Part shown: one piece after another, positions 1 through 56,221 of the stretch | Layout of the letters: each line of letters begins with the position of its first letter | Numbering within the stretch: the first letter of the stretch is position 1 | DNA from: a virus | DNA length: 56,221 bases | IMG/VR virus record: IMGVR_UViG_3300023184_000158 | Span: 1 to 56,221 of that record | Reading direction: 5' to 3' (one strand) | The notes under the pieces: model-generated | Seen by the model: the letters and a program-made list of their open reading frames with translations, nothing else | The model's database searches: none | What the model was told of the DNA's origin: nothing | Made by a program: the position numbers and the translations under genes

Positions 1-1
1 C

Positions 2-673
2 GTCACGACCAAGCGCGTGGCGTGGCGGTTCGTGGTGGCCGAACTCCTGTGGTTCCTGCGCGGGGAGACGAACATCCGCTCGTTGCAGCTGCAAGGCGTG
101 GATATCTGGGATGAATGGGCGGACGACGATGGTGAGCTCGGACCCGTCTACGGCAAGCAATGGCGGAGATGGGAGAACAATCATGACGGAACCATTGACC
201 AGATCGAACAGGTCATCCGGAATATCAAGGCTGATCCGCAAAGCCGCAGGCATGTGGTCAGCGCGTGGAACGTTGCGCAGCTCCATGAAATGGCACTCCC
301 TCCATGTCATCTTCTTTTTCAATTCTTTGTCTCGCAGTCTCGGTTTCTGAGCATCAAGGTCATCCAGCGCAGTGCGGATGTCTTCCTTGGCTTGCCTTTC
401 AATATCTCTTCCTATGCATTGTTGCTTGCAATTGTTGCAAAGCTGTGCGATCTTGAACCTGATTCTGTTATCATGTCACTAGGTGATGCACATGTGTACC
501 AGAATCACGTGTTGCAGATGAGGGAACAATTGTCGAGGATTCCACGGAAACGTCCTGCACTTGTCCTTCCGGAGTTCCATTCATTGGATCAGGTGTCTTT
601 GCTGGATCCAAAGGAGTTTGTGTTGAAGGAGTACGATCCATGGCCGAGTCTCAAGGCAAAGATCGCCGTGTAG
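2..673 (+). CDS. thyA: Thymidylate synthase, N-terminus cut by window edge
   Basis: This is folate-dependent thymidylate synthase, which methylates dUMP to dTMP using methylene-tetrahydrofolate in the cytoplasm. The visible 223 residues follow the classical ThyA order: VTTKR at the window edge, ELLWFLRGETN, IWDEWAD, GPVYGKQWR, then SRRHVVSAWN, the catalytic cysteine in ALPPCH, and the nucleotide-binding QRSADVFLGLPFN. The frame is open to base 2, and by comparison with the usual 264-residue enzyme about 45-50 residues lie outside the window. A GTG at 17 is an internal codon, not the start. The stop overlaps the next gene by 34 bases. A dihydrofolate reductase lies 5.5 kb downstream on the same strand, so the phage carries both halves of the dTMP cycle. 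The identification is very secure. Confidence 0.97.
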   Translation, partial: VTTKRVAWRFVVAELLWFLRGETNIRSLQLQGVDIWDEWADDDGELGPVYGKQWRRWENNHDGTIDQIEQVIRNIKADPQSRRHVVSAWNVAQLHEMALPPCHLLFQFFVSQSRFLSIKVIQRSADVFLGLPFNISSYALLLAIVAKLCDLEPDSVIMSLGDAHVYQNHVLQMREQLSRIPRKRPALVLPEFHSLDQVSLLDPKEFVLKEYDPWPSLKAKIAV

Positions 674-1704
674 CATGGTTCGAGAACTCCGTGCATCCGG
701 GGCTACGGAAAGCATTTGAGCCATTACGCGCACTGCCTACAACAAAACGTGGAATTACCGCTGACAGGATGGTTGCTTCGGGGCTTCCGTTGGATCGCGG
801 CGAATCAATGTCGGGACTGGAAAGCACTGTAACTCCAGTGGTTTATGGCAACAACAGTACACACCTGATGGAAGTGCGTCCGCAAGGGGGAGGGCAAAAT
901 GTCAATGCATTTCAGCATCATCTGGCGGCTTTGCATGCATTGCAAGATACCGGTGTCGTGCCAACATTGCACGGATATGATGTAACTTCTACTCGTGGAG
1001 CGGATCATCACATGATTCAGGAAAATCTCAGAGCTGATGAATTCAGGCCTTTTGGCGAAAAAATGCCTGATGGCCACATGGGAATCAGCACTGGGACACA
1101 AATGAGATTGGCAAAAATTGATCCAGCAACAGTGGTTCAGTCGGCAATATCCGGACTTGCCAAGATCCATGCAGCCGGATACTCGCATGGGGATTTACGC
1201 GGCAAACCTGATCACCTGTGGGTGAATCGCCAGGGGCAAGTAAAATTCATTGATTTTGGACAGGCCCGACATATTGCCGACAAGGAGGCGGGTGGAGCTG
1301 GACCCGTACAATCCCAAGCTTGGGATCGCGCGGGAATTCTGGATTCGCTTGGTAACGCGTTCAAAGGTCATCCGCAGCAAGCAGCGGTGACAGGAATGCT
1401 TGCCAAGGTGCAGGCACACATGGCTGCAAATCCCGCCGATTGGCACAGTCCCGAAAGAATGGCCACTCTTTTTCCGCCTGCTCCCCAAGCAGCGGCTCCA
1501 GCAGCGGCTCCAGCAGTGGATCCACAACGGCCTAAAGTACAGCGGCTCAGCCCCGCTTTGGCTCCTGCTCCAGCGGCTCCAGCAGCGGCTCCAGCAAATA
1601 CAACGAGACAGAACTTTTCACAAAATCCATATACAGGCAAAAGCATGAAAAAGAGCTGGTTCGAGAACTCCGTGCATCCGGCGCTACGGCAGGCAAAAGC
1701 ATGA
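640..1704 (+). CDS. Protein-kinase-like protein with tag peptide at both ends
   Basis: The 354-residue product has the core signature of the protein-kinase fold: an alpha-E-like KIHAAGYSHGDLR (residues about 176-188) with the HGD catalytic Asp, then QVKFIDFGQA with the metal-binding DFG. The catalytic loop is one residue longer than usual, and the expected Asn appears to be Asp (KPDHLWV). No clear beta-3 lysine is visible, so activity is uncertain. It may be an atypical kinase or a pseudokinase. A Pro/Ala-rich linker (about 285-325) follows. The peptide WFENSVHP occurs at residues 13-20 and again near the C-terminus (340-347), where it is encoded by a 49-bp repeat shared with the next gene. 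The start at 640 has AAGGAG eight bases upstream, inside thyA. The stop overlaps the next start (ATGA). The fold call is fairly confident, the substrate unknown. Confidence 0.8.
   Translation: MAESQGKDRRVAWFENSVHPGLRKAFEPLRALPTTKRGITADRMVASGLPLDRGESMSGLESTVTPVVYGNNSTHLMEVRPQGGGQNVNAFQHHLAALHALQDTGVVPTLHGYDVTSTRGADHHMIQENLRADEFRPFGEKMPDGHMGISTGTQMRLAKIDPATVVQSAISGLAKIHAAGYSHGDLRGKPDHLWVNRQGQVKFIDFGQARHIADKEAGGAGPVQSQAWDRAGILDSLGNAFKGHPQQAAVTGMLAKVQAHMAANPADWHSPERMATLFPPAPQAAAPAAAPAVDPQRPKVQRLSPALAPAPAAPAAAPANTTRQNFSQNPYTGKSMKKSWFENSVHPALRQAKA
676..700. repeat. 25-bp copy of tag-encoding DNA
   Basis: These 25 bases are identical to 1657-1681 and 1713-1737. They encode WFENSVHP plus flanking bases in all three places. 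Identity down to synonymous positions points to recent copying of the tag-coding DNA rather than protein convergence. Confidence 0.85.
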
Positions 1705-1738
1705 AAAAGAGCTGGTTCGAGAACTCCGTGCATCCGGC
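1634..1738. repeat. 49-bp perfect direct repeat at gene junction (1634-1682 and 1690-1738)
   Basis: Two identical 49-bp copies are offset by 56 bases. Copy 1 encodes the C-terminal tag of the kinase-like gene; copy 2 encodes the start and N-terminal tag of the next gene. The ATG at 1645 in copy 1 is in frame with the upstream gene, and the ATG at 1701 in copy 2 is the start of the downstream gene. Both lie at the same offset within the repeat. Removing one 56-bp unit would therefore fuse the two genes in frame. Confidence 0.9.
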
Positions 1739-4700
1739 ATTGCGACAAGAAGAATTTGAAAAAGGGATACTTGACTCCATCAGGTCGTGGGTCGGCGGAA
1801 AACCCGCGGCTCCTACGGCTCCGGCAAGTGTTGCGGCTCCAGAACCTGCGGCTCCTGCGGCTTCTGCAAGTGTTACGGCTCCAAAACTCCCAGGTGTTAC
1901 GGCTCCAAAACTCCCAGGTGTTACGGCTCTAGAACTCCCAGGTGTTACGGATCCAAAACCTGCGGCTCCTGCGGTTCCTGCAAGTGTTACGGCTCCAGAA
2001 CTCCCAGGTGTTACGCCGCCAAACGTGACAAGATCTGCGCTTAACAGTTCCCGTGATCGACAGCTGCAACTCCAGGATGATGGATCGCATCAGGCTGGCT
2101 TGAAATTGCTTGCAGATACCCGGAAAGAATTTGCACCGGACAAGCTTGTTCCACTCACGACAACGCAACAGTGGGCGGCATCCACAAATGGAAAAAGCAG
2201 GAACGAAGAGGATGACATCCTCAAAAAAGAGGTTCTTGCAATGCATGACCGACTTGCCCTGATGCATCGGTATTCCGGTGTTGATGGCGAAATTGATAGA
2301 AACGAGCTGGGTTCACTATTTGGAATGGCGCGAAAGGGCGGCATGCTCCCGGACGGATCACCCAGTACCGCCGGATATAAACCGACAACACGCACCCCTA
2401 CGGCATGGCAAAGCGGCACAGGTGAGATCATCCATCACGGATCGCCGAGGAATTTCCCGGGAGACCAGGTTGATCCGTCACGAATAGGAAGTGGTAGCGA
2501 TGCCGGTTTTGGACTATACGGTGTTTCAGGGTCGTTGAACAGACCGGCGAATCATTATGCGCACCAAGGAAATGGGAGGACGGCTTACGGCAGCACTGGA
2601 GAAGACACCACACCGACAGTGCACTCGTATGAAATCCCAAAAGACATGAAGGTGGCAAGACTCGACCAGCCACTGAGGCTTGACGATGATCAGCTGGGTC
2701 GGATCGCTGCGTATTTGACTGATGTCGCAAAATTACATGGAACAGAACTTAGGGATCGCGACGGCAACCCAATGCAAGGGTTTTCTGTAGAGGGGTTGAG
2801 GGCAACGCACCTTCCCGATACACCTTTTTCCGCCGAAGATGAGGAACGCACCTTTGATCAGAAGCTTTGGGGAAAACAATCAGGAAGATTTGTGCTTGAA
2901 GCCCTTGCGAAACAAGCGCTTGGGAATGCTTCGAAGGATCGCTCATCTGGCCATGTGCATGACAATCTCATCTCTAATATGTTGCAAGTTGCAGGTTTTG
3001 ATGCAAGCAGGTCCAAACACCAGGAAGACGATGGTGGTGATGTCCTGGCTGTCCATGCTGGGGGAATTCACAAGCTTATCCATCACATGTCTGAAGCTTC
3101 AGGTAGTGATACTCATGTGCAAGCAGACTCATCAAGTCCGTTCTTGCGGAAGCCACGTGACGGCATGACTCCGGAGATACAGTTTCCCGAAACACACGCA
3201 TTGATGGAAAGGGCAAAACTGGGAAGAAGCGATTGGGGCACGGAGCAGGCAAACGACCTTGTTGCTACTCTTGCGTCTTCTTTCCCGCAATTGGCAACTC
3301 CTGGCTTGCAAAACGATCCTCATAATGGAAATTCCGTCGTTGAGCACACGAAGGCTGGATTGTCTGCCATGAACACTGGCTGGGAAGGTGCACTGTACGG
3401 CATGAGTAATCCTGACGATAGAAGAATCGCACGTATTGCATACCTGTTCCATGATGTCGGAAAATCGAGCGACAGTGAGCATGAACATGAGCAGAGAGCT
3501 GCCGCGCGAGCAAGCGATGGCGCAGGCCCAGGTGAGCATCATCAGGATAAGTCATGGGATCTGCTCATGGCGCATCCGGACAAACCTCTTGAACAATTCG
3601 GATTGAGCGATGAGGAAACAGGATTGGTGCAGAAACTGATAAGCAAGCATCACGCATTCGGTGATGTTGTCCGGGCAGCCAGTTACGCAAGAAGTTCTCC
3701 GGACGACCCTCGGCGCCAAGCAGAGCTTGCCAAAGCAAAAGAACAATTCGGGGAGATTGCGGGAAACAAGCGTACGGCCCGGTTGCTGGCAAGCATGTGG
3801 CAAGCCGACGTGCAAGGAATACCGAAGTATAGAAACAACCCGGGTGAATTGCTGGGTGGATTTGAAGAGGGCGCAACCTTTGGCGACGTACGGAGACAAT
3901 TGCTCAGCGAAATGTACGTGGATCATCAAGGAGATCATCATCCCGAGAGATGGCAGAATGATGTAGTCAATTATCCCGAGGCGATCCACTCCTCGACAGC
4001 AGTCAAGTCATTTACAAGAAGAAGAAAGGGCATGTTGATGAAATCAGGAAAGGACCGCATTACCGCGCAAGTCCGGAAAGAGGAAGAGCGGCAAAAAAAG
4101 AAGATCCACAAGGAAGAACAAGCCGAGAAGCATGGGGTTGAACACGAGGAAGATCATGGCATCAGTGCGCACGAAGACAAGGTCATGAAACTGATTGCAC
4201 AAATGGGCAAGGCTATCAGGTCTCCCGGCAGTCCATATTCAAAACGAACCAGCCGCGCGGAGAATCGTGAAACGTTTGGCATGCTTGGCCAAGGGTCACG
4301 TCCCAAGACTGGTCCATATCAGCAACGGGATCTGGGTACTGAGCCAAAGATTGCAAGCATGAATGATGCTGATCCATTCACCAAATCCCAGAAGGAAGTG
4401 CTTGACCGCATGGACCGATGGAAGAAGAAGACCGAGGAGAAGCTCCTTGAAGAAGAGGACAAGCTTGTTGACCGCATCCACAGCGATCATACCGGACCCG
4501 GTGTGCCAAAGTTCGTCGGCAAGTACACCCATGGCGTGAAACAGCACGAGCAGCGCCTGAAGCGGGTCATCGACAAGTTGCGCGATGATGAGGAAGCTGA
4601 AGTCAGGGAAGAGATGGATGCACATGACTCCAGATGTTCCAAGTGCGGCAAGGATCCGTGTGTCTGTGGCAAAGTCAGGAAGTCGGAACTATCCAAAAAA

Positions 4701-5048
4701 AAACTTCAGAAATTTGACATTTCTGCCGTAGCCGAAGCAGTTCCGGATATTGTAGAAGGCTACGGTACACTAAAGGAGCTCAAGGATGGGGCACATCATC
4801 TTGCAAATGTGGTGAATGGAAAAATGAATGAAGTACAGCAAAATAATGATTACACAAATTGGGGAATCAATGTTACAAATCACCCAAACAGGGCACAACA
4901 ACAGCCTGTTGCGTTGCCAAGGGGATTTAACACTTTGAGACGTTTTACAAATGCCGTCGAGAAGGTTGCTGAACCTGGATCCATCAGCGGACCTGTTCGC
5001 AGGGTAGCCAACAAAGTTGTGCGTACTATCACAGGAAGGAGACCATAG
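1701..5048 (+). CDS. Large multidomain protein: tag, ADP-ribosyltransferase-like, HD hydrolase-like, Cys cluster
   Basis: A 1115-residue protein. Residues 1-16 are the tag peptide (MKKSWFENSVHPALRQ). A Pro/Ala linker with VTAPKLPG repeats follows (about 40-115). Residues about 240-340 carry IIHHGSPRNF and GSGSDAGFGLYG, resembling the HGS/GLY motifs of ADP-ribosyltransferase domains in phage polyvalent proteins. Residues about 545-700 form an HD domain: VEHT, LFHDVGK, then SKHH and WQADVQG, as in metal-dependent phosphohydrolases. Residues about 775-840 are highly charged and probably helical. CSKCGKDPCVC (about 977-987) looks like a small zinc site. There is no signal peptide. Multi-enzyme phage proteins of this type are known to be packaged and injected with DNA; that role is inferred here. 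The HD call is strong, the ADP-ribosyltransferase call moderate. Confidence 0.82.
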   Translation: MKKSWFENSVHPALRQEEFEKGILDSIRSWVGGKPAAPTAPASVAAPEPAAPAASASVTAPKLPGVTAPKLPGVTALELPGVTDPKPAAPAVPASVTAPELPGVTPPNVTRSALNSSRDRQLQLQDDGSHQAGLKLLADTRKEFAPDKLVPLTTTQQWAASTNGKSRNEEDDILKKEVLAMHDRLALMHRYSGVDGEIDRNELGSLFGMARKGGMLPDGSPSTAGYKPTTRTPTAWQSGTGEIIHHGSPRNFPGDQVDPSRIGSGSDAGFGLYGVSGSLNRPANHYAHQGNGRTAYGSTGEDTTPTVHSYEIPKDMKVARLDQPLRLDDDQLGRIAAYLTDVAKLHGTELRDRDGNPMQGFSVEGLRATHLPDTPFSAEDEERTFDQKLWGKQSGRFVLEALAKQALGNASKDRSSGHVHDNLISNMLQVAGFDASRSKHQEDDGGDVLAVHAGGIHKLIHHMSEASGSDTHVQADSSSPFLRKPRDGMTPEIQFPETHALMERAKLGRSDWGTEQANDLVATLASSFPQLATPGLQNDPHNGNSVVEHTKAGLSAMNTGWEGALYGMSNPDDRRIARIAYLFHDVGKSSDSEHEHEQRAAARASDGAGPGEHHQDKSWDLLMAHPDKPLEQFGLSDEETGLVQKLISKHHAFGDVVRAASYARSSPDDPRRQAELAKAKEQFGEIAGNKRTARLLASMWQADVQGIPKYRNNPGELLGGFEEGATFGDVRRQLLSEMYVDHQGDHHPERWQNDVVNYPEAIHSSTAVKSFTRRRKGMLMKSGKDRITAQVRKEEERQKKKIHKEEQAEKHGVEHEEDHGISAHEDKVMKLIAQMGKAIRSPGSPYSKRTSRAENRETFGMLGQGSRPKTGPYQQRDLGTEPKIASMNDADPFTKSQKEVLDRMDRWKKKTEEKLLEEEDKLVDRIHSDHTGPGVPKFVGKYTHGVKQHEQRLKRVIDKLRDDEEAEVREEMDAHDSRCSKCGKDPCVCGKVRKSELSKKKLQKFDISAVAEAVPDIVEGYGTLKELKDGAHHLANVVNGKMNEVQQNNDYTNWGINVTNHPNRAQQQPVALPRGFNTLRRFTNAVEKVAEPGSISGPVRRVANKVVRTITGRRP
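1872..2016. repeat. 24-bp tandem repeats encoding VTAPKLPG-type linker
   Basis: Units of about 24 bp (GTTACGGCTCCAAAACTCCC followed by AGGT, with small variants) are repeated head to tail, interrupted once by an Ala/Pro-coding segment. They encode a proline-rich linker between the N-terminal tag and the folded domains of the 1115-residue protein. Length variation between related phages would be expected. Confidence 0.8.
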
Positions 5049-5049
5049 C

Positions 5050-5451
5050 ATGTATGAATATCGTGTAACAAGACTGCTGGGCATTGTTGATGGGGATACC
5101 ATTGATGTGCAGATTGATCTGGGATTTGACGTGTCATTTACCAGCAGGGTACGCCTGAACGGGATTGACACCCCGGAGTCCCGCACCCTTGATCTTGTCG
5201 AGAAGAAACTTGGTCTTGACGCAAAGGATTGGCTCAAGCATCGTCTGGAAACGGCCAGGAAGATTGTCATCAGGACTGAGAAACCTGATTCAAGCGAGAA
5301 ATACGGGCGCATCCTCGCCACGCTCGTGGTGGATGATGAGCCGACCTCACTGAATGACCAGATGGTAAAATCTGGCTATGCGTGGGGGTATGATGGGGGA
5401 ACAAAACACAAGGATCTTGAGGTGCTCAAGAAGATACGAGGTTTGTCATGA
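5050..5451 (+). CDS. Staphylococcal-nuclease-like (thermonuclease) protein
   Basis: The 133-residue product matches the SNase fold, which cleaves DNA or RNA phosphodiester bonds with calcium. VDGDTIDV carries the first acidic residue. RVRLNGIDTPES carries the catalytic Arg, Asp and Glu set. EKYGRILATL carries the second catalytic Arg. All key residues seem intact. There is no signal peptide, so it would act inside the cell or from the virion. I chose the ATG at 5050, two bases after the upstream stop, with GGAAGGAG at 5034-5041; an in-frame start at 5017 would overlap the previous gene and adds an unlikely leader. The stop overlaps the next gene as ATGA. Possible roles are host DNA breakdown or nucleotide scavenging alongside the dTMP genes. 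Confidence 0.92.
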   Translation: MYEYRVTRLLGIVDGDTIDVQIDLGFDVSFTSRVRLNGIDTPESRTLDLVEKKLGLDAKDWLKHRLETARKIVIRTEKPDSSEKYGRILATLVVDDEPTSLNDQMVKSGYAWGYDGGTKHKDLEVLKKIRGLS

Positions 5452-6158
5452 GTGTGAATCCTTTTCCGTTGCAGTTGAGCTTGATCAAGGGGAAGAAATC
5501 GTCGTTGATCGATGATGATGACATGAACTTGCAAAAACGCGGCGGTGCTGCGGGTGCTGCCGGTGCTGCCGGTACTGTTGCCGGTGCTGCCGGTACTGTT
5601 GCCGGTGCTGCCGGTACTGCTGCCGGTGCTGCTGCCGGTGGCATCGGTGGCACGATACTAAACGCCGGGAAAGAGCTTCTGCTGGAAAAATTAAAGGAAG
5701 AAAAGGAAGGGCAATCAAAGGAAATTCCTCCGGTTGACCTGTCTACCGGTACAAGCGATAACAACGGCGTCAACGACAAGGATCCTCCAGTTGATCCTGA
5801 CGAACGCACCCTACAGCATCCGGTGGGCGTGGGTGACCGCATGAAGAATTCCTTCTTTGCGCATTCGCGGTATCCAAGGAATCCGGACTTCAGGAAATTC
5901 CTCCCGGCTGCGGCAATGGCAGCAGCTCCGGCAGTTATTGGAGCCATAGGCGAGGCCATGAAACCTCCTGCTGACATTCCAAAAATCGATCTTGGAAATG
6001 GCCAAGCATCTGCGGTCAAGTCGGGTGACGGGAAACCCCCGGGTGGTCCTCCGGGTGGTCCCCCGGGTGGTCCCCCGGGTGGTCCCCCGGGTGGTCCTCC
6101 GGGTGGTCCCCCGATGAAGCGCCGCGTGAAAACGAGATCGGGAACCGTCATCTATTAG
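5448..6158 (+). CDS. Gly/Ala- and Pro/Gly-repeat protein with internal tag peptide
   Basis: A 236-residue protein of no recognised enzyme family. Residues about 32-65 are Ala/Gly repeats (GAAGTVAGAAGTVAG). A charged helix LLLEKLKEEKEG follows. Residues about 132-150 contain KNSFFAHSRYPRNPDFRKF, a divergent copy of the WF/FF...P tag seen in its neighbours. An Ala-rich hydrophobic stretch AAAMAAAPAVIGAIG comes next, then at least six PPGG units (about 197-222) and a basic tail KRRVKTRS. Its start overlaps the nuclease stop by four bases with GAGG upstream. The composition resembles a virion-internal or DNA-binding protein rather than an enzyme, which is inference. It is a real gene because it is tightly packed between two identified genes. 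Confidence 0.75.
   Translation: MSVNPFPLQLSLIKGKKSSLIDDDDMNLQKRGGAAGAAGAAGTVAGAAGTVAGAAGTAAGAAAGGIGGTILNAGKELLLEKLKEEKEGQSKEIPPVDLSTGTSDNNGVNDKDPPVDPDERTLQHPVGVGDRMKNSFFAHSRYPRNPDFRKFLPAAAMAAAPAVIGAIGEAMKPPADIPKIDLGNGQASAVKSGDGKPPGGPPGGPPGGPPGGPPGGPPGGPPMKRRVKTRSGTVIY
5543..5650. repeat. GC-rich short tandem repeats encoding Gly/Ala
   Basis: A near-perfect unit of about 21 bp (CCGGTGCTGCCGGTACTGTT followed by G) repeats several times, mixed with shorter GCTGCCGGT units. It lies inside the 236-residue gene and encodes its Ala/Gly segment. Confidence 0.8.
6037..6112. repeat. 12-bp tandem repeats encoding PPGG
   Basis: Six or more copies of a 12-bp unit (CCGGGTGGTCCC, last base C or T) encode the PPGG tract near the C-terminus of the 236-residue protein. 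A related Pro/Gly tract with different DNA units is found at the end of the portal gene. Confidence 0.85.
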
Positions 6159-6165
6159 GATCATC

Positions 6166-6708
6166 ATGATTGAATTGATCGTCGCTTGCGCAAGGGATTC
6201 CTCCGGGAACATGATCATTGGCAACGAGAACCGCCTGCCGTGGCATGTCCCCGGAGATCTTCGCCGATTCAAGGACAAGACCATGGGTCACCCGATTGTC
6301 ATGGGCAGGAAAACGTATGAAAGCCTGCCCAGAAAACCACTTCCGGGACGCGAGAATATCATCCTTACCGGAAACAAGAACTATCTTGCAGTGCAATGTA
6401 CAATTGTTCATGATGCTGAAGCCATTATCGAGCGCTATGGAAAAACGTGGGAATCATGTTATATTATAGGCGGAGCACAACTATACGGATTGTTTCTCCC
6501 TCACGCACAACGAATACATCTTTCGTTGATTGACATTGAAACGGACGGCGACACTCACTTCCCCGTATCCTGGGAAGAGATGTGTGAGAAATTCTCATGG
6601 TTCTTTGTCGAGCAGCATGAAGGCCCGATCCGGTGGAGGGAATACATCTTTGAGCGAAGTCAACCATCCCGCACTGCTGCTGAGGTCGCAACTGAAGTCC
6701 GTCCTTGA
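6166..6708 (+). CDS. folA: Dihydrofolate reductase
   Basis: DHFR reduces dihydrofolate to tetrahydrofolate with NADPH, regenerating the cofactor consumed by thymidylate synthase. The 180 residues show the family order: NRLPWHVPGDLRRFK with the catalytic Asp, HPIVMGRKTYESL for NADPH contacts, PGRENIILT, YIIGGAQLYGLFL with the Gly-Gly pair, and IDIETDGDTHFP. It is slightly longer than the common 160-residue enzyme because of a C-terminal tail (about 165-180). AGGATC precedes the ATG. The 3' end overlaps the next gene by 59 bases. In phage T4 both DHFR and thymidylate synthase are also reported as virion baseplate parts, but nothing here shows that directly. The identification is very secure. 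Confidence 0.97.
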   Translation: MIELIVACARDSSGNMIIGNENRLPWHVPGDLRRFKDKTMGHPIVMGRKTYESLPRKPLPGRENIILTGNKNYLAVQCTIVHDAEAIIERYGKTWESCYIIGGAQLYGLFLPHAQRIHLSLIDIETDGDTHFPVSWEEMCEKFSWFFVEQHEGPIRWREYIFERSQPSRTAAEVATEVRP

Positions 6709-6979
6709 CGATCTGGCAATCCTGTCGCGTTTCCCGAAGGATTGTTCATGCCCGGATCACAATGGACCTCACGTCGTGATGCTGACTCGCAAGAAAGCCA
6801 TCGAGAATTATGCTCCCATGTTTGAAGCCTTGCGGAACATGGACATGAGTGAAGATGTGGCTGCGTTGATCAACCAGATCCTGGTGTTCTCCGAAGAAGA
6901 GCGGCATAGACAATCGATCTATATCAAGGATCTCAAGTTCTATGCCACTGATCTCTATCCGGAGAAGAAGAAAGTCTAG
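6650..6979 (+). CDS. Hypothetical protein with CxCxxH motif
   Basis: A 109-residue product (SEVNHPALLL... ending PEKKKV) of no recognised family. The likely start is TTG at 6650, inside the DHFR gene, because GGTGGAGGG lies nine bases upstream; an earlier frame start at 6530 gives an unnatural Ser/Arg-rich leader that shadows DHFR. The protein is mostly helical, with CSCPDHNGPH (about residues 34-43) offering possible metal ligands. It is the last plus-strand gene. Its TAG stop shares bases with the stop of the convergent minus-strand gene, leaving no space for a terminator. Confidence 0.7.
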   Translation: MSEVNHPALLLRSQLKSVLDDLAILSRFPKDCSCPDHNGPHVVMLTRKKAIENYAPMFEALRNMDMSEDVAALINQILVFSEEERHRQSIYIKDLKFYATDLYPEKKKV

Positions 6980-7719
6980 ACTCCCTTTGACTTGCGTAGC
7001 AGCATGTTCGGGACAATGCCCTTGCGCAGGTAATGATCGGCATGTCCAGCCTCATGTGGCAGGATAGTCGATTCGAAGAATTTCGGCTTTGCCAAAGGCT
7101 GCGGCACAAAAGTCTCCACGTACTCCGGCTCCTGTGTCATTTCGGACTTGAGCAATGAATAATTGTCCTGTCGCCCAACTTCTTCGGGATAGACTGCCGA
7201 GGTGAAGAAGGATTTGCGAACCCCGCTCATTCCGGCAAAGCTCGCGGCCTTAATGTCTGGCTTGGAAACCGGAACGATCTTCTTGGGACTTGCTCCGCCT
7301 ACGACTCTTTTTCTCTCCACTTTGAAATCTCGATTGACCGGAGCATAACCAGCAGGGAGTGGTCCGTCTTCCTCGGGACTCAACTCTTTCGGCTTGATCG
7401 CACTCCTGACTTTTTCAACCACCTTCTTTCCGCCCTCAAAAAGCTGTCTTCCTACTTTGAACGCACCTGTTGCCCCCAAGGCCGCAACAGGTGCGGCCAA
7501 ATGCGGATTTAGCAGCGCATTGCCAACAGTCTCCGCTCCTTGGCGCATTCCGTCGGCAATCTCAGGTAACCCTGCCTTTTCCGTGATCTTGCCCATCGAA
7601 CCCGGATCCCAATCCTTGTTGAGCCCTTCGCCTCTTTGGTTGCTCTTCCTGAGTTCCAGCACGTGATCGACAAAAATCGCATCGCTGAACCACGCTTTCT
7701 TGTTCTGCATCAAATTCAT
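6976..7719 (-). CDS. Triple-tag protein next to portal, with HEAGH sequence
   Basis: A 247-residue protein with at least three copies of the aromatic tag: KKAWFSDAIFVDHV at residues 7-20, RKSFFTSAVYPEEV near 170, and KPKFFESTILPHEAGHADHY near 212-231. The last copy runs into HEAGH, which fits the HExxH pattern of zinc metallopeptidases, but no surrounding peptidase fold is obvious and it may be chance. The middle holds an Ala/Gly-rich hydrophobic stretch (LAAPVAALGATGAFKVG) followed by a basic segment. It lies directly downstream of the portal gene, with AAGGAGA before its ATG. That position and the tags shared with the plus-strand cluster suggest a virion-internal or scaffold-like role, by inference. 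Confidence 0.75.
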   Translation of the reverse strand: MNLMQNKKAWFSDAIFVDHVLELRKSNQRGEGLNKDWDPGSMGKITEKAGLPEIADGMRQGAETVGNALLNPHLAAPVAALGATGAFKVGRQLFEGGKKVVEKVRSAIKPKELSPEEDGPLPAGYAPVNRDFKVERKRVVGGASPKKIVPVSKPDIKAASFAGMSGVRKSFFTSAVYPEEVGRQDNYSLLKSEMTQEPEYVETFVPQPLAKPKFFESTILPHEAGHADHYLRKGIVPNMLLRKSKGV

Positions 7720-7744
7720 TTCCTGATCTCCTTGTTGATAGAGT

Positions 7745-9580
7745 TTACTTCTTTGGAGGGGGTGCGCCGCCCCCTTGTCCGGCTTGAGCCGCTATCTGCG
7801 CGAGAAGCTCGGGCGGGATTCCCCCCGGCGGCGCACCCGGAGGACCACCTGCACCCGGAGGGCCACCTGCACCGGGAGGCGCACCCGGAGGGCCACCTGC
7901 ACCGGGAGGGCCACCGGGAGGCGCCCCTTCTGCACCCGGAGGGCCACCGGGAGGCGCCCCTTCTGCACCGGGAGGCGCACCCGGAGGGCCACCTGCACCG
8001 GGAGGCGCCCCTTCTGCGCCCGGAGGACCACCACCAAAATCCCCCTGTCCATATTGTTGTGATTGCATTGCCATCATCTCCATCTGCTGCTTCATGTTGA
8101 CAATCTGCAACCAGATAGGATCGGCAATCGAATCCCCACCCTCTTCCTGAAGCAGTGGCGGAAGATTGCGACGGGCACGAATCTCGTTCTTGGTGCTCCA
8201 TTGTGATTCAAGCTGAAGGTTTGCCACGATGGTTCGCTCATCCTGCGGAGTGATTCCGTCAAAGATCAATGTAAGGTCGTCGTAATGAGGATGAATCAAC
8301 GACCTTGTCAACCAATCCGCATTGCTTTCCAGCAACGAGTACAATCCTTCCTCATTGATTGTTTCCGCAATTTCCCCAGTGGCATTTGCGCCACCAAACA
8401 ATGCTCCTTGGCTGGCTTTCTCCGAAAGGTTGAGTCGCGATGGATGCATGCCAAAGAATGCGCACTTGATTGATGCCATCAACCGAAAAAATTGCTCGAA
8501 CTGCATGTCGCTCGGGGTATTCGCAAGATCAAGCACTTGAGCTCGCATGTTTTCCGGTCCCGGCAAGACAGGCATCTTGCTCTTGGGAGTTCCGGCACCA
8601 CCTTGGCCAAGAATCTGACGCTCAAACGTGCTCAATCCTTCAGCGGAATAATCTCCCGAAAGCACAAGCATGCGCGACGGAAATCCGGGACGAAACAGAT
8701 CCTTGTTGAAGTTGAACATGTTCAGGAGCAAACTTGTTGCAGAAAGGGATTGCTCCAGCACGGATGTGCCGAAACCCCATCGGTTCAGTTCTCCAGAAGG
8801 GTTTGTCCATTCAACATCAATCTCTCCCTTGTTCCAGGCACCAACGATTTGTCCATCAACTTCCTGCACGTATTCGGCATCAGTGATGTCAATGGTGAGT
8901 CCAGTCTTCTGGGACCATTCCTCGCTCAGCATCATTCGCGCCACACGTTCATTGCTGATGCCACGTTTTGCCATCCACGGCATGATGACATAGAGAACCG
9001 GCAGGATTGTGTCACCCGGAAGGAGATAGAAATCGACAGGGCGACCTCGCTTGTCGCGTGAAACGACCATGGCCCGACGATCAATGACCAATTCTTCCTG
9101 CACGGAAACAGTCAGGAAATCCCTGAATGTCTTGTGATAGGTTGACACAGGGTTCTCAATCAGCTCTTCCATCTCCGCACATCTCCGGATGATGTCCGGA
9201 GTGCTTGAATCAAAGTTGGGATCGTCAAACCGGCGATGCACAACCCGCCAGCCACGTTGCTTTCCGGGGACAAAGATCTTTCTTGCCAGCCCCTTGACAT
9301 CTTCAATGCGTCTGGAGATGATGGCACGATCAATGAGACTTTCTCTGGCAACTGCCCTGAGCATTCCATATGGCGGAGTGTCAAGCGGCTTGCGCAACGT
9401 TCCCGGAGAAAAACTGACTTGAGCGACCGAAGGGCCGTAGTTTGAAAACCACTGTCCTCTTCGCCGCTCATTATCTTCCTTCATCTTGTCCATGTTCGCC
9501 TTGCTGAAGACTTCCTTGGGATCAAGTGCTGTTGATGTAGGATCAATAATGTTTCCAAAACCGTCTGCTTTTACTACCAT
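7745..9580 (-). CDS. Portal protein with Pro/Gly-rich C-terminal tail
   Basis: The 611-residue product is called as the portal, the dodecameric ring through which DNA enters and leaves the capsid. Position immediately after the large terminase, length, and sequence pattern support this: an N-terminal FSPGTLRKPLDTPPYGMLRA region, IDRAIISRRIEDVKGLAR, and the central WGFGTSVLEQSLSATSLLLNMFNFNKDLFRPG followed by an ASIKCAFFGMHPSRLNLSEKA segment typical of portal-family stems and crowns. Residues about 515-600 are an unusual PPGA/PPGG repeat tail, then a final PPPKK. AAGGAG precedes the ATG at 9580. No frameshift is visible. The repeats look like a flexible or collagen-like extension added to a normal portal. 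Confidence 0.88.
   Translation of the reverse strand: MVVKADGFGNIIDPTSTALDPKEVFSKANMDKMKEDNERRRGQWFSNYGPSVAQVSFSPGTLRKPLDTPPYGMLRAVARESLIDRAIISRRIEDVKGLARKIFVPGKQRGWRVVHRRFDDPNFDSSTPDIIRRCAEMEELIENPVSTYHKTFRDFLTVSVQEELVIDRRAMVVSRDKRGRPVDFYLLPGDTILPVLYVIMPWMAKRGISNERVARMMLSEEWSQKTGLTIDITDAEYVQEVDGQIVGAWNKGEIDVEWTNPSGELNRWGFGTSVLEQSLSATSLLLNMFNFNKDLFRPGFPSRMLVLSGDYSAEGLSTFERQILGQGGAGTPKSKMPVLPGPENMRAQVLDLANTPSDMQFEQFFRLMASIKCAFFGMHPSRLNLSEKASQGALFGGANATGEIAETINEEGLYSLLESNADWLTRSLIHPHYDDLTLIFDGITPQDERTIVANLQLESQWSTKNEIRARRNLPPLLQEEGGDSIADPIWLQIVNMKQQMEMMAMQSQQYGQGDFGGGPPGAEGAPPGAGGPPGAPPGAEGAPPGGPPGAEGAPPGGPPGAGGPPGAPPGAGGPPGAGGPPGAPPGGIPPELLAQIAAQAGQGGGAPPPKK
7820..8035. repeat. Pro/Gly/Ala-coding tandem repeats in portal gene
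   Basis: About 215 bp of short GC-rich units (variants of GGAGGCGCACCCGGAGGGCC on the plus strand) encode the PPGA, GAPPG and GAEG repeats of the portal C-terminus. Such a tract is prone to length change by slippage and to assembly error. Confidence 0.85.
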
Positions 9581-9593
9581 GTAGGTTATCTCC

Positions 9594-11255
9594 TTACACC
9601 ATCAGCACTTCGTCGAACATTTTTCTTGTGTTGCGCGAAACTTCCAATGACATTTCCAACGCATCGAGCATGTCGTCATTCTCGGATCTTGGGTACGTCA
9701 TGAGCTGATCGTAGAATTTGTGAAATTCCGGATGAACAATGACTGAACGGGTTTCATCCTCATTGAGCAATTCATCATCCTCGCCGGAAAGCTTCAGCAT
9801 GCGGATCTCGTCAGCTGTGCATCTGCGCAGGAAAATCTTTCCTTGTTCAAACAATGGAGACATGCCCTCGATGCGTATCTGTTTCTTCTTTTTTGCGTAA
9901 TGCTTGATCTCGCGAATGGGAAGCAATGATTTCTTCATGATCTGCTGTATGATGACATGTTGGAATCCGTTTCCTTCAATGCCATTCATCTGTATCGGAT
10001 ATGATTGATTCTGCTGGATAACCCTGTTCAATTGATTTGCCACATCCATTCGCTGATTCACTATATCAAAAACGACAATATCCTGATCGGCTGTCTTGCC
10101 AATCATGACAAGAGAGAAGAAGTCTGCAGCGTCATCCTTGCCAACGGTCCAGTCAACGCCGGTGAAGAATGTCAATGCCTTTCCGCGAAAAAACCATCGC
10201 TTGCTTGATGGCCGATATCCGAGATCGTTGGCGTCATACCATTGTATCCACGAACTCCTGAATGTCCGCGAGGTATCATCACGCGGATCGTTCATGTACT
10301 CCTTCTGAAATGCCAGGACATTCTTGGCGCGGATTGCACGTAATCGCTCAAGGGAGAATCGTTCAGGCCATAATGGAGCCTGATGCTTGTTGCCTTCCTC
10401 ATCCTGCTTGGTAATGATTGCCTGATATCTTCTTGTAACGTACAGATCAGGACGGGCAAGCATCTGGTTCAAGAGCGAACCATAATGAAGCACCGTCCCG
10501 ACAAGAATGATCTGTCCGACTGGAGGAGGTTCAATCATTGGTTCCACTGCCGAGTCCCACCATGAGGCGAGCTTCTGCCTCTGTATTGATGTGTCAACCA
10601 GCTCGTCATTCTCAAGATCGTCAGCAATGACCAAGTCAGGTCTCCTGAATCCAAACCTGAGACCTCGCAACGGGTTGTTTGCCATTCGGGCAAGGATTTT
10701 TGCGCGATCCTCAAGTTCATTGCCCCATTTGTTGTTGATCTTGTCCCACTTGCGGAATCCAATGACAAACTCCTCGTCGGTCCACTTTTCCTTCTCTCCA
10801 CGAGCTGCGCCGTCAAAGTTGTCCCAATCACGGCCAAGGACGATGCCCCAGTCGTTGACAAGTTTGTCGTTCATCTCGAACTCTTCCTTGATGTTCCGGG
10901 AATGAGATGTAGAGATACGCGCAATATCGGAAATAATGACCACAAAGAATTTTCTTTGTGTCACAAGTGACCAGATGACATACAGAAATGTAATCAATGT
11001 TGACTTGCTATGATTTCTTGGAGCGGCAATGACAAGGGTATTCAAGTTCTCCTTGCCTTGCCATTCCTCTTCATTCTTGTGCGTGGCAAGATCAATGATG
11101 TCCTTGTGGAAATCCGGAGACGCTTGGAACCAGTATTTGGGGAAATAGATGCGTCCAAACTCGAATGGATCATCAATGGTGCGCTGGATACGCCACTTTC
11201 TCAAGCCATCTTCAAGCAGGAGAGGTGCCGGGGCCTCCAGAACGGAACTTGTCAT
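9594..11255 (-). CDS. terL: Terminase large subunit
   Basis: TerL is the packaging motor: an N-terminal ATPase drives DNA into the prohead and a C-terminal RNase-H-like nuclease cuts the concatemer. The 553 residues show a Walker A variant APRNHSKST (about 76-84; most relatives have PRGxxKST), a Walker B PDLVIADDLEND (about 202-213) and a coupling motif ILVGTVLHYG. The nuclease part carries FTGVDWTVGKDD (about 365) and SENDDMLDALEMS near residue 525, the first and last catalytic aspartates. The start overlaps the small subunit gene by four bases (ATGA). It is followed by the portal gene after 13 bases. The family assignment is very secure. The Asn and Ser in the P-loop are unusual but the Lys and Ser/Thr remain. 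Confidence 0.96.
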   Translation of the reverse strand: MTSSVLEAPAPLLLEDGLRKWRIQRTIDDPFEFGRIYFPKYWFQASPDFHKDIIDLATHKNEEEWQGKENLNTLVIAAPRNHSKSTLITFLYVIWSLVTQRKFFVVIISDIARISTSHSRNIKEEFEMNDKLVNDWGIVLGRDWDNFDGAARGEKEKWTDEEFVIGFRKWDKINNKWGNELEDRAKILARMANNPLRGLRFGFRRPDLVIADDLENDELVDTSIQRQKLASWWDSAVEPMIEPPPVGQIILVGTVLHYGSLLNQMLARPDLYVTRRYQAIITKQDEEGNKHQAPLWPERFSLERLRAIRAKNVLAFQKEYMNDPRDDTSRTFRSSWIQWYDANDLGYRPSSKRWFFRGKALTFFTGVDWTVGKDDAADFFSLVMIGKTADQDIVVFDIVNQRMDVANQLNRVIQQNQSYPIQMNGIEGNGFQHVIIQQIMKKSLLPIREIKHYAKKKKQIRIEGMSPLFEQGKIFLRRCTADEIRMLKLSGEDDELLNEDETRSVIVHPEFHKFYDQLMTYPRSENDDMLDALEMSLEVSRNTRKMFDEVLMV

Positions 11256-12361
11256 GACATGTTCACCGGAATAATTTCGGATATCCCGAGACGGTCTTTC
11301 AGCCGGTTCTGCCGTTGCTGCTCTGGCTCAAGAATGAAATCGGCATACAGTCCAGCGCGTTCGCATTCCATGTACATGTCACGGATGACGAGGGCAATCC
11401 TTCGGGTGTGCTCATCATCGCCCTCTCCCGACTTCTTCTCCCACGCAAGTGCCATCTTGGCCTGTGGAGAATTGGGAGGGTATGCGTTTCCCATGGAAAG
11501 ATTATTGTTTTCTACCTTGACATTCACCGACCCTGCCGCTTGTTCGACGGGTGTCAGCCCGGTCACAGAGCTGAGCATGCGGTCGATCAAGCCGCCAAGC
11601 TTTGCCAATGACTCGGGACTGGCGTCATCGCGCAGATTGGACACCGCCTTTGCAAACCATGCGAGTCCGTCAATACCCGCTTGCTTGCGCTTCATGATCT
11701 GCCAGTCGCGAAGCCGTTCTTCCTCAAGGGCCAGTTTCTCGGCAACCTTGCTTGCCTGCTCCGTGCGATACGATTCCCGCGCCTCAACCCATCTGCCTTT
11801 TCTTGCGTGGAGGCTGATCAACGGAGCGGCGATGTTGCATTCGTTTGCAATCGCACTGTATGACCATCCTCCATACACATACAGCAGCTTGACCAAATGC
11901 CAATCGATATCGGGCCTTCCCTTTTCGTGGCCTTTCCTGATAGCCAACGCAAGCTGAAAGGCAGACTCCTCTGCGGTCATCGGCGTTTCCCCTGGGGTTC
12001 CATCAGGGAAATCGTTATAGATTGCACCACCCGTATCTTCTATGGGCGTGAGGACATCCGTTTCCTCTTCGTTGTCAATCCACTGGCTAGGGTCTTCGGA
12101 TTCATTCTTTGCCACGCGCTTTGCTTGCGGGGGTTTTGGCGCACGAACGGATCTTCTATTCTCAAATCCTGTCAAGATGGGAATGGACGGCATGATGTCG
12201 TACTCTTCCATCTTGGAGTCCATGTTTTTTCTTGTCTTTTTTGCGCCAAGGGAATTTGAATTGTCAACAAGGTCTTTGGTGACTTTTCTTCGATACTCAT
12301 CTTGCACAATCTGCGCAATTGATTCAATTGGGTTTTTAGGAATAAGATCGTCGATTGCCAT
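11252..12361 (-). CDS. terS: Terminase small subunit, long form
   Basis: The small terminase subunit recognises phage DNA and regulates the large subunit. Identification rests on its position directly upstream of TerL with an ATGA overlap, and on a helix-turn-helix-like segment LLYVYGGWSYSAIANECNIA followed by the HARKGRW stretch (about residues 150-185). A charged helical C-terminal half probably makes the oligomer. At 369 residues it is about twice the usual TerS length; roughly 140 N-terminal residues are acidic and low in structure. I chose ATG at 12361, which has GAGGTG six bases upstream, over a GTG at 12373. The call is good from context, though no specific family is recalled. Confidence 0.82.
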   Translation of the reverse strand: MAIDDLIPKNPIESIAQIVQDEYRRKVTKDLVDNSNSLGAKKTRKNMDSKMEEYDIMPSIPILTGFENRRSVRAPKPPQAKRVAKNESEDPSQWIDNEEETDVLTPIEDTGGAIYNDFPDGTPGETPMTAEESAFQLALAIRKGHEKGRPDIDWHLVKLLYVYGGWSYSAIANECNIAAPLISLHARKGRWVEARESYRTEQASKVAEKLALEEERLRDWQIMKRKQAGIDGLAWFAKAVSNLRDDASPESLAKLGGLIDRMLSSVTGLTPVEQAAGSVNVKVENNNLSMGNAYPPNSPQAKMALAWEKKSGEGDDEHTRRIALVIRDMYMECERAGLYADFILEPEQQRQNRLKDRLGISEIIPVNMS

Positions 12362-12418
12362 GAAGCACCTCACTTCAAGTATACATGTTTTTGATGAATA
12401 TGTTTTGTTTTTCGCAAT

Positions 12419-12760
12419 CTAGACAATTTCCATCTCTGATTTGTCAAGCTCACTCTTTGCAGCAGCAAACAAGTCAATGCCTGCAGCGCCCGTGACTTGC
12501 AAAAGATACATCATGGTTTTGCCAATGGATTCCTGAAAATGATTCTTCTGGAATTTCATGGCGTTTGTGGTAGGAATATTGTCCTCCAACGCGATGTTGA
12601 TCTTCTCCTTGAGCCAGAGGTACTCGCTTGCCACGGTAATATGCTGGATGGCAAGCAGCAAATCCCTTTGCATGCAGGAAACACCCAACGCCCCATTTCT
12701 CTTGGGATACAATCGTCTTCTTTGCGCTTCCTCAAATGCCCTCAGGCTCATGTTGGACAT
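12419..12760 (-). CDS. Hypothetical helical protein
   Basis: A 113-residue protein with no recognised motif. It reads MSNMSLRAFEEAQRRRLYPK at the start and is predominantly helical, with a hydrophobic patch MMYLLQVTGAAGIDLFAAA in the C-terminal third. It starts with a one-base TAATG overlap on the upstream gene, so it is translationally coupled. It sits in a run of small genes between the resolvase and the small terminase. About 57 bases separate it from the TerS start and contain only AT-rich sequence. The function is unknown. Confidence 0.7.
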   Translation of the reverse strand: MSNMSLRAFEEAQRRRLYPKRNGALGVSCMQRDLLLAIQHITVASEYLWLKEKINIALEDNIPTTNAMKFQKNHFQESIGKTMMYLLQVTGAAGIDLFAAAKSELDKSEMEIV

Positions 12761-13290
12761 TACGAATTGCCCAAGACCGAAGGAAGAGAAACGGCGGCTT
12801 TCTTTCGCCTGCCAATTTGCGAAGCAATCATTGCATTCTTCTGTACGCGCTGGCTGTGATCATACTGCGTGACCCATCGTATGCCGGGGTGATTGCTCTC
12901 CAGCACCACCTGGACGATCTTGATGCACGTATTGAGCCCTTCTTCGGTGTCGACAAAGGAAGGTGGCACATCAACGTTGAAATTGACCGTTGCGGATTCC
13001 TTGTCAACATTCGGCACCTCCACCTCTGTCCACATGGTCCAGTCAAATCCGCCAGGCTTTCCTTCCTTGTCTTCATGACGAATTGCCAAGACCGAATACC
13101 TGACCTTGGCGTTTCCCCCTTCCGGAAGATTGATGATCCGGGAGACTGTGGTTCGCCGAAACCACCACTCGTCACCCGGTGTCAACCACATGATCGGCCG
13201 ATCCTCAAATTCCGGATGCTTGGGAATATCTATCTGGACAAACCGTTCTCCGTATACAGGAATCTCATCCTGATCATTGGCATCATTCAT
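12760..13290 (-). CDS. Hypothetical beta-rich protein
   Basis: A 176-residue product taken from ATG at 13290 (MNDANDQDEIPVYGERFVQI), which overlaps the upstream stop by eight bases; a longer reading from 13341 would overlap it by about 59. It contains WLTPGDEWWFRRTTVSRIIN, a mixed beta segment, and ends with the basic stretch QIGRRKKAAVSL. Its composition would suit a single-stranded-DNA-binding or other replication accessory protein, but no family signature was found. The tight coupling to flanking genes shows it is real. Confidence 0.72.
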   Translation of the reverse strand: MNDANDQDEIPVYGERFVQIDIPKHPEFEDRPIMWLTPGDEWWFRRTTVSRIINLPEGGNAKVRYSVLAIRHEDKEGKPGGFDWTMWTEVEVPNVDKESATVNFNVDVPPSFVDTEEGLNTCIKIVQVVLESNHPGIRWVTQYDHSQRVQKNAMIASQIGRRKKAAVSLPSVLGNS

Positions 13291-13729
13291 GATCTTGTGT
13301 CTCAATTGGATTTTCGTTCGTGATCTTGCGAACCAGAGCAAGCAAATCCTGAGCTTCTTGGGAAAGGGTTACCTTTGTGACTCCAGTCATCTCGTCAAAC
13401 AACGAAAGCATCTGGCCAAGAAGAATGATCGGATCTTGCGTATTCAACGCAATTGCCGCACGAAGTGCCCGTTGTGTCTGGATCCATTGCTGAAGACGGG
13501 ACTGCTGCGCCATCTTCATGTTCCGGGCATGGATTGCCTTGTGTCGCCACGACTGGTACGTATCATCGCTTTCATTCAACTTGGACTTGCGGTTATCGTC
13601 AGTAAGCTGGGCGCGGATCTTTCCCAGCTCTTCGCGCAATGTCAAGAGACGGTTCTGTGCATCCGAAATGGTTTTTGGCTCATCGATGAGACGGTTCTCA
13701 AACGTTTGTGATGGAATATTGCGTGACAT
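13283..13729 (-). CDS. Hypothetical helical protein
   Basis: A 148-residue product starting at ATG 13729, which is preceded by AAGGAGA; an earlier in-frame start at 13837 would overlap the resolvase gene by about 94 bases. It is charged and helical (ISDAQNRLLTLREELGKIRA) with coiled-coil character near residues 20-45. It lies 14 bases after the RuvC-like gene and overlaps the following gene by eight bases, so the four genes from the resolvase to 12419 appear to form one transcription unit. No function can be assigned. Confidence 0.7.
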   Translation of the reverse strand: MSRNIPSQTFENRLIDEPKTISDAQNRLLTLREELGKIRAQLTDDNRKSKLNESDDTYQSWRHKAIHARNMKMAQQSRLQQWIQTQRALRAAIALNTQDPIILLGQMLSLFDEMTGVTKVTLSQEAQDLLALVRKITNENPIETQDHE

Positions 13730-13743
13730 AAGGTTCTCCTTGA

Positions 13744-14442
13744 TTATGATTTCGCACGAGATTTTGATTGTGAGCGTCCGGAGCCAACGATTGGTTGATA
13801 TTTCCTTAATAATATCTCTTGCCTTTGCATCCGGCAAATCACTTCGCCTATTGCAATTGCATCACAAACGTTCGAATTGATTATATCAGGTTTTTTCTGA
13901 TATCTCGGCAATTCTATTCCCGATGCAGTCAGGATCATCTGCACGGCTTCCTTTGATGCCGTTGACGAACCACACATGATCGTCTTGACGTGATTGGTCG
14001 AGAATTCGGTGTATGTAATGTCATTTTGGCCGCAGACATACATGGTGATCCACCGGATACCCGCCAATGCTTCCACAGTGGCAATGCTTGAGTTCTGCTT
14101 GCCACGGGCAAAAGGGTGGCTTTCTCCAATCACCAGATCGACATCATGCTGGTCAATAAGGGAAGAGATCCATTTGCCGTATGCAACACAACGCTTCTGT
14201 TGTGTCCAGTTCTGACTGAGAGTGAGCGCCAACCCTACGTTGCACCCATCGGTGTTCATGACAGGAATGTACCGCCCTTCTACAAAAAGGGCGGCACCGC
14301 TATCGTTCAAACTCTGATCAACACAAAGGATGCGGTTGATCTCGGTCCATTCCTTTTTTGAGGAATGAAGCGCCGGAAGGGTAATGTCCGGCGTTGACGA
14401 TTTTTTTCGTGTTGGATAAAGATTTGTCTTATGCCGATACAT
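13744..14442 (-). CDS. RuvC-like Holliday junction resolvase
   Basis: The 232-residue product shows the RNase-H-fold pattern of RuvC resolvases, which cut four-way DNA junctions. Acidic residues are correctly placed: Asp in RILCVDQSLNDSG (about 38-50), Glu in DLVIGESHPFARG (about 100-112), and Asp in NVCDAIAIGEVIC (about 187-199). A KTIMCGSSTASKEAV segment corresponds to the family's conserved K-G-A-K region. An N-terminal basic extension of about 35 residues precedes the first strand. In phages these enzymes remove branches from replicating DNA before packaging, which fits its place between replication and terminase genes. GAGG precedes the ATG. The call is confident at superfamily level. 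Confidence 0.87.
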   Translation of the reverse strand: MYRHKTNLYPTRKKSSTPDITLPALHSSKKEWTEINRILCVDQSLNDSGAALFVEGRYIPVMNTDGCNVGLALTLSQNWTQQKRCVAYGKWISSLIDQHDVDLVIGESHPFARGKQNSSIATVEALAGIRWITMYVCGQNDITYTEFSTNHVKTIMCGSSTASKEAVQMILTASGIELPRYQKKPDIINSNVCDAIAIGEVICRMQRQEILLRKYQPIVGSGRSQSKSRAKS

Positions 14443-14464
14443 GAATCCTCACGAAACAACTGTA

Positions 14465-15643
14465 TCAGCCATTTGCATTGGTTCGCAACCCCCAGAACTC
14501 GGTCATCTTTCCATCGACAAGTCGCACGGAACGCTGAAGTCCCTTGTTCTCCATGTAGGTAACCACTTTGCGAAGCTCCTGACCCGGAACATCATCGAGC
14601 TCTTCGGCAAGTGATTCGAGGGTCATCGGGCGATTCTTCAATGCTTCGCGAACACGATCCCAGAGTTTTGGACTGGTATCCCGACTCCGGGCCATGTCCG
14701 GAGAACTGACAAGGCCAATTCCGATCTGCTGGTTGGTATCGTTCTCATCCGGAAACTCGAAACGAACCGTGATCGGGAGGCTGAGGGGGCCACCATTGAC
14801 TTTCTGATGACTCAGGATCAGGTCGGCAAAGTTCGATCCCTCTTCCTGACTCTTGCGGAGATTCCATGCGCTCCGGCTCTGGTTCTCCCACTGCACTCCA
14901 CCATACGCCATGCTTGCGCCTTCCTCACCTTGACGATCATTCTTCGTCACGTGAGCAAGCACCAGCGATCCGACACGCAACTCGGAAATGGCCTGGAAGA
15001 AGGAAACGATCTCGTCATTGTCGCTTGCGCGTCCGCATGCAGGAGATGCGCTGTCAATGATGACGTACGTGATGCCCTCTTCCGCAACCATGCGCTTGAT
15101 TTCATCGAGCTGCTTGCGAAGTGGCCTCCCACCGCATTGCCGATAGACAATGTCAACTCCAAGTGCCTCCTGCTGCTCGGGAGAGATGATCGCATCAAGC
15201 CGCCGTGCATGCTGGCCAATATCCCACTCCCAGTCAAGATAGGCAACGTGATTGCGAACCAAAGCCGGTCCCAAGCCCAGATCCATGCCGGTTTCCATCA
15301 TGACTGCCATGACCAATGCCAGATAGGACTTCATGCCACCACCTGCGCTGAACCAGAGCGTCGGCTCCTTGGCAAGGAGCACTGGCTTGTAGGCGTACCC
15401 GAAACTGACGGAACGGTTCGCTTCCCGCAGGAGTTGCCACTCCGAACCCTTGGAGAACTGTCCGATGACCAGACGGGACATGTCCGTGAGTATCTGCGCC
15501 CATTGTGGGCCATTCATGCGCTTGTTGAGTTCCTGGATGAGCTGTGCCTGCGCCTGTCCGCTCTTGAACGCGTAATCTGACGGCCCATAGAGATACTTGG
15601 GAAATGCCGGGATTGACGTGTGGATCTCAATCTCGCCAACCAA
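14465..15643 (-). CDS. RecA/RepA-type ATPase, probable helicase module of split primase protein
   Basis: A RecA-fold ATPase of the RepA/AAA_25 type, related to replicative hexameric helicases. It has Walker A LWFSAGGGMKSYLAL (about 95-109), Walker B ITYVIIDSASP (about 189-199), then GSLVLAHVTKND. A C-terminal winged-helix-like part (about 325-392) follows. The open frame begins after a stop at 15683-15685; the first usable start is TTG at 15643 without a convincing ribosome site. The frame overlaps the primase-polymerase gene by 130 bases. Primase-polymerase and this ATPase are commonly one polypeptide, and the joined sequence reads naturally across a minus-one shift near 15640-15682. The listed start may therefore not be a true initiation site. 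Confidence 0.87.
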   Translation of the reverse strand: MVGEIEIHTSIPAFPKYLYGPSDYAFKSGQAQAQLIQELNKRMNGPQWAQILTDMSRLVIGQFSKGSEWQLLREANRSVSFGYAYKPVLLAKEPTLWFSAGGGMKSYLALVMAVMMETGMDLGLGPALVRNHVAYLDWEWDIGQHARRLDAIISPEQQEALGVDIVYRQCGGRPLRKQLDEIKRMVAEEGITYVIIDSASPACGRASDNDEIVSFFQAISELRVGSLVLAHVTKNDRQGEEGASMAYGGVQWENQSRSAWNLRKSQEEGSNFADLILSHQKVNGGPLSLPITVRFEFPDENDTNQQIGIGLVSSPDMARSRDTSPKLWDRVREALKNRPMTLESLAEELDDVPGQELRKVVTYMENKGLQRSVRLVDGKMTEFWGLRTNANG

Positions 15644-16596
15644 TCCGAAGCGTTCTGACTCCGCAGCCGCGAAATCTCGATGTCAATGCCCAGCTTGTCC
15701 CATGCAAACCGCCAGCCCACCCCTGTGGTGCTCATGACCGGCGGATCGACGACCCCGCGGTTCCGTGCCATCTGCTGGTACGAGCACACGGATTTGACCA
15801 CGGTCTTCATCTCGCGGATGTCCATGGGTGGCTGGCATCGCTCAGCCCACGGCGTGATGACATTCATGATGATGTCCGCGGGAACCTGACGGTTCCAGAA
15901 GTACCCGACGAGTTTGGCCGCATCAGCATTTCGACGCCCTGACGGACTTCCGTTCAGAAGTAGGTCAGATACCCATCCGGGAGGCGAACCGGCCTGTACG
16001 GGCAAGTTTGGGGCATCCTCGTCGAATCCTGATCGCTCTCCACGGACCACCCAGCCCGGTGCAGTCGCCAACGGCTCGTCGAGCAGGATCCGGTACTGTC
16101 CGTCCGTGGTCTTCGATGGCGCGATCACGATGTAGCCGCCATCGCCCTTGATGTCCACCTTGGGCAAAATTGGGAATGATTTGACCGGATTGCCGGGATG
16201 CTTGAAGATCAGATGGAATCCGCGAGGGCTTTTCTGCACCAACGTCTTGGTATTTTCCATCTCGGGGTGATACTTCTTGATGCTCTCCGCGCCTTCCGTT
16301 CCGTCAATGTCAACGACACAGATGTTGCTGATCTTGCCGCAAATGACTCCCCAGTTGCATTCCGGATACGCTTTGTACCATTTCATCACCTGTTCCTTGG
16401 TGACGCGGTTGCTCTCGAATTCCTTCCATTTGAACCGTATTTCAAATGGTTGTCCTTGTTCATCCTTGGACATGGAAACCACGACCGGGCGCTTGCCATT
16501 GTTTTCAACCGGGAAGATGTTCCACCCGCGATCAACGTAGGAGATAAGAGTGTCAAGTGTTGACAATTCGGCATCGGCTACTGGTTGTGCTACCAT
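15514..16596 (-). CDS. Primase-polymerase (Prim-Pol), probably frameshifted into the ATPase
   Basis: The first 310 or so residues match bifunctional DNA primase/polymerases of the archaeo-eukaryotic primase fold. GWNIFPVENNGKRPV opens the domain. ICVVDIDGTEG (about 91-101) holds the catalytic DxD. RGFHLIFKHP and GDGGYIVIAPS (about 149-159) hold the conserved His and the third acidic region. A PriCT-like helical domain occupies about 215-275. The last 50 residues (from about 310) become Arg/Ser-rich and look like an out-of-frame reading. At that point a minus-one frame opens that encodes the downstream ATPase. So the natural product is probably one protein of about 690 residues. GAGGTG lies before the ATG at 16596. 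The enzyme makes primers and may extend DNA at the fork. Confidence 0.88.
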   Translation of the reverse strand: MVAQPVADAELSTLDTLISYVDRGWNIFPVENNGKRPVVVSMSKDEQGQPFEIRFKWKEFESNRVTKEQVMKWYKAYPECNWGVICGKISNICVVDIDGTEGAESIKKYHPEMENTKTLVQKSPRGFHLIFKHPGNPVKSFPILPKVDIKGDGGYIVIAPSKTTDGQYRILLDEPLATAPGWVVRGERSGFDEDAPNLPVQAGSPPGWVSDLLLNGSPSGRRNADAAKLVGYFWNRQVPADIIMNVITPWAERCQPPMDIREMKTVVKSVCSYQQMARNRGVVDPPVMSTTGVGWRFAWDKLGIDIEISRLRSQNASDWLARLRSTRQSRHFPSISMGRQITRSRADRRRHSSSRNSTSA

Positions 16597-16618
16597 TGTT
16601 CACCTCAAAATAGAATTA

Positions 16619-16643
16619 GGGACACGTAGATTGTACGTGTCCC
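16619..16643 (-). terminator. Perfect 10-bp hairpin upstream of primase gene
   Basis: GGGACACGTA and TACGTGTCCC form a perfect 10-bp stem with a five-base loop in the 59-base gap between two minus-strand genes. On the minus strand it is followed by TAATTCTATTTT, which is T-rich but not a clean U-tract. It may be an intrinsic terminator that partly insulates the replication genes, or an mRNA structure near the primase start. It ends about 22 bases before that start codon. Confidence 0.55.
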
Positions 16644-16655
16644 GGTAGTGTGGTG

Positions 16656-18137
16656 TTACGCTTCGCTGGATCGGATGAGGCGCAAGTTCTTGAAGCTGCT
16701 CTCAAACTCCTCGTCAAAGAATGAATCCTCCTCCACGGACGATACAACCTCTTCCGAGACCCGCACCTGTCGGCGAGCAGCCTTTTCAAGCTGGCTCATG
16801 CCGGAGAAGATCGACTTGCAGATTTCGCCGGGATCCTTGTCGTTGTACACCGTGCGACGTGCTTCAGTGCCAATCAGGGCCTCGGCTTCCATGCGCATCA
16901 TCTGCACGGCCTTTGCCAAGGCTTCCGGCAGCAACGAATCCTGATCGCGCAGGACCGTCTTGGAAGTCCGGGTCTTCTTGGCAGTCGTGGCGGAAACCTT
17001 GTGATTCTCGATGACCTTCTCGATTTCCTGTGCCTGAAGGCGCAGATCATCAAATGTGTTGATGCCCATGCCCAAGACCTTGATCATGTCCACGACTTTC
17101 AACACCGCGTTCAACTGTGCGGGTGTGGGGCTGCGGTCACTTTCGTCAAGGAACTTGAGGAAGTTGATGAATACGTGCTCGGTACGCTCAAGAATGGTCT
17201 TGATGTAGGATGTCGTCAGCTCGTGCACTTGGCTGGACTGGGTCTCAAGAACTGCCTTGCGAATCTCTGATGATGCCTGGTAATTGCGATCCTGATCGTC
17301 AAATGCCTGCTTCATCTGACGCGCCTTGGCAACATCCTCCTGCACCCGGCTCGGAAGGGGAACCCAATAGAACTTGGATTCCACCAAGAAATTCTTCTCT
17401 ATTTCCTTCTTGGAAGGCCAAGCTGCAATGACTGCGCGTTTCCATCGGCGCGTGAACTCAAGAATGGAGATCGACTCGATGACTTCGGGAGCAGTCTTCG
17501 CAAGACGGTTGTACACATCAATGGCAATGCGCTCGTAATGTCGCACGGAAGCTGCCTTGATGCGGTCGTAATTGTCGATGACGAGGGTTGCGCCCATCAA
17601 ATGGGATTCCTTCGCCTTGTCGTACTCCTCCTTCCATCGGGAGAAGGAGGCTTCGGGAATGAAGGTCATTCCATTGAGCGGAATGGCCCAGACTGTTGGG
17701 GCGGAAATCATGGTGTTCATGCGTGACTTCTGATCCTCGACCGGACCATCAACCGCGTTGCTATCGTCGTACCGGGTAGGAAAGAGCATCCGGATTGCCC
17801 GTTCGCTGTTCTCCGGACGCGGAATGGTGAGTTTGCGCCCGGTTTCGTCCATGTACCACATCTGGTCGCGAGGAAGGAGTGATGCCCGTTGGATGCCTCG
17901 CAATACCGCATCGATTGCCGCTTGCGTCTTGTCCTTGGAGTTCTTGCGAGTCGGAACAATCCCAAGGTCTGCAATCTTGATGCTGAACCCGAATCGCTCA
18001 GCCCCGATGCGAACGGTTGCCATGACGCCATTCTCGAAAATGTCGATGATGTTCGTGTTGATCGCGCGTGGAGTCTCCGTCAAGCCAAGACGATCCTTGA
18101 GGTCCAACGCGCCAGTTTCAATAAGCGTAGTGGTCAT
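16656..18137 (-). CDS. Unknown protein partnered with AAA+ ATPase
   Basis: A 493-residue soluble protein, largely helical, of no certain family. Residues about 170-330 (SHLMGATLVIDNYDRIKAAS onward, with RWKRAVIAAWPSKKEIEKNF) are reminiscent of the DUF3150 type of phage proteins often found beside AAA+ ATPases, but I recall this only loosely. A basic helix-rich stretch and an acidic C-terminus (SSVEEDSFFDEEFESSF) follow. GGAGAAAG precedes the ATG. It is in the same direction as, and 359 bases after, the two-module AAA+ gene, with only the 109-residue gene between. A cofactor or substrate of that ATPase is the simplest idea. Confidence 0.7.
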   Translation of the reverse strand: MTTTLIETGALDLKDRLGLTETPRAINTNIIDIFENGVMATVRIGAERFGFSIKIADLGIVPTRKNSKDKTQAAIDAVLRGIQRASLLPRDQMWYMDETGRKLTIPRPENSERAIRMLFPTRYDDSNAVDGPVEDQKSRMNTMISAPTVWAIPLNGMTFIPEASFSRWKEEYDKAKESHLMGATLVIDNYDRIKAASVRHYERIAIDVYNRLAKTAPEVIESISILEFTRRWKRAVIAAWPSKKEIEKNFLVESKFYWVPLPSRVQEDVAKARQMKQAFDDQDRNYQASSEIRKAVLETQSSQVHELTTSYIKTILERTEHVFINFLKFLDESDRSPTPAQLNAVLKVVDMIKVLGMGINTFDDLRLQAQEIEKVIENHKVSATTAKKTRTSKTVLRDQDSLLPEALAKAVQMMRMEAEALIGTEARRTVYNDKDPGEICKSIFSGMSQLEKAARRQVRVSEEVVSSVEEDSFFDEEFESSFKNLRLIRSSEA

Positions 18138-18153
18138 TGCTTTCTCCTGCCTG

Positions 18154-18483
18154 TCAGAGTGAGTTGTAGTACTCGGTCATATCCTTGGATTGAGCCATGT
18201 GGGAGATCACCTCCGTGCAGTACGGATCGATATCCCAGTCCCAGTCGTACTTCGTGCACGTCGCTATTTGCCGGAGCAGGCGTTCCTTGCGCCGCTCGAT
18301 TTCCTTCTCCATGATGCCAACAGGATCTTCCACTGGCTTGCTGACGCTGAATCCGAAACACCCGCCAATCACGAGAGCCTCGAAATCCACCGCCTCCAAA
18401 TCCACTTGCGGTACGTAGTTGTATTCCGCGCGGAATGCAGCATCCATGTCGGCTGATTGCTGCAAGCTTTCCATCTCAGTCAT
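18154..18483 (-). CDS. Hypothetical acidic protein
   Basis: A 109-residue protein starting at ATG 18483 (MTEMESLQQSADMDAAFRAE), which has GAGGAG seven bases upstream; another ATG six bases earlier sits too close to that site. It contains ALVIGGCFGFSV and a charged helix EKEIERRKERLLRQIATCTK followed by KYDWDWDIDP. No family is recognised. It is sandwiched between the AAA+ gene (13-base gap) and the 493-residue gene (16-base gap), so the three are probably co-expressed. Confidence 0.7.
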   Translation of the reverse strand: MTEMESLQQSADMDAAFRAEYNYVPQVDLEAVDFEALVIGGCFGFSVSKPVEDPVGIMEKEIERRKERLLRQIATCTKYDWDWDIDPYCTEVISHMAQSKDMTEYYNSL

Positions 18484-18496
18484 TTGCATGCTCCTC

Positions 18497-20431
18497 TTAT
18501 CGAACAAAACGAGTGTTCGCTGGAAATTCTTCATCTTCATCACTTGATTCCTTGGGTGCGATCTTTGATTCGTTCGCCTTCTTGAACTCAAAACCAGGAG
18601 GCAGAAGGTCAGTATCGGATGCCTGTGATGCCGCAGCGTAGGAAAGTGACTCCGTGCGCGTGGTGTCCACCCGGTAGGTAACCGCTGCACGACTGAGGAA
18701 GTGTGCCACATTCGACGCAAAATCCTCATCCCGACGGCTGGCTATCGAAGCTGCCTTCTCCGCAAGGACGCTCAAGTTGGCTTGCGTGTACCACTTCGTA
18801 GCCAGATCCGAGACAACCTCGTCAGGAATCTCGATGGCTTCGGCGGGAATACCCTGTTCGCGGACAAGGACATTGAACAGGACTGCGCGTCGATCCTCTG
18901 CGGTTATGGGCGGAAGAACCGGAATGACCGTCTGCATGCGTCGCCGCATGGCCGCATCGATGTTGTCCGCACGGTTGGTTGCGCCGACCAGCAGCAGCTT
19001 GCCCTTGATTTCCTCGCGCTCAAGCCACGGCATGAGGATGGACAGCATCTTCGAACCCACGCCGGAGGTATCAATCGACCCGCCATCCCGCGAGGTCAGG
19101 GCAACGTCGATCTCGTCAATGAAAACCATGCAAGGCAAATTGGCCTCTATCCAGTCGAGCACTCCCTGAAGCTGCTTCTCGGAATCCCCGACCCACTTGC
19201 TCTGCGTGAGCGCAGGAGACCAGTGAACGCACTTGTACCCAAGCTCGTAGGCCAAGGCATACGCGAGGATGCTCTTTCCAGTGCCGGGAGGGCCAGCCTC
19301 AAGGATGTTCGCATTGCGGAGCTTTCCTGCACGGAATTGACGCAGGAACCACTCAAGATACTCAACCAAGTACGTGGGGAACCCGTAATCCCGCAACCCC
19401 CGTGTCGGATTGATCACGCTCAGGTAATCGCTGCCACCCTGACCGGCAAACTGCTCCGCAATCGTGTCGTTGATGACTTTCTGCACCATCTCCCGTGTCA
19501 GCGTCATGTGGCGCTCCCCGATCAGGCGGATGTCCTCTATGGCGCGTATGGACAACCCACCAGTCGCTCCAGCCAGCCATGCTGCGGGAGCGGCATTCGC
19601 AGTGTCATTTCCGAAGTCGATGTCGATCTTGTCCAGGAAATCACCCGTCAGTACGTTCTCGCGAATGAAGTACTCGCGCTCCAATGCGGTCGGAAACCCG
19701 ACATTGAGCGGAACCCACCCTGACGTATTGCGTCCCTTGGAGATCACCGCAGAGACTTCCGACTTGTCATCGCAAATGCCGATGACCATGTGGCCACCCT
19801 TCTTCTTGCGAAATTTTGCGCCCATTCCGCCAACATTCTCGAAATCAAGACCCCAGCTGCGATACGCAAGGATGTTGTTGGTGAACATGTCCCCAATCGT
19901 GTCCCACTCTCCCCGCGGAGAGAGACTCTGGAACTCGTCGAGGATGAGGCAGATGCGGACATCCGCCTGCATCAATGCGCGATTGATCAGGGGCAGTGCC
20001 AAGGCTGGGGCAGCATTCCGCTCCAGAATGTCGCCCTTCGATGGAGCTGCGCCCATTGGCCCACCACGGATGACCCCTGAGGATGGAATGGATACCGAGG
20101 GTTCGGTCGTGGATCCGGGGTCAACCAGTTGCTTGAACAGGTCGCGATCCTTCTGTTTCTTCTCCGCGGGGCCAAGGAAGCGGAAACCTCCGAAACGGTC
20201 ATACCGGACAACCATGTCGAAGTCGAACTGCGTTGGCTTGTTTGATATGGACTTGTTGCCGAAGATGTGATAGATGTTGTCGTAAATGGTGTTTATGGTT
20301 GCGTCAATGTCGTGGATGCCACGACCGGAAAGCAGGAATGCGTGAGCCTGTCCTGTGCGGTAGGTCCGCATCATTGTCCAGAGCCACTCGGGACGGGGCG
20401 TTTCGGATTGTTCTGCAAGAGTAATGACCAT
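18497..20431 (-). CDS. AAA+ ATPase with degenerate first and canonical second module
   Basis: A 644-residue protein with two AAA-like parts. The second is canonical: GPPGTGKSILAYALA (about 379-393), a Walker B MVFIDEIDVALTSRDG (about 434), and the second region of homology GATNRADNIDAAMRRRM (about 481-497) with arginine-finger candidates. This is the classical AAA clade seen in remodelling ATPases. The N-terminal part has a Walker B-like ICLILDEFQSLSPRG (about 160-174) but its expected P-loop (AFLLSGRGIHDID) has lost the Lys-Ser/Thr, so it is probably inactive for ATP hydrolysis. The last 50 residues are acidic and probably disordered. The target is unknown. Its neighbours suggest replication or a complex-remodelling step. 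The AAA call is certain, the role is not. Confidence 0.92.
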   Translation of the reverse strand: MVITLAEQSETPRPEWLWTMMRTYRTGQAHAFLLSGRGIHDIDATINTIYDNIYHIFGNKSISNKPTQFDFDMVVRYDRFGGFRFLGPAEKKQKDRDLFKQLVDPGSTTEPSVSIPSSGVIRGGPMGAAPSKGDILERNAAPALALPLINRALMQADVRICLILDEFQSLSPRGEWDTIGDMFTNNILAYRSWGLDFENVGGMGAKFRKKKGGHMVIGICDDKSEVSAVISKGRNTSGWVPLNVGFPTALEREYFIRENVLTGDFLDKIDIDFGNDTANAAPAAWLAGATGGLSIRAIEDIRLIGERHMTLTREMVQKVINDTIAEQFAGQGGSDYLSVINPTRGLRDYGFPTYLVEYLEWFLRQFRAGKLRNANILEAGPPGTGKSILAYALAYELGYKCVHWSPALTQSKWVGDSEKQLQGVLDWIEANLPCMVFIDEIDVALTSRDGGSIDTSGVGSKMLSILMPWLEREEIKGKLLLVGATNRADNIDAAMRRRMQTVIPVLPPITAEDRRAVLFNVLVREQGIPAEAIEIPDEVVSDLATKWYTQANLSVLAEKAASIASRRDEDFASNVAHFLSRAAVTYRVDTTRTESLSYAAASQASDTDLLPPGFEFKKANESKIAPKESSDEDEEFPANTRFVR

Positions 20432-20448
20432 GATGGTGTCTTTCGGCC

Positions 20449-21021
20449 TTAAGCGTAAAGTTGGTTGGAAAGGGCGCGGCGTGTGTCTTCGTCCACCTCC
20501 TGCTTCACGACTTCCGTGGACAAGCCCAATCGGCGCATGAATTCAAGCACCCGGCCGAATTCACCACCCGACAGCCACACGCTGTCATCATGAAGCGCAT
20601 CGAGGAAATCGATTTCAAAGTCGAGCGTCCGGTACAGGGTAACGCCGATGGTCGCATTGCGACTGTTGTCACGCGCCTCGATGACCCACGTGCCTTCGTG
20701 TTCCGGAGACCAGAAGGAAGTCATCTCGTAGCCATCAGCCTGAAGGGCGGCAAATATCTGCGCCCCTACGTAGGCTTGCTCGTAACGCTGCTTGATCACT
20801 TGCTGGTCAGCCGCAGGGATGCTGTAGAGGCCGAGCAAATCAAGTCGCTGCGATGCAGTGTCATCGTAGCTTGCACGTTGCGTGAGCGAAGCGCGGAATC
20901 CTGCAGGAACCAGGAGTCCCATTGCGGATACCTGAGCTTCCCAGAACTGGGCTGCGCGTTCAAGGGAAGACTGGTCAGCCTCTAGGATGCCGGTCTGGAC
21001 GAGGATGTCGTGGCAGGGCAT
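20449..21021 (-). CDS. Hypothetical protein, first gene after a promoter
   Basis: A 190-residue acidic protein (MPCHDILVQTGILEADQSSL start) with no recognised motif. It has mixed alpha/beta composition, including SFWSPEHEGTWVIEARD and an acidic helical C-terminus EVVKQEVDEDTRRALSNQL. It is the promoter-proximal gene of the AAA+ cluster: a sigma70-like promoter at 21063-21091 is followed by an inverted repeat at 21043-21061, then AAAGGA and the ATG at 21021. The gap to the AAA+ gene is 17 bases. It is probably co-expressed with the ATPase and may be its adaptor, which is inference from order only. Confidence 0.7.
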   Translation of the reverse strand: MPCHDILVQTGILEADQSSLERAAQFWEAQVSAMGLLVPAGFRASLTQRASYDDTASQRLDLLGLYSIPAADQQVIKQRYEQAYVGAQIFAALQADGYEMTSFWSPEHEGTWVIEARDNSRNATIGVTLYRTLDFEIDFLDALHDDSVWLSGGEFGRVLEFMRRLGLSTEVVKQEVDEDTRRALSNQLYA

Positions 21022-21042
21022 GTGGTGCGTCCTTTCAGGTAA

Positions 21043-21061
21043 GTGTTGATCTCGCCAACAC
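21043..21061. promoter_or_regulatory. Operator-like inverted repeat at transcription start
   Basis: GTGTTG and CAACAC are perfect 6-bp arms separated by seven bases (ATCTCGC). They lie just downstream of the minus-10 element at 21063-21068, covering the expected start of transcription. This is a normal place for a repressor operator; a small RNA hairpin in the leader is the alternative. Confidence 0.4.
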
Positions 21062-21062
21062 G

Positions 21063-21091
21063 ATGGTACCCGGCCGTCGCACCAATGTCAA
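21063..21091 (-). promoter_or_regulatory. Sigma70-type promoter for AAA+/replication cluster
   Basis: On the minus strand a consensus minus-35 TTGACA (21086-21091) and a minus-10 TACCAT (21063-21068, four of six matches) are separated by exactly 17 bases. They lie in the 84-base gap upstream of the gene starting at 21021 and point into the 20449 to 14465 gene run. One of the few gaps large enough for a promoter. Confidence 0.55.
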
Positions 21092-21105
21092 GGGGCGGCA
21101 TTTTT

Positions 21106-21657
21106 TCAGGAAATGCCGTGGATCACGTGCTGGAGTTCCCGGTTGCCGATGTGCTTGATGGCATTGACGCTCTCCTGCAAATCGCGCTGGATGCCCTTGA
21201 TCTTCTCAGCTGTTGCAGAGAGGGAGTTATGTCTCCGTTTTGGCTCGGATCCAGGCTCCATGTTGAGTCGTTTCGCAACAGTAGGGAACAACTCGGCAAA
21301 GGAACGTATATCTGAAGAAGCCAAATCACCCGCGGCCTTGATGGATTCTTGGGTAAGTTTGGTGTCGGTATTCGGATTTCTGCCGCCAAAAGTCAACACG
21401 ACTCGTGAATACACCTCATCGCATTGGGTCTGGAACTCGTTTCGCAACTCTACAACATCAGCATAGATGATGCCAAGCTTGTGGTTCAACGTAATGATCT
21501 TGCTGAGCATCTCCCGGCAAGCATCAATGTCGCGTAAGTCAGAACGGCTGAATTCGTACAAGTACAAGCTAGCCTCTTCAATCGCAGGAGAGACAGATTC
21601 TTTCAACCACTGCCTAACGGCATCTTGGGTTTCAGAAGTCTTTTCAAGGGGTTCCAT
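21106..21657 (-). CDS. Hypothetical helical protein
   Basis: A 183-residue helical protein (MEPLEKTSETQDAVRQWLKE start) with no recognised family. It is rich in charged residues and has a likely coiled-coil C-terminal half (SATAEKIKGIQRDLQESVNA). GGGAGA precedes the ATG at 21657. The first 55 bases overlap the end of the HNH gene in another frame, an unusually long overlap for this genome. Its stop is followed by the promoter gap at 21022-21105, so it closes the lysis-side transcription unit. Confidence 0.7.
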   Translation of the reverse strand: MEPLEKTSETQDAVRQWLKESVSPAIEEASLYLYEFSRSDLRDIDACREMLSKIITLNHKLGIIYADVVELRNEFQTQCDEVYSRVVLTFGGRNPNTDTKLTQESIKAAGDLASSDIRSFAELFPTVAKRLNMEPGSEPKRRHNSLSATAEKIKGIQRDLQESVNAIKHIGNRELQHVIHGIS

Positions 21658-22232
21658 TCGTCTTTCTCCCGGTAGAAAGAATATATTCGTTCTAAGTCGT
21701 TCTTCCCCAAAGTAAATAGAAAGGGGAGATAACCGTTCTTACTCCCGTATTCTACTACAAGGGAGGGGTTACTGAGGAAGAGCGCAGAGGCGAGAGGGTC
21801 GGTTCGCACCAACTGTAGCACAGCCTCGACCTGATCTGTTGTTGCTGGCGGAAGCTGCTGGTTTTGCGACGGTTCCTCCGAGGGGAGCAACGCATCAAAG
21901 ACTCCGAGATGCTTCCAGTCTCGATAGCCGAGTGTGGCTTCTCCGTGCAAAGCCTTGTGGTGATTCTTGGGAAAAAAATCGCCGCAAAGGTAAAGATGGT
22001 TTGTGTAGTCATCCTTCCTTGCAACGGAATGAGAACGAGGGATGATATGATGCAGATCCAGAGGACTGCTTTCAGTTCCATGCGCAGAGCAACCAAGGAC
22101 TGGACATCGGCCATATCGACCCTTTTCACTTTCTTCACGACTAGCCGGAGTGCGGAGACGGAGGACACCACGCAACCGTTCCGGGTCACGATAGACCCGG
22201 AACACGCGTTCGATCTGTTGATGCTTATCCAC
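21603..22232 (-). CDS. HNH endonuclease, possible homing enzyme
   Basis: The product has a beta-beta-alpha metal HNH nuclease core: CPVLGC (zinc-like Cys pair), LDLHHIIPRSHS (about residues 57-68) with the catalytic His pair, then N-HLYLCGDFFPKNHHKALH with the conserved Asn and the final His. Free-standing HNH genes in phages are often homing endonucleases that spread by cutting uninserted alleles. I prefer GTG at 22232 (209 residues), which has GAAGAG upstream and overlaps the endolysin stop by eight bases. A longer reading starts at 22334 within the endolysin gene. Its 3' end overlaps the next gene by 55 bases. The nuclease call is strong, the start moderate. Confidence 0.85.
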   Translation of the reverse strand: MDKHQQIERVFRVYRDPERLRGVLRLRTPASREESEKGRYGRCPVLGCSAHGTESSPLDLHHIIPRSHSVARKDDYTNHLYLCGDFFPKNHHKALHGEATLGYRDWKHLGVFDALLPSEEPSQNQQLPPATTDQVEAVLQLVRTDPLASALFLSNPSLVVEYGSKNGYLPFLFTLGKNDLERIYSFYREKDEWNPLKRLLKPKMPLGSG

Positions 22233-22974
22233 TTTTCTCTTCGGGGTGATCCCCAGTATACTCAGCAGAGGCGGTGTCGGCGGGAACCAGCTGGCTACGC
22301 AGGGCTCCGATCTCGTTGATCCATCCCTCGACACTGGTCTCGTTTGCGTTGAGGCCAGCCATTAGGCGGACAACCGATTCGGCATTGGAAATGAAATTCA
22401 ATTCACGCACTGCGTTGATAAGGGATTTTTCCGCATCACTCAGCATTTCGTATTCTCCTTTTTGCTCTTCGCTTGGCACGTAGTTGTCATAATCCTTGCA
22501 AAACGTCAACGGATCAACATATTGAGCAAGCATCTGATCTTTTGTCAATCCACCGCCCCAATACCCCCATGTCGGAGGCTTGTCATTCTTGACCTCAAAA
22601 TGCAAATGTGCAAATTGCTGACCTCCCGACTTGCCACACCCACCAATTACATCACCACGATTCACTAGTTGTCCAATAGCATCAGCGCCCCAAACAAAAC
22701 TGTTAGCATGACAATAATGAACCCAAGATCCCACATGGGGGCCCTCCAGAATTTCCCACCATTGGTGTTTTCCATAGCCGCGAGCGGTCTCTTCGCTGGC
22801 CCGTAATGCCATCTTGCACACGGCTACCAAATCCATGCCTAAATCTCCATCACCTCCGCTTCCGGCATTAAAATCGAGTCCAGGATGAAATTGATTTGAA
22901 TACGTACTCCATTCGCCAAAATCATAGCCACCCATGGTCGGGTTCTGTTCTGTGGACTTCAATAATGGAAACAT
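22225..22974 (-). CDS. M23-family peptidase, probable endolysin
   Basis: A 249-residue LytM/M23 zinc endopeptidase that cuts peptide cross-bridges in peptidoglycan. The zinc ligands are visible: HPGLD (about residues 30-34), then HYCHAN, and the HLHFEV motif (about 121-126). VNRGDVIGGCGKSGG matches the conserved glycine-rich turn. There is no signal peptide. The last 80 residues, helical and acidic, may bind the cell wall or be a regulatory tail. GAGGAGGA precedes the ATG, and the upstream stop overlaps the start. An LLH-type holin lies two genes upstream, so this is probably the lysis endolysin rather than a tail-tip enzyme. Confidence 0.88.
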   Translation of the reverse strand: MFPLLKSTEQNPTMGGYDFGEWSTYSNQFHPGLDFNAGSGGDGDLGMDLVAVCKMALRASEETARGYGKHQWWEILEGPHVGSWVHYCHANSFVWGADAIGQLVNRGDVIGGCGKSGGQQFAHLHFEVKNDKPPTWGYWGGGLTKDQMLAQYVDPLTFCKDYDNYVPSEEQKGEYEMLSDAEKSLINAVRELNFISNAESVVRLMAGLNANETSVEGWINEIGALRSQLVPADTASAEYTGDHPEEKSG

Positions 22975-23337
22975 TCATTCCTCCTCTGTTACGGTTGACA
23001 AATCGTCAACAAAATCTCCTCGTTCCAGACGGAATCGCTGGAAGTCCAGCCAATTCCTCGTTTTCCTGTCCGCAGTCACTGGCGCGACATGTTCCTTGGC
23101 AATTCTTTCGGATGTCCAATGTTCACGCAATGCCAGAAGCGACTCCTGTTGTTCCTCCGTCAGGGAGGCGTTCCATCGGGATTGTGACGCAACAAGCAAT
23201 CGCTTGCGTTCCCTGAGCAGCAATTCCAATGAAACAGACATGTCGGTGCTTTCCCGTCCGCGACCGACGCCTTCACCGCGCATTTCACGACACCGGTGCG
23301 CTTTTTCGTTGTACTCGCTCTGAATATATTTTTGCAT
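22975..23337 (-). CDS. Hypothetical charged protein in lysis region
   Basis: A 120-residue highly charged, helical protein (QSEYNEKAHRCREMRGEGVG region, then SLELLLRERKRLLVASQSRW). There is no transmembrane segment or lipobox, so it does not look like a spanin. GAAGGA precedes the ATG. It sits between holin and endolysin genes with a 12-base gap on one side and an overlap on the other, so it is surely expressed with them. It might regulate or assist lysis, but this is from location only. Confidence 0.65.
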   Translation of the reverse strand: MQKYIQSEYNEKAHRCREMRGEGVGRGRESTDMSVSLELLLRERKRLLVASQSRWNASLTEEQQESLLALREHWTSERIAKEHVAPVTADRKTRNWLDFQRFRLERGDFVDDLSTVTEEE

Positions 23338-23349
23338 GGCTATTCCTTC

Positions 23350-23769
23350 TTATCCTTTCTTTTCAATGCCTTTCTTCATGGTAAATACCGCGGATTCGAT
23401 CATGGTGCTGATAAGATCGGGAGTCACGAATTTTATTCCGTGCCTGTTTGCAGAATCAGCAAGCAACTTTGAAGCGTACGCAAACTTCTCTGTTGCCTTT
23501 CCGTCAGAGATGCTTTGCTCCGCGGCTTGAACCGCCAGTTGTGCGTAGCTTGCCAGCAAGGAAAAATGATCATTTTCCTTTAGTGATGAAAGTCGTTTGT
23601 TGAGCGTTCTCAAAACGACCGGCACCATGATTCCAACGGCTATCAAGCTAAAATAGATTGCATCAATCAGAACCTTGTCCAATGCGTCCGCCATGTTCAT
23701 TTGTTCCTCCGGGGTCATGACTGCAACTTGAAACAATGCTTGGAATGCCAAAATGATGAACTTTATCAT
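23350..23769 (-). CDS. LLH-type holin
   Basis: A 139-residue membrane protein that fits the LLH holin family, small proteins that permeabilise the inner membrane to time lysis. A hydrophobic N-terminus (MIKFIILAFQALFQVAVM) is followed by one strong membrane segment (IYFSLIAVGIMVPVVL, about residues 38-56). The family-like C-terminal region then has YAQLAVQAAEQSISDGKATE and KLLADSANRHGIKFVTPDLI. ATG at 23769 has AAGGAG upstream and is preferred to the longer reading from 23844. It is followed by the charged 120-residue gene and the endolysin. The assignment is from pattern recall plus context. Confidence 0.8.
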   Translation of the reverse strand: MIKFIILAFQALFQVAVMTPEEQMNMADALDKVLIDAIYFSLIAVGIMVPVVLRTLNKRLSSLKENDHFSLLASYAQLAVQAAEQSISDGKATEKFAYASKLLADSANRHGIKFVTPDLISTMIESAVFTMKKGIEKKG

Positions 23770-23800
23770 TTTATTCTCCTTTGTTTGATTATGGAGAATT

Positions 23801-24844
23801 CTACGTGTAGAATGCAGCCTTCCCGGTTTGTTCGGAAAAATCATGGGTAAATGCGGAACTGTTCATGTATCTCACTGCGTCTTCCGCATTGGGAAAACAA
23901 AGGTGTTTCCGCTTGTTCTTTGGCATGGGAAAGTAGACCACGGTTGGTGTTCCGATGGATGGTTGACCAAAATACCGTTGGCTATAGGTATCCTTGGTCT
24001 TGTACGTTCCAGTCTTGATCAGGTATGAGGTGCCGCCAAAATCGTATCCAAGCGCCTCGGCAATCTCGTAGTGTGTAAAATGCTCAAAGTCAGGACTGTG
24101 CGTATGTCCGGTTGCGACCACATGAGCGGGGAAACGTGTTTGATACAGCCGCTTGTTGCCAGCAAGTTTGTGCGCACTGCTGTGAGAGCGAGACTGATGC
24201 ATGATCAAATGGGAATAGAATGTTTCGCCAATGTGCAGCTCGACATAGCCTTCGCCCTCAAGAGCGATGGTTTTCTTCTTCATCACGCCTTCTCGCCAGA
24301 TGTAATTCGCCGCTTCGTATCCAATGACCCGTTCGTCAAACTCTGTTGAGTGATTGTCCCACGTAATGACCCAAAGCTTGTCCTTGTCAATCAGGCGAGA
24401 GGCAATGTCGTGCAGGACAAGATTTTGCAACTCTCCCGAGAATGCTTGGCCATGTACGGCAGACACGTTCTTGAAGCTGCCAAAATTATCCTTGAGATCC
24501 CCAATGGTTGCCATGCCGAGGTTTGGAACTTTCATGATGAAATCGAGATCATGACGCATCTGGTCATAGTCGCAACCAAGACTTCCAAGGTGCCAGTCAG
24601 ACGAGAACACCATGGCTATGGGACCGTCAGCATGTCGCAGGTCAAGGATTCCCCGACCAACCTTGAATGATGCTTTCTCGTGAATGTCCTGCATTTTTTT
24701 TGCCGCATCAAAGACATCTTCGTAGCGGACGGAGCCTCGTGGCGCTCCGGGGATCTGGGGGAATGTGTGTGTGTCTAGTTCACGGACAGGCATCACGGGA
24801 GTAGTTGCAAAGCGGGTCTTTGGTGTTCCGCTAATTGATGACAT
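23801..24844 (-). CDS. Calcineurin-like metallophosphoesterase
   Basis: The 347-residue product has the metallophosphoesterase signatures: SSDWHLGS (about residues 80-87, DxH), IGDLKDNF (GD), TWDNHSTE in place of GNHE, LIMHQSRSH, and VATGHTHSPD (about 242-251, GHxH). Such enzymes use two metal ions to hydrolyse phosphoesters. Phage members include nucleases and phosphatases, and the substrate cannot be told here. ATG at 24844 has AAGGAGA upstream, so an earlier start at 24889 is rejected. It begins after a strong hairpin at 24878-24903 and is followed by the holin gene after 31 bases. The altered GNHE box is noteworthy, but Asn and His remain. Confidence 0.9.
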   Translation of the reverse strand: MSSISGTPKTRFATTPVMPVRELDTHTFPQIPGAPRGSVRYEDVFDAAKKMQDIHEKASFKVGRGILDLRHADGPIAMVFSSDWHLGSLGCDYDQMRHDLDFIMKVPNLGMATIGDLKDNFGSFKNVSAVHGQAFSGELQNLVLHDIASRLIDKDKLWVITWDNHSTEFDERVIGYEAANYIWREGVMKKKTIALEGEGYVELHIGETFYSHLIMHQSRSHSSAHKLAGNKRLYQTRFPAHVVATGHTHSPDFEHFTHYEIAEALGYDFGGTSYLIKTGTYKTKDTYSQRYFGQPSIGTPTVVYFPMPKNKRKHLCFPNAEDAVRYMNSSAFTHDFSEQTGKAAFYT

Positions 24845-24877
24845 GAGTATCTCCTTGGATTTGCGGCGTATAACGAT

Positions 24878-24903
24878 GATTCCCCGCATTTCTGCGGGGA
24901 ATC
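24878..24903 (-). other. Stable 11-bp RNA hairpin with GAAA tetraloop
   Basis: GATTCCCCGCA and TGCGGGGAATC pair perfectly over 11 bases around a four-base loop. On the transcribed minus strand the loop is GAAA, a GNRA tetraloop. No U-tract follows (ATCGTTATAC), so it is not a typical intrinsic terminator. It lies in the 78-base gap between two minus-strand genes, 34 bases before the metallophosphoesterase start. It may stabilise, process or attenuate the transcript. Confidence 0.6.
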
Positions 24904-24922
24904 GACCAGTTTGCGGAAGTAA

Positions 24923-25327
24923 TTACTTCGGAGTGTTGTTTTCCGCCTGCTTTGCGGTCACCGCCTCAGTGGAAATGAAATACTTCCCCCACATTGCCGC
25001 GGCGGGAAATTCAGTTTCCAAGGCGTTCTGTTCCGAGACCGCCCGGTTCAACTTCTCCGTTGCGGCTTGAAGGCGTCCCTCGTTGTTGCGGGTTGAGGCA
25101 AAACGGACTTCAACCTGCGCCCGAATCTTGTCTCGTTCAAGATCTGCCCACAATTCTCCCGAATACTTTCCAGACTGGAGAATTTCCACGAAGTTTTCGT
25201 AGGGAACGTCACTGGGAGTTGCCGTTCCCTCTTCCGGGGATTCCGTGTCGATCTCGGTTGCTGTGCCGTCAATAATCATATGTTCCTCCATTACCTTGCC
25301 GTTTGTGGGTTTTGTCTTGTTTGCCAA
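24923..25327 (-). CDS. Hypothetical acidic protein
   Basis: A 134-residue soluble protein of unknown function. The first 45 residues are acidic and probably unstructured (IDTESPEEGTATPSDV). The middle is helical and charged (WADLERDKIRAQVEVRFAST), followed by LNRAVSEQNALETEFPAAAM. TTG at 25327 has AAGGAG nine bases upstream. A rival start is ATG at 25279 with GGAGGA immediately before it, which would trim 16 residues. It is the first gene after the promoter at 25359-25389 and leads into the metallophosphoesterase and lysis genes. Confidence 0.65.
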   Translation of the reverse strand: MANKTKPTNGKVMEEHMIIDGTATEIDTESPEEGTATPSDVPYENFVEILQSGKYSGELWADLERDKIRAQVEVRFASTRNNEGRLQAATEKLNRAVSEQNALETEFPAAAMWGKYFISTEAVTAKQAENNTPK

Positions 25328-25358
25328 TGATTTCCGCTCCTTTCATGGTGATGAATCT

Positions 25359-25389
25359 AGTATAGCATCTTGTTCGAACGCTTCGTCAA
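25359..25389 (-). promoter_or_regulatory. Promoter for metallophosphoesterase/lysis genes
   Basis: On the minus strand TGCTATACT is an extended minus-10 (TATACT at 25359-25364). TTGACG (25384-25389) is a minus-35 match of five of six at a long 19-base spacing. The palindrome GTTCGAAC (25372-25379) lies in the spacer and could be a regulator site. The promoter begins just after the stop of the 1067-residue gene and would give a leader of about 25 bases. Confidence 0.5.
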
Positions 25390-25390
25390 A

Positions 25391-28300
25391 TCAGACCTCC
25401 CAAAGTGGGCCATTTCCCGGATAAACAAAATTATGAGTTGGGTCATACCACTTGACCAGATCAGGCGACGGATAGACGGTTCCGTCCCGCGGAGTGCGCC
25501 CGGTTTCGCCAGTTGTCCAAGATGCAAGAACCTTTGGAGTAGGATCGGCTTTCAGGGCTCCCGCCTTGCGCGTAACCGTTATTCCCTGATAATTGAATCC
25601 ATCAAGTCGTCCAATGTCCACGCGAACTCTTCCGGCTGATCCGGCGCCACCATTCTGTCCATTGTCGTCTCCATCCCATTCGCCCCAATGCGCTTCTTGT
25701 TGAACAGTGGCTTTCAATTGATACGCATTGCCAACCCACGCTTTCTTGACAAAATCCAACCATGGGGTGTCATATAGGTTATCAGTCAGTCCGTTCAATG
25801 TTTTTAACGAAGTGAGGTTGGCATAAGGAATGCTGTCTACCGTTGATGTAGCAGCGTTAGCGTTGTACGTGGGTATTATGGTGGCACTGGCAATAGTTTG
25901 CGTACCACCCCCATTTTTATCGTAGGTTATTGCGTCCCGCACAAATGTCTTAGCCACAATTTCGGCATCAACAAAGGCTTTTGGTGTCCCCGCTGAAGGA
26001 TTTACCGCTGCCCATGCCAAGCTTGCAGCTGTTGTTTCTTTGGCTCCGTTTCCCGAATTGTTGAAAAACTCGAATTTCTTACTTTCAATAATCGGTGTAA
26101 TTTTCATACCAATTATATATGGTGTTGAGCCGTTTGATGTATAGCTTGTTACGCCATTATTTGTTTCTGATCTATAGCTTTCGTAAGAACCGTACTCATA
26201 CGTCGGGGGCAGCCAACCAGTAATTTCGTAATAGTAGAAACAATTCGGCGTAAAACGTTTTTCTGTTCCAAGCGCATCGCTGGTGCCAGTTATTCCTTCA
26301 TCAGAAAATGGTGTAGTGCCGCTTGATCCGGGATCCGCAGCATACGCAAGCTCAGGCGTTGATGAAAAAGCAGTACCGCGCTCCCATTTCTCCGGCCTCC
26401 ATACAGGCCTGGCGTCTCCTTGTAATCCACTTTGTCCGCCATCACCACCGTTGACACTGATGTTTCCCGACACATTTACTGGACCTGATGAAAGATTCAT
26501 GATGATTGGAAGTGATCCATCGCCAGCTTCTTCTCCATGCAAATCAGGAAAATTCCAGTATGCCTGATCCATCAAACACATGGGACTCAGCCCGGGAGCC
26601 AAACCTGATACTTGTGTGCCATACCCTCCGGACAAATTCTCGGCAATAAGCCAGATTGTCCCACCAGATCCGCCTCCTCCGCCACCGCCGCCAGCTGATC
26701 GTGACCATTCCTGATAAGATCCACCATGAGTTGCTCGTCCCTGAGCTCCCGACGCGCCAATTGCCCATATTCGTCCACTTAAGCTCATGTATCGAACAAC
26801 CATTCGTATTGCGCCACCCCCACTTCCGCCTTTTCCGGGATACGTGTCGGTATCTCCACCATCGCCACCCGGAGACCCTAGGTGTTGACTTTCTAGCAAC
26901 ATTGTCCACGGTTTTGTTCTGTTAAATGGAGCGTCATATAATCGATCAAGATCGTAATGAAATGCATTCACATGTATCTTGTTCGATGCAACGTTATCAA
27001 TAAAAACATGACTTTTATTTAATCGCATTTCATTGCCAGAAATGTATTCTATGTATGTTTCAGCGTCCAGTTGACCGGTATTATTCCCAGAACCAGAAAC
27101 ATTTTTTTCCAATCCTTGTCCGGGAATAAAGCCAAGCGCCTTGGCGTCTGTTGCGGTGCGGACAGTTTGCGGATCAACAAGGGTTACCGGAATGTTTTGT
27201 GGTCCCGCTATCCGAGCTGCTCCTCCCGATACTGCGCCGGAGCTAGCGCCTTGTGTGGCGTGTCCACCACCTCCTCCTCCATTGATGGTTCCAGTTGGCG
27301 TTGTTGGAGCAGCATATGTCCGGCGATCACCTTCGTAGTCGGAAACCAATCCCGATGGGCAATATTGCGTAGATTGTGTATTGTTTGTGAAATGAGGATA
27401 TGATGTGCTTGGTAGAACCGTCATGAATTGTTCTACGCGAAAGTCTGCTGCCCTAGGAATCTCAAGTCTTCCCCAAGGCTTCACAGTTACGTTAGAAAAA
27501 AAAGCGGTTGTTCCACCAACCGACGAAACGGTATATTTTGCAGCAAAAAAATGAACATTGATTTTGAAATTGCTAGGATTACGCACCCTGAATTGCCTAG
27601 ATGCATCAATTCCATTTGGAAAGTACTCTTGCATTCCAGTCAATAACTCAGATCCACTCTTATATGTCATGTATTCTTTATCAACCGTCTTATCTTCAAT
27701 GATCAATTTTTCGTAGGCTGAGGATTCGACATTCGTGTTCCTGCAGGCAACTACGGCAACTGAGTGTACTGTGTCTGTGACCGCTTTTCCCTGTCCTGCT
27801 CTTGGCCCATACAAAGAACTGGTATTGTCAGATGCACCTCCTCGCCAATTTCCCTTTGCAGAAACAAATCCGTATTTTGCAACTGCCAAAGGACCCGGCT
27901 TTGTGGGCACATCATTCCAAGCGTAATAAACCCCAAACTGAGGCAGTACGTCTATTGCTGTGCCGTTAATGGACCAATTTGAATATGGACTTTCAGAGGA
28001 AAAAGATTTTGAAATTGTGACACCAGTGGTTGTCATTGTAAAGGGTTGATTAGGCCAAGTAAATTTTGCGTTATTATCACCCCAATTGTTGCCAGTGCCG
28101 CCATGTTGCCCTCTCCAAGGATTGAACCTAGCCTCATCCGGATTTGGATCCGCCTCTGCCGAATTTGGTGGAGGGGCGACAAGTCCCCAGCCATTGTAAT
28201 GTCCACCCCACCGTCCAGACCATTGCACAGCTTCTTTAATTATTCTTTTTCTTCTCCATACCTTCATTGTTGGTCCGCGAGTCTGGAATACATTTGCCGG

Positions 28301-28594
28301 ATACAGATATGTTCTATCGAGAGTATCGGTAGTATTGCAATCAAGGGTAAAAACTGGTGTCCAAGGATCTGTTGAACTTGCCCTACTTTCCAATACGACA
28401 ATGCTTCCGTAAGTAATGTCGGGACGCTTGATGACCATTGTCAGATTGCTGAAATTTGGCGGCACAACCTTTTCTACGCTGCTCGCTCCTGCCTCCAAAA
28501 CGCCGTCATAAAAATCATACGGAACCGTAAGGTTTCCGGCCTCTCCGTGCCCAAAATTTATCAATCCACCTAATCTTGGAATATTAAGTCCCAT
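25391..28594 (-). CDS. Large glycine-rich structural protein, probable tail fibre or adhesin
   Basis: A 1067-residue secreted-type-free structural protein lying at the end of the tail gene run. It contains glycine clusters, GGGGGHATQGASSGAVSGG (about 435-455) and GGGGGGGGSGGTIWLIAENL (about 635-655), embedded in aromatic, Asn/Trp-rich beta sequence such as WGGHYNGWGLVAPPPNS. Poly-glycine blocks separated by short strands are known from adhesins at the tips of phage long tail fibres and from bacterial surface proteins. No catalytic motif is visible. Its start overlaps the stop of the smaller glycine-rich gene upstream by 11 bases, and the two share the GGGGxGGSGG plus hydrophobic strand pattern. 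A host-recognition role is inferred. Confidence 0.75.
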   Translation of the reverse strand: MGLNIPRLGGLINFGHGEAGNLTVPYDFYDGVLEAGASSVEKVVPPNFSNLTMVIKRPDITYGSIVVLESRASSTDPWTPVFTLDCNTTDTLDRTYLYPANVFQTRGPTMKVWRRKRIIKEAVQWSGRWGGHYNGWGLVAPPPNSAEADPNPDEARFNPWRGQHGGTGNNWGDNNAKFTWPNQPFTMTTTGVTISKSFSSESPYSNWSINGTAIDVLPQFGVYYAWNDVPTKPGPLAVAKYGFVSAKGNWRGGASDNTSSLYGPRAGQGKAVTDTVHSVAVVACRNTNVESSAYEKLIIEDKTVDKEYMTYKSGSELLTGMQEYFPNGIDASRQFRVRNPSNFKINVHFFAAKYTVSSVGGTTAFFSNVTVKPWGRLEIPRAADFRVEQFMTVLPSTSYPHFTNNTQSTQYCPSGLVSDYEGDRRTYAAPTTPTGTINGGGGGGHATQGASSGAVSGGAARIAGPQNIPVTLVDPQTVRTATDAKALGFIPGQGLEKNVSGSGNNTGQLDAETYIEYISGNEMRLNKSHVFIDNVASNKIHVNAFHYDLDRLYDAPFNRTKPWTMLLESQHLGSPGGDGGDTDTYPGKGGSGGGAIRMVVRYMSLSGRIWAIGASGAQGRATHGGSYQEWSRSAGGGGGGGGSGGTIWLIAENLSGGYGTQVSGLAPGLSPMCLMDQAYWNFPDLHGEEAGDGSLPIIMNLSSGPVNVSGNISVNGGDGGQSGLQGDARPVWRPEKWERGTAFSSTPELAYAADPGSSGTTPFSDEGITGTSDALGTEKRFTPNCFYYYEITGWLPPTYEYGSYESYRSETNNGVTSYTSNGSTPYIIGMKITPIIESKKFEFFNNSGNGAKETTAASLAWAAVNPSAGTPKAFVDAEIVAKTFVRDAITYDKNGGGTQTIASATIIPTYNANAATSTVDSIPYANLTSLKTLNGLTDNLYDTPWLDFVKKAWVGNAYQLKATVQQEAHWGEWDGDDNGQNGGAGSAGRVRVDIGRLDGFNYQGITVTRKAGALKADPTPKVLASWTTGETGRTPRDGTVYPSPDLVKWYDPTHNFVYPGNGPLWEV

Positions 28595-29615
28595 TTGACA
28601 CTATCTCCAATCCGTGAGTGATGTGTATTTTGTCAAGGATTTTTCTTTCTATTTCAGCATCAGAATTTGATGCAATATTTTCCAGCAGATGAACTTTCAT
28701 TCTGGATTGAGAAACGGGATCAATGACCATTGCCATGAAGTGATCAAGTCCTATTTCAAAAAGGGTGATGTCAACAGTGCGATGAATTGTTCTCGGCTCA
28801 TTGACAATAGGTTCCATGAGTCCATGGCCTTCTGCTCCTGAAAACACACCCGCCCCACCCCAAAAACGCATCATTGGCATTTCCATTTGCGGAATGCATC
28901 GAAGATAGATATACCCGCCGCCACCACCGCCGCCTTGTGATCCAGTCTTCTCGCCTCGCCCTCCGGGCCCACCGTTTCCTCCATTTGCAAAAAACAAAGC
29001 GGCGCGTCCAATGAGATGTCTCGTGATAATATGTATTTTTCCTCCGCTTCCTCCGCCACCTCCGCCTGACCCATACATACTGGATTGGCCTTCTTTCCCA
29101 TCACTTCCAGACATGTCAATGCATGATTCATATCCTAGATGCATTGCGGAAGCTTCGATAACAATTGAAGCTCCACCAAGTCCTTGTCCTCCTCCAATTC
29201 CTGATGGGTATCCATTCCCGCCAATTGTGCCGCTTTCTCCTTGGCTATCATCATGCAATGATCCGCGCAAAACACGGTGATCCAAACGGTTGGGACGCAC
29301 AGGTTTTCCTCTTCCCGGTCCCCCAAGGCCTCCCATGCCTGCGTGAGTGCCTCCTTGACCGCCTCCTCCACTGGAAAACCCATACCGGTCGCGATATGCG
29401 TGAAATCCAGAAACAGGATTGGTCAGCATCACCGAGCTTGTTCCCTTTCCGTTGATCAGTGATTGCTTGCCCATGACAAATGTCTTGCAGGAAATTTTTG
29501 CGCTATTGAGTATTTCCACACACACATTGTCCTGTATCTCAAAATGATCCACATCAATGACAATGTCTTCTTCTAGAACAGTGTTTTTCTCAATAACATA
29601 GTCTTTCATGATCAT
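28584..29615 (-). CDS. Glycine-rich structural protein
   Basis: A 343-residue protein whose central part (about 80-250) is glycine-rich: SSGGGGQGGTHAGMGGLGG, then YGSGGGGGGSGGKIHIITRH and GSQGGGGGGGYIYLRC. Short beta-strand-like segments (KIHIITRHL, GYIYLR) follow each glycine run, the same design as in the larger neighbour downstream. The N-terminus (about 1-65) has alternating hydrophobic/acidic strands like a beta-helix. It begins with an ATGA overlap on the upstream gene. It is probably a fibre tip or assembly partner of the 1067-residue protein. Confidence 0.72.
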   Translation of the reverse strand: MIMKDYVIEKNTVLEEDIVIDVDHFEIQDNVCVEILNSAKISCKTFVMGKQSLINGKGTSSVMLTNPVSGFHAYRDRYGFSSGGGGQGGTHAGMGGLGGPGRGKPVRPNRLDHRVLRGSLHDDSQGESGTIGGNGYPSGIGGGQGLGGASIVIEASAMHLGYESCIDMSGSDGKEGQSSMYGSGGGGGGSGGKIHIITRHLIGRAALFFANGGNGGPGGRGEKTGSQGGGGGGGYIYLRCIPQMEMPMMRFWGGAGVFSGAEGHGLMEPIVNEPRTIHRTVDITLFEIGLDHFMAMVIDPVSQSRMKVHLLENIASNSDAEIERKILDKIHITHGLEIVSNGT

Positions 29616-30121
29616 TCATGTACCAATGACTCAATAAGCTGTGCAATGACATCCAAAGATGCTCCGATTGGTATAGACAGAATACCTGATATGACTCCTT
29701 TTTCAAATCTCATGGTTGCGTCCCACAGCGCGGGATTTGCGCTGAAGCCGCAACCACCAGCCCATTTGTTGCAATGGTTCCACTCGTTTTCTCCATCGCT
29801 GTCCCAAAGCAATACCGTGTCCACTATCTGATGCTCCAGTGATTGCACTGGGACAGATATTTTATTAAACGCAACAAATGAGGCAAGATCCTTCTCTGCA
29901 ACCAAATCCGCAGGAACTCCCGGCAAATGCGTATCCCCCAATGAATATTGAAAAAGATTATGATTGAGTGCATTTGATACTGAATGATATTCCGGACAGC
30001 CATTCTTGCATGCATCAATGGGAGCAGTATCTGCAAAAAAATATTTCACGTTTGATTGATCAATATATTTTATTGAAATGGAATGCCGCGAGGGCAGCTG
30101 CAAAAATACATCATCAATCAT
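29612..30121 (-). CDS. Hypothetical protein in tail gene cluster
   Basis: A 169-residue protein of unknown family. It contains ACKNGCPEYH near residue 38 and WNHCNKWAGGCGFSANPALW near residue 115, so cysteines occur in two clusters that could form disulfides or bind metal. It ends in a hydrophobic helix (SIPIGASLDVIAQLIESL). AAGGAG stands before the ATG at 30121. It sits between the 2313-residue tail protein and the glycine-rich pair, so a small structural or fibre-attachment part is likely, by context only. Confidence 0.68.
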   Translation of the reverse strand: MIDDVFLQLPSRHSISIKYIDQSNVKYFFADTAPIDACKNGCPEYHSVSNALNHNLFQYSLGDTHLPGVPADLVAEKDLASFVAFNKISVPVQSLEHQIVDTVLLWDSDGENEWNHCNKWAGGCGFSANPALWDATMRFEKGVISGILSIPIGASLDVIAQLIESLVHE

Positions 30122-30135
30122 CGATTACTCCTTTT

Positions 30136-33100
30136 CTAGCTATTAAACAACGGTCCAGTTTCATTTCCAAACTCCAAGATAAGATTCAGAACAAATGCGG
30201 TTCCTGCAAAGGTGTCAGCAACATTTCCTACTGCTGCACCATTTCTTTGAAGTCGAATACCCAGCAAATCGCCAGGTCTTGCATTCATGTTGGGAAATTC
30301 TACCGGCGTCCAAGTAAGTTTTGTTTCCGTAAGTACAGCCCCATACGTGGTGTCCCAGTTCACCTGATGTGCTGTGCCGCCGGAATTAATGCTTACGGGT
30401 ACTCTTGAGGGACGATTAGCTGCTACTCCTGCAACGCCGCCGGTGGTTGATCCAGCAACTGGACTAACGGCTGCAACAAACACCTCCCAGTTCACGGTTC
30501 CAGTGCGAGCTGCAAAATTTTGAGTAGAAGTATTATCTCCATACCAGATAATTCTTACAGTAATTGTCATGTCTGGGGTGTAGTTATATGGCAAACTTAT
30601 GGTTGAATCTGCGTATAGATTATAACCATCTTGGTATATAAGCTCATGACGATTCCATCCTATGCTCGTAACTCCATCGGGAGCACCATTTGCAGCACGT
30701 TGTTGAATCATTGGCGCACTTGTAATGTCACCAGGAGGAACCACAAAACTTTGTGCGGGAATGGAAACTCTTGGGGCAAACAATCCAGCAACGCCAGTTC
30801 CTTTGCCAATGATTGCTCCAGATGCCCAAATCACCACATCATCTGCCACACTTCCAAGACTGGTAGTAGTGTCTAAAACAGCATCGCTGGCATCATTTTG
30901 TGTTCCGATGATTAACCGAGAACGCTCTGCTGCTTCACCTAATGTAATGGTATCCTGATATTGAATATATCCATAATCGCTGCCAGAATTATTCTTGGAC
31001 CTGAAAACGATGCTGCTTGCTCCACCTTGATCGCCATGCTCAAGGATCAATGTTCCTTTAGGTTTGTTGTTATCCAGTGTGGGAGCACCGGTAGCCGATA
31101 TTGCAGTCGATATTGCAACGGTACCTGTTGCCTCGTAAAGATGCAGAAGTGCACTTGGAGCAGTAGTTGCAGGGAAATAATTATCTGAAATTCCTACGTT
31201 TCCGTTATTTGCAATGTACATCTTGCTTCTCAAAGATGTTTCAGATACTACATATGAACGGAAGTGAAGATCCTTGAATTCAATGCTTCCGGTATTCCAC
31301 GTTGAATCATTTCTTGCCACAAAACCAAGACGGTATTCATTTGCAATGCGGTCAAATTTTCCTTTCAGTCCGCCAGATACGTCAGTTACGTTCACGGTAA
31401 CAGGTACTGTCAAAGTAGGAGTTCCTACAAAGGTGATCGTTTTTAAGACGTAGTCAACAGAGTCGATAATATACGCAATCGAATTTATGGTGAATGTTTG
31501 GCCAGCAAGAAATCCATAGACTCCGCTGTATGTTGTGTTTGTTGGGGCACTAAGAACAGTCTTGCCTGAGACAACAGTAGCAACAGAAAACGTCCCCATC
31601 AATGATGGAAGCGCCGTGTATGTGCCCAGTCTCCACGGCTTGTCCGTTGTGCCCTGATATACCTCAAAGATGTTTTGCGGGGTGGTATTCAAGAATGAAG
31701 TTGCTGGAGTAGTTGCGGTTGGGGTGATTTCCATGCCGTTTACTGTGACATTGGCATCAAAATCCACGCGTTTGTTATAAAGCAACAAACTGTCAGCGTT
31801 GGAAAAATCTGTCAGAACAAAGGTCTGAAAGTTTGGAGACAGCGTTCCCGGCTGTCCGGGTTTGCCAACTTGCGTTGCTCCTCCCGAAAGCTCGGCAAAC
31901 CCCGAGGTGCCTAGCGGAACAGCGGATACCGCAAAGGAACGCAGAGCGTAATTATTTGTGCGGTCTCCACCAATGACATTGCTGGAAAGAATCCAATTCA
32001 TGCCTCCCAGCGCTGATCCAGCAATAACGCTGGAATCATTTCTCGCCTGAAATGTCAATGTTCTTTTTACTTGAGCAATATTATTTAATGTGGATCCAAT
32101 TTGCGCATTTGGATACATTATTACTTTGCTTACTGATCCATATTCAGTGTTGCCAATTGCTGTTCGTTGAGCTTGTATTGCAAATCCATTGTAAGTATCC
32201 ATGGTTGATGTGCTAAGTGCAATGGTGTAATGTCCAGCTCCGGAGGAATCACTTGCTTGTGTAAGATATGTATTCCATTTATTCATGGAGCCGGTTTCAT
32301 AAATATACGGAGTAGTAACGGTGTCGTTTGGATTGTTATTGTTAGGGTTTACACTTCGTTGCATAAGGGATATCATTGGTCGGGCTGATTGATTGGTCGA
32401 CCATATTTCCACAAGAGCATCATTAGGGGTTCCGGATGTAGCGACAATATTGGTAAACTCTGCTTTGCCTTTGTTCATGAGAATCCCATCTTCAAACAAG
32501 GATTTTCCCATGACACGAAGTTTTCTTGGTTGATCTCCCATTGTTCGAAGTATGTTTTGAGCATTCATAAGATCGGAAACTTGCGCAATATTGGATCCGT
32601 ATTGAAGCGTTCCTATGGTAACGTGCCCAGAATTGTATCCGCGCAGAAATTCGGTCATGTATCTAGTCTGCGTATTGTTGTCTGTGGCATATCCTCCCAT
32701 ATATCGCGCTTCAAGAGAAAGGTACCCATTCCTGTCTCCTGGTGTAGTATTGACTTTCCCACCTCGAATTCCACCAAAAACTGCGTAGTCTGATCCCGAA
32801 TACGTAACTTTGCCTCCAAAAACTATACGACCGCCAACATCAGGAAGGATGTTTTCCGTGGCCAGAGGACTTTTTGCGATCATTTGTTGGGGATTAGATG
32901 GACTTCCAATAGAGGTAACAACCGTTGATTGATTTGTATCGCTTATATATTTTATGGTTACATAATTTCTTTGGACAGAACCAACAGTAGTAGAAATCAC
33001 ATTTGATGTTGCCTCAAATGTTGCTGTGCCCGTTGATGTGCTCACTGTAATGATCGACCCTTTTGATGTGTCATTGACCGTAAAAAGGCCCAAAGCATCT

Positions 33101-36100
33101 GTGTTTCCACTTGTTATCGTGAGCCAATTTCCTCCTGAAAGTCGATTTTCTGCAGAAATATATCCAGAAAATGTAGACTGAGTGTTGTTCACTTGGGAAT
33201 TGTAAATATCGGTATCCCATATTGCCAAGGCAGATTTAAGCGCATCAGCTCCTTGCAATTTGGCGACGCTAGCTTCGCTTGTGTCCCCAACAAGGTTATC
33301 CCGTTGCTTTCCGGCAGGCCCTGTCAATCCAAAAAATTCCGTTGCTGTTCCAACTCGTCTGTCTCTGAAAGAGGCTCCGTCAGTGTCTGCTGGAGGCGCA
33401 CCAAAGCTGACACCCACAGGAATGTTGGTAGGCCAACCATGCGTGTGATCTCCACGTGAAACGGTCAATGATGAACCAATTGTTGGTGCGCCGAGAGAAG
33501 ATGGCAAAAGAGAGGATGCTGCATTCTGATATTGTTCTCGCTCGTGTCGGTGATCGCGTCTTGCTGCAATATTTGAACGTCCTTCCACCCACACATCTGA
33601 CGGAAGTGACGCTTGTTTCATGAAATTTGATTGCGCTGTTTGATCATTCCTGATCATCTGCGCAGATGTGGAAAGGTGCCTATCCCCACTGTTGATGAAC
33701 GTTTTTTGTTCATTTCCAATATTTGTGATTGAAGACGAAAACACAAGATTAAGCTTGTCTACAGTTAATCCAAGAATGGGGTAATTTACGGTAAGGTAAG
33801 GAGTATCCGCACTTGTTGACAAATTGACAACTTCAATAAAATTTTGCCTAGTTGTTGGGCGCGGATTGTTTGTAACGGGGTAGTTTGATCCACTTTCAAA
33901 CACAGCAACTGATGTAATTTGGCCGGTGGTACCGGTAGTGGTAACCCCTGTTACTCTAACTGAGCCCCTAGTTCCTGATCCATATCCATTGACGGTAAGG
34001 ACATCGCCTACTTGGTATCCAGATCCACCATTGGCAACCGTTATTGCTCCCGAAGCGGTCGGCAATTGTCCATCTATCACAGTACATTGAAATGTTGCAG
34101 CATTTGTAAAATCTGCCCCCGAAAACATGTGTCTTAGCACATAACGTATTTTGGCTTGATCGTTGACGGGTCCAGCGACCGCATCCGTCACAATCATCCT
34201 TGGCGCTATACTGGCAAATTTTTGGAATTCTTCATAGAAAGAAAGCGTAAATTCTTTTACGGCAACGTTATTGACTTGAATCTTTGATTCCACGCCAATT
34301 TTTTCCAAAAAGTTAAGGTTATTCAAAGCAGCATTGGCTGTAATGCTTTTCCAAACCGCTGAAGATTTTGTATTGAAAGAGAATCCAGTGTTTGTTGAGT
34401 ATCGTATTTCTGCTCCATTGACGGACACATCGCTTACTACTGATCCAACGGTCAGTGTTCCCAAATTTTTTACTTCATTTTCCATTGCCGAGGCAAGACT
34501 CGTCAACGTTGTTGCACCGGTAACCGTAACTGTTGCGGTTTTGTCGTTGTCAGTGGAAGAAGGAAGTCCTACTGTTATTGATATCGTAAAAGTTCCGGTA
34601 TTTGTCACAGAAAAAGGTTCATTTGATAATGTACTGTCACCAGACATGCCGGAAATGACCGTTGTTCCTGTTTGTGGCTGCGTATTGTACACTCGTCCCG
34701 CAATAAAATAGTATTTTGGAGAAAGTGTGTCATACGAAAGATTGAACGCATCGAGTGCTCCAGATATTGTCAAGTCAAACGTGTCTGTGGAATCGTTCAT
34801 TTGCCCAGAGAGATTGATCAATGGTCCCCTGATAAAATTGATTGATCGCGCTTTTGGATATGAGTTCCTTGTTGTCGACCCTGTCGTGTCAACAACGGAA
34901 GAATTGACACGCAATTCCACTCTGGCATTTGCGTTGATGTTTCCAGTAATGTCAACTCCATTGATCTGATCTGTTTTTCCGTTGATAATTCCGGATTTCA
35001 AAATTGCTTTTTCAGCGGCGATGTATGAAGTTCGCAGTTGCTTGATTCGGCTTGTTTTGTATTTTGTTGTAGCCACAAGTGCAGGAGAATACATTCCGGC
35101 CGCAAGAGAAGGACTGAACGCCGAAAGTGTTCCGACGCAACCTACTTGCGCCCCAAGGGTTGTTTCGATTCGCAAAACAACATTTGATATGCCAGCAATT
35201 CCGGAGATCGTAAATGAATTGTCATCATTGGAAACTGTTACAACAGTGACTGTCGAACTTGTGGTAATTGATCCCTCGGACCATACAACAGAAATCCTGT
35301 CTCCATTTGAAATTCCAGCTACATCCGAATTTGGGCCACAAGTAAATGTGACAATATTGCTTGCTACCGAAAGTAATCCGGAAACCTGTTTTGTCCCAGA
35401 GCTTAACGTTGCTACCGTTGCGGTTGATGTGGTTGATCCGTTAACAACAACAACCTCGTCTCCAACGTGATATCCAGACCCACCGTTGAGGATTTGAATA
35501 GTGTTTCCAGTGATTTTTATCTTCAGTCCGGTTCCTCCGGCCAATCCGGGGTTTATCAGATCGTTGTTTTGCGAATATCCGACAATCAATCGTCTCTGAA
35601 CAAAAGCGTCGAGAGACGCCTCAATTGATCCTGACACGACAAGTCCGTTTTCCGCAATGGCGCTCGCTTCCCATTGTCTGATTTTTGTGGTTTGAAAAGA
35701 TGTGGAATCCTTGAAAAATTGACCAATATTTGTTGCGCCCACGGAAACGATGAGAGAATCCGTGTTGCTTGTGTCCAAATACGAAAACCCCGTCTTTTTG
35801 TTCTTGGTTGAAGTTGCCGAATAAAAAGTTAATGATGGCAGTGCCGCAGTACCTGCATCTTGCACTAACACCCTGCTTGGAATGACATAGCCTACATTCC
35901 CAGTCTTGTCATCTGTAGTCAGATACATATCAGCAGGGAAATTGGGACGACCAAGAAGAGGATCTTGCTGTGTAGCTATAGTTATCCTGTCCCATCTCTT
36001 TCCAGTATCTCCGTCAAATCCATCATATCCTTCATTAATAAGTAAATGAACATGAGTGCCAATTTGTGCGGATCCACCAGCAATAACTGATCCGGTTTTG

Positions 36101-37077
36101 ATGCCAACAACGTGGGAAAGATCATCGTATATCCAATTCCCATTTACGCTGGTGTGGTACGCCATGCAGATTGGAATTCCGTAGACTCTTCCATCTACAG
36201 TGTTAAGAATTTTTGCATCATTTGCCGTCCCCCTCCCGGCAATGTAAAGATATTCATCCCTTGGCGAAGAAAAATCAACGAGGCTATTCTTTACTGAATT
36301 TTCATACGAGGTGCCAATTGATTCAGTTACCGGATAATCACTGGATCGATAGAAAACATAGGTTGATTGATCAACTGACCTCCCGCCTCTTGCAAGAACT
36401 TCTCCGTTGCCACCAAAAGTTGTGATGCTTGGTCCAAATCCAAGAGAATTAGTCGCTCTGTTTTCAATTTTGGTGCTTCGTATTCTCCACCGAAGTTGCA
36501 CCCGACGAGAAGTCTCCGCTCCATAGATAGGATCGATAATATTGTTGTATGGGTTTGTCGCTGTGTTCCTGTTTTCTTCCCCACCATATGGGTCAACTTG
36601 ATAGGTCTTTTTTTGCTGATCTCCAGCCGAAACAATTTCGTTTTGAACAGTTACTGGCGTGATTTCTTCGTACCAGAACTCCAGCCAGAAAAAATTGCCA
36701 AACGGCGCAGTAACCGCAAGATTGCCTGTATTAGCTGTATAAACAGAAGATTTTTGCAGCCCCGCATTCGTTGTTCCGCGGACTTTTATGGTCCTGCCAT
36801 AAAGGTTTATATCGCAAGGATATGGCAGGGCTAGAATCCCAGCGTTGCTTATTGTGAATCCCGGTGTTTTGAAAAATCCGGAACCATCAAAGATATTGTT
36901 TGCCAAACTGCCAATGCTGTTCCTCAAGATATTTTGCAAGACATTAAGATCAAAATCCATGACGCTTTTCCCTTGCTGGAATAGCACGGATTCCCATGAA
37001 TGAATAGTGGAATCTATCTCATTGATTCTGCTTACTCTTGACGGATCGTATCCCAAATATGCATTGACTGGTTTCAT
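30136..37077 (-). CDS. Giant tail/baseplate-associated structural protein
   Basis: A 2313-residue protein, among the longest here. The N-terminus includes WESVLFQQGKSVMDFDLNVL, which resembles the opening of phage structural proteins of the DUF4815 kind (loose recall). The middle contains repeated beta modules with GGSGYHVGDEVVVV (about 530) and GGSGYQVGDVLTV (about 1015). Tail-fibre-like AARRDHRHE and VSRGDHTHGWP occur near residues 1174 and 1209. The rest is Thr/Ser/Asn-rich beta sequence, ending in a compact jelly-roll-like C-terminus. ATG at 37077 has TTGGAGAA upstream; an earlier TTG overlaps that site and is rejected. Located after the tail-protein-I gene, it probably links the baseplate to fibres or is a fibre itself. 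Confidence 0.8.
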   Translation of the reverse strand: MKPVNAYLGYDPSRVSRINEIDSTIHSWESVLFQQGKSVMDFDLNVLQNILRNSIGSLANNIFDGSGFFKTPGFTISNAGILALPYPCDINLYGRTIKVRGTTNAGLQKSSVYTANTGNLAVTAPFGNFFWLEFWYEEITPVTVQNEIVSAGDQQKKTYQVDPYGGEENRNTATNPYNNIIDPIYGAETSRRVQLRWRIRSTKIENRATNSLGFGPSITTFGGNGEVLARGGRSVDQSTYVFYRSSDYPVTESIGTSYENSVKNSLVDFSSPRDEYLYIAGRGTANDAKILNTVDGRVYGIPICMAYHTSVNGNWIYDDLSHVVGIKTGSVIAGGSAQIGTHVHLLINEGYDGFDGDTGKRWDRITIATQQDPLLGRPNFPADMYLTTDDKTGNVGYVIPSRVLVQDAGTAALPSLTFYSATSTKNKKTGFSYLDTSNTDSLIVSVGATNIGQFFKDSTSFQTTKIRQWEASAIAENGLVVSGSIEASLDAFVQRRLIVGYSQNNDLINPGLAGGTGLKIKITGNTIQILNGGSGYHVGDEVVVVNGSTTSTATVATLSSGTKQVSGLLSVASNIVTFTCGPNSDVAGISNGDRISVVWSEGSITTSSTVTVVTVSNDDNSFTISGIAGISNVVLRIETTLGAQVGCVGTLSAFSPSLAAGMYSPALVATTKYKTSRIKQLRTSYIAAEKAILKSGIINGKTDQINGVDITGNINANARVELRVNSSVVDTTGSTTRNSYPKARSINFIRGPLINLSGQMNDSTDTFDLTISGALDAFNLSYDTLSPKYYFIAGRVYNTQPQTGTTVISGMSGDSTLSNEPFSVTNTGTFTISITVGLPSSTDNDKTATVTVTGATTLTSLASAMENEVKNLGTLTVGSVVSDVSVNGAEIRYSTNTGFSFNTKSSAVWKSITANAALNNLNFLEKIGVESKIQVNNVAVKEFTLSFYEEFQKFASIAPRMIVTDAVAGPVNDQAKIRYVLRHMFSGADFTNAATFQCTVIDGQLPTASGAITVANGGSGYQVGDVLTVNGYGSGTRGSVRVTGVTTTGTTGQITSVAVFESGSNYPVTNNPRPTTRQNFIEVVNLSTSADTPYLTVNYPILGLTVDKLNLVFSSSITNIGNEQKTFINSGDRHLSTSAQMIRNDQTAQSNFMKQASLPSDVWVEGRSNIAARRDHRHEREQYQNAASSLLPSSLGAPTIGSSLTVSRGDHTHGWPTNIPVGVSFGAPPADTDGASFRDRRVGTATEFFGLTGPAGKQRDNLVGDTSEASVAKLQGADALKSALAIWDTDIYNSQVNNTQSTFSGYISAENRLSGGNWLTITSGNTDALGLFTVNDTSKGSIITVSTSTGTATFEATSNVISTTVGSVQRNYVTIKYISDTNQSTVVTSIGSPSNPQQMIAKSPLATENILPDVGGRIVFGGKVTYSGSDYAVFGGIRGGKVNTTPGDRNGYLSLEARYMGGYATDNNTQTRYMTEFLRGYNSGHVTIGTLQYGSNIAQVSDLMNAQNILRTMGDQPRKLRVMGKSLFEDGILMNKGKAEFTNIVATSGTPNDALVEIWSTNQSARPMISLMQRSVNPNNNNPNDTVTTPYIYETGSMNKWNTYLTQASDSSGAGHYTIALSTSTMDTYNGFAIQAQRTAIGNTEYGSVSKVIMYPNAQIGSTLNNIAQVKRTLTFQARNDSSVIAGSALGGMNWILSSNVIGGDRTNNYALRSFAVSAVPLGTSGFAELSGGATQVGKPGQPGTLSPNFQTFVLTDFSNADSLLLYNKRVDFDANVTVNGMEITPTATTPATSFLNTTPQNIFEVYQGTTDKPWRLGTYTALPSLMGTFSVATVVSGKTVLSAPTNTTYSGVYGFLAGQTFTINSIAYIIDSVDYVLKTITFVGTPTLTVPVTVNVTDVSGGLKGKFDRIANEYRLGFVARNDSTWNTGSIEFKDLHFRSYVVSETSLRSKMYIANNGNVGISDNYFPATTAPSALLHLYEATGTVAISTAISATGAPTLDNNKPKGTLILEHGDQGGASSIVFRSKNNSGSDYGYIQYQDTITLGEAAERSRLIIGTQNDASDAVLDTTTSLGSVADDVVIWASGAIIGKGTGVAGLFAPRVSIPAQSFVVPPGDITSAPMIQQRAANGAPDGVTSIGWNRHELIYQDGYNLYADSTISLPYNYTPDMTITVRIIWYGDNTSTQNFAARTGTVNWEVFVAAVSPVAGSTTGGVAGVAANRPSRVPVSINSGGTAHQVNWDTTYGAVLTETKLTWTPVEFPNMNARPGDLLGIRLQRNGAAVGNVADTFAGTAFVLNLILEFGNETGPLFNS

Positions 37078-37104
37078 TTTGTTCTCCAAATTTCGTTGCT
37101 ATTG

Positions 37105-38652
37105 TTATTGTAACGGTTTTACGATAAATGATACACCGGTTGCTTTGTATCTGTTCACTAGCTGATAGACAAGAGAGTACAATCGCGGCGAAATGGTTCC
37201 ATCTTCCTGATCCGGCTCGACGTATACGGTGAATGTTCCAATTCCTGTCAATGGGCCGAGCTTGTTCATGTTTCGTTCTTCGCTTGTTTCAAATGCAGAA
37301 CCAGGTGTGATTTGCGACCATAGCGAATATCCAACATCAAAATTGACTGGATTATTTAAAGAGCCAATGCTTTTTGTGGGAAATGAGCTTATCTCATATT
37401 CAGCTATGGATTCGGCAGTTCCCGAAATTCTGGATATGATAGTGGTTCCATCAGGCAGAACGGGATTCAATGACACATGAGTTGAAGCAACGGAAATCAT
37501 TGATTCGAAATCAATGGTCACGCCGTAGCCAACGGCATTGACATGGAGTATCTGATACCCATTATCACTAATTTTTGATATGTCTATGTATCCGGAAAAG
37601 CTTCCTTTTGTTCTCTCTGTTGGGGTTACCACAACGGTGTCGACATCGTAATAGTCATGATTATTTATGGAAGGGACTGTTGGAAGCAGTCCGGAAAAAG
37701 CCAGAATACTGCTAGTCGCCAGATGATGTCTTGAGTCTGGCAGGACTTTCCATATAGCTGGGGTCGTATCGACTCTGGGAGCAACGCATGTGTACCAGCG
37801 GCCAGAACTTTGCTGATAATACAGTTGCCCATAATAAGCGCCTTCTATCGAGGGGGCAACAATGCTTGAGTTATTCAGATCTTCAACAAATAGCAACTTT
37901 GAGTCTGATTGTGCTCCAGTAGTTGCATTTACCAAAAGAAAGGGAGCGCCTCCATCGACAACTCGTGCGCGACCATTCAATGCATTTTCAAGAATATCCG
38001 CGATGGCCCAGTTGTTCGTCTTGGGCATGATTGTTTCCCAAAGAAGTCTTCCGCGGTAATTTTCATCAAATCCAATCTCCGATGTGGCTCGTTGAATTCC
38101 CAAGACATCTCCCCAGTAGTTCAACCACTGTCCAGACGCCACTCGAAGGTCTGTTTGTCGCAATGCATTTTTTACAGACAGCTGATGCTCACGCAACGTA
38201 AGCATCAACGAGAAAATAAGCTGGTAATTGGGAGAGGTAAATTTTGGCCACAAAGTAATTGAGGTGTCAATTTCCAATGATCCCTCAAGAAGTATTGTTG
38301 AGAGAAGATCAAGACTGGTGGCAGAAGCGGCTTCATGCAAGGAAAAACTTATGCCACCTTGCGTATATCCAGAAGGATATTTTTGATTGAAATATTCCAC
38401 AAGATTTTTTATGGTCATTTTTCGCATGTCAATGTATTCAGGATCAATATAAGACACGCGAGGACTTACTGTCAATATTCCGTCTTGTATTGTCAATGTT
38501 ATGGTGTCATTTGCATTTGACAAGGCGGGAGCAAAGACACGTATTTCCAATAAGTTTTCTATCATGGCTTCTGCGGAAAAACCGGATGGCATTTCTGCAA
38601 AAAGACGCTCAGCTATGGTGGAGTTTTCAATGGGAAGTGCAGGAATTGTCAT
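37105..38652 (-). CDS. Baseplate protein, tail-protein-I-like
   Basis: A 515-residue protein placed directly after baseplate J, where tail protein I usually lies. Residues about 160-235 carry the characteristic pattern: QWLNYWGDVLGIQRATSEIG followed by FDENYRGRLLWETI, then TNNWAIADILENALNGRARV. The C-terminal 250 residues are mostly beta (SGRWYTCVAPRVDTTPAIWK) and ends in YRLV-like QLVNRYKATGVSFIVKPL, as in similar wedge components. P2-type I proteins are about 180 residues, so this version is much extended. A weak AAGATAAG precedes the ATG. The function, part of the baseplate wedge, is inferred from position and motif. Confidence 0.72.
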   Translation of the reverse strand: MTIPALPIENSTIAERLFAEMPSGFSAEAMIENLLEIRVFAPALSNANDTITLTIQDGILTVSPRVSYIDPEYIDMRKMTIKNLVEYFNQKYPSGYTQGGISFSLHEAASATSLDLLSTILLEGSLEIDTSITLWPKFTSPNYQLIFSLMLTLREHQLSVKNALRQTDLRVASGQWLNYWGDVLGIQRATSEIGFDENYRGRLLWETIMPKTNNWAIADILENALNGRARVVDGGAPFLLVNATTGAQSDSKLLFVEDLNNSSIVAPSIEGAYYGQLYYQQSSGRWYTCVAPRVDTTPAIWKVLPDSRHHLATSSILAFSGLLPTVPSINNHDYYDVDTVVVTPTERTKGSFSGYIDISKISDNGYQILHVNAVGYGVTIDFESMISVASTHVSLNPVLPDGTTIISRISGTAESIAEYEISSFPTKSIGSLNNPVNFDVGYSLWSQITPGSAFETSEERNMNKLGPLTGIGTFTVYVEPDQEDGTISPRLYSLVYQLVNRYKATGVSFIVKPLQ

Positions 38653-38656
38653 TTTC

Positions 38657-41600
38657 TTATCTTATATTTATGGTATTTGCGCGAATCACAACGCCTTTGT
38701 TAGGCACATACACAGTATGGGCGGTTCCCAGTTCGTCAGAAGCCACAACATTTACTGCTGCCACGCCTGGAGTCTTCATGATTTCCCTGATTAATGAAGA
38801 AATCTGGAAAAATTTTCTTCCATCATTATAAAAAGAGTAATCCTGAGGAACAAGCACTCTTCCGTTGCGACTTACATATCGCGAAAGCGCAGGGATGAAA
38901 TCCTGTCTTGACTGATAATCCGGACTTGGATCCCAATAGTACGGCAAATCGCCATTGAATCCATACATTTTTTCTTTTGTCTGAATGGAATCATAGGTAG
39001 GAACAAGCCTAGTCGTTGCTGCTCCGTTTGTATATCCTGTTCCTCCATCATTGAGCTTGATGACAATGTTGGACGGCGCGTCTCCTATTTTGGGTACGAT
39101 TGCTCCCTCAGCACCGGGTGTGTCTACCAAAATTCCTCCGCTGGATACCCTGTCGACGGTAAATACTCCTCCCGATCCGCCTTCTTGGATAACTTCGATC
39201 CTGTCTCCCACCCTATAGTTTGCCGTTGTTGACAAAAACGTATTAACATTGACTATTGCTCCATTACTTGTTGTAAGACTTGGAAGGAATAAATTGGTGT
39301 TTGTTCTCTTTGGCTTGTACCAAACAAACTCCGTTGCCTGATCTCCCGAGTAATAGTATGTTGCCAAGAGCTGCCAGGCATTTGACGCAGATGACCACTT
39401 GAGAATTTCTGCGCCTATTACCGCCGGACCTGTAGTAGTCGAAGGAATACTCCATGTGATTTTTACCGGACGTGCTTTGGTAGTGAGCGTTGACGAAGCG
39501 ACGGATTTTGTTCCCATTGAATCAACCAGAACAACCTTGTATTGATTTGTTTCTGAAGAATCATAAATGTCTTCGTACAAAGCAGTCGCTAACGGGATAT
39601 CAAACCCATCTCCAATGTCCAAGCTGTTTATATATTTTTTGATATTTGCTTCCACATTGGCAGAAAGAGTGGCCACAGACCATCCCGAGTACAACGTGAG
39701 CTGCACGTCAAAATTGAAAAGCTTGAATTGCGACGGCTTTACGGAAACAGGAATTCCTGCAGATTTGTAGCCCGGGTAAATAATTCCGGTCGTGCCATCA
39801 ATATATCCGGAAATGACTTTTTCACAAGCAGTAATAAGCGCCGTGCTTACCTCTTGCGATGTTCCGTTGTGTATATACAAATCAACGATGTTGTTTGTTG
39901 ACTCAGAAACAAGTGCGCTTGTTACCGATTCGCTTACATATCCCTTGGTATCAGAAATGAATGTTGTTTTTGCGCCCTCTTGTATGGATTCCCTTGTGCC
40001 CCGTGCAAGTTTTTTCAGATAACTGGAAAATCTCATTTTCCATTCTGTTTCCGATTCCGGATCGTATCCGTATTGTATTTCTCCTGTATTGTTTCCTGAT
40101 GCTATTCCGTACACATTTGTCACAAGTTCAGTTACGGTATTTGCTCCGGTGTTTCCAAAATTTCCAGATATTTCTGATTCAACATGAACAAGAGATTCGT
40201 TCTGCGTTGATGATAGCACTGATGTTTCGGTAGTTCTGTATCGTTTTGTGGTGCCGGGAACGCCTATTTGTGTGCCATATGGAATGGTAATTGATCCCGT
40301 TATTGCCTGAGCCGTACTTGAGGTTGGCAACGTGGAGATTGCCCGGTAGTCAGAAGTAATATCCAATGACTGTCTCCCATTATCTACATAGGTAAAATAA
40401 TTGGTATTTGGAGTCATTGTCAAGTTTGTCTTTTCTATGGTGTTTACGCGCTCAACAAATGGCCACAAGGAATCCTGCGCCGTACTGGCATAGAATTCCG
40501 TCAAGACATTATTTGTATCATCCGGATTCAATGATGGGCCTGAAATTGCGTGTCTCATGGGAAAGACTTTTGTGGGCCAGTATGTCCCGCTTCCGGATGC
40601 GCTTGTATTATTATCCCTGAATAGTATTACAGGCTTTTCAGAAAGCACATAATCTTCGCTTGCGTCCATCGGAACCCAATACAATGAGTTATTGTCCGAG
40701 ATGGTTTGCGATCCTGAAGAAGATCCGCTTAGTACTGAATAATACTTTTCTGGCGCAACAACATAGATTGAGCCAGAGGAAAGCTGCTCCACATTTCCTG
40801 ACTGCCTATTAATTTCGTAGGTATTCGATAGCTTTCTTAGCGGTGAGGGGTCCAAAGTAAGGTCTTGTTCTCCGGAGAGAAAAGACATGAGATTTGTGGA
40901 CATGGAATGAAAAAGCAATTGTCCAGCTACGGGTTTTGGTGTCGCCGTTTCGTAGGTGCTTGCGGTCAAGACCGTGTTGGTGGATAGCGCTACGCTGGCA
41001 GTGGCAGTTCCCACCACTCCGGAGACAGCAGAGTACGAAGATGATGCATAGCCGAGAACATATGTTCCCATTCCGCCATTGGAGGTTGCGGTGTAGGTAA
41101 TTACAATGTTTTTGATACTGCCGACAGTGTTTGTCGCCGTTGATGATGAACACTGGACAACGAAGGATGTGGCTGTCTTGCTGATGACCGTCCCTGTTGG
41201 AGCAGTTCCTGGGGACGATGCCGAGGTGTCCGACTCTGCCGAGAATACCGCCTGTCCTGCAGTCACATCAAAATACAGTCCGGCTGTAGACGGAAGTGTC
41301 ACGGTATATTGCTTTGCCGAACCGACGGTGCTTATCAATCCCACTGTTCCTGTTGCCGTTCCACCAGTTGTGATTGGGGCTGTGGGCGTAAATGTCAATA
41401 TTTTGTTAGACTGACTTAAAACATACACCGGCGCCGTTGTTGTGGATACCGACAAACGATGTCCGGGCACTATCGTTCCGGTTGTCATTCCAGTCACCTT
41501 CAATTCGGAACCAGCTATGAATCCCGATAGCGTTGCTTGATGAATAGTGCCTGTAAGGATGTTCTCTGAAATGCGTAGGTACCGAAGGTCATTTTTGGGA

Positions 41601-44600
41601 ATAATATCTGATGCACGTCGCACGTTGTAAGTAATTCCTTGTGTCCCGCCACGCGAAGATCGAACCTTGATGAGTGCAGCAAGACTCGTTGTTTGACGAT
41701 ATCGTGGCGGAAGAGTGGTGACAAACGTAGCAGACAGCGTTGCAGGATAGGAGCTTGTCTCTACATAGTTGCCTGTTGTTGCAAAATCATCAATGTAGCC
41801 AGTGCGTACTCCGTTAGTGGTTACTCCGCCAGTGCTTGTTGTCGCGCTTGTTACGCGGATGCTTCTTTGTGCAAAGGAAATCGATTGTATGCTTCTTATT
41901 TCCGTGGAATTAGCTGATGTGTCTGAGGAGGCATTGCTGGGAACAGAAACAGTCACTGTTGTGTCGGTGATAGTCAATACCGTGCAGGCACCACTCAACA
42001 CGACGTTATTTGTTGAAGCATAGACAAATGTCAGAGGATCGGTTAGGGTGAAATTATCTGTGTATCCTGCAGGTAATGTAATGGTTGCTATATTACTGGC
42101 TACAACAAATGAGAATGGTCCGGTAATTGTACGCGTTGTTGGTATCGAAAAAAGATGTACCCCTGAGGCCCACGCTGTTGGAGAACCATCTAGTGAACGA
42201 TAAACGTGTGAGGCGGTTGCTCCAGCAGGAATTGCCCATGTCAGGCGACCTATGGTGGTTGCCTGAACAGAGGTGCTTGGCAAGGATTCCCTTCCGTCCG
42301 CGTTGGAAAATGTTACCTTGTAATTTCTTGACGGTGTAAGTGCAGTGTTTGCAGTTGATAAGAAAGTCGGAGTCTGTGACGCATTGATTCCACTGTATGC
42401 AGATAACGTATATCCTGATCCACCATCTACAACGGAAACAGTTGCGGCACTTCCACTAATTACCGAATCCACCCTGAGCTTTGCCAATGTTCCAGGTGTC
42501 TCATGCACTTCCTTGTTGACCGTAATGATGTCCCCCTCCTTGATGGATGTTCCCCCAAGTCCAGAAGGGATAACTGCAGAACTAATTGCGCCGTTTACAA
42601 CGGTAAGATCCAGACTTGCAGAAGTCACCGTTGCAGGTGAAGAAAGAACGGGACTCGATGTTGATCCTGAGTACGAGCCATCTTGCGATACCACATACGC
42701 GAATTGATCACTATCACAAAGTGCTCCTGATTCTTTACCGACGGAATAAGTCAATACATCATGAGCGGAAAAGTTCGCCGTTGTCTTTTCGTTGACACGT
42801 AAGTCATATATTGTGCCGCCACTTGCAATATCCGCATCAACGCCGCCCGTTGAAACAAGATTCAGCAAAACTTCGTTTGTGGATGGCAATGTAGACACAC
42901 TAGTCGTGTACGATCCGCTACTCAGTACGGATACCGTGAACGCGGCACCGGAAACACGTACATCATTTACAGCCCCTCCTCCGCACGACATTGTCAAGAT
43001 GTTGCTTCCAACAACCATTGTCGATGCAGCAATAGTGATTACATATGTCCCATCACTAGATACTGAGGATGAATAGATTACCGCATCGGAAGATACAGAT
43101 GTTTTTGCAATTGCCGGAGTAATTGATGCTGCCGCGCTGGTAAGCGAGATCCTATTGCCGGGTATCCATTTTTCAGGAGTCAGCGTAAGTCCGGATATTT
43201 GCAGATACGTAACAGTTCCGATTCCTGTCACCAAAACAGGCGCAATAGTGAGATTTGAGATCGTTTCCAGTAAAACGGACGTTACTTGCACGGTTCCGCG
43301 AGTGGTGCCAGTGCCTACAGTGCCTACATACGCAACGTCTCCTGCCCAGTAATTAGAACCACCGCTGATCACGGTTATCGCGCTGGGCAGGGAGTAGCCT
43401 GTTGTTGTTATTGTTGTTCCGATTAAGGTTGTTATTGGTACCATCGTCCCCGCAAGTGTCATTCCGGACCCAAGTGTGTGATATCCATAACCCACATCCA
43501 ATATGGTCAGGCTAGGGCTAGGTGTTGATCCGCTGTAAGTAAGTCTTGCCAAGGCGGTTCGATTATAATAGGAAATACCATTGGCAATATACGGCTGCTC
43601 AATAAACCAGAGCGAGGAGTAATTCGAGCTAGTATTGTACCCGGAAGCTTCGGATGTTTTAATATTCGCAGGAAGAATATTCAGAATACCTGTTGCAAGC
43701 TCCGTCAACGTAATTGCGGATATCTTGAGCCCAGTTCCCGCCTGGAAAATGACTTCATCATTCGTGGTTGTCTTTTTCCATCGATAGATACGGTATGAGG
43801 ACATGCCGGATGGCCGGGAGATAGCAAGTGCGGTGGACTTCTGTGGTGATTCGTTTCCTTTCGGCAAAGAAATTGGCTGTTCCACTATCGCGCTTATGCC
43901 ACTTTCCGCCTCATGATTCTCTCCCAAATTTGCTATGGAAGTAACCGCATAAAAATACGTCTTGCCATAATCAAGGTTGCCGCCGCCGCTTAAGCTGATC
44001 GATTCAATCACAGGAGTTGCAGGAGCAGAAAGCGTAATTGGGATGGTCTTTTCGGAAGTTGTGAAATTATTCGATGTTCCCCGATACACCGTATATCCAG
44101 TAGCATCAGTCACTTGTAGCCATTTCAACTGTATTGTTTTTTGCAAGTTTGAATTTACCGTGACAGCAAACTGATCGCTAGGTGGACTAGATATCAATGA
44201 TGACTTATCGGCAGTGATGCTGTAATAATATGTTGACAGCGAAAGGGATTGATTCTTGAATCTGTCAATTGTTTTTGCTTGTATATCAAACGGAGTACCG
44301 AGTGCGCTTCGAAAGATCTTGTAATAATTCGCTGATGCAATGCCGGGAAAAGTAATTTCCGCGCATTGCAAACCTGTTTTTCCAATTTTTATTGACAGCG
44401 GAGTTGCTCCGACACTTCGCGGAGTGGCGGGGACGAGTGTCGGATCTTCCTCATAGGAAACAACGCTAAAGTAGTATTGGCCGACATACGAATTCAGCAT
44501 CGGTAATGTCGATGGGGTTTTTGCAGTCAACAACGATGATGATCCCGAAAGCTGCAGGCTTACATACGAAGCAATATTTGTGCTTATCAGTGAGGGATCA

Positions 44601-45151
44601 ACCGACGCGCGATAGATTCGATATCCAGAATAGCCATCTTGTGACGCCCAACGAAGCAAAGCGGAAGAATTTTTTGCGCTGATTGAGTTTATTTTCAGTC
44701 GCGCAGTCGAAGCACTCTCTCTTGAGGACGCAGATCCTGTCGATGCAACATATCCCGATACTCCATAATAATAATTCCGATTGGTCGGCAAAACACCGTC
44801 TTTTTCTGGTGATTCAAAAAATGTCAATCCTGCAGTTTGTGATGGCTGATCAGCGTTCAGCTCTATCGGCGAAACGAGCATTTTTCGGTAGAACGTGTAA
44901 TATCCATTTGCTCTGGTCGCTTGAAGAAGTGGAAAATTGAATGATTGCTTGATTGATGTAACGATTGATTCTGCAAGTCCTTCTGAAAAAGCGACATTAT
45001 CGTTGTACAGCTCCTTGGCAAGGGCCTCGGAAAGGGATCGAATAATGGATCCTTCTGAAAAATCAGTAAGAAATCCAGTATGTCCGAGGAAATATCCTAC
45101 CAATCTCCCAACGATGTCTTGCTGTCTAGAAAGACGAAATGTTTCAACCAT
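38657..45151 (-). CDS. Giant baseplate J-like protein with fibronectin-III-like insertions
   Basis: A 2164-residue version of baseplate J, normally 300-650 residues. The N-terminus (RQQDIVGRLVGYFLGHTGFL to IKQSFNF) and the C-terminal core (about 1600-1770: ITIPYGTQIGVPGTTKRYRT; GNTGANTVTELVTNVYGI; WKMRFSSYLKKLARGTRESI) fit J. Between them are at least three fibronectin-III-like units with GYRIYRAS, ANYYKIFRSA, GYTVYRGTS and SYRIYRWKK, plus a later SHVYRSLDG, and GGSNYWAGD / DGGSGY modules. J joins inner and outer baseplate wedges; the insertions would project outward. ATG at 45151 follows AAAGGA. It lies between the LysM/gp25-like gene and the I-like gene, the normal W-J-I order. Confidence 0.88.
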   Translation of the reverse strand: MVETFRLSRQQDIVGRLVGYFLGHTGFLTDFSEGSIIRSLSEALAKELYNDNVAFSEGLAESIVTSIKQSFNFPLLQATRANGYYTFYRKMLVSPIELNADQPSQTAGLTFFESPEKDGVLPTNRNYYYGVSGYVASTGSASSRESASTARLKINSISAKNSSALLRWASQDGYSGYRIYRASVDPSLISTNIASYVSLQLSGSSSLLTAKTPSTLPMLNSYVGQYYFSVVSYEEDPTLVPATPRSVGATPLSIKIGKTGLQCAEITFPGIASANYYKIFRSALGTPFDIQAKTIDRFKNQSLSLSTYYYSITADKSSLISSPPSDQFAVTVNSNLQKTIQLKWLQVTDATGYTVYRGTSNNFTTSEKTIPITLSAPATPVIESISLSGGGNLDYGKTYFYAVTSIANLGENHEAESGISAIVEQPISLPKGNESPQKSTALAISRPSGMSSYRIYRWKKTTTNDEVIFQAGTGLKISAITLTELATGILNILPANIKTSEASGYNTSSNYSSLWFIEQPYIANGISYYNRTALARLTYSGSTPSPSLTILDVGYGYHTLGSGMTLAGTMVPITTLIGTTITTTGYSLPSAITVISGGSNYWAGDVAYVGTVGTGTTRGTVQVTSVLLETISNLTIAPVLVTGIGTVTYLQISGLTLTPEKWIPGNRISLTSAAASITPAIAKTSVSSDAVIYSSSVSSDGTYVITIAASTMVVGSNILTMSCGGGAVNDVRVSGAAFTVSVLSSGSYTTSVSTLPSTNEVLLNLVSTGGVDADIASGGTIYDLRVNEKTTANFSAHDVLTYSVGKESGALCDSDQFAYVVSQDGSYSGSTSSPVLSSPATVTSASLDLTVVNGAISSAVIPSGLGGTSIKEGDIITVNKEVHETPGTLAKLRVDSVISGSAATVSVVDGGSGYTLSAYSGINASQTPTFLSTANTALTPSRNYKVTFSNADGRESLPSTSVQATTIGRLTWAIPAGATASHVYRSLDGSPTAWASGVHLFSIPTTRTITGPFSFVVASNIATITLPAGYTDNFTLTDPLTFVYASTNNVVLSGACTVLTITDTTVTVSVPSNASSDTSANSTEIRSIQSISFAQRSIRVTSATTSTGGVTTNGVRTGYIDDFATTGNYVETSSYPATLSATFVTTLPPRYRQTTSLAALIKVRSSRGGTQGITYNVRRASDIIPKNDLRYLRISENILTGTIHQATLSGFIAGSELKVTGMTTGTIVPGHRLSVSTTTAPVYVLSQSNKILTFTPTAPITTGGTATGTVGLISTVGSAKQYTVTLPSTAGLYFDVTAGQAVFSAESDTSASSPGTAPTGTVISKTATSFVVQCSSSTATNTVGSIKNIVITYTATSNGGMGTYVLGYASSSYSAVSGVVGTATASVALSTNTVLTASTYETATPKPVAGQLLFHSMSTNLMSFLSGEQDLTLDPSPLRKLSNTYEINRQSGNVEQLSSGSIYVVAPEKYYSVLSGSSSGSQTISDNNSLYWVPMDASEDYVLSEKPVILFRDNNTSASGSGTYWPTKVFPMRHAISGPSLNPDDTNNVLTEFYASTAQDSLWPFVERVNTIEKTNLTMTPNTNYFTYVDNGRQSLDITSDYRAISTLPTSSTAQAITGSITIPYGTQIGVPGTTKRYRTTETSVLSSTQNESLVHVESEISGNFGNTGANTVTELVTNVYGIASGNNTGEIQYGYDPESETEWKMRFSSYLKKLARGTRESIQEGAKTTFISDTKGYVSESVTSALVSESTNNIVDLYIHNGTSQEVSTALITACEKVISGYIDGTTGIIYPGYKSAGIPVSVKPSQFKLFNFDVQLTLYSGWSVATLSANVEANIKKYINSLDIGDGFDIPLATALYEDIYDSSETNQYKVVLVDSMGTKSVASSTLTTKARPVKITWSIPSTTTGPAVIGAEILKWSSASNAWQLLATYYYSGDQATEFVWYKPKRTNTNLFLPSLTTSNGAIVNVNTFLSTTANYRVGDRIEVIQEGGSGGVFTVDRVSSGGILVDTPGAEGAIVPKIGDAPSNIVIKLNDGGTGYTNGAATTRLVPTYDSIQTKEKMYGFNGDLPYYWDPSPDYQSRQDFIPALSRYVSRNGRVLVPQDYSFYNDGRKFFQISSLIREIMKTPGVAAVNVVASDELGTAHTVYVPNKGVVIRANTINIR

Positions 45152-45164
45152 CACAAAATCCTTT

Positions 45165-47039
45165 TTATATATTTATTTGGATTGGCGTCACGCCAATAAC
45201 GGTTCCTGTTTCGGAAAGTTTTATTGTAAGGTTGTTTACCAAGATAGCTGCCACATTTTTGTCATACGAAACTTGGATGGAATCTATGGAAAATACTCGC
45301 GGATCTTCAAGTATTGTCTGCGTTATTCCGGTTTGTACATCATTGAGCATGGAGAGCGAGTATTTTGATCCGACGGAATTTGCAGCAAGGTTTCCAAATC
45401 CAGGTTGCGTTGATAGTGATTTGTATGGTGTTTGCAATCTATTATACAGTGCTTGAACAACATTGTACCTACCGTATACCGCCTTTATGTCAGTGCCGCT
45501 TCCACCCGCAAATGAAATCTGCCCAGATTTATCAAGGAAGATATCCTTTCCCCAAACGTCCGTGGGATCGTCCTTGTATAGTGAGCGCTGCAAAGCGGCA
45601 TTTGTTCCATTTACATTCGGAACCAAAATAATGTCTCCGGTTTTCAATACCCTGCTTACGGAAAACTCAGGATTATCATGAAAGGAAATTTCTGTTCCCG
45701 CAACATAGAAATTGGTAATCCCCTTGTATGCGGTTCCAATCGCAGGAGGACTCGTGTCATTCACAAACACAAAGCCGGTATCTGACTCTTCAATTGATTC
45801 ACTTGGCGATGTCAATACTGTTGACAGTCTTTTCAGCGAATTACTGGATGTGCCAATGTACACCGCCACACCTTTGACGCCATCTGGCCAGACTGAAGGA
45901 GCGTGAAACACCATGAATTCGTTTGAAGAAAATAATGTTGACGCTGCATTGTACGAAGATGGGGAATATGTGATGGATCGCACATACCCCGCCACTGGCG
46001 GGTTTGCAGCAAGCGCGGTCACGTCCGGATTTGTTACGGCAACCGTGACGTACGTATCATTCAGTTTGCGTATCCTCGCTGTTCCTGCGCCTATCTTGCC
46101 TGTTAATCTGGGCAACTCGACGGCTGATGCCGATACAAGTGTTGTCTGCAAACCATTGATATCATCAAGTCCATCCATCGATTGTGGGTAGAGGTCGTAT
46201 GTATATTCAATCAACGCTCCTTGATCAGACAATCGTTGCTGCACATTCCTGATTTCCGCAAAAGGAAGTGAGTTTGCATACTCTGATGTAAATGGAGAGG
46301 CTACTGATTCATGTAGCACTGTTTCGGTGGAATTGTTTCCTATCCATGTGTATTTTACATAATACCTTGCAGCTGTTGGTCCGGGTGAATTTCTCATTCT
46401 TGAAGAAGAAATTTCGCCAAAACGCTCGTATGAGATAGTGGTCCACGTGCCGGGTGCTCCTGCGGTAACGCACATCCACGGCACATTGATGATATCCATG
46501 AGCAGATCACCCGCATTGTAGTATGTTGTTTCTGGACCAGATCCATTTTCTGACCATATGCCATTGAAATAGACCTTGCGCTTGATCAACCCCGCTGAAA
46601 TTGCATCATTGACCGGATTGTCAACCAAGACGGTATCAAACTCAACGGTTCCTTTGGGGAATACTTCTCCAAAAGCATTGATATCCCTGAATTGATGGAA
46701 TCTTTTTATTTTTATTGTATCGTGAGCAGTGTCACCATTGAGGAGGTATTTCCTGATATACAGTATTGCTCCGGGGGCAAGCACGTGCCGAGGTATTTTT
46801 CCGGAAATGATGTCATCATAATTGAATGATAGTCTTGTGCTGCCCACGGGAAGATCGGTCGGGATAGGAATACGCGCTCTTTCGGGATTAAGCTGATCAT
46901 AGGCGTCATCAGAAATGAATGGAGCCCGGAGAGCATTGATCGAGGCAAGTTGTACCCACAATGATGCTGATCCAAGATATTTATCGGCAAGCGACGCCAA
47001 TGTATCAAGAGAACTTAACGTGTGGCTGATGTATGCCAT
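45165..47039 (-). CDS. LysM plus gp25/W-like baseplate protein
   Basis: A 624-residue fusion. Residues about 3-50 (SSLDTLASLADKYLGSASLW) resemble a LysM domain. The last 100 residues (about 520-624) resemble the gp25/W lysozyme-like baseplate component: YNVVQALYNRLQTPYKSLST, then FGNLAANSVGSK and LEDPRVFSIDSIQVSYD, ending in NNLTIKLSETG. Between them is beta-rich structural sequence. gp25/W proteins seed sheath assembly on the baseplate, and their presence supports a contractile tail. The gene begins with a TAATG overlap on the upstream gene and is followed by baseplate J. Finding LysM and gp25-like parts on one chain is unusual. Confidence 0.82.
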   Translation of the reverse strand: MAYISHTLSSLDTLASLADKYLGSASLWVQLASINALRAPFISDDAYDQLNPERARIPIPTDLPVGSTRLSFNYDDIISGKIPRHVLAPGAILYIRKYLLNGDTAHDTIKIKRFHQFRDINAFGEVFPKGTVEFDTVLVDNPVNDAISAGLIKRKVYFNGIWSENGSGPETTYYNAGDLLMDIINVPWMCVTAGAPGTWTTISYERFGEISSSRMRNSPGPTAARYYVKYTWIGNNSTETVLHESVASPFTSEYANSLPFAEIRNVQQRLSDQGALIEYTYDLYPQSMDGLDDINGLQTTLVSASAVELPRLTGKIGAGTARIRKLNDTYVTVAVTNPDVTALAANPPVAGYVRSITYSPSSYNAASTLFSSNEFMVFHAPSVWPDGVKGVAVYIGTSSNSLKRLSTVLTSPSESIEESDTGFVFVNDTSPPAIGTAYKGITNFYVAGTEISFHDNPEFSVSRVLKTGDIILVPNVNGTNAALQRSLYKDDPTDVWGKDIFLDKSGQISFAGGSGTDIKAVYGRYNVVQALYNRLQTPYKSLSTQPGFGNLAANSVGSKYSLSMLNDVQTGITQTILEDPRVFSIDSIQVSYDKNVAAILVNNLTIKLSETGTVIGVTPIQINI

Positions 47040-47587
47040 TATCGTATCCGCTCAACAACAATGCTGTTCAAGAGTGTTTTAAGTGCATCTCTTATTTCAA
47101 ATGGAGGGCGGTCATGTCCAACATAGAAATTGTCGCTGACAATATCCCATTTTGCAAGCTTGTCCATGATTGGGGCGGCAGCAGCGTTTACGGAAAGATC
47201 CATGCCACCCTTTTGTCCGTTGTAATATTTTGCTTGATTTACCGTCAATGACATGTAAAAACCAACGAGAACGCAATTCTCATGAATCTTGGCAAAGAAA
47301 TTATGCGCCAGCTGATTTCCTTGATCTTGTCCAAATAATTCATTTTCCAGATAAGACAGGCATTTTGATAGTACATCACAGATTGCTCGTGATTGATTGC
47401 GAAATGATGGAGTCTGCACATCAATAAATCTCTTGTTGTCATCAAGAAATTTTGAAATTTTTTCCAATTCTGGGTACTCATCAAGAAGCTTCAGAACATT
47501 AGGATCCATTTTGCTTCTGTAATCAATGTATTGAGATATCTGGACATTCTTTAATTCGTAGGGAACGACAGACACTTGTAGAGGCAT
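47039..47587 (-). CDS. Hypothetical protein in baseplate operon
   Basis: A 182-residue, mainly helical protein (MDPNVLKLLDEYPELEKISK; FLDDNKRFIDVQTPSFRNQS) with a single basic C-terminus. No family is recognised. AAGGAG precedes ATG at 47587. The stop overlaps the next start by one base (TAATG), so it is translationally coupled to the LysM/gp25-like protein and upstream LysM protein. This order matches a small baseplate or hub-associated component, but function is not assignable. Confidence 0.7.
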   Translation of the reverse strand: MPLQVSVVPYELKNVQISQYIDYRSKMDPNVLKLLDEYPELEKISKFLDDNKRFIDVQTPSFRNQSRAICDVLSKCLSYLENELFGQDQGNQLAHNFFAKIHENCVLVGFYMSLTVNQAKYYNGQKGGMDLSVNAAAAPIMDKLAKWDIVSDNFYVGHDRPPFEIRDALKTLLNSIVVERIR

Positions 47588-47606
47588 AATGACTCCTTTC
47601 TTGCTG

Positions 47607-48551
47607 TTAATCTGGAGATTGAGTGACTTGGCCTAGTCTTATGAAATCGGAGCTAGTCAAATTCAGCACATATAATGTAAGTTTGTCTCCATTTTTGAAT
47701 TTTTTGGATGGGTCTTGAATTCCATTGCACAGCATCATTTCGTTGGCAACTTTTGCTGCCATGGTCGCTGCCGAGGATGATGTTTCGTGTGCACCACCAA
47801 ATAGTCCGGGATACACTTTTACAAGAATTTCAGTAAAGGTAAATTCCCTGTCCCTACTTACATAAATTGTAGATCCAAACTCATCTGGTCCAGTCGCCTC
47901 CTTGATTATTTCTCTTGGAACAATATAATCAAACCATTTATCTGGAACCATCTTATCAACTTGTTTGGTCGCCGCTGCCTCGGCCACCTTGGCAGTATCT
48001 GGTGCCGTGCGTTTTGACGTGGGTTTTTTTGACGAATAGATGTTTCTTCCAATGATGATCATGGATAGGGCGTAGCGATTCTCAAGAGGTTTCTGAATGC
48101 TACGGGTCATGGTAAAATCCTTGATCGTTACGGGCCATCGACCAAAATTCGGATTGTCCTTGTAGGAAATGGTCAGTTGAAGTTCAACCGAATTTGGGCC
48201 CACCGCGTTCTCGCACAGGTCGAAATAACTTTCCACCAATTGGCGCAAAAGCCGGTATTGGACGAGGCCCGGGTTGCCCACAAGCGGGTTCAGTCCAGTC
48301 TGCCCAGCAATGATGACCGATGACAATCCTGCGCCCATATGGTCAACATGGGCCGCTCCTCTGGCCGTCTGATACACCTGCACTCTACCAGGCATCTGGA
48401 TTGTTACCTGATCTGGAGAGACATAAAATGTGTAGGTTTGCTTTTTTTCTCCAGTGTCCTTATCAATAAGCACCAAGGAAAAATTCGCGTCAGTCGAAAA
48501 TGTATTGCTAACGCCTAGATATTTTCCTGCCAAACCCATTGATGATGGCAT
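47607..48551 (-). CDS. LysM-containing baseplate/tail protein
   Basis: A 314-residue protein. The N-terminal 180 residues have the beta pattern of baseplate or tail hub proteins (TYTFYVSPDQVTIQMPGRVQ; GLSSVIIAGQTGLNPLVG; PVTIKDFTMTRSIQKPLENR). The C-terminal part, FTFTEILVKVYPGLF through CNGIQDPSKKFKNGDKLTLY, fits a LysM domain, which binds glycan such as peptidoglycan. It lies just upstream of a second LysM-bearing baseplate protein. AAAGGGG precedes the ATG at 48551. A role in docking the tail tip to the cell wall is inferred; the LysM call is fairly good. Confidence 0.75.
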   Translation of the reverse strand: MPSSMGLAGKYLGVSNTFSTDANFSLVLIDKDTGEKKQTYTFYVSPDQVTIQMPGRVQVYQTARGAAHVDHMGAGLSSVIIAGQTGLNPLVGNPGLVQYRLLRQLVESYFDLCENAVGPNSVELQLTISYKDNPNFGRWPVTIKDFTMTRSIQKPLENRYALSMIIIGRNIYSSKKPTSKRTAPDTAKVAEAAATKQVDKMVPDKWFDYIVPREIIKEATGPDEFGSTIYVSRDREFTFTEILVKVYPGLFGGAHETSSSAATMAAKVANEMMLCNGIQDPSKKFKNGDKLTLYVLNLTSSDFIRLGQVTQSPD

Positions 48552-48559
48552 TTGTAACC

Positions 48560-48590
48560 CCTTTTGTCATTTACTATAGTATACAAAAGG
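48560..48590 (-). promoter_or_regulatory. Inverted repeat enclosing TATACT, possible late promoter
   Basis: In the 49-base gap, CCTTTTGT (48560-48567) and ACAAAAGG (48583-48590) are perfect 8-bp arms around a 15-base loop. On the minus strand the loop reads TATACTATAGTAAATG, with a good minus-10 TATACT, but no minus-35 is convincing. Either a weak promoter for the baseplate genes or an RNA hairpin near the ribosome site of the gene at 48551. Confidence 0.3.
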
Positions 48591-48600
48591 AGTTATGACG

Positions 48601-48876
48601 CTAGCAGTCTTGTGTGTTTTTGTAGTCCGGCAGCTTTTTCAACGCAAGATACAGGCCACGAAGAAACGTTGATTCACCCACGATGTCGTTTGGATCCAGA
48701 TAGACGGTGGAAACGCCAAATGGAGATCCCCCATTCTTCCTTTGCTCCTCATTCACAAACATTGCGATATTGACAATGAGGTCTGCGGGAGGAGTGTATC
48801 GGGCTCCAATGATCTGAATGTAGGCATCCTTGATTTCGATTCCCGTTTCCGTCTTGACGGTCTTTGACATTGCCAT
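48601..48876 (-). CDS. Hypothetical small tail-region protein
   Basis: A 91-residue protein starting at ATG 48876 (MAMSKTVKTETGIEIKDAYI) with AAAGGA eight bases upstream. A longer frame start at 49038 would overlap the neighbour and lacks a ribosome site. It is beta-rich (IIGARYTPPADLIVNIAMFV) with TVYLDPNDIVGESTF near the end. No family recognised. It lies between small tail-region genes and is probably a structural part. Confidence 0.68.
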   Translation of the reverse strand: MAMSKTVKTETGIEIKDAYIQIIGARYTPPADLIVNIAMFVNEEQRKNGGSPFGVSTVYLDPNDIVGESTFLRGLYLALKKLPDYKNTQDC

Positions 48877-48907
48877 GATAGTGTCCTTTCTCGTGCAACC
48901 ATGCAGG

Positions 48908-49126
48908 TTATTGTGGGGAAGTTTCCTGTTGATCTGCCAAGATTTCTTGAACTGGCGCAGGTCGGTAAATCCGCACGGACTCAAACTCTGGCAATTCTTC
49001 ATTGACCCCAATGTAGCATCCATTGTCAAGCTCAACAAGACAATGATTTACTCGCAAGCTGTCAACATCCTGTCGTGAAATTGGGCCATAAATAAATTGA
49101 TTATCAAATCGCTGATATATTTCCAT
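48908..49126 (-). CDS. Hypothetical small protein
   Basis: A 72-residue protein (MEIYQRFDNQFIYGPISRQD start, ending QQETSPQ). AAGGAG is nine bases before its ATG at 49126. It is beta-rich, with NHCLVELDNGCYIGV near the middle and no recognised motif. The gap to the 91-residue gene is 31 bases. Length and ribosome site support a genuine small gene, otherwise easy to miss. Confidence 0.65.
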   Translation of the reverse strand: MEIYQRFDNQFIYGPISRQDVDSLRVNHCLVELDNGCYIGVNEELPEFESVRIYRPAPVQEILADQQETSPQ

Positions 49127-49141
49127 TGCGTAACGCTCCTT

Positions 49142-50365
49142 TTAGCTCCAGAATGCACTACTGGCAGAGGTTGTTGATGATGTGGTTGTTCCAAGCTGTA
49201 CTGTACTTAGGGTAAACGTGTATTTTGTGGTTGTTCCCACAACTTGTGTAACTGGACTCACATCATACAAGACAGATTGCGGCGCGTATTCCATTGGTGT
49301 AATCACCGCGATGTTGGCGCTTGTGTAGACCGGATAGGTTGACGACAGTTGTCGCTTGTTTTGATTGGCTGACACGACGATGTTTGATATCTTTGTTGAT
49401 GTAATAACCGGGTATATATTCTTGGATGCCGCAGTATTCAGCGTAGATGCAATCTCCATGTCCCGCGTTGTTGCAGACACTGGGATATTGGTGATCAATT
49501 GTGGAGTCAAAACCGGATAGATATTATTGGAGGCCGGTCGATTTGTCGTAGATGCGGTTGTTTTTTTTGTGCCGATTGAAGATGAAGTGAACTGTGAAGT
49601 AACGGTTAGCGGAGTGGCTGTTGATACAATGGACTGTGCTCCTGAATTTCCCGTATTGCCAGCATAATCGGTTGGCCCAACACTGCTTGCAGTCAAGTAG
49701 GATGTCCAGAATAGTAATTTTGCCGCAGGAAGGAACGTATATGTTCCAGCCGTTCCATTCGTTGGATTAGTCAGGGAGGAAATGGCAAGTAGATTGTTTC
49801 CAGCGGCAAACCAGACATAGGCAGCGGATCCCGACGTGGTGCAGAATGCTCCCGCTGCATTCACCACCGATGAGACAATCTGCTGTCCTGCGCAGATGAC
49901 GCGGTTATCTGAAATGTTCGTGAGGCCGTACGTGGAAGTGATGGATGAGAAATTGGCTAGTGTCAACGCAGCTCCCGGCTGGCTTGCCACGCTATTTGTG
50001 TAGTTTGTCAGTGCTCCGCTTACTGTCCCTGTAATGCCCGTAATCTGCGGAAAGAACAAGGATGCTACGGGAGGTGAAGTAACCACACACGTTGCGGTAT
50101 TGGCATTCAACGCTCCATAGGAAGCCACTGTTCCGGAAAGTATTGCCCCAGGGGAAATGGTACTGCTCCATGATGAAGCGGTAACCGCTGGTCCGGATAA
50201 CGTTAGTTCACAAAGCTTGTAAGTATACAGTCCGGCGGTATACGTTTGAGTGAATCCAACCGTCAGTATTGCCGAGGTTATCGTATTCGAGCCAAGTGTA
50301 TAGCTCCCCCCAGCCCCCGTGTACGGGGGCGTCAGCACCGTTTGAGTGGCTGAAAGTGTGGCCAT
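49142..50365 (-). CDS. Ser/Thr-rich structural protein
   Basis: A 407-residue protein, very rich in Thr, Ser, Ala and Asn and depleted in charged residues, typical of fibres or decorations. Segments NNIYPVLTPQLITNIPVSAT, then KNIYPVITSTKISNIVVSAN and TYPVYTSANIAVI, form about three repeats of 40 residues near the C-terminus (about 285-370). AAGGGG precedes the ATG. It lies directly after the 838-residue paralogue gene. Probably a tail fibre-associated or virion surface protein, though no family was recognised. Confidence 0.7.
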   Translation of the reverse strand: MATLSATQTVLTPPYTGAGGSYTLGSNTITSAILTVGFTQTYTAGLYTYKLCELTLSGPAVTASSWSSTISPGAILSGTVASYGALNANTATCVVTSPPVASLFFPQITGITGTVSGALTNYTNSVASQPGAALTLANFSSITSTYGLTNISDNRVICAGQQIVSSVVNAAGAFCTTSGSAAYVWFAAGNNLLAISSLTNPTNGTAGTYTFLPAAKLLFWTSYLTASSVGPTDYAGNTGNSGAQSIVSTATPLTVTSQFTSSSIGTKKTTASTTNRPASNNIYPVLTPQLITNIPVSATTRDMEIASTLNTAASKNIYPVITSTKISNIVVSANQNKRQLSSTYPVYTSANIAVITPMEYAPQSVLYDVSPVTQVVGTTTKYTFTLSTVQLGTTTSSTTSASSAFWS

Positions 50366-50368
50366 ACA

Positions 50369-52885
50369 TTACCCCTTGATGAGTATTCGGCCTGTTACGT
50401 TACCAGAAGAGGTATAGAGGGAATATCCGCCGGTCGAATAGAAAAGTTGCAATCCCGAAGCGCCATATACTCGTGCCCCAGTCGTTGCAACGGTATTCAT
50501 CTGGTCGCCCATGATGGTGGTAGTCAAGATCGAAGTAGCCGTTGCCTGACCAAGATACAGCGGATTTCCGATGGTTGCCCCCATTGGGGCAGAAATCTGA
50601 TAGCGCGTATGGTATGCCGAGCTTTGATACCTCCCCTTTGGAGATATGAAAAACAAGCCTTTCCACGGCACAACGTTCAAGTCTCCAAGATAATCCGAAG
50701 TACCGGCGGTGATGGTTGGAAGTCGCGAAGAATGCACATTAGCCGCGGTGCCGCTTGTGGTCCAAGTAACTGCTGTTGCTGTGGCAACAAGGGTCGAGCT
50801 GAGCGAATAGAGGGTTCCGTTAGTCAGATCGCCTGAAAATAGCCAGAGACCACTACCCGCTGGATCATTGTAGATGGTGGTAACGTTGTATTCCTGTAGC
50901 GTTGCGGATGTGGGAGCTAAAGGATGCTGACGGTTATAGACAAATACGCCCGTACTTGCCGTAAAACTTCCATAACGCAAAAGCGTACTCAACGTTGTCC
51001 CAGCTGTAGTCCAGAAAGCACATTCTCCTTGATACAGCGGCGTAGGTGTTCCAAACGCCGTCGCAACAACAACTTCAAGACCGGTGTCGGGACTCGATGT
51101 CTGCCCCACCCCACCCAAGTCGTACCTGCTTGTCACCGCAAATGTTGATCGGTCAACTGCGGTTATGGATGGGCGAAGCGCAACCTGTCGTGAAGATGCG
51201 TACACGTACGTGTTGTCAATGCCGAGGTATCCGCTTCCCATCAATCCGATGGTTGCCGTAGCCGTTCCTGCGGTGGTATATCCTGTTCCGCCATAGATGA
51301 CCGTAATCGCGCCAGCAGGGACACCTGTGGTCACACCGATGGAAAGAAGCGCATAGTTTCCAGAAGTCGACAGACTGAAATACAATGTTCCCGTTAGGCC
51401 GCCAAGATATCCCGAGCCTGCAGCACTGAGTGTTGCCGCAGTGATAGGGCCGGACGCTGCGGTGGTCGTGACAGTCAATCCCGATCCTGCCGTATTCGGA
51501 AAGGTCAGTTTGGTTGCCGCCAAGGTTTCCGTGTCAATTTTCACCAGACCGTAATAGGTTGATGCGTAAATTGTCCGCAGCCCATCAAACACGATGTCCA
51601 AGACACCCTGAGGATCATCCGACCCTGTTGCTGGATACACACGAACAGGTTGCGTAGATCCACTGTTCATGGCCCATGTATAGACCCCTCCAATTCCTGC
51701 AACCTGTTCGCCGTGCGCTGCCCAGATTGTATCGCCAATGGCGATGGTCTTTCCAAAGCCGCGGGTCGAGCTGGTGATGGCAATACTTGCTGCCGGAGTA
51801 GTCATTTTCTGGGCACCATAGGTAAGCGGTGTTGCGCCTCCTTCCCATCCTCCATTCATCGGCAAGATGGCACAGTCAGCAGAAGTGATCGCACCCGTTG
51901 TCGCCGATGCCCAGCCGCCATTGGTATCGAGCGACATGTTGATGGTATCCAGATAGGATCCAATGGGCTTCGTGACACTCATCGCATAGATCCGCCCGAA
52001 TGGCATGCTCTTGGTAACTGCATCCAGCGCAATAGGGGATGCCACAGCTTTTGCGGATGAAGTGTCCCATCCATACGTCATGTTGTAGTACGATCCCAAA
52101 TGCAACAGGTTCACATCCGTTGCAATGGTGAAGGTGCCAGATGGGTACTGCGGAGGATACATTCCCCGGCTGGTCACCGGGGCGAAGACCTGCGCTGCAG
52201 CAGCTCCAGTCAATCCATCGGGAGTGCGCGGAAAGGCAAACATCGCGCGACTGATGATGTTGGTCAAGTTTCCATGTGGGGCGCCGATCATCGCGGAACA
52301 AGTCCACGCAAAGCACGGATATGTCGGAGCAGCAATGTCCTCGCTTGCCACGCGTTCGAATTCAAACACCCCTGTCCATAGACCCGGCTCACTCTTGATG
52401 AACGGCCAGATGGCAATATGTCTCGGAGAAACACTTACCCAGATGAAACAATCCTTGATGTCATAGTGCTGAAGCCACGCACCGTTGCTTGTCCACGACT
52501 CATTGGTGGTTACCCGTGATCCGGAAACGGCTGTGTAGCTTTCACAACACGATGTCCAGAATGCCATCTTGAGAGGATCCCACCGCAACAGGAAATACTT
52601 GTACGTAGTGCCATCGACATTCAGGCATCTGTACACAAACAGGGTCATCGGAGATGCTGCGTTGCCAGTTCCCGACCCGGCTGCTCCGGTAGCGGCTGTG
52701 GAACCAGGGACATAGTTGTTCACCTGATCGTACAATGTCCAGCCATACGTAGCTCCCTTGATGGCGGTGTCAACCGCGGTCAGGATATTGGCAGATGTCA
52801 ACTCTCCCGAAATCGTGATCTTGAAACTCTTGGAAGGCAATGTCTGCGCCGAATTGTCTACAAACGTAGTGGTTGTTACTGTCAT
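50369..52885 (-). CDS. Tail-region structural protein, paralogue A
   Basis: An 838-residue protein clearly homologous to the next upstream gene product. Shared landmarks: MTVTTT start, GWTLYDQVNNYVPG, the AFWTSCCESY region, and RHIAIWPFIKSEPGLWTGVF followed by EFER. The first 250 residues align well; after that the two differ but both contain PRTPDGLTG/PRTQDGVTG and TYPSG/YPSA motifs. The second half has beta-propeller-like segments (AGIGGVYTWAMNSGS) and GGTGYTTAGTA modules. GGAG precedes the ATG at 52885. The position beside fibres suggests an adsorption-structure or virion surface role. No enzymatic signature was seen. Confidence 0.76.
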   Translation of the reverse strand: MTVTTTTFVDNSAQTLPSKSFKITISGELTSANILTAVDTAIKGATYGWTLYDQVNNYVPGSTAATGAAGSGTGNAASPMTLFVYRCLNVDGTTYKYFLLRWDPLKMAFWTSCCESYTAVSGSRVTTNESWTSNGAWLQHYDIKDCFIWVSVSPRHIAIWPFIKSEPGLWTGVFEFERVASEDIAAPTYPCFAWTCSAMIGAPHGNLTNIISRAMFAFPRTPDGLTGAAAAQVFAPVTSRGMYPPQYPSGTFTIATDVNLLHLGSYYNMTYGWDTSSAKAVASPIALDAVTKSMPFGRIYAMSVTKPIGSYLDTINMSLDTNGGWASATTGAITSADCAILPMNGGWEGGATPLTYGAQKMTTPAASIAITSSTRGFGKTIAIGDTIWAAHGEQVAGIGGVYTWAMNSGSTQPVRVYPATGSDDPQGVLDIVFDGLRTIYASTYYGLVKIDTETLAATKLTFPNTAGSGLTVTTTAASGPITAATLSAAGSGYLGGLTGTLYFSLSTSGNYALLSIGVTTGVPAGAITVIYGGTGYTTAGTATATIGLMGSGYLGIDNTYVYASSRQVALRPSITAVDRSTFAVTSRYDLGGVGQTSSPDTGLEVVVATAFGTPTPLYQGECAFWTTAGTTLSTLLRYGSFTASTGVFVYNRQHPLAPTSATLQEYNVTTIYNDPAGSGLWLFSGDLTNGTLYSLSSTLVATATAVTWTTSGTAANVHSSRLPTITAGTSDYLGDLNVVPWKGLFFISPKGRYQSSAYHTRYQISAPMGATIGNPLYLGQATATSILTTTIMGDQMNTVATTGARVYGASGLQLFYSTGGYSLYTSSGNVTGRILIKG

Positions 52886-52916
52886 GGGTGATTCTCCTAT
52901 CCTTATTGTACCAAAT

Positions 52917-55244
52917 TTACGCTTTTACAAACAACCGGGCGGTTGAGTCACCGGAACTACTTGATGATCCGTATATATTGTTTTGAAAAGCAACGAAAGC
53001 TGTTACTACTCCAGGACCACCTGTACCAGTGGCCCTCGTGTACGCAACACGAGGGCCATTGGTATACACAGACATCATGTTCCCGCCGAGCATTTCTCCG
53101 GCTGTTCCAGCGCTAGCACTTGCGATTGAAACAGTATTGTTTCCAAACAACGTCGTTGATCCGGAGGTGTATGGATTTGAAAGTACGACCCGCTGATGTT
53201 GTGGTTGCCCTCGCTTCGCAATGAACATTGTTCCACGAATAAATGTTATTGCCGGATCTTCCCCTTGGGTATAATTGCCTATGCAATTGACTCCTTCGTA
53301 TTCGGTTCCAGCAGAATAATTGTATCGATTTGTAGTTCCTGAAGCCAATATGCCAGACAATGACCCATCTAGAAAAACAGTACTGTTTATTTCGCTAATG
53401 GTTGAGTTAGCATAGGAGGAGCCGTTGTACCCGCCCATTTCCACGAGCCACATTCTTCCCGTGCAATAGTCAGCATGAAAGATTCGTGGATTTGACGCAT
53501 TTCCGGCTACATTGCTGGTGAGAGCGGACGAAACATACACTGCGTATCCTTTTTGTACATCAATGGAGTAAACTGATTGATTCTGCCCATTTGATGAAGC
53601 ATGCGTAGTTGGTCCCAGTATCCAGCCGCTGTATGTTGGAGTAACTGAGCTAAATAGCCAAGTGCCTGCAAAGCCGGGAAAAGTGGTCAATACTCCGGAA
53701 GCAAGATACTGGGTAACGTACAAGATAGTTCCATTCAGGAAGTCAGCAATTGGAACAATGGCAATGGGTGGAGGCGGATTGTTGCCTGCGGTAGCGCCAA
53801 TGTAGATATTTTGCGCATCCATTGTCAATCTACCTGCTTGACCAGTCATTGTCGGAAGATCTCTCGTGTCAACCCGCAGGGTAAAGATGTTGAGTCGTCC
53901 AATGCGTGGGTATGTAATAGTTGCTCCCACTCCAATATTTGCATTGATCGTAAAATAGATATACAATCCACCGTCATGAATCAAATCTCCGCATCTGGAT
54001 GTTCCAGACGCAGCTGTCATGGTTTGTTCTCGATAAAGAAATTCCGGAGATTGATTCTTTGTGCCCAAGCTTGCAATTGACGGAGAGAGTCTCCATCGAA
54101 ATAATCCGTATTCTCCCGTGTAGTATGCATAATCACCAACCATGATGATCATATATACATTACCGTATGGATTTGAAATTACATACGGAGTGGAAAGCTT
54201 GTCTTGCCCTGCATTCATTGTGCTTGATGAAGCATTCGTCCCTGTTGTCGTTTCGGGTCCGCCATTCATGGGTAGTGAGAGGGTTGGAGACAATGATCCA
54301 TTTTCGCTTGCCCATCCACCCGTGCTATCCAAAGGAAGATTTGTTATCGTTGCTGGTTCCCGGAATGGATATCCAACACTCAAGCTGTATGCTTTGCCAA
54401 ATGTTTTTTCTGAAGATTTGTGTCGAAGGGAAACGGGATAGAGCGTGATTTTTTCTAGCAACATCGGATCCAATGAAGAAAGTCTTTTTACGGACCAATT
54501 ATTCACGGTACGATGAATTGAGCCAAGATACGCTTTATTAGCATCAGTACTGGTAACAAATGCGCTTGGATAGGTTGGCGGATACGTTGAGCTTGCCGAT
54601 TGTGCAATATAGGCAGCTGCAGCTGCTGGTCCAGTGACACCGTCTTGTGTGCGAGGAAAAGAAAAATTTATTGCCCCGTCAGAGGCCGATGAGCGGGTAA
54701 TGCCATACTGTGTTCCAATCATCACTGAATTTGTCCACGCAAAACAGCAGGAGGATTTCAAATCCAATGCGTTCCTTTCAAATTCAAAGACACCGGTCCA
54801 TAGATCGGGTTCTCCGACGATGAATGGCCATATGACCAGATGCCGTGACGTTCCATTGATGATGATTGAAGAATCAACGATGTCGTAATGCTGCATGAAT
54901 GATCCCGATCCGTTCCATGCTTCATTTGATGGAAGATGAAGTTTTGGATCCCAATACTCACACGTGCTTGTCCAGAACATCATTTTCTGGTAATTCAGCC
55001 GCAATATGAAATATTTATAGGTAGCCCCATCAATATTTGGCGCATAATACACACGAAGGAACATCGGCGAATAAATGCTCGTTTGACCAGTTCCAGGAAT
55101 GAAATTATCTAGCGAATCAAACAGTGTCCATCCAAGTGACACTATGGCATCATTTATCGCTGAGTATATTGTTGCATACGAGGTTTCATCCTTAATGGTT
55201 ATTAGTTTTGTGTTTGTTTGCATGGATGTTGTCGTGACTGTCAT
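52917..55244 (-). CDS. Tail-region structural protein, paralogue B
   Basis: A 775-residue paralogue of the 838-residue protein just downstream. Landmarks are MTVTTTSMQT, LGWTLFDSLDNFIPG, FWTSTCEYWDPKL, and RHLVIWPFIVGEPDLWTGVF followed by EFER. The N-terminal 250 residues are best conserved, which suggests a common attachment or assembly domain, with diverged distal parts. It contains TYPPTYPSAFVTSTDANKAY and many Asn/Ser/Thr residues. GAGG lies before the ATG. The pair likely arose by tandem duplication and may provide alternative receptor contacts. Confidence 0.76.
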   Translation of the reverse strand: MTVTTTSMQTNTKLITIKDETSYATIYSAINDAIVSLGWTLFDSLDNFIPGTGQTSIYSPMFLRVYYAPNIDGATYKYFILRLNYQKMMFWTSTCEYWDPKLHLPSNEAWNGSGSFMQHYDIVDSSIIINGTSRHLVIWPFIVGEPDLWTGVFEFERNALDLKSSCCFAWTNSVMIGTQYGITRSSASDGAINFSFPRTQDGVTGPAAAAAYIAQSASSTYPPTYPSAFVTSTDANKAYLGSIHRTVNNWSVKRLSSLDPMLLEKITLYPVSLRHKSSEKTFGKAYSLSVGYPFREPATITNLPLDSTGGWASENGSLSPTLSLPMNGGPETTTGTNASSSTMNAGQDKLSTPYVISNPYGNVYMIIMVGDYAYYTGEYGLFRWRLSPSIASLGTKNQSPEFLYREQTMTAASGTSRCGDLIHDGGLYIYFTINANIGVGATITYPRIGRLNIFTLRVDTRDLPTMTGQAGRLTMDAQNIYIGATAGNNPPPPIAIVPIADFLNGTILYVTQYLASGVLTTFPGFAGTWLFSSVTPTYSGWILGPTTHASSNGQNQSVYSIDVQKGYAVYVSSALTSNVAGNASNPRIFHADYCTGRMWLVEMGGYNGSSYANSTISEINSTVFLDGSLSGILASGTTNRYNYSAGTEYEGVNCIGNYTQGEDPAITFIRGTMFIAKRGQPQHQRVVLSNPYTSGSTTLFGNNTVSIASASAGTAGEMLGGNMMSVYTNGPRVAYTRATGTGGPGVVTAFVAFQNNIYGSSSSSGDSTARLFVKA

Positions 55245-55246
55245 GA

Positions 55247-56221
55247 TTACCTCGTATACAGGATACAGATATTGGCATTTGCTGCCCCATTGGATGTGTC
55301 CACGTCAATAGTAACATAATCTGTTGCAAGAAGAGAAACAGCAAGTGTGGCAAGAGTTGACCGATATGATCCGGCAGCAACGGAAAGGGTGCCAATGCTG
55401 GTCCCATTCTTCCGGATGGTGACCGCAAATGCTCCGCCAGAGGGAGTTGTCGAAGTGATTGAATACGCACCTGTCAAGGTGATGGTTGCATCTGGATACC
55501 ACCGGACAGTTCCTGCGGCGGCGGTCACTGTGCCCGTGAGTGTGTAGGTTTTCGTTTGTGTTGATGTTGCGCCTGATGACCCGCTGGCTGCAGCAGTAAT
55601 CCGGCCTTTTGTATCCACTGTGATGTTCGCGTTGATATAGCTTCCGGAAACTCCCGAGATAGTAGCCAGAGTTGAGGCAATTGAGGTGGATCCCGATCCA
55701 GTTACATCTCCAGTGAGGGTAATGGTCTGGTTCGCAGTCAAATAGGATGAGGTGTCGGTTGTCCACGCATTTGCACCGGTTTTCTTGAGAAACCCGGTTG
55801 CTCCATCAGCAATCGCGGCAATTGAACTCAAATCTGCGTCAAGCGGTTGTGCATCGGTGATTCCGTATCCAGCGAGAGTGGTGGGACTTGATCCGGCTGT
55901 GACTCTTCCCGTGGCATCAACAGTGACGCTTCGATATGTTGCCGCGGTGACTCCGCTGGATGCCAATGCAATGGTCACTGCGCTGGATCCATCAAAGCTG
56001 GTTCCGGAAAGACCGGTTCCGATTGTCAGGGCATTGGTGGTTGTTCCACTTCCGCTTACGCTGGCATCCAGCTGCCACGTATTGGCAGCGGTCTTTCTGA
56101 GGAACCCGGTGGTTGCCGTCAATGCGGCGATGGCATCGAGGTCGCCATCCCAAGCTTGTACGTCCGACCCGATGGCAAGTCCCAAGCTGGTCCGGGCAGC
56201 AGACGCCGTGGTGGCGTTTGT
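55247..56221 (-). CDS. Tail fibre protein, N-terminus cut by window edge
   Basis: The frame stays open to base 56221 on the minus strand. The first visible residues are TNATTASAARTSLGLAIGSD, followed by VQAWDGDLDAIAALTATTGF and later ITDAQPLDADLSSIAAIADG. The AAR-(A/S)-LGL-x-IG and DADL(S/D)(A/S)IA pattern is typical of phage tail fibres and tail-spike stems. About 325 residues are visible and the rest is beyond the window. The C-terminal part is a beta fold (SGGAFAVTIRKNGTSIGTLS) ending TNGAANANICILYTR. The identification as a fibre is strong and the receptor unknown. It is upstream of the paralogue pair. Confidence 0.85.
   Translation of the reverse strand, partial: TNATTASAARTSLGLAIGSDVQAWDGDLDAIAALTATTGFLRKTAANTWQLDASVSGSGTTTNALTIGTGLSGTSFDGSSAVTIALASSGVTAATYRSVTVDATGRVTAGSSPTTLAGYGITDAQPLDADLSSIAAIADGATGFLKKTGANAWTTDTSSYLTANQTITLTGDVTGSGSTSIASTLATISGVSGSYINANITVDTKGRITAAASGSSGATSTQTKTYTLTGTVTAAAGTVRWYPDATITLTGAYSITSTTPSGGAFAVTIRKNGTSIGTLSVAAGSYRSTLATLAVSLLATDYVTIDVDTSNGAANANICILYTR

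Follow-up and report, generated by a model that had tools for sequence, protein, structure and literature searches.

Short aromatic peptides beside a predicted head-protease site on unrelated proteins of an uncultured phage lineage: candidate capsid-targeting propeptides

Tagged genes, their products and their surroundings

The window analysed here is a 56,221-base virus record, taken without neighbouring sequence. Four of its proteins carry an aromatic peptide, termed tag A, with the consensus W/F-F-x-x-S/A/T-V/I-H/Y/W-P. These genes and their tags, together with the adjoining portal and terminase genes, are as follows.

640..1704, + strand: putative kinase-like cargo protein, 354 aa, tag at both ends (ORF; Pfam Pkinase E 8e-5; PHROG Ser/Thr kinase 4e-6)
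676..699, + strand: tag A WFENSVHP, N-terminus of the kinase-like protein, residues 13-20; kept in the homologues of relatives G001 and G008
1657..1680, + strand: tag A WFENSVHP, C-terminus of the kinase-like protein, residues 340-347; a C-terminal tag is present in the G001 homologue too
1701..5048, + strand: putative HD-domain cargo protein, 1115 aa (ORF; HD 22.9 bits; homology)
1713..1736, + strand: tag A WFENSVHP, N-terminus of the 1115-aa protein (from residue 5)
5448..6158, + strand: 236-aa low-complexity protein with both tag forms (ORF; same two tags in the counterpart of relative L018)
5457..5483, + strand: tag B NPFPLQLSL, residues 4-12 of the 236-aa protein
5853..5876, + strand: tag A FFAHSRYP, residues 136-143 of the 236-aa protein
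6976..7719, - strand: 247-aa multi-tag protein, directly downstream of the portal gene (ORF)
7669..7692, - strand: tag A WFSDAIFV, residues 10-17 of the 247-aa protein
7186..7209, - strand: tag A FFTSAVYP, residues 171-178 of the 247-aa protein, with VRK|S just before it
7057..7080, - strand: tag A FFESTILP, residues 214-221 of the 247-aa protein
7745..9580, - strand: portal protein, context (Pfam Phage_portal 5e-7; Herelleviridae-type portal)
9594..11255, - strand: large terminase, context (query for finding relatives)

All seven aromatic segments that a preliminary description had placed in these four proteins are present, and a six-frame scan of the 56 kb returned those seven plus two matches in short junk frames; hold-out tests on relatives place the pattern above chance. 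Some details of that description changed. The proline said to follow the tag is found in six of the seven copies, the first tag of the 247-aa protein having V instead, and its list did not include the second tag form, tag B, at the N-terminus of the 236-aa protein. The residues (K/R)x(S/A), which it had counted into the motif, are for the most part better read as a putative cleavage site that precedes tags of the internal or C-terminal kind, with WFxxSVHP as the tag itself.

The window also encodes DHFR, thymidylate synthase, a nuclease and a long minus-strand gene run that includes tail genes; thymidylate synthase, nuclease and tail genes were named by eye from sequence. The window portal is about 25% identical to Herelleviridae portals. 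The fragment contains neither capsid nor head protease genes, and the head module was read from relatives, where the genes of the lineage include a head maturation protease with Herelleviridae relatives (phrog_1028, E 6.6e-26; PHROGs, G001), a major head protein (PHROGs, 3.2e-38) and a tail sheath.

The identity of the tagged proteins is partly clear. The Pkinase and PHROG matches weakly support the kinase-like label, and the AlphaFold model of this protein (mean pLDDT 44) was left uninterpreted. The 1115-aa protein had been labelled ADP-ribosyltransferase/HD; its HD domain was recovered. Searches of Pfam, NCBIfam and PDB sequences gave no match to an ADP-ribosyltransferase, and that identity was dropped. 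This protein had no match in named phages, and its charged helical C-terminal modules are common to relatives, whose large proteins carry NADAR, UvrD-helicase, DprA and HD domains. A domain search for polyvalent-type architecture gave no LPD domain match, and the HD domain lies in the 1115-aa protein, the kinase-like domain in the 354-aa protein.

Three of the window tags (kinase-like N-terminal, kinase-like C-terminal and 1115-aa N-terminal) lie within a 56-bp DNA repeat.

653..708, + strand: repeat copy 1 (70%)
1634..1689, + strand: repeat copy 2
1690..1745, + strand: repeat copy 3 (93%), forming a tandem pair with copy 2

These three copies come from a recent DNA duplication, and the window therefore holds about five independent tag forms. 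A one-operon DNA repeat accounts for these three copies only and was set aside as the full explanation; the other four use different codons.

Recurrence and exchange of the tags among relatives

Relatives were collected by searching IMG/VR with the terminase, portal and capsid protein, which gave contigs of up to 184 kb; gene starts are those of a simple ORF caller, and the tagged proteins are partly non-independent. A profile search of the kind the preliminary description had proposed, with a profile built from the window only, yielded six matches in relatives above every reversed-sequence decoy, all of them no more than 12 residues from a terminus. Tag A was found as MPWFDKSIHPDFRKSE on a 1529-aa protein, as MTWFSVSIHPALRKSG on a metallophosphatase, as MPSSSWFSLSIHPALRKAG on a kinase-like protein and as MKTGFFSHAVWPLTKSEE on a DUF6321 protein, and C-terminal tags included KKSWFSLSVLGKR and KKSWFTFSIHSALQQRWNKRI. 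Across window and relatives, the same short leader is carried by otherwise unrelated proteins. In a second test, a profile fixed on the first batch was run on eleven new contigs. The top tag A matches were N-terminal in 3/3 and were followed by LRK|AGE, LLK|AEK or LWK|AGE (the bar marks the predicted cut); two weaker matches above decoys (13.9 and 12.8) did not resemble terminal tags. Tag B matches in this batch were mostly C-terminal.

A degenerate DNA pattern for the tryptophan form, WFxxS[I/V]HPxLRK, matched this contig group exclusively among 2.9 million viral contigs, and for that form the idea of tag A as a general phage motif was rejected. Weaker candidate tag classes were also seen, namely an amphipathic LxxRMxG...LxKA helix and a short LxFKKS start.

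Tag B, with the consensus P-F-P-F/L-x-I/L, stands at the starts or ends of many proteins; examples are MSVNPFPLQLSLIK on the window 236-aa protein, MSQPFPLQLKYIK, MTFSPFPFRLEAF and MRKIDRNPFPFAIWP, with VKAFAPTPFPFRIGAF as a C-terminal end. The two forms alternate on related proteins. The G008 metallophosphatase has tag A, its G002 and G003 homologues have tag B and the G007 homologue is untagged; homology among them begins at or past the tag. Proteins with charged helical modules carry tag A in the window (1115 aa) and in G001 (1529 aa), and tag B in G002 (447 aa) and G004 (347 aa). As judged by these sequence comparisons, the tag is detachable and can be swapped between homologues. It is also predicted to lie outside the fold of its cargo in the one phosphatase considered: in the AlphaFold model of the G008 protein, residues 1-17 have pLDDT below 50 and the fold starts at about residue 20. 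In the 247-aa protein, the tag units are 78-81% identical to L018, and the remainder is 40% identical.

A predicted head-protease site next to the tags

A short motif, hydrophobic-x-K|[S/A], adjoins most tags. It followed within 16 residues in 18/22 N-terminal tags and was present in 44/404 background N-termini (binomial 2e-14, with cases that are partly non-independent). Examples of post-tag sites are LRK|SED, FRK|SED, LTK|SEE, LIK|AEA and LQK|SDP; the four N-terminal tags that lack a site include those of the window 1115-aa and 236-aa proteins. Several internal or C-terminal tags have the site before them, as in MKK|SWFENSVHP, VKK|SWFTFSIH and VRK|SFFTSAVYP. Predicted sites in the window include the following.

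709..714, + strand: predicted site LRK|AFE (K24|A25) of the kinase-like protein; predicted propeptide residues 1-24
1651..1656, + strand: predicted site MKK|S of the kinase-like protein, immediately ahead of its C-terminal tag
7642..7647, - strand: predicted site LRK|SNQ (K25|S26) of the 247-aa protein
7144..7149, - strand: predicted site LLK|SEM (K191|S192), after the second tag of the 247-aa protein

The motif was first noticed on visual inspection of the tags. Its test on proteins outside its derivation was a scan that required a hydrophobic residue at P3 and compared all 400 dipeptides. In two candidate scaffolds, assigned by their position between the protease and capsid genes, KS (11 vs 0.93) and KA (11 vs 1.38) were the top two of the 400 dipeptides. 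KS also ranked first in two head proteases (8 vs 0.89) and in the tagged proteins (41 vs 11.1), and it fell outside the top ten in 364 other proteins. When the termini of the tagged proteins were masked, KS dropped to 22 vs 9.3 and rank two, indicating that most of the signal lies at the tags. On the eleven new contigs, nine scaffolds took motif ranks 1-9 of 177 proteins, with the proteases next, and the capsid proteins had NKSFDM near residue 20. Tail proteins showed no enrichment for the motif.

Enrichment was also seen in SPO1, for its scaffold gp3.3 (11 vs 0.67) and its protease (5 vs 1.2) and not for its portal, sheath or tape measure; the predicted head-protease specificity appears to reach this classical laboratory phage. 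In the record of Listeria phage A511, the annotated mature capsid protein begins at residue 24, ALK|SFTTGYG, which is a K|S start. The A511 scaffold was unenriched under the P3 rule and was set aside as a second proof of the motif. We infer from these patterns that hydrophobic-x-K|[S/A] is the cleavage site of the head protease of the lineage.

Proposed role of the tags and comparison with known packaging systems

By analogy with T4, the preliminary description had suggested virion sorting. The site adjacency of the N-terminal tags, the motif enrichment of scaffolds and proteases, the K|S start in A511, the exchangeable tags and their place outside the predicted fold all favour this idea at the level of sequence. 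In our view the tags probably bring cargo into proheads and, as capsid-targeting propeptides, are afterwards removed by the head protease, because the T4 internal proteins have the same layout, with a shared leader followed by a head-protease site, and because P1 DarB and SPN3US offer precedents. In such a scheme, tag A or the swappable tag B, at the N-terminus, at the C-terminus or inside the cargo, would bind a component of the prohead interior, for which the scaffold, the portal or the inner capsid face is a candidate. The head maturation protease would cut at K|[S/A], in most cases shedding N-terminal tags as propeptides of about 14-24 residues, and the mature cargo (kinase-like, HD, metallophosphatase, DUF6321 and others) would be carried inside the head and ejected along with the DNA. 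Tagged proteins would accordingly be expected in the virion, and we infer that they are also injected.

A more detailed version is advanced tentatively, and we hold it somewhat short of evenly balanced: two swappable docking peptides, at the ends or in the middle of a protein, would combine with the K|[S/A] site into a movable cassette that serves as a modular address, the portal-adjacent multi-tag protein would be an adaptor that is also cut into fragments, and cargo could be listed from sequence alone. It is possible that the 247-aa multi-tag protein is such a cargo adaptor, itself cut up.

Other functions for the peptide were weighed. The aromatic peptide might be an exosite for the head protease only, with cargo entering the prohead by another route. 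Its tight coupling to the K|[S/A] site would fit such a role; however, many K|[S/A] sites of the scaffold, protease and capsid protein have no adjoining aromatic tag, and some C-terminal tags, such as the KWFEDTVLY that ends a 99-aa protein of G001, have no adjoining site, and we regard this alternative as unlikely. Similarly improbable is an intracellular address, directing proteins to a replication compartment, membrane or condensate and serving no function in the virion. Intracellular sorting, too, typically uses short terminal motifs placed on unrelated proteins, and several cargo genes lie beside replication and nucleotide genes, but an address of this kind leaves unexplained both the adjacent head-protease motif and the position of a multi-tag gene directly downstream of the portal in the terminase-portal run. 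That gene's contact with the portal gene, and a giant late protein that ends in PFPFRIGAF, could instead suggest a docking function, in which the tag attaches cargo to a tail or portal component for ejection and is no signal for the head interior. We give this little credence, since adjacency to the protease site implies exposure to the head protease, and the motif is unenriched in tail proteins and in the SPO1 sheath and tape measure. Functionless spread by DNA repeat or chance is very improbable despite the repeat common to three window copies, given the different codons of the remaining copies, the same peptide at protein ends of relatives above reversed-sequence decoys, the hold-out tests, and tag units better conserved than the protein that hosts them (~80% vs 40%).

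If the tags are indeed capsid-targeting propeptides, the packaged cargo of an uncultured lineage could be read from its genome through the tag and the predicted protease site, and new injected effectors could be predicted. A movable, self-removing capsid tag would, moreover, be a tool for filling phage heads with proteins.

To our knowledge, the choice of effectors for carriage and injection by large phages is understood in sequence detail in very few systems, namely the T4 internal proteins and P1 DarB. Outside phages, encapsulin cargo-loading peptides are short and terminal, sort cargo into an HK97-fold shell and are not removed by a protease; in general terms the tags described here resemble them as terminal cargo sorters, and differ in their sequences and in being putatively cleaved.

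Packaging and injection are predicted for the polyvalent proteins of phages and conjugative elements, which are large multidomain effectors; the accessible part of the source describes no common short terminal targeting peptide for them, in contrast to the proteins studied here (PMC5512222, in part). In SPN3US and phiKZ, the prohead protease removes N-terminal propeptides, some of only 20-24 residues, from head proteins and ejected proteins, and the SPN3US enzyme favours Ser at P1' (PMC10052503, in part). Their motif, however, is A-x-E, and most propeptides span 111-254 residues; the available portion of that account does not present them as one common tag. For P1 DarB, a large antirestriction protein, a 30-residue N-terminal segment suffices to carry a reporter into the P1 capsid (PMC9024508, in part). 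This is likewise a short N-terminal packaging segment; compared by description, it differs in that the excerpted text reports no motif common to many cargoes and no adjoining protease site.

T4 offers a close likeness in anatomy and clear differences in sequence. The T4 CTS family (MKT-Y/F-x-E-F) was not recovered in the tags, the best ungapped score being low with no common motif, and the gp21 consensus [L/I]-x-E was not found after the leader, where hydrophobic-x-K|[S/A] stands in its place; the T4 ipII and ipIII leaders end in IAE|A. Here the tags are also C-terminal or internal and come in two swappable forms, and the head proteins are Herelleviridae-like rather than T4-like. The T4 proteins Ip1-3 have no mutual homology except the packaging leader (PMC12373910), which directs capsid packaging (PMC12373910; PMC9024508, in part) and can carry foreign proteins (PMC9024508, in part). 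Like the gp21-cleaved ipI, ipII and ipIII, the proteins described here are unrelated to one another and have in common a short N-terminal leader, followed by a predicted protease site.

Possible further terminal tags and shared modules of putative cargo proteins

Unrelated proteins of the related uncultured phage contigs G001 (870, 478, 312, and 1280 aa), G002 (1623 aa), G007 (532 aa), and G004 (819 aa) carry yet another recurrent element at their termini, the third of its kind. It is an amphipathic helix of the form LxxRMxG...LxKA/S, as in LMNRMYGYGVAQSLKKIE and GRLLGMPQSEVKQKIEKS. Four G001 proteins (226, 2566, 849, and 729 aa) have LxFKKS at the N-terminus, in the forms MLIFKKS, MLFFKKS, and MVYLLFKKSE, which may represent a further tag. 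In G007, two proteins of unequal length (86039-87547 and 87576-89864) share the C-terminus KRKPKGSKF-GSEFMARSF-WGMNV, possibly a tag of this phage's own.

Several cargo proteins have in common a charged helical repeat module, HTGPGVPKFV-KY-HG--QH, carried by the window HD-domain protein (1701-5048, residues about 890-990) and by proteins of G002 (447 aa), G004 (347 aa), and G007 (207 aa). Large tagged proteins of relatives (L036:6018-8480 and L020:13798-16410) contain an embedded DUF6321, a small domain found mostly in cyanophages and pelagiphages.

The window 236-aa gene is overlapped by an antisense frame:

5426-6151, minus strand, 241-aa ORF

The tags that the 236-aa protein shares with its counterpart in the related L018 sequence favor the plus-strand frame as the gene.

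Giant late proteins of G001

Two late proteins of very large size, encoded upstream of the capsid module, and a third protein with a NADAR domain are likely injected polyvalent-type effectors:

L025:115129-122829, UvrD helicase domain protein, 2566 aa
L025:107471-114139, DprA domain protein, 2222 aa
L027:6595-9144, NADAR protein, 849 aa

Predicted head-protease sites

VVK|A and FSK|A sites lie at the N-terminus of the window portal (7745-9580), and the second is retained as K|S in the G001 and G002 portals. The portal may be processed as well. Hydrophobic-x-K-[S/A] is also enriched in phage SPO1 (FJ230960):

L072:5928-6662, scaffold gp3.3, strong enrichment
L072:5158-5928, protease gp3.2, moderate enrichment

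This enrichment suggests a K|S specificity for the head protease of Herelleviridae.
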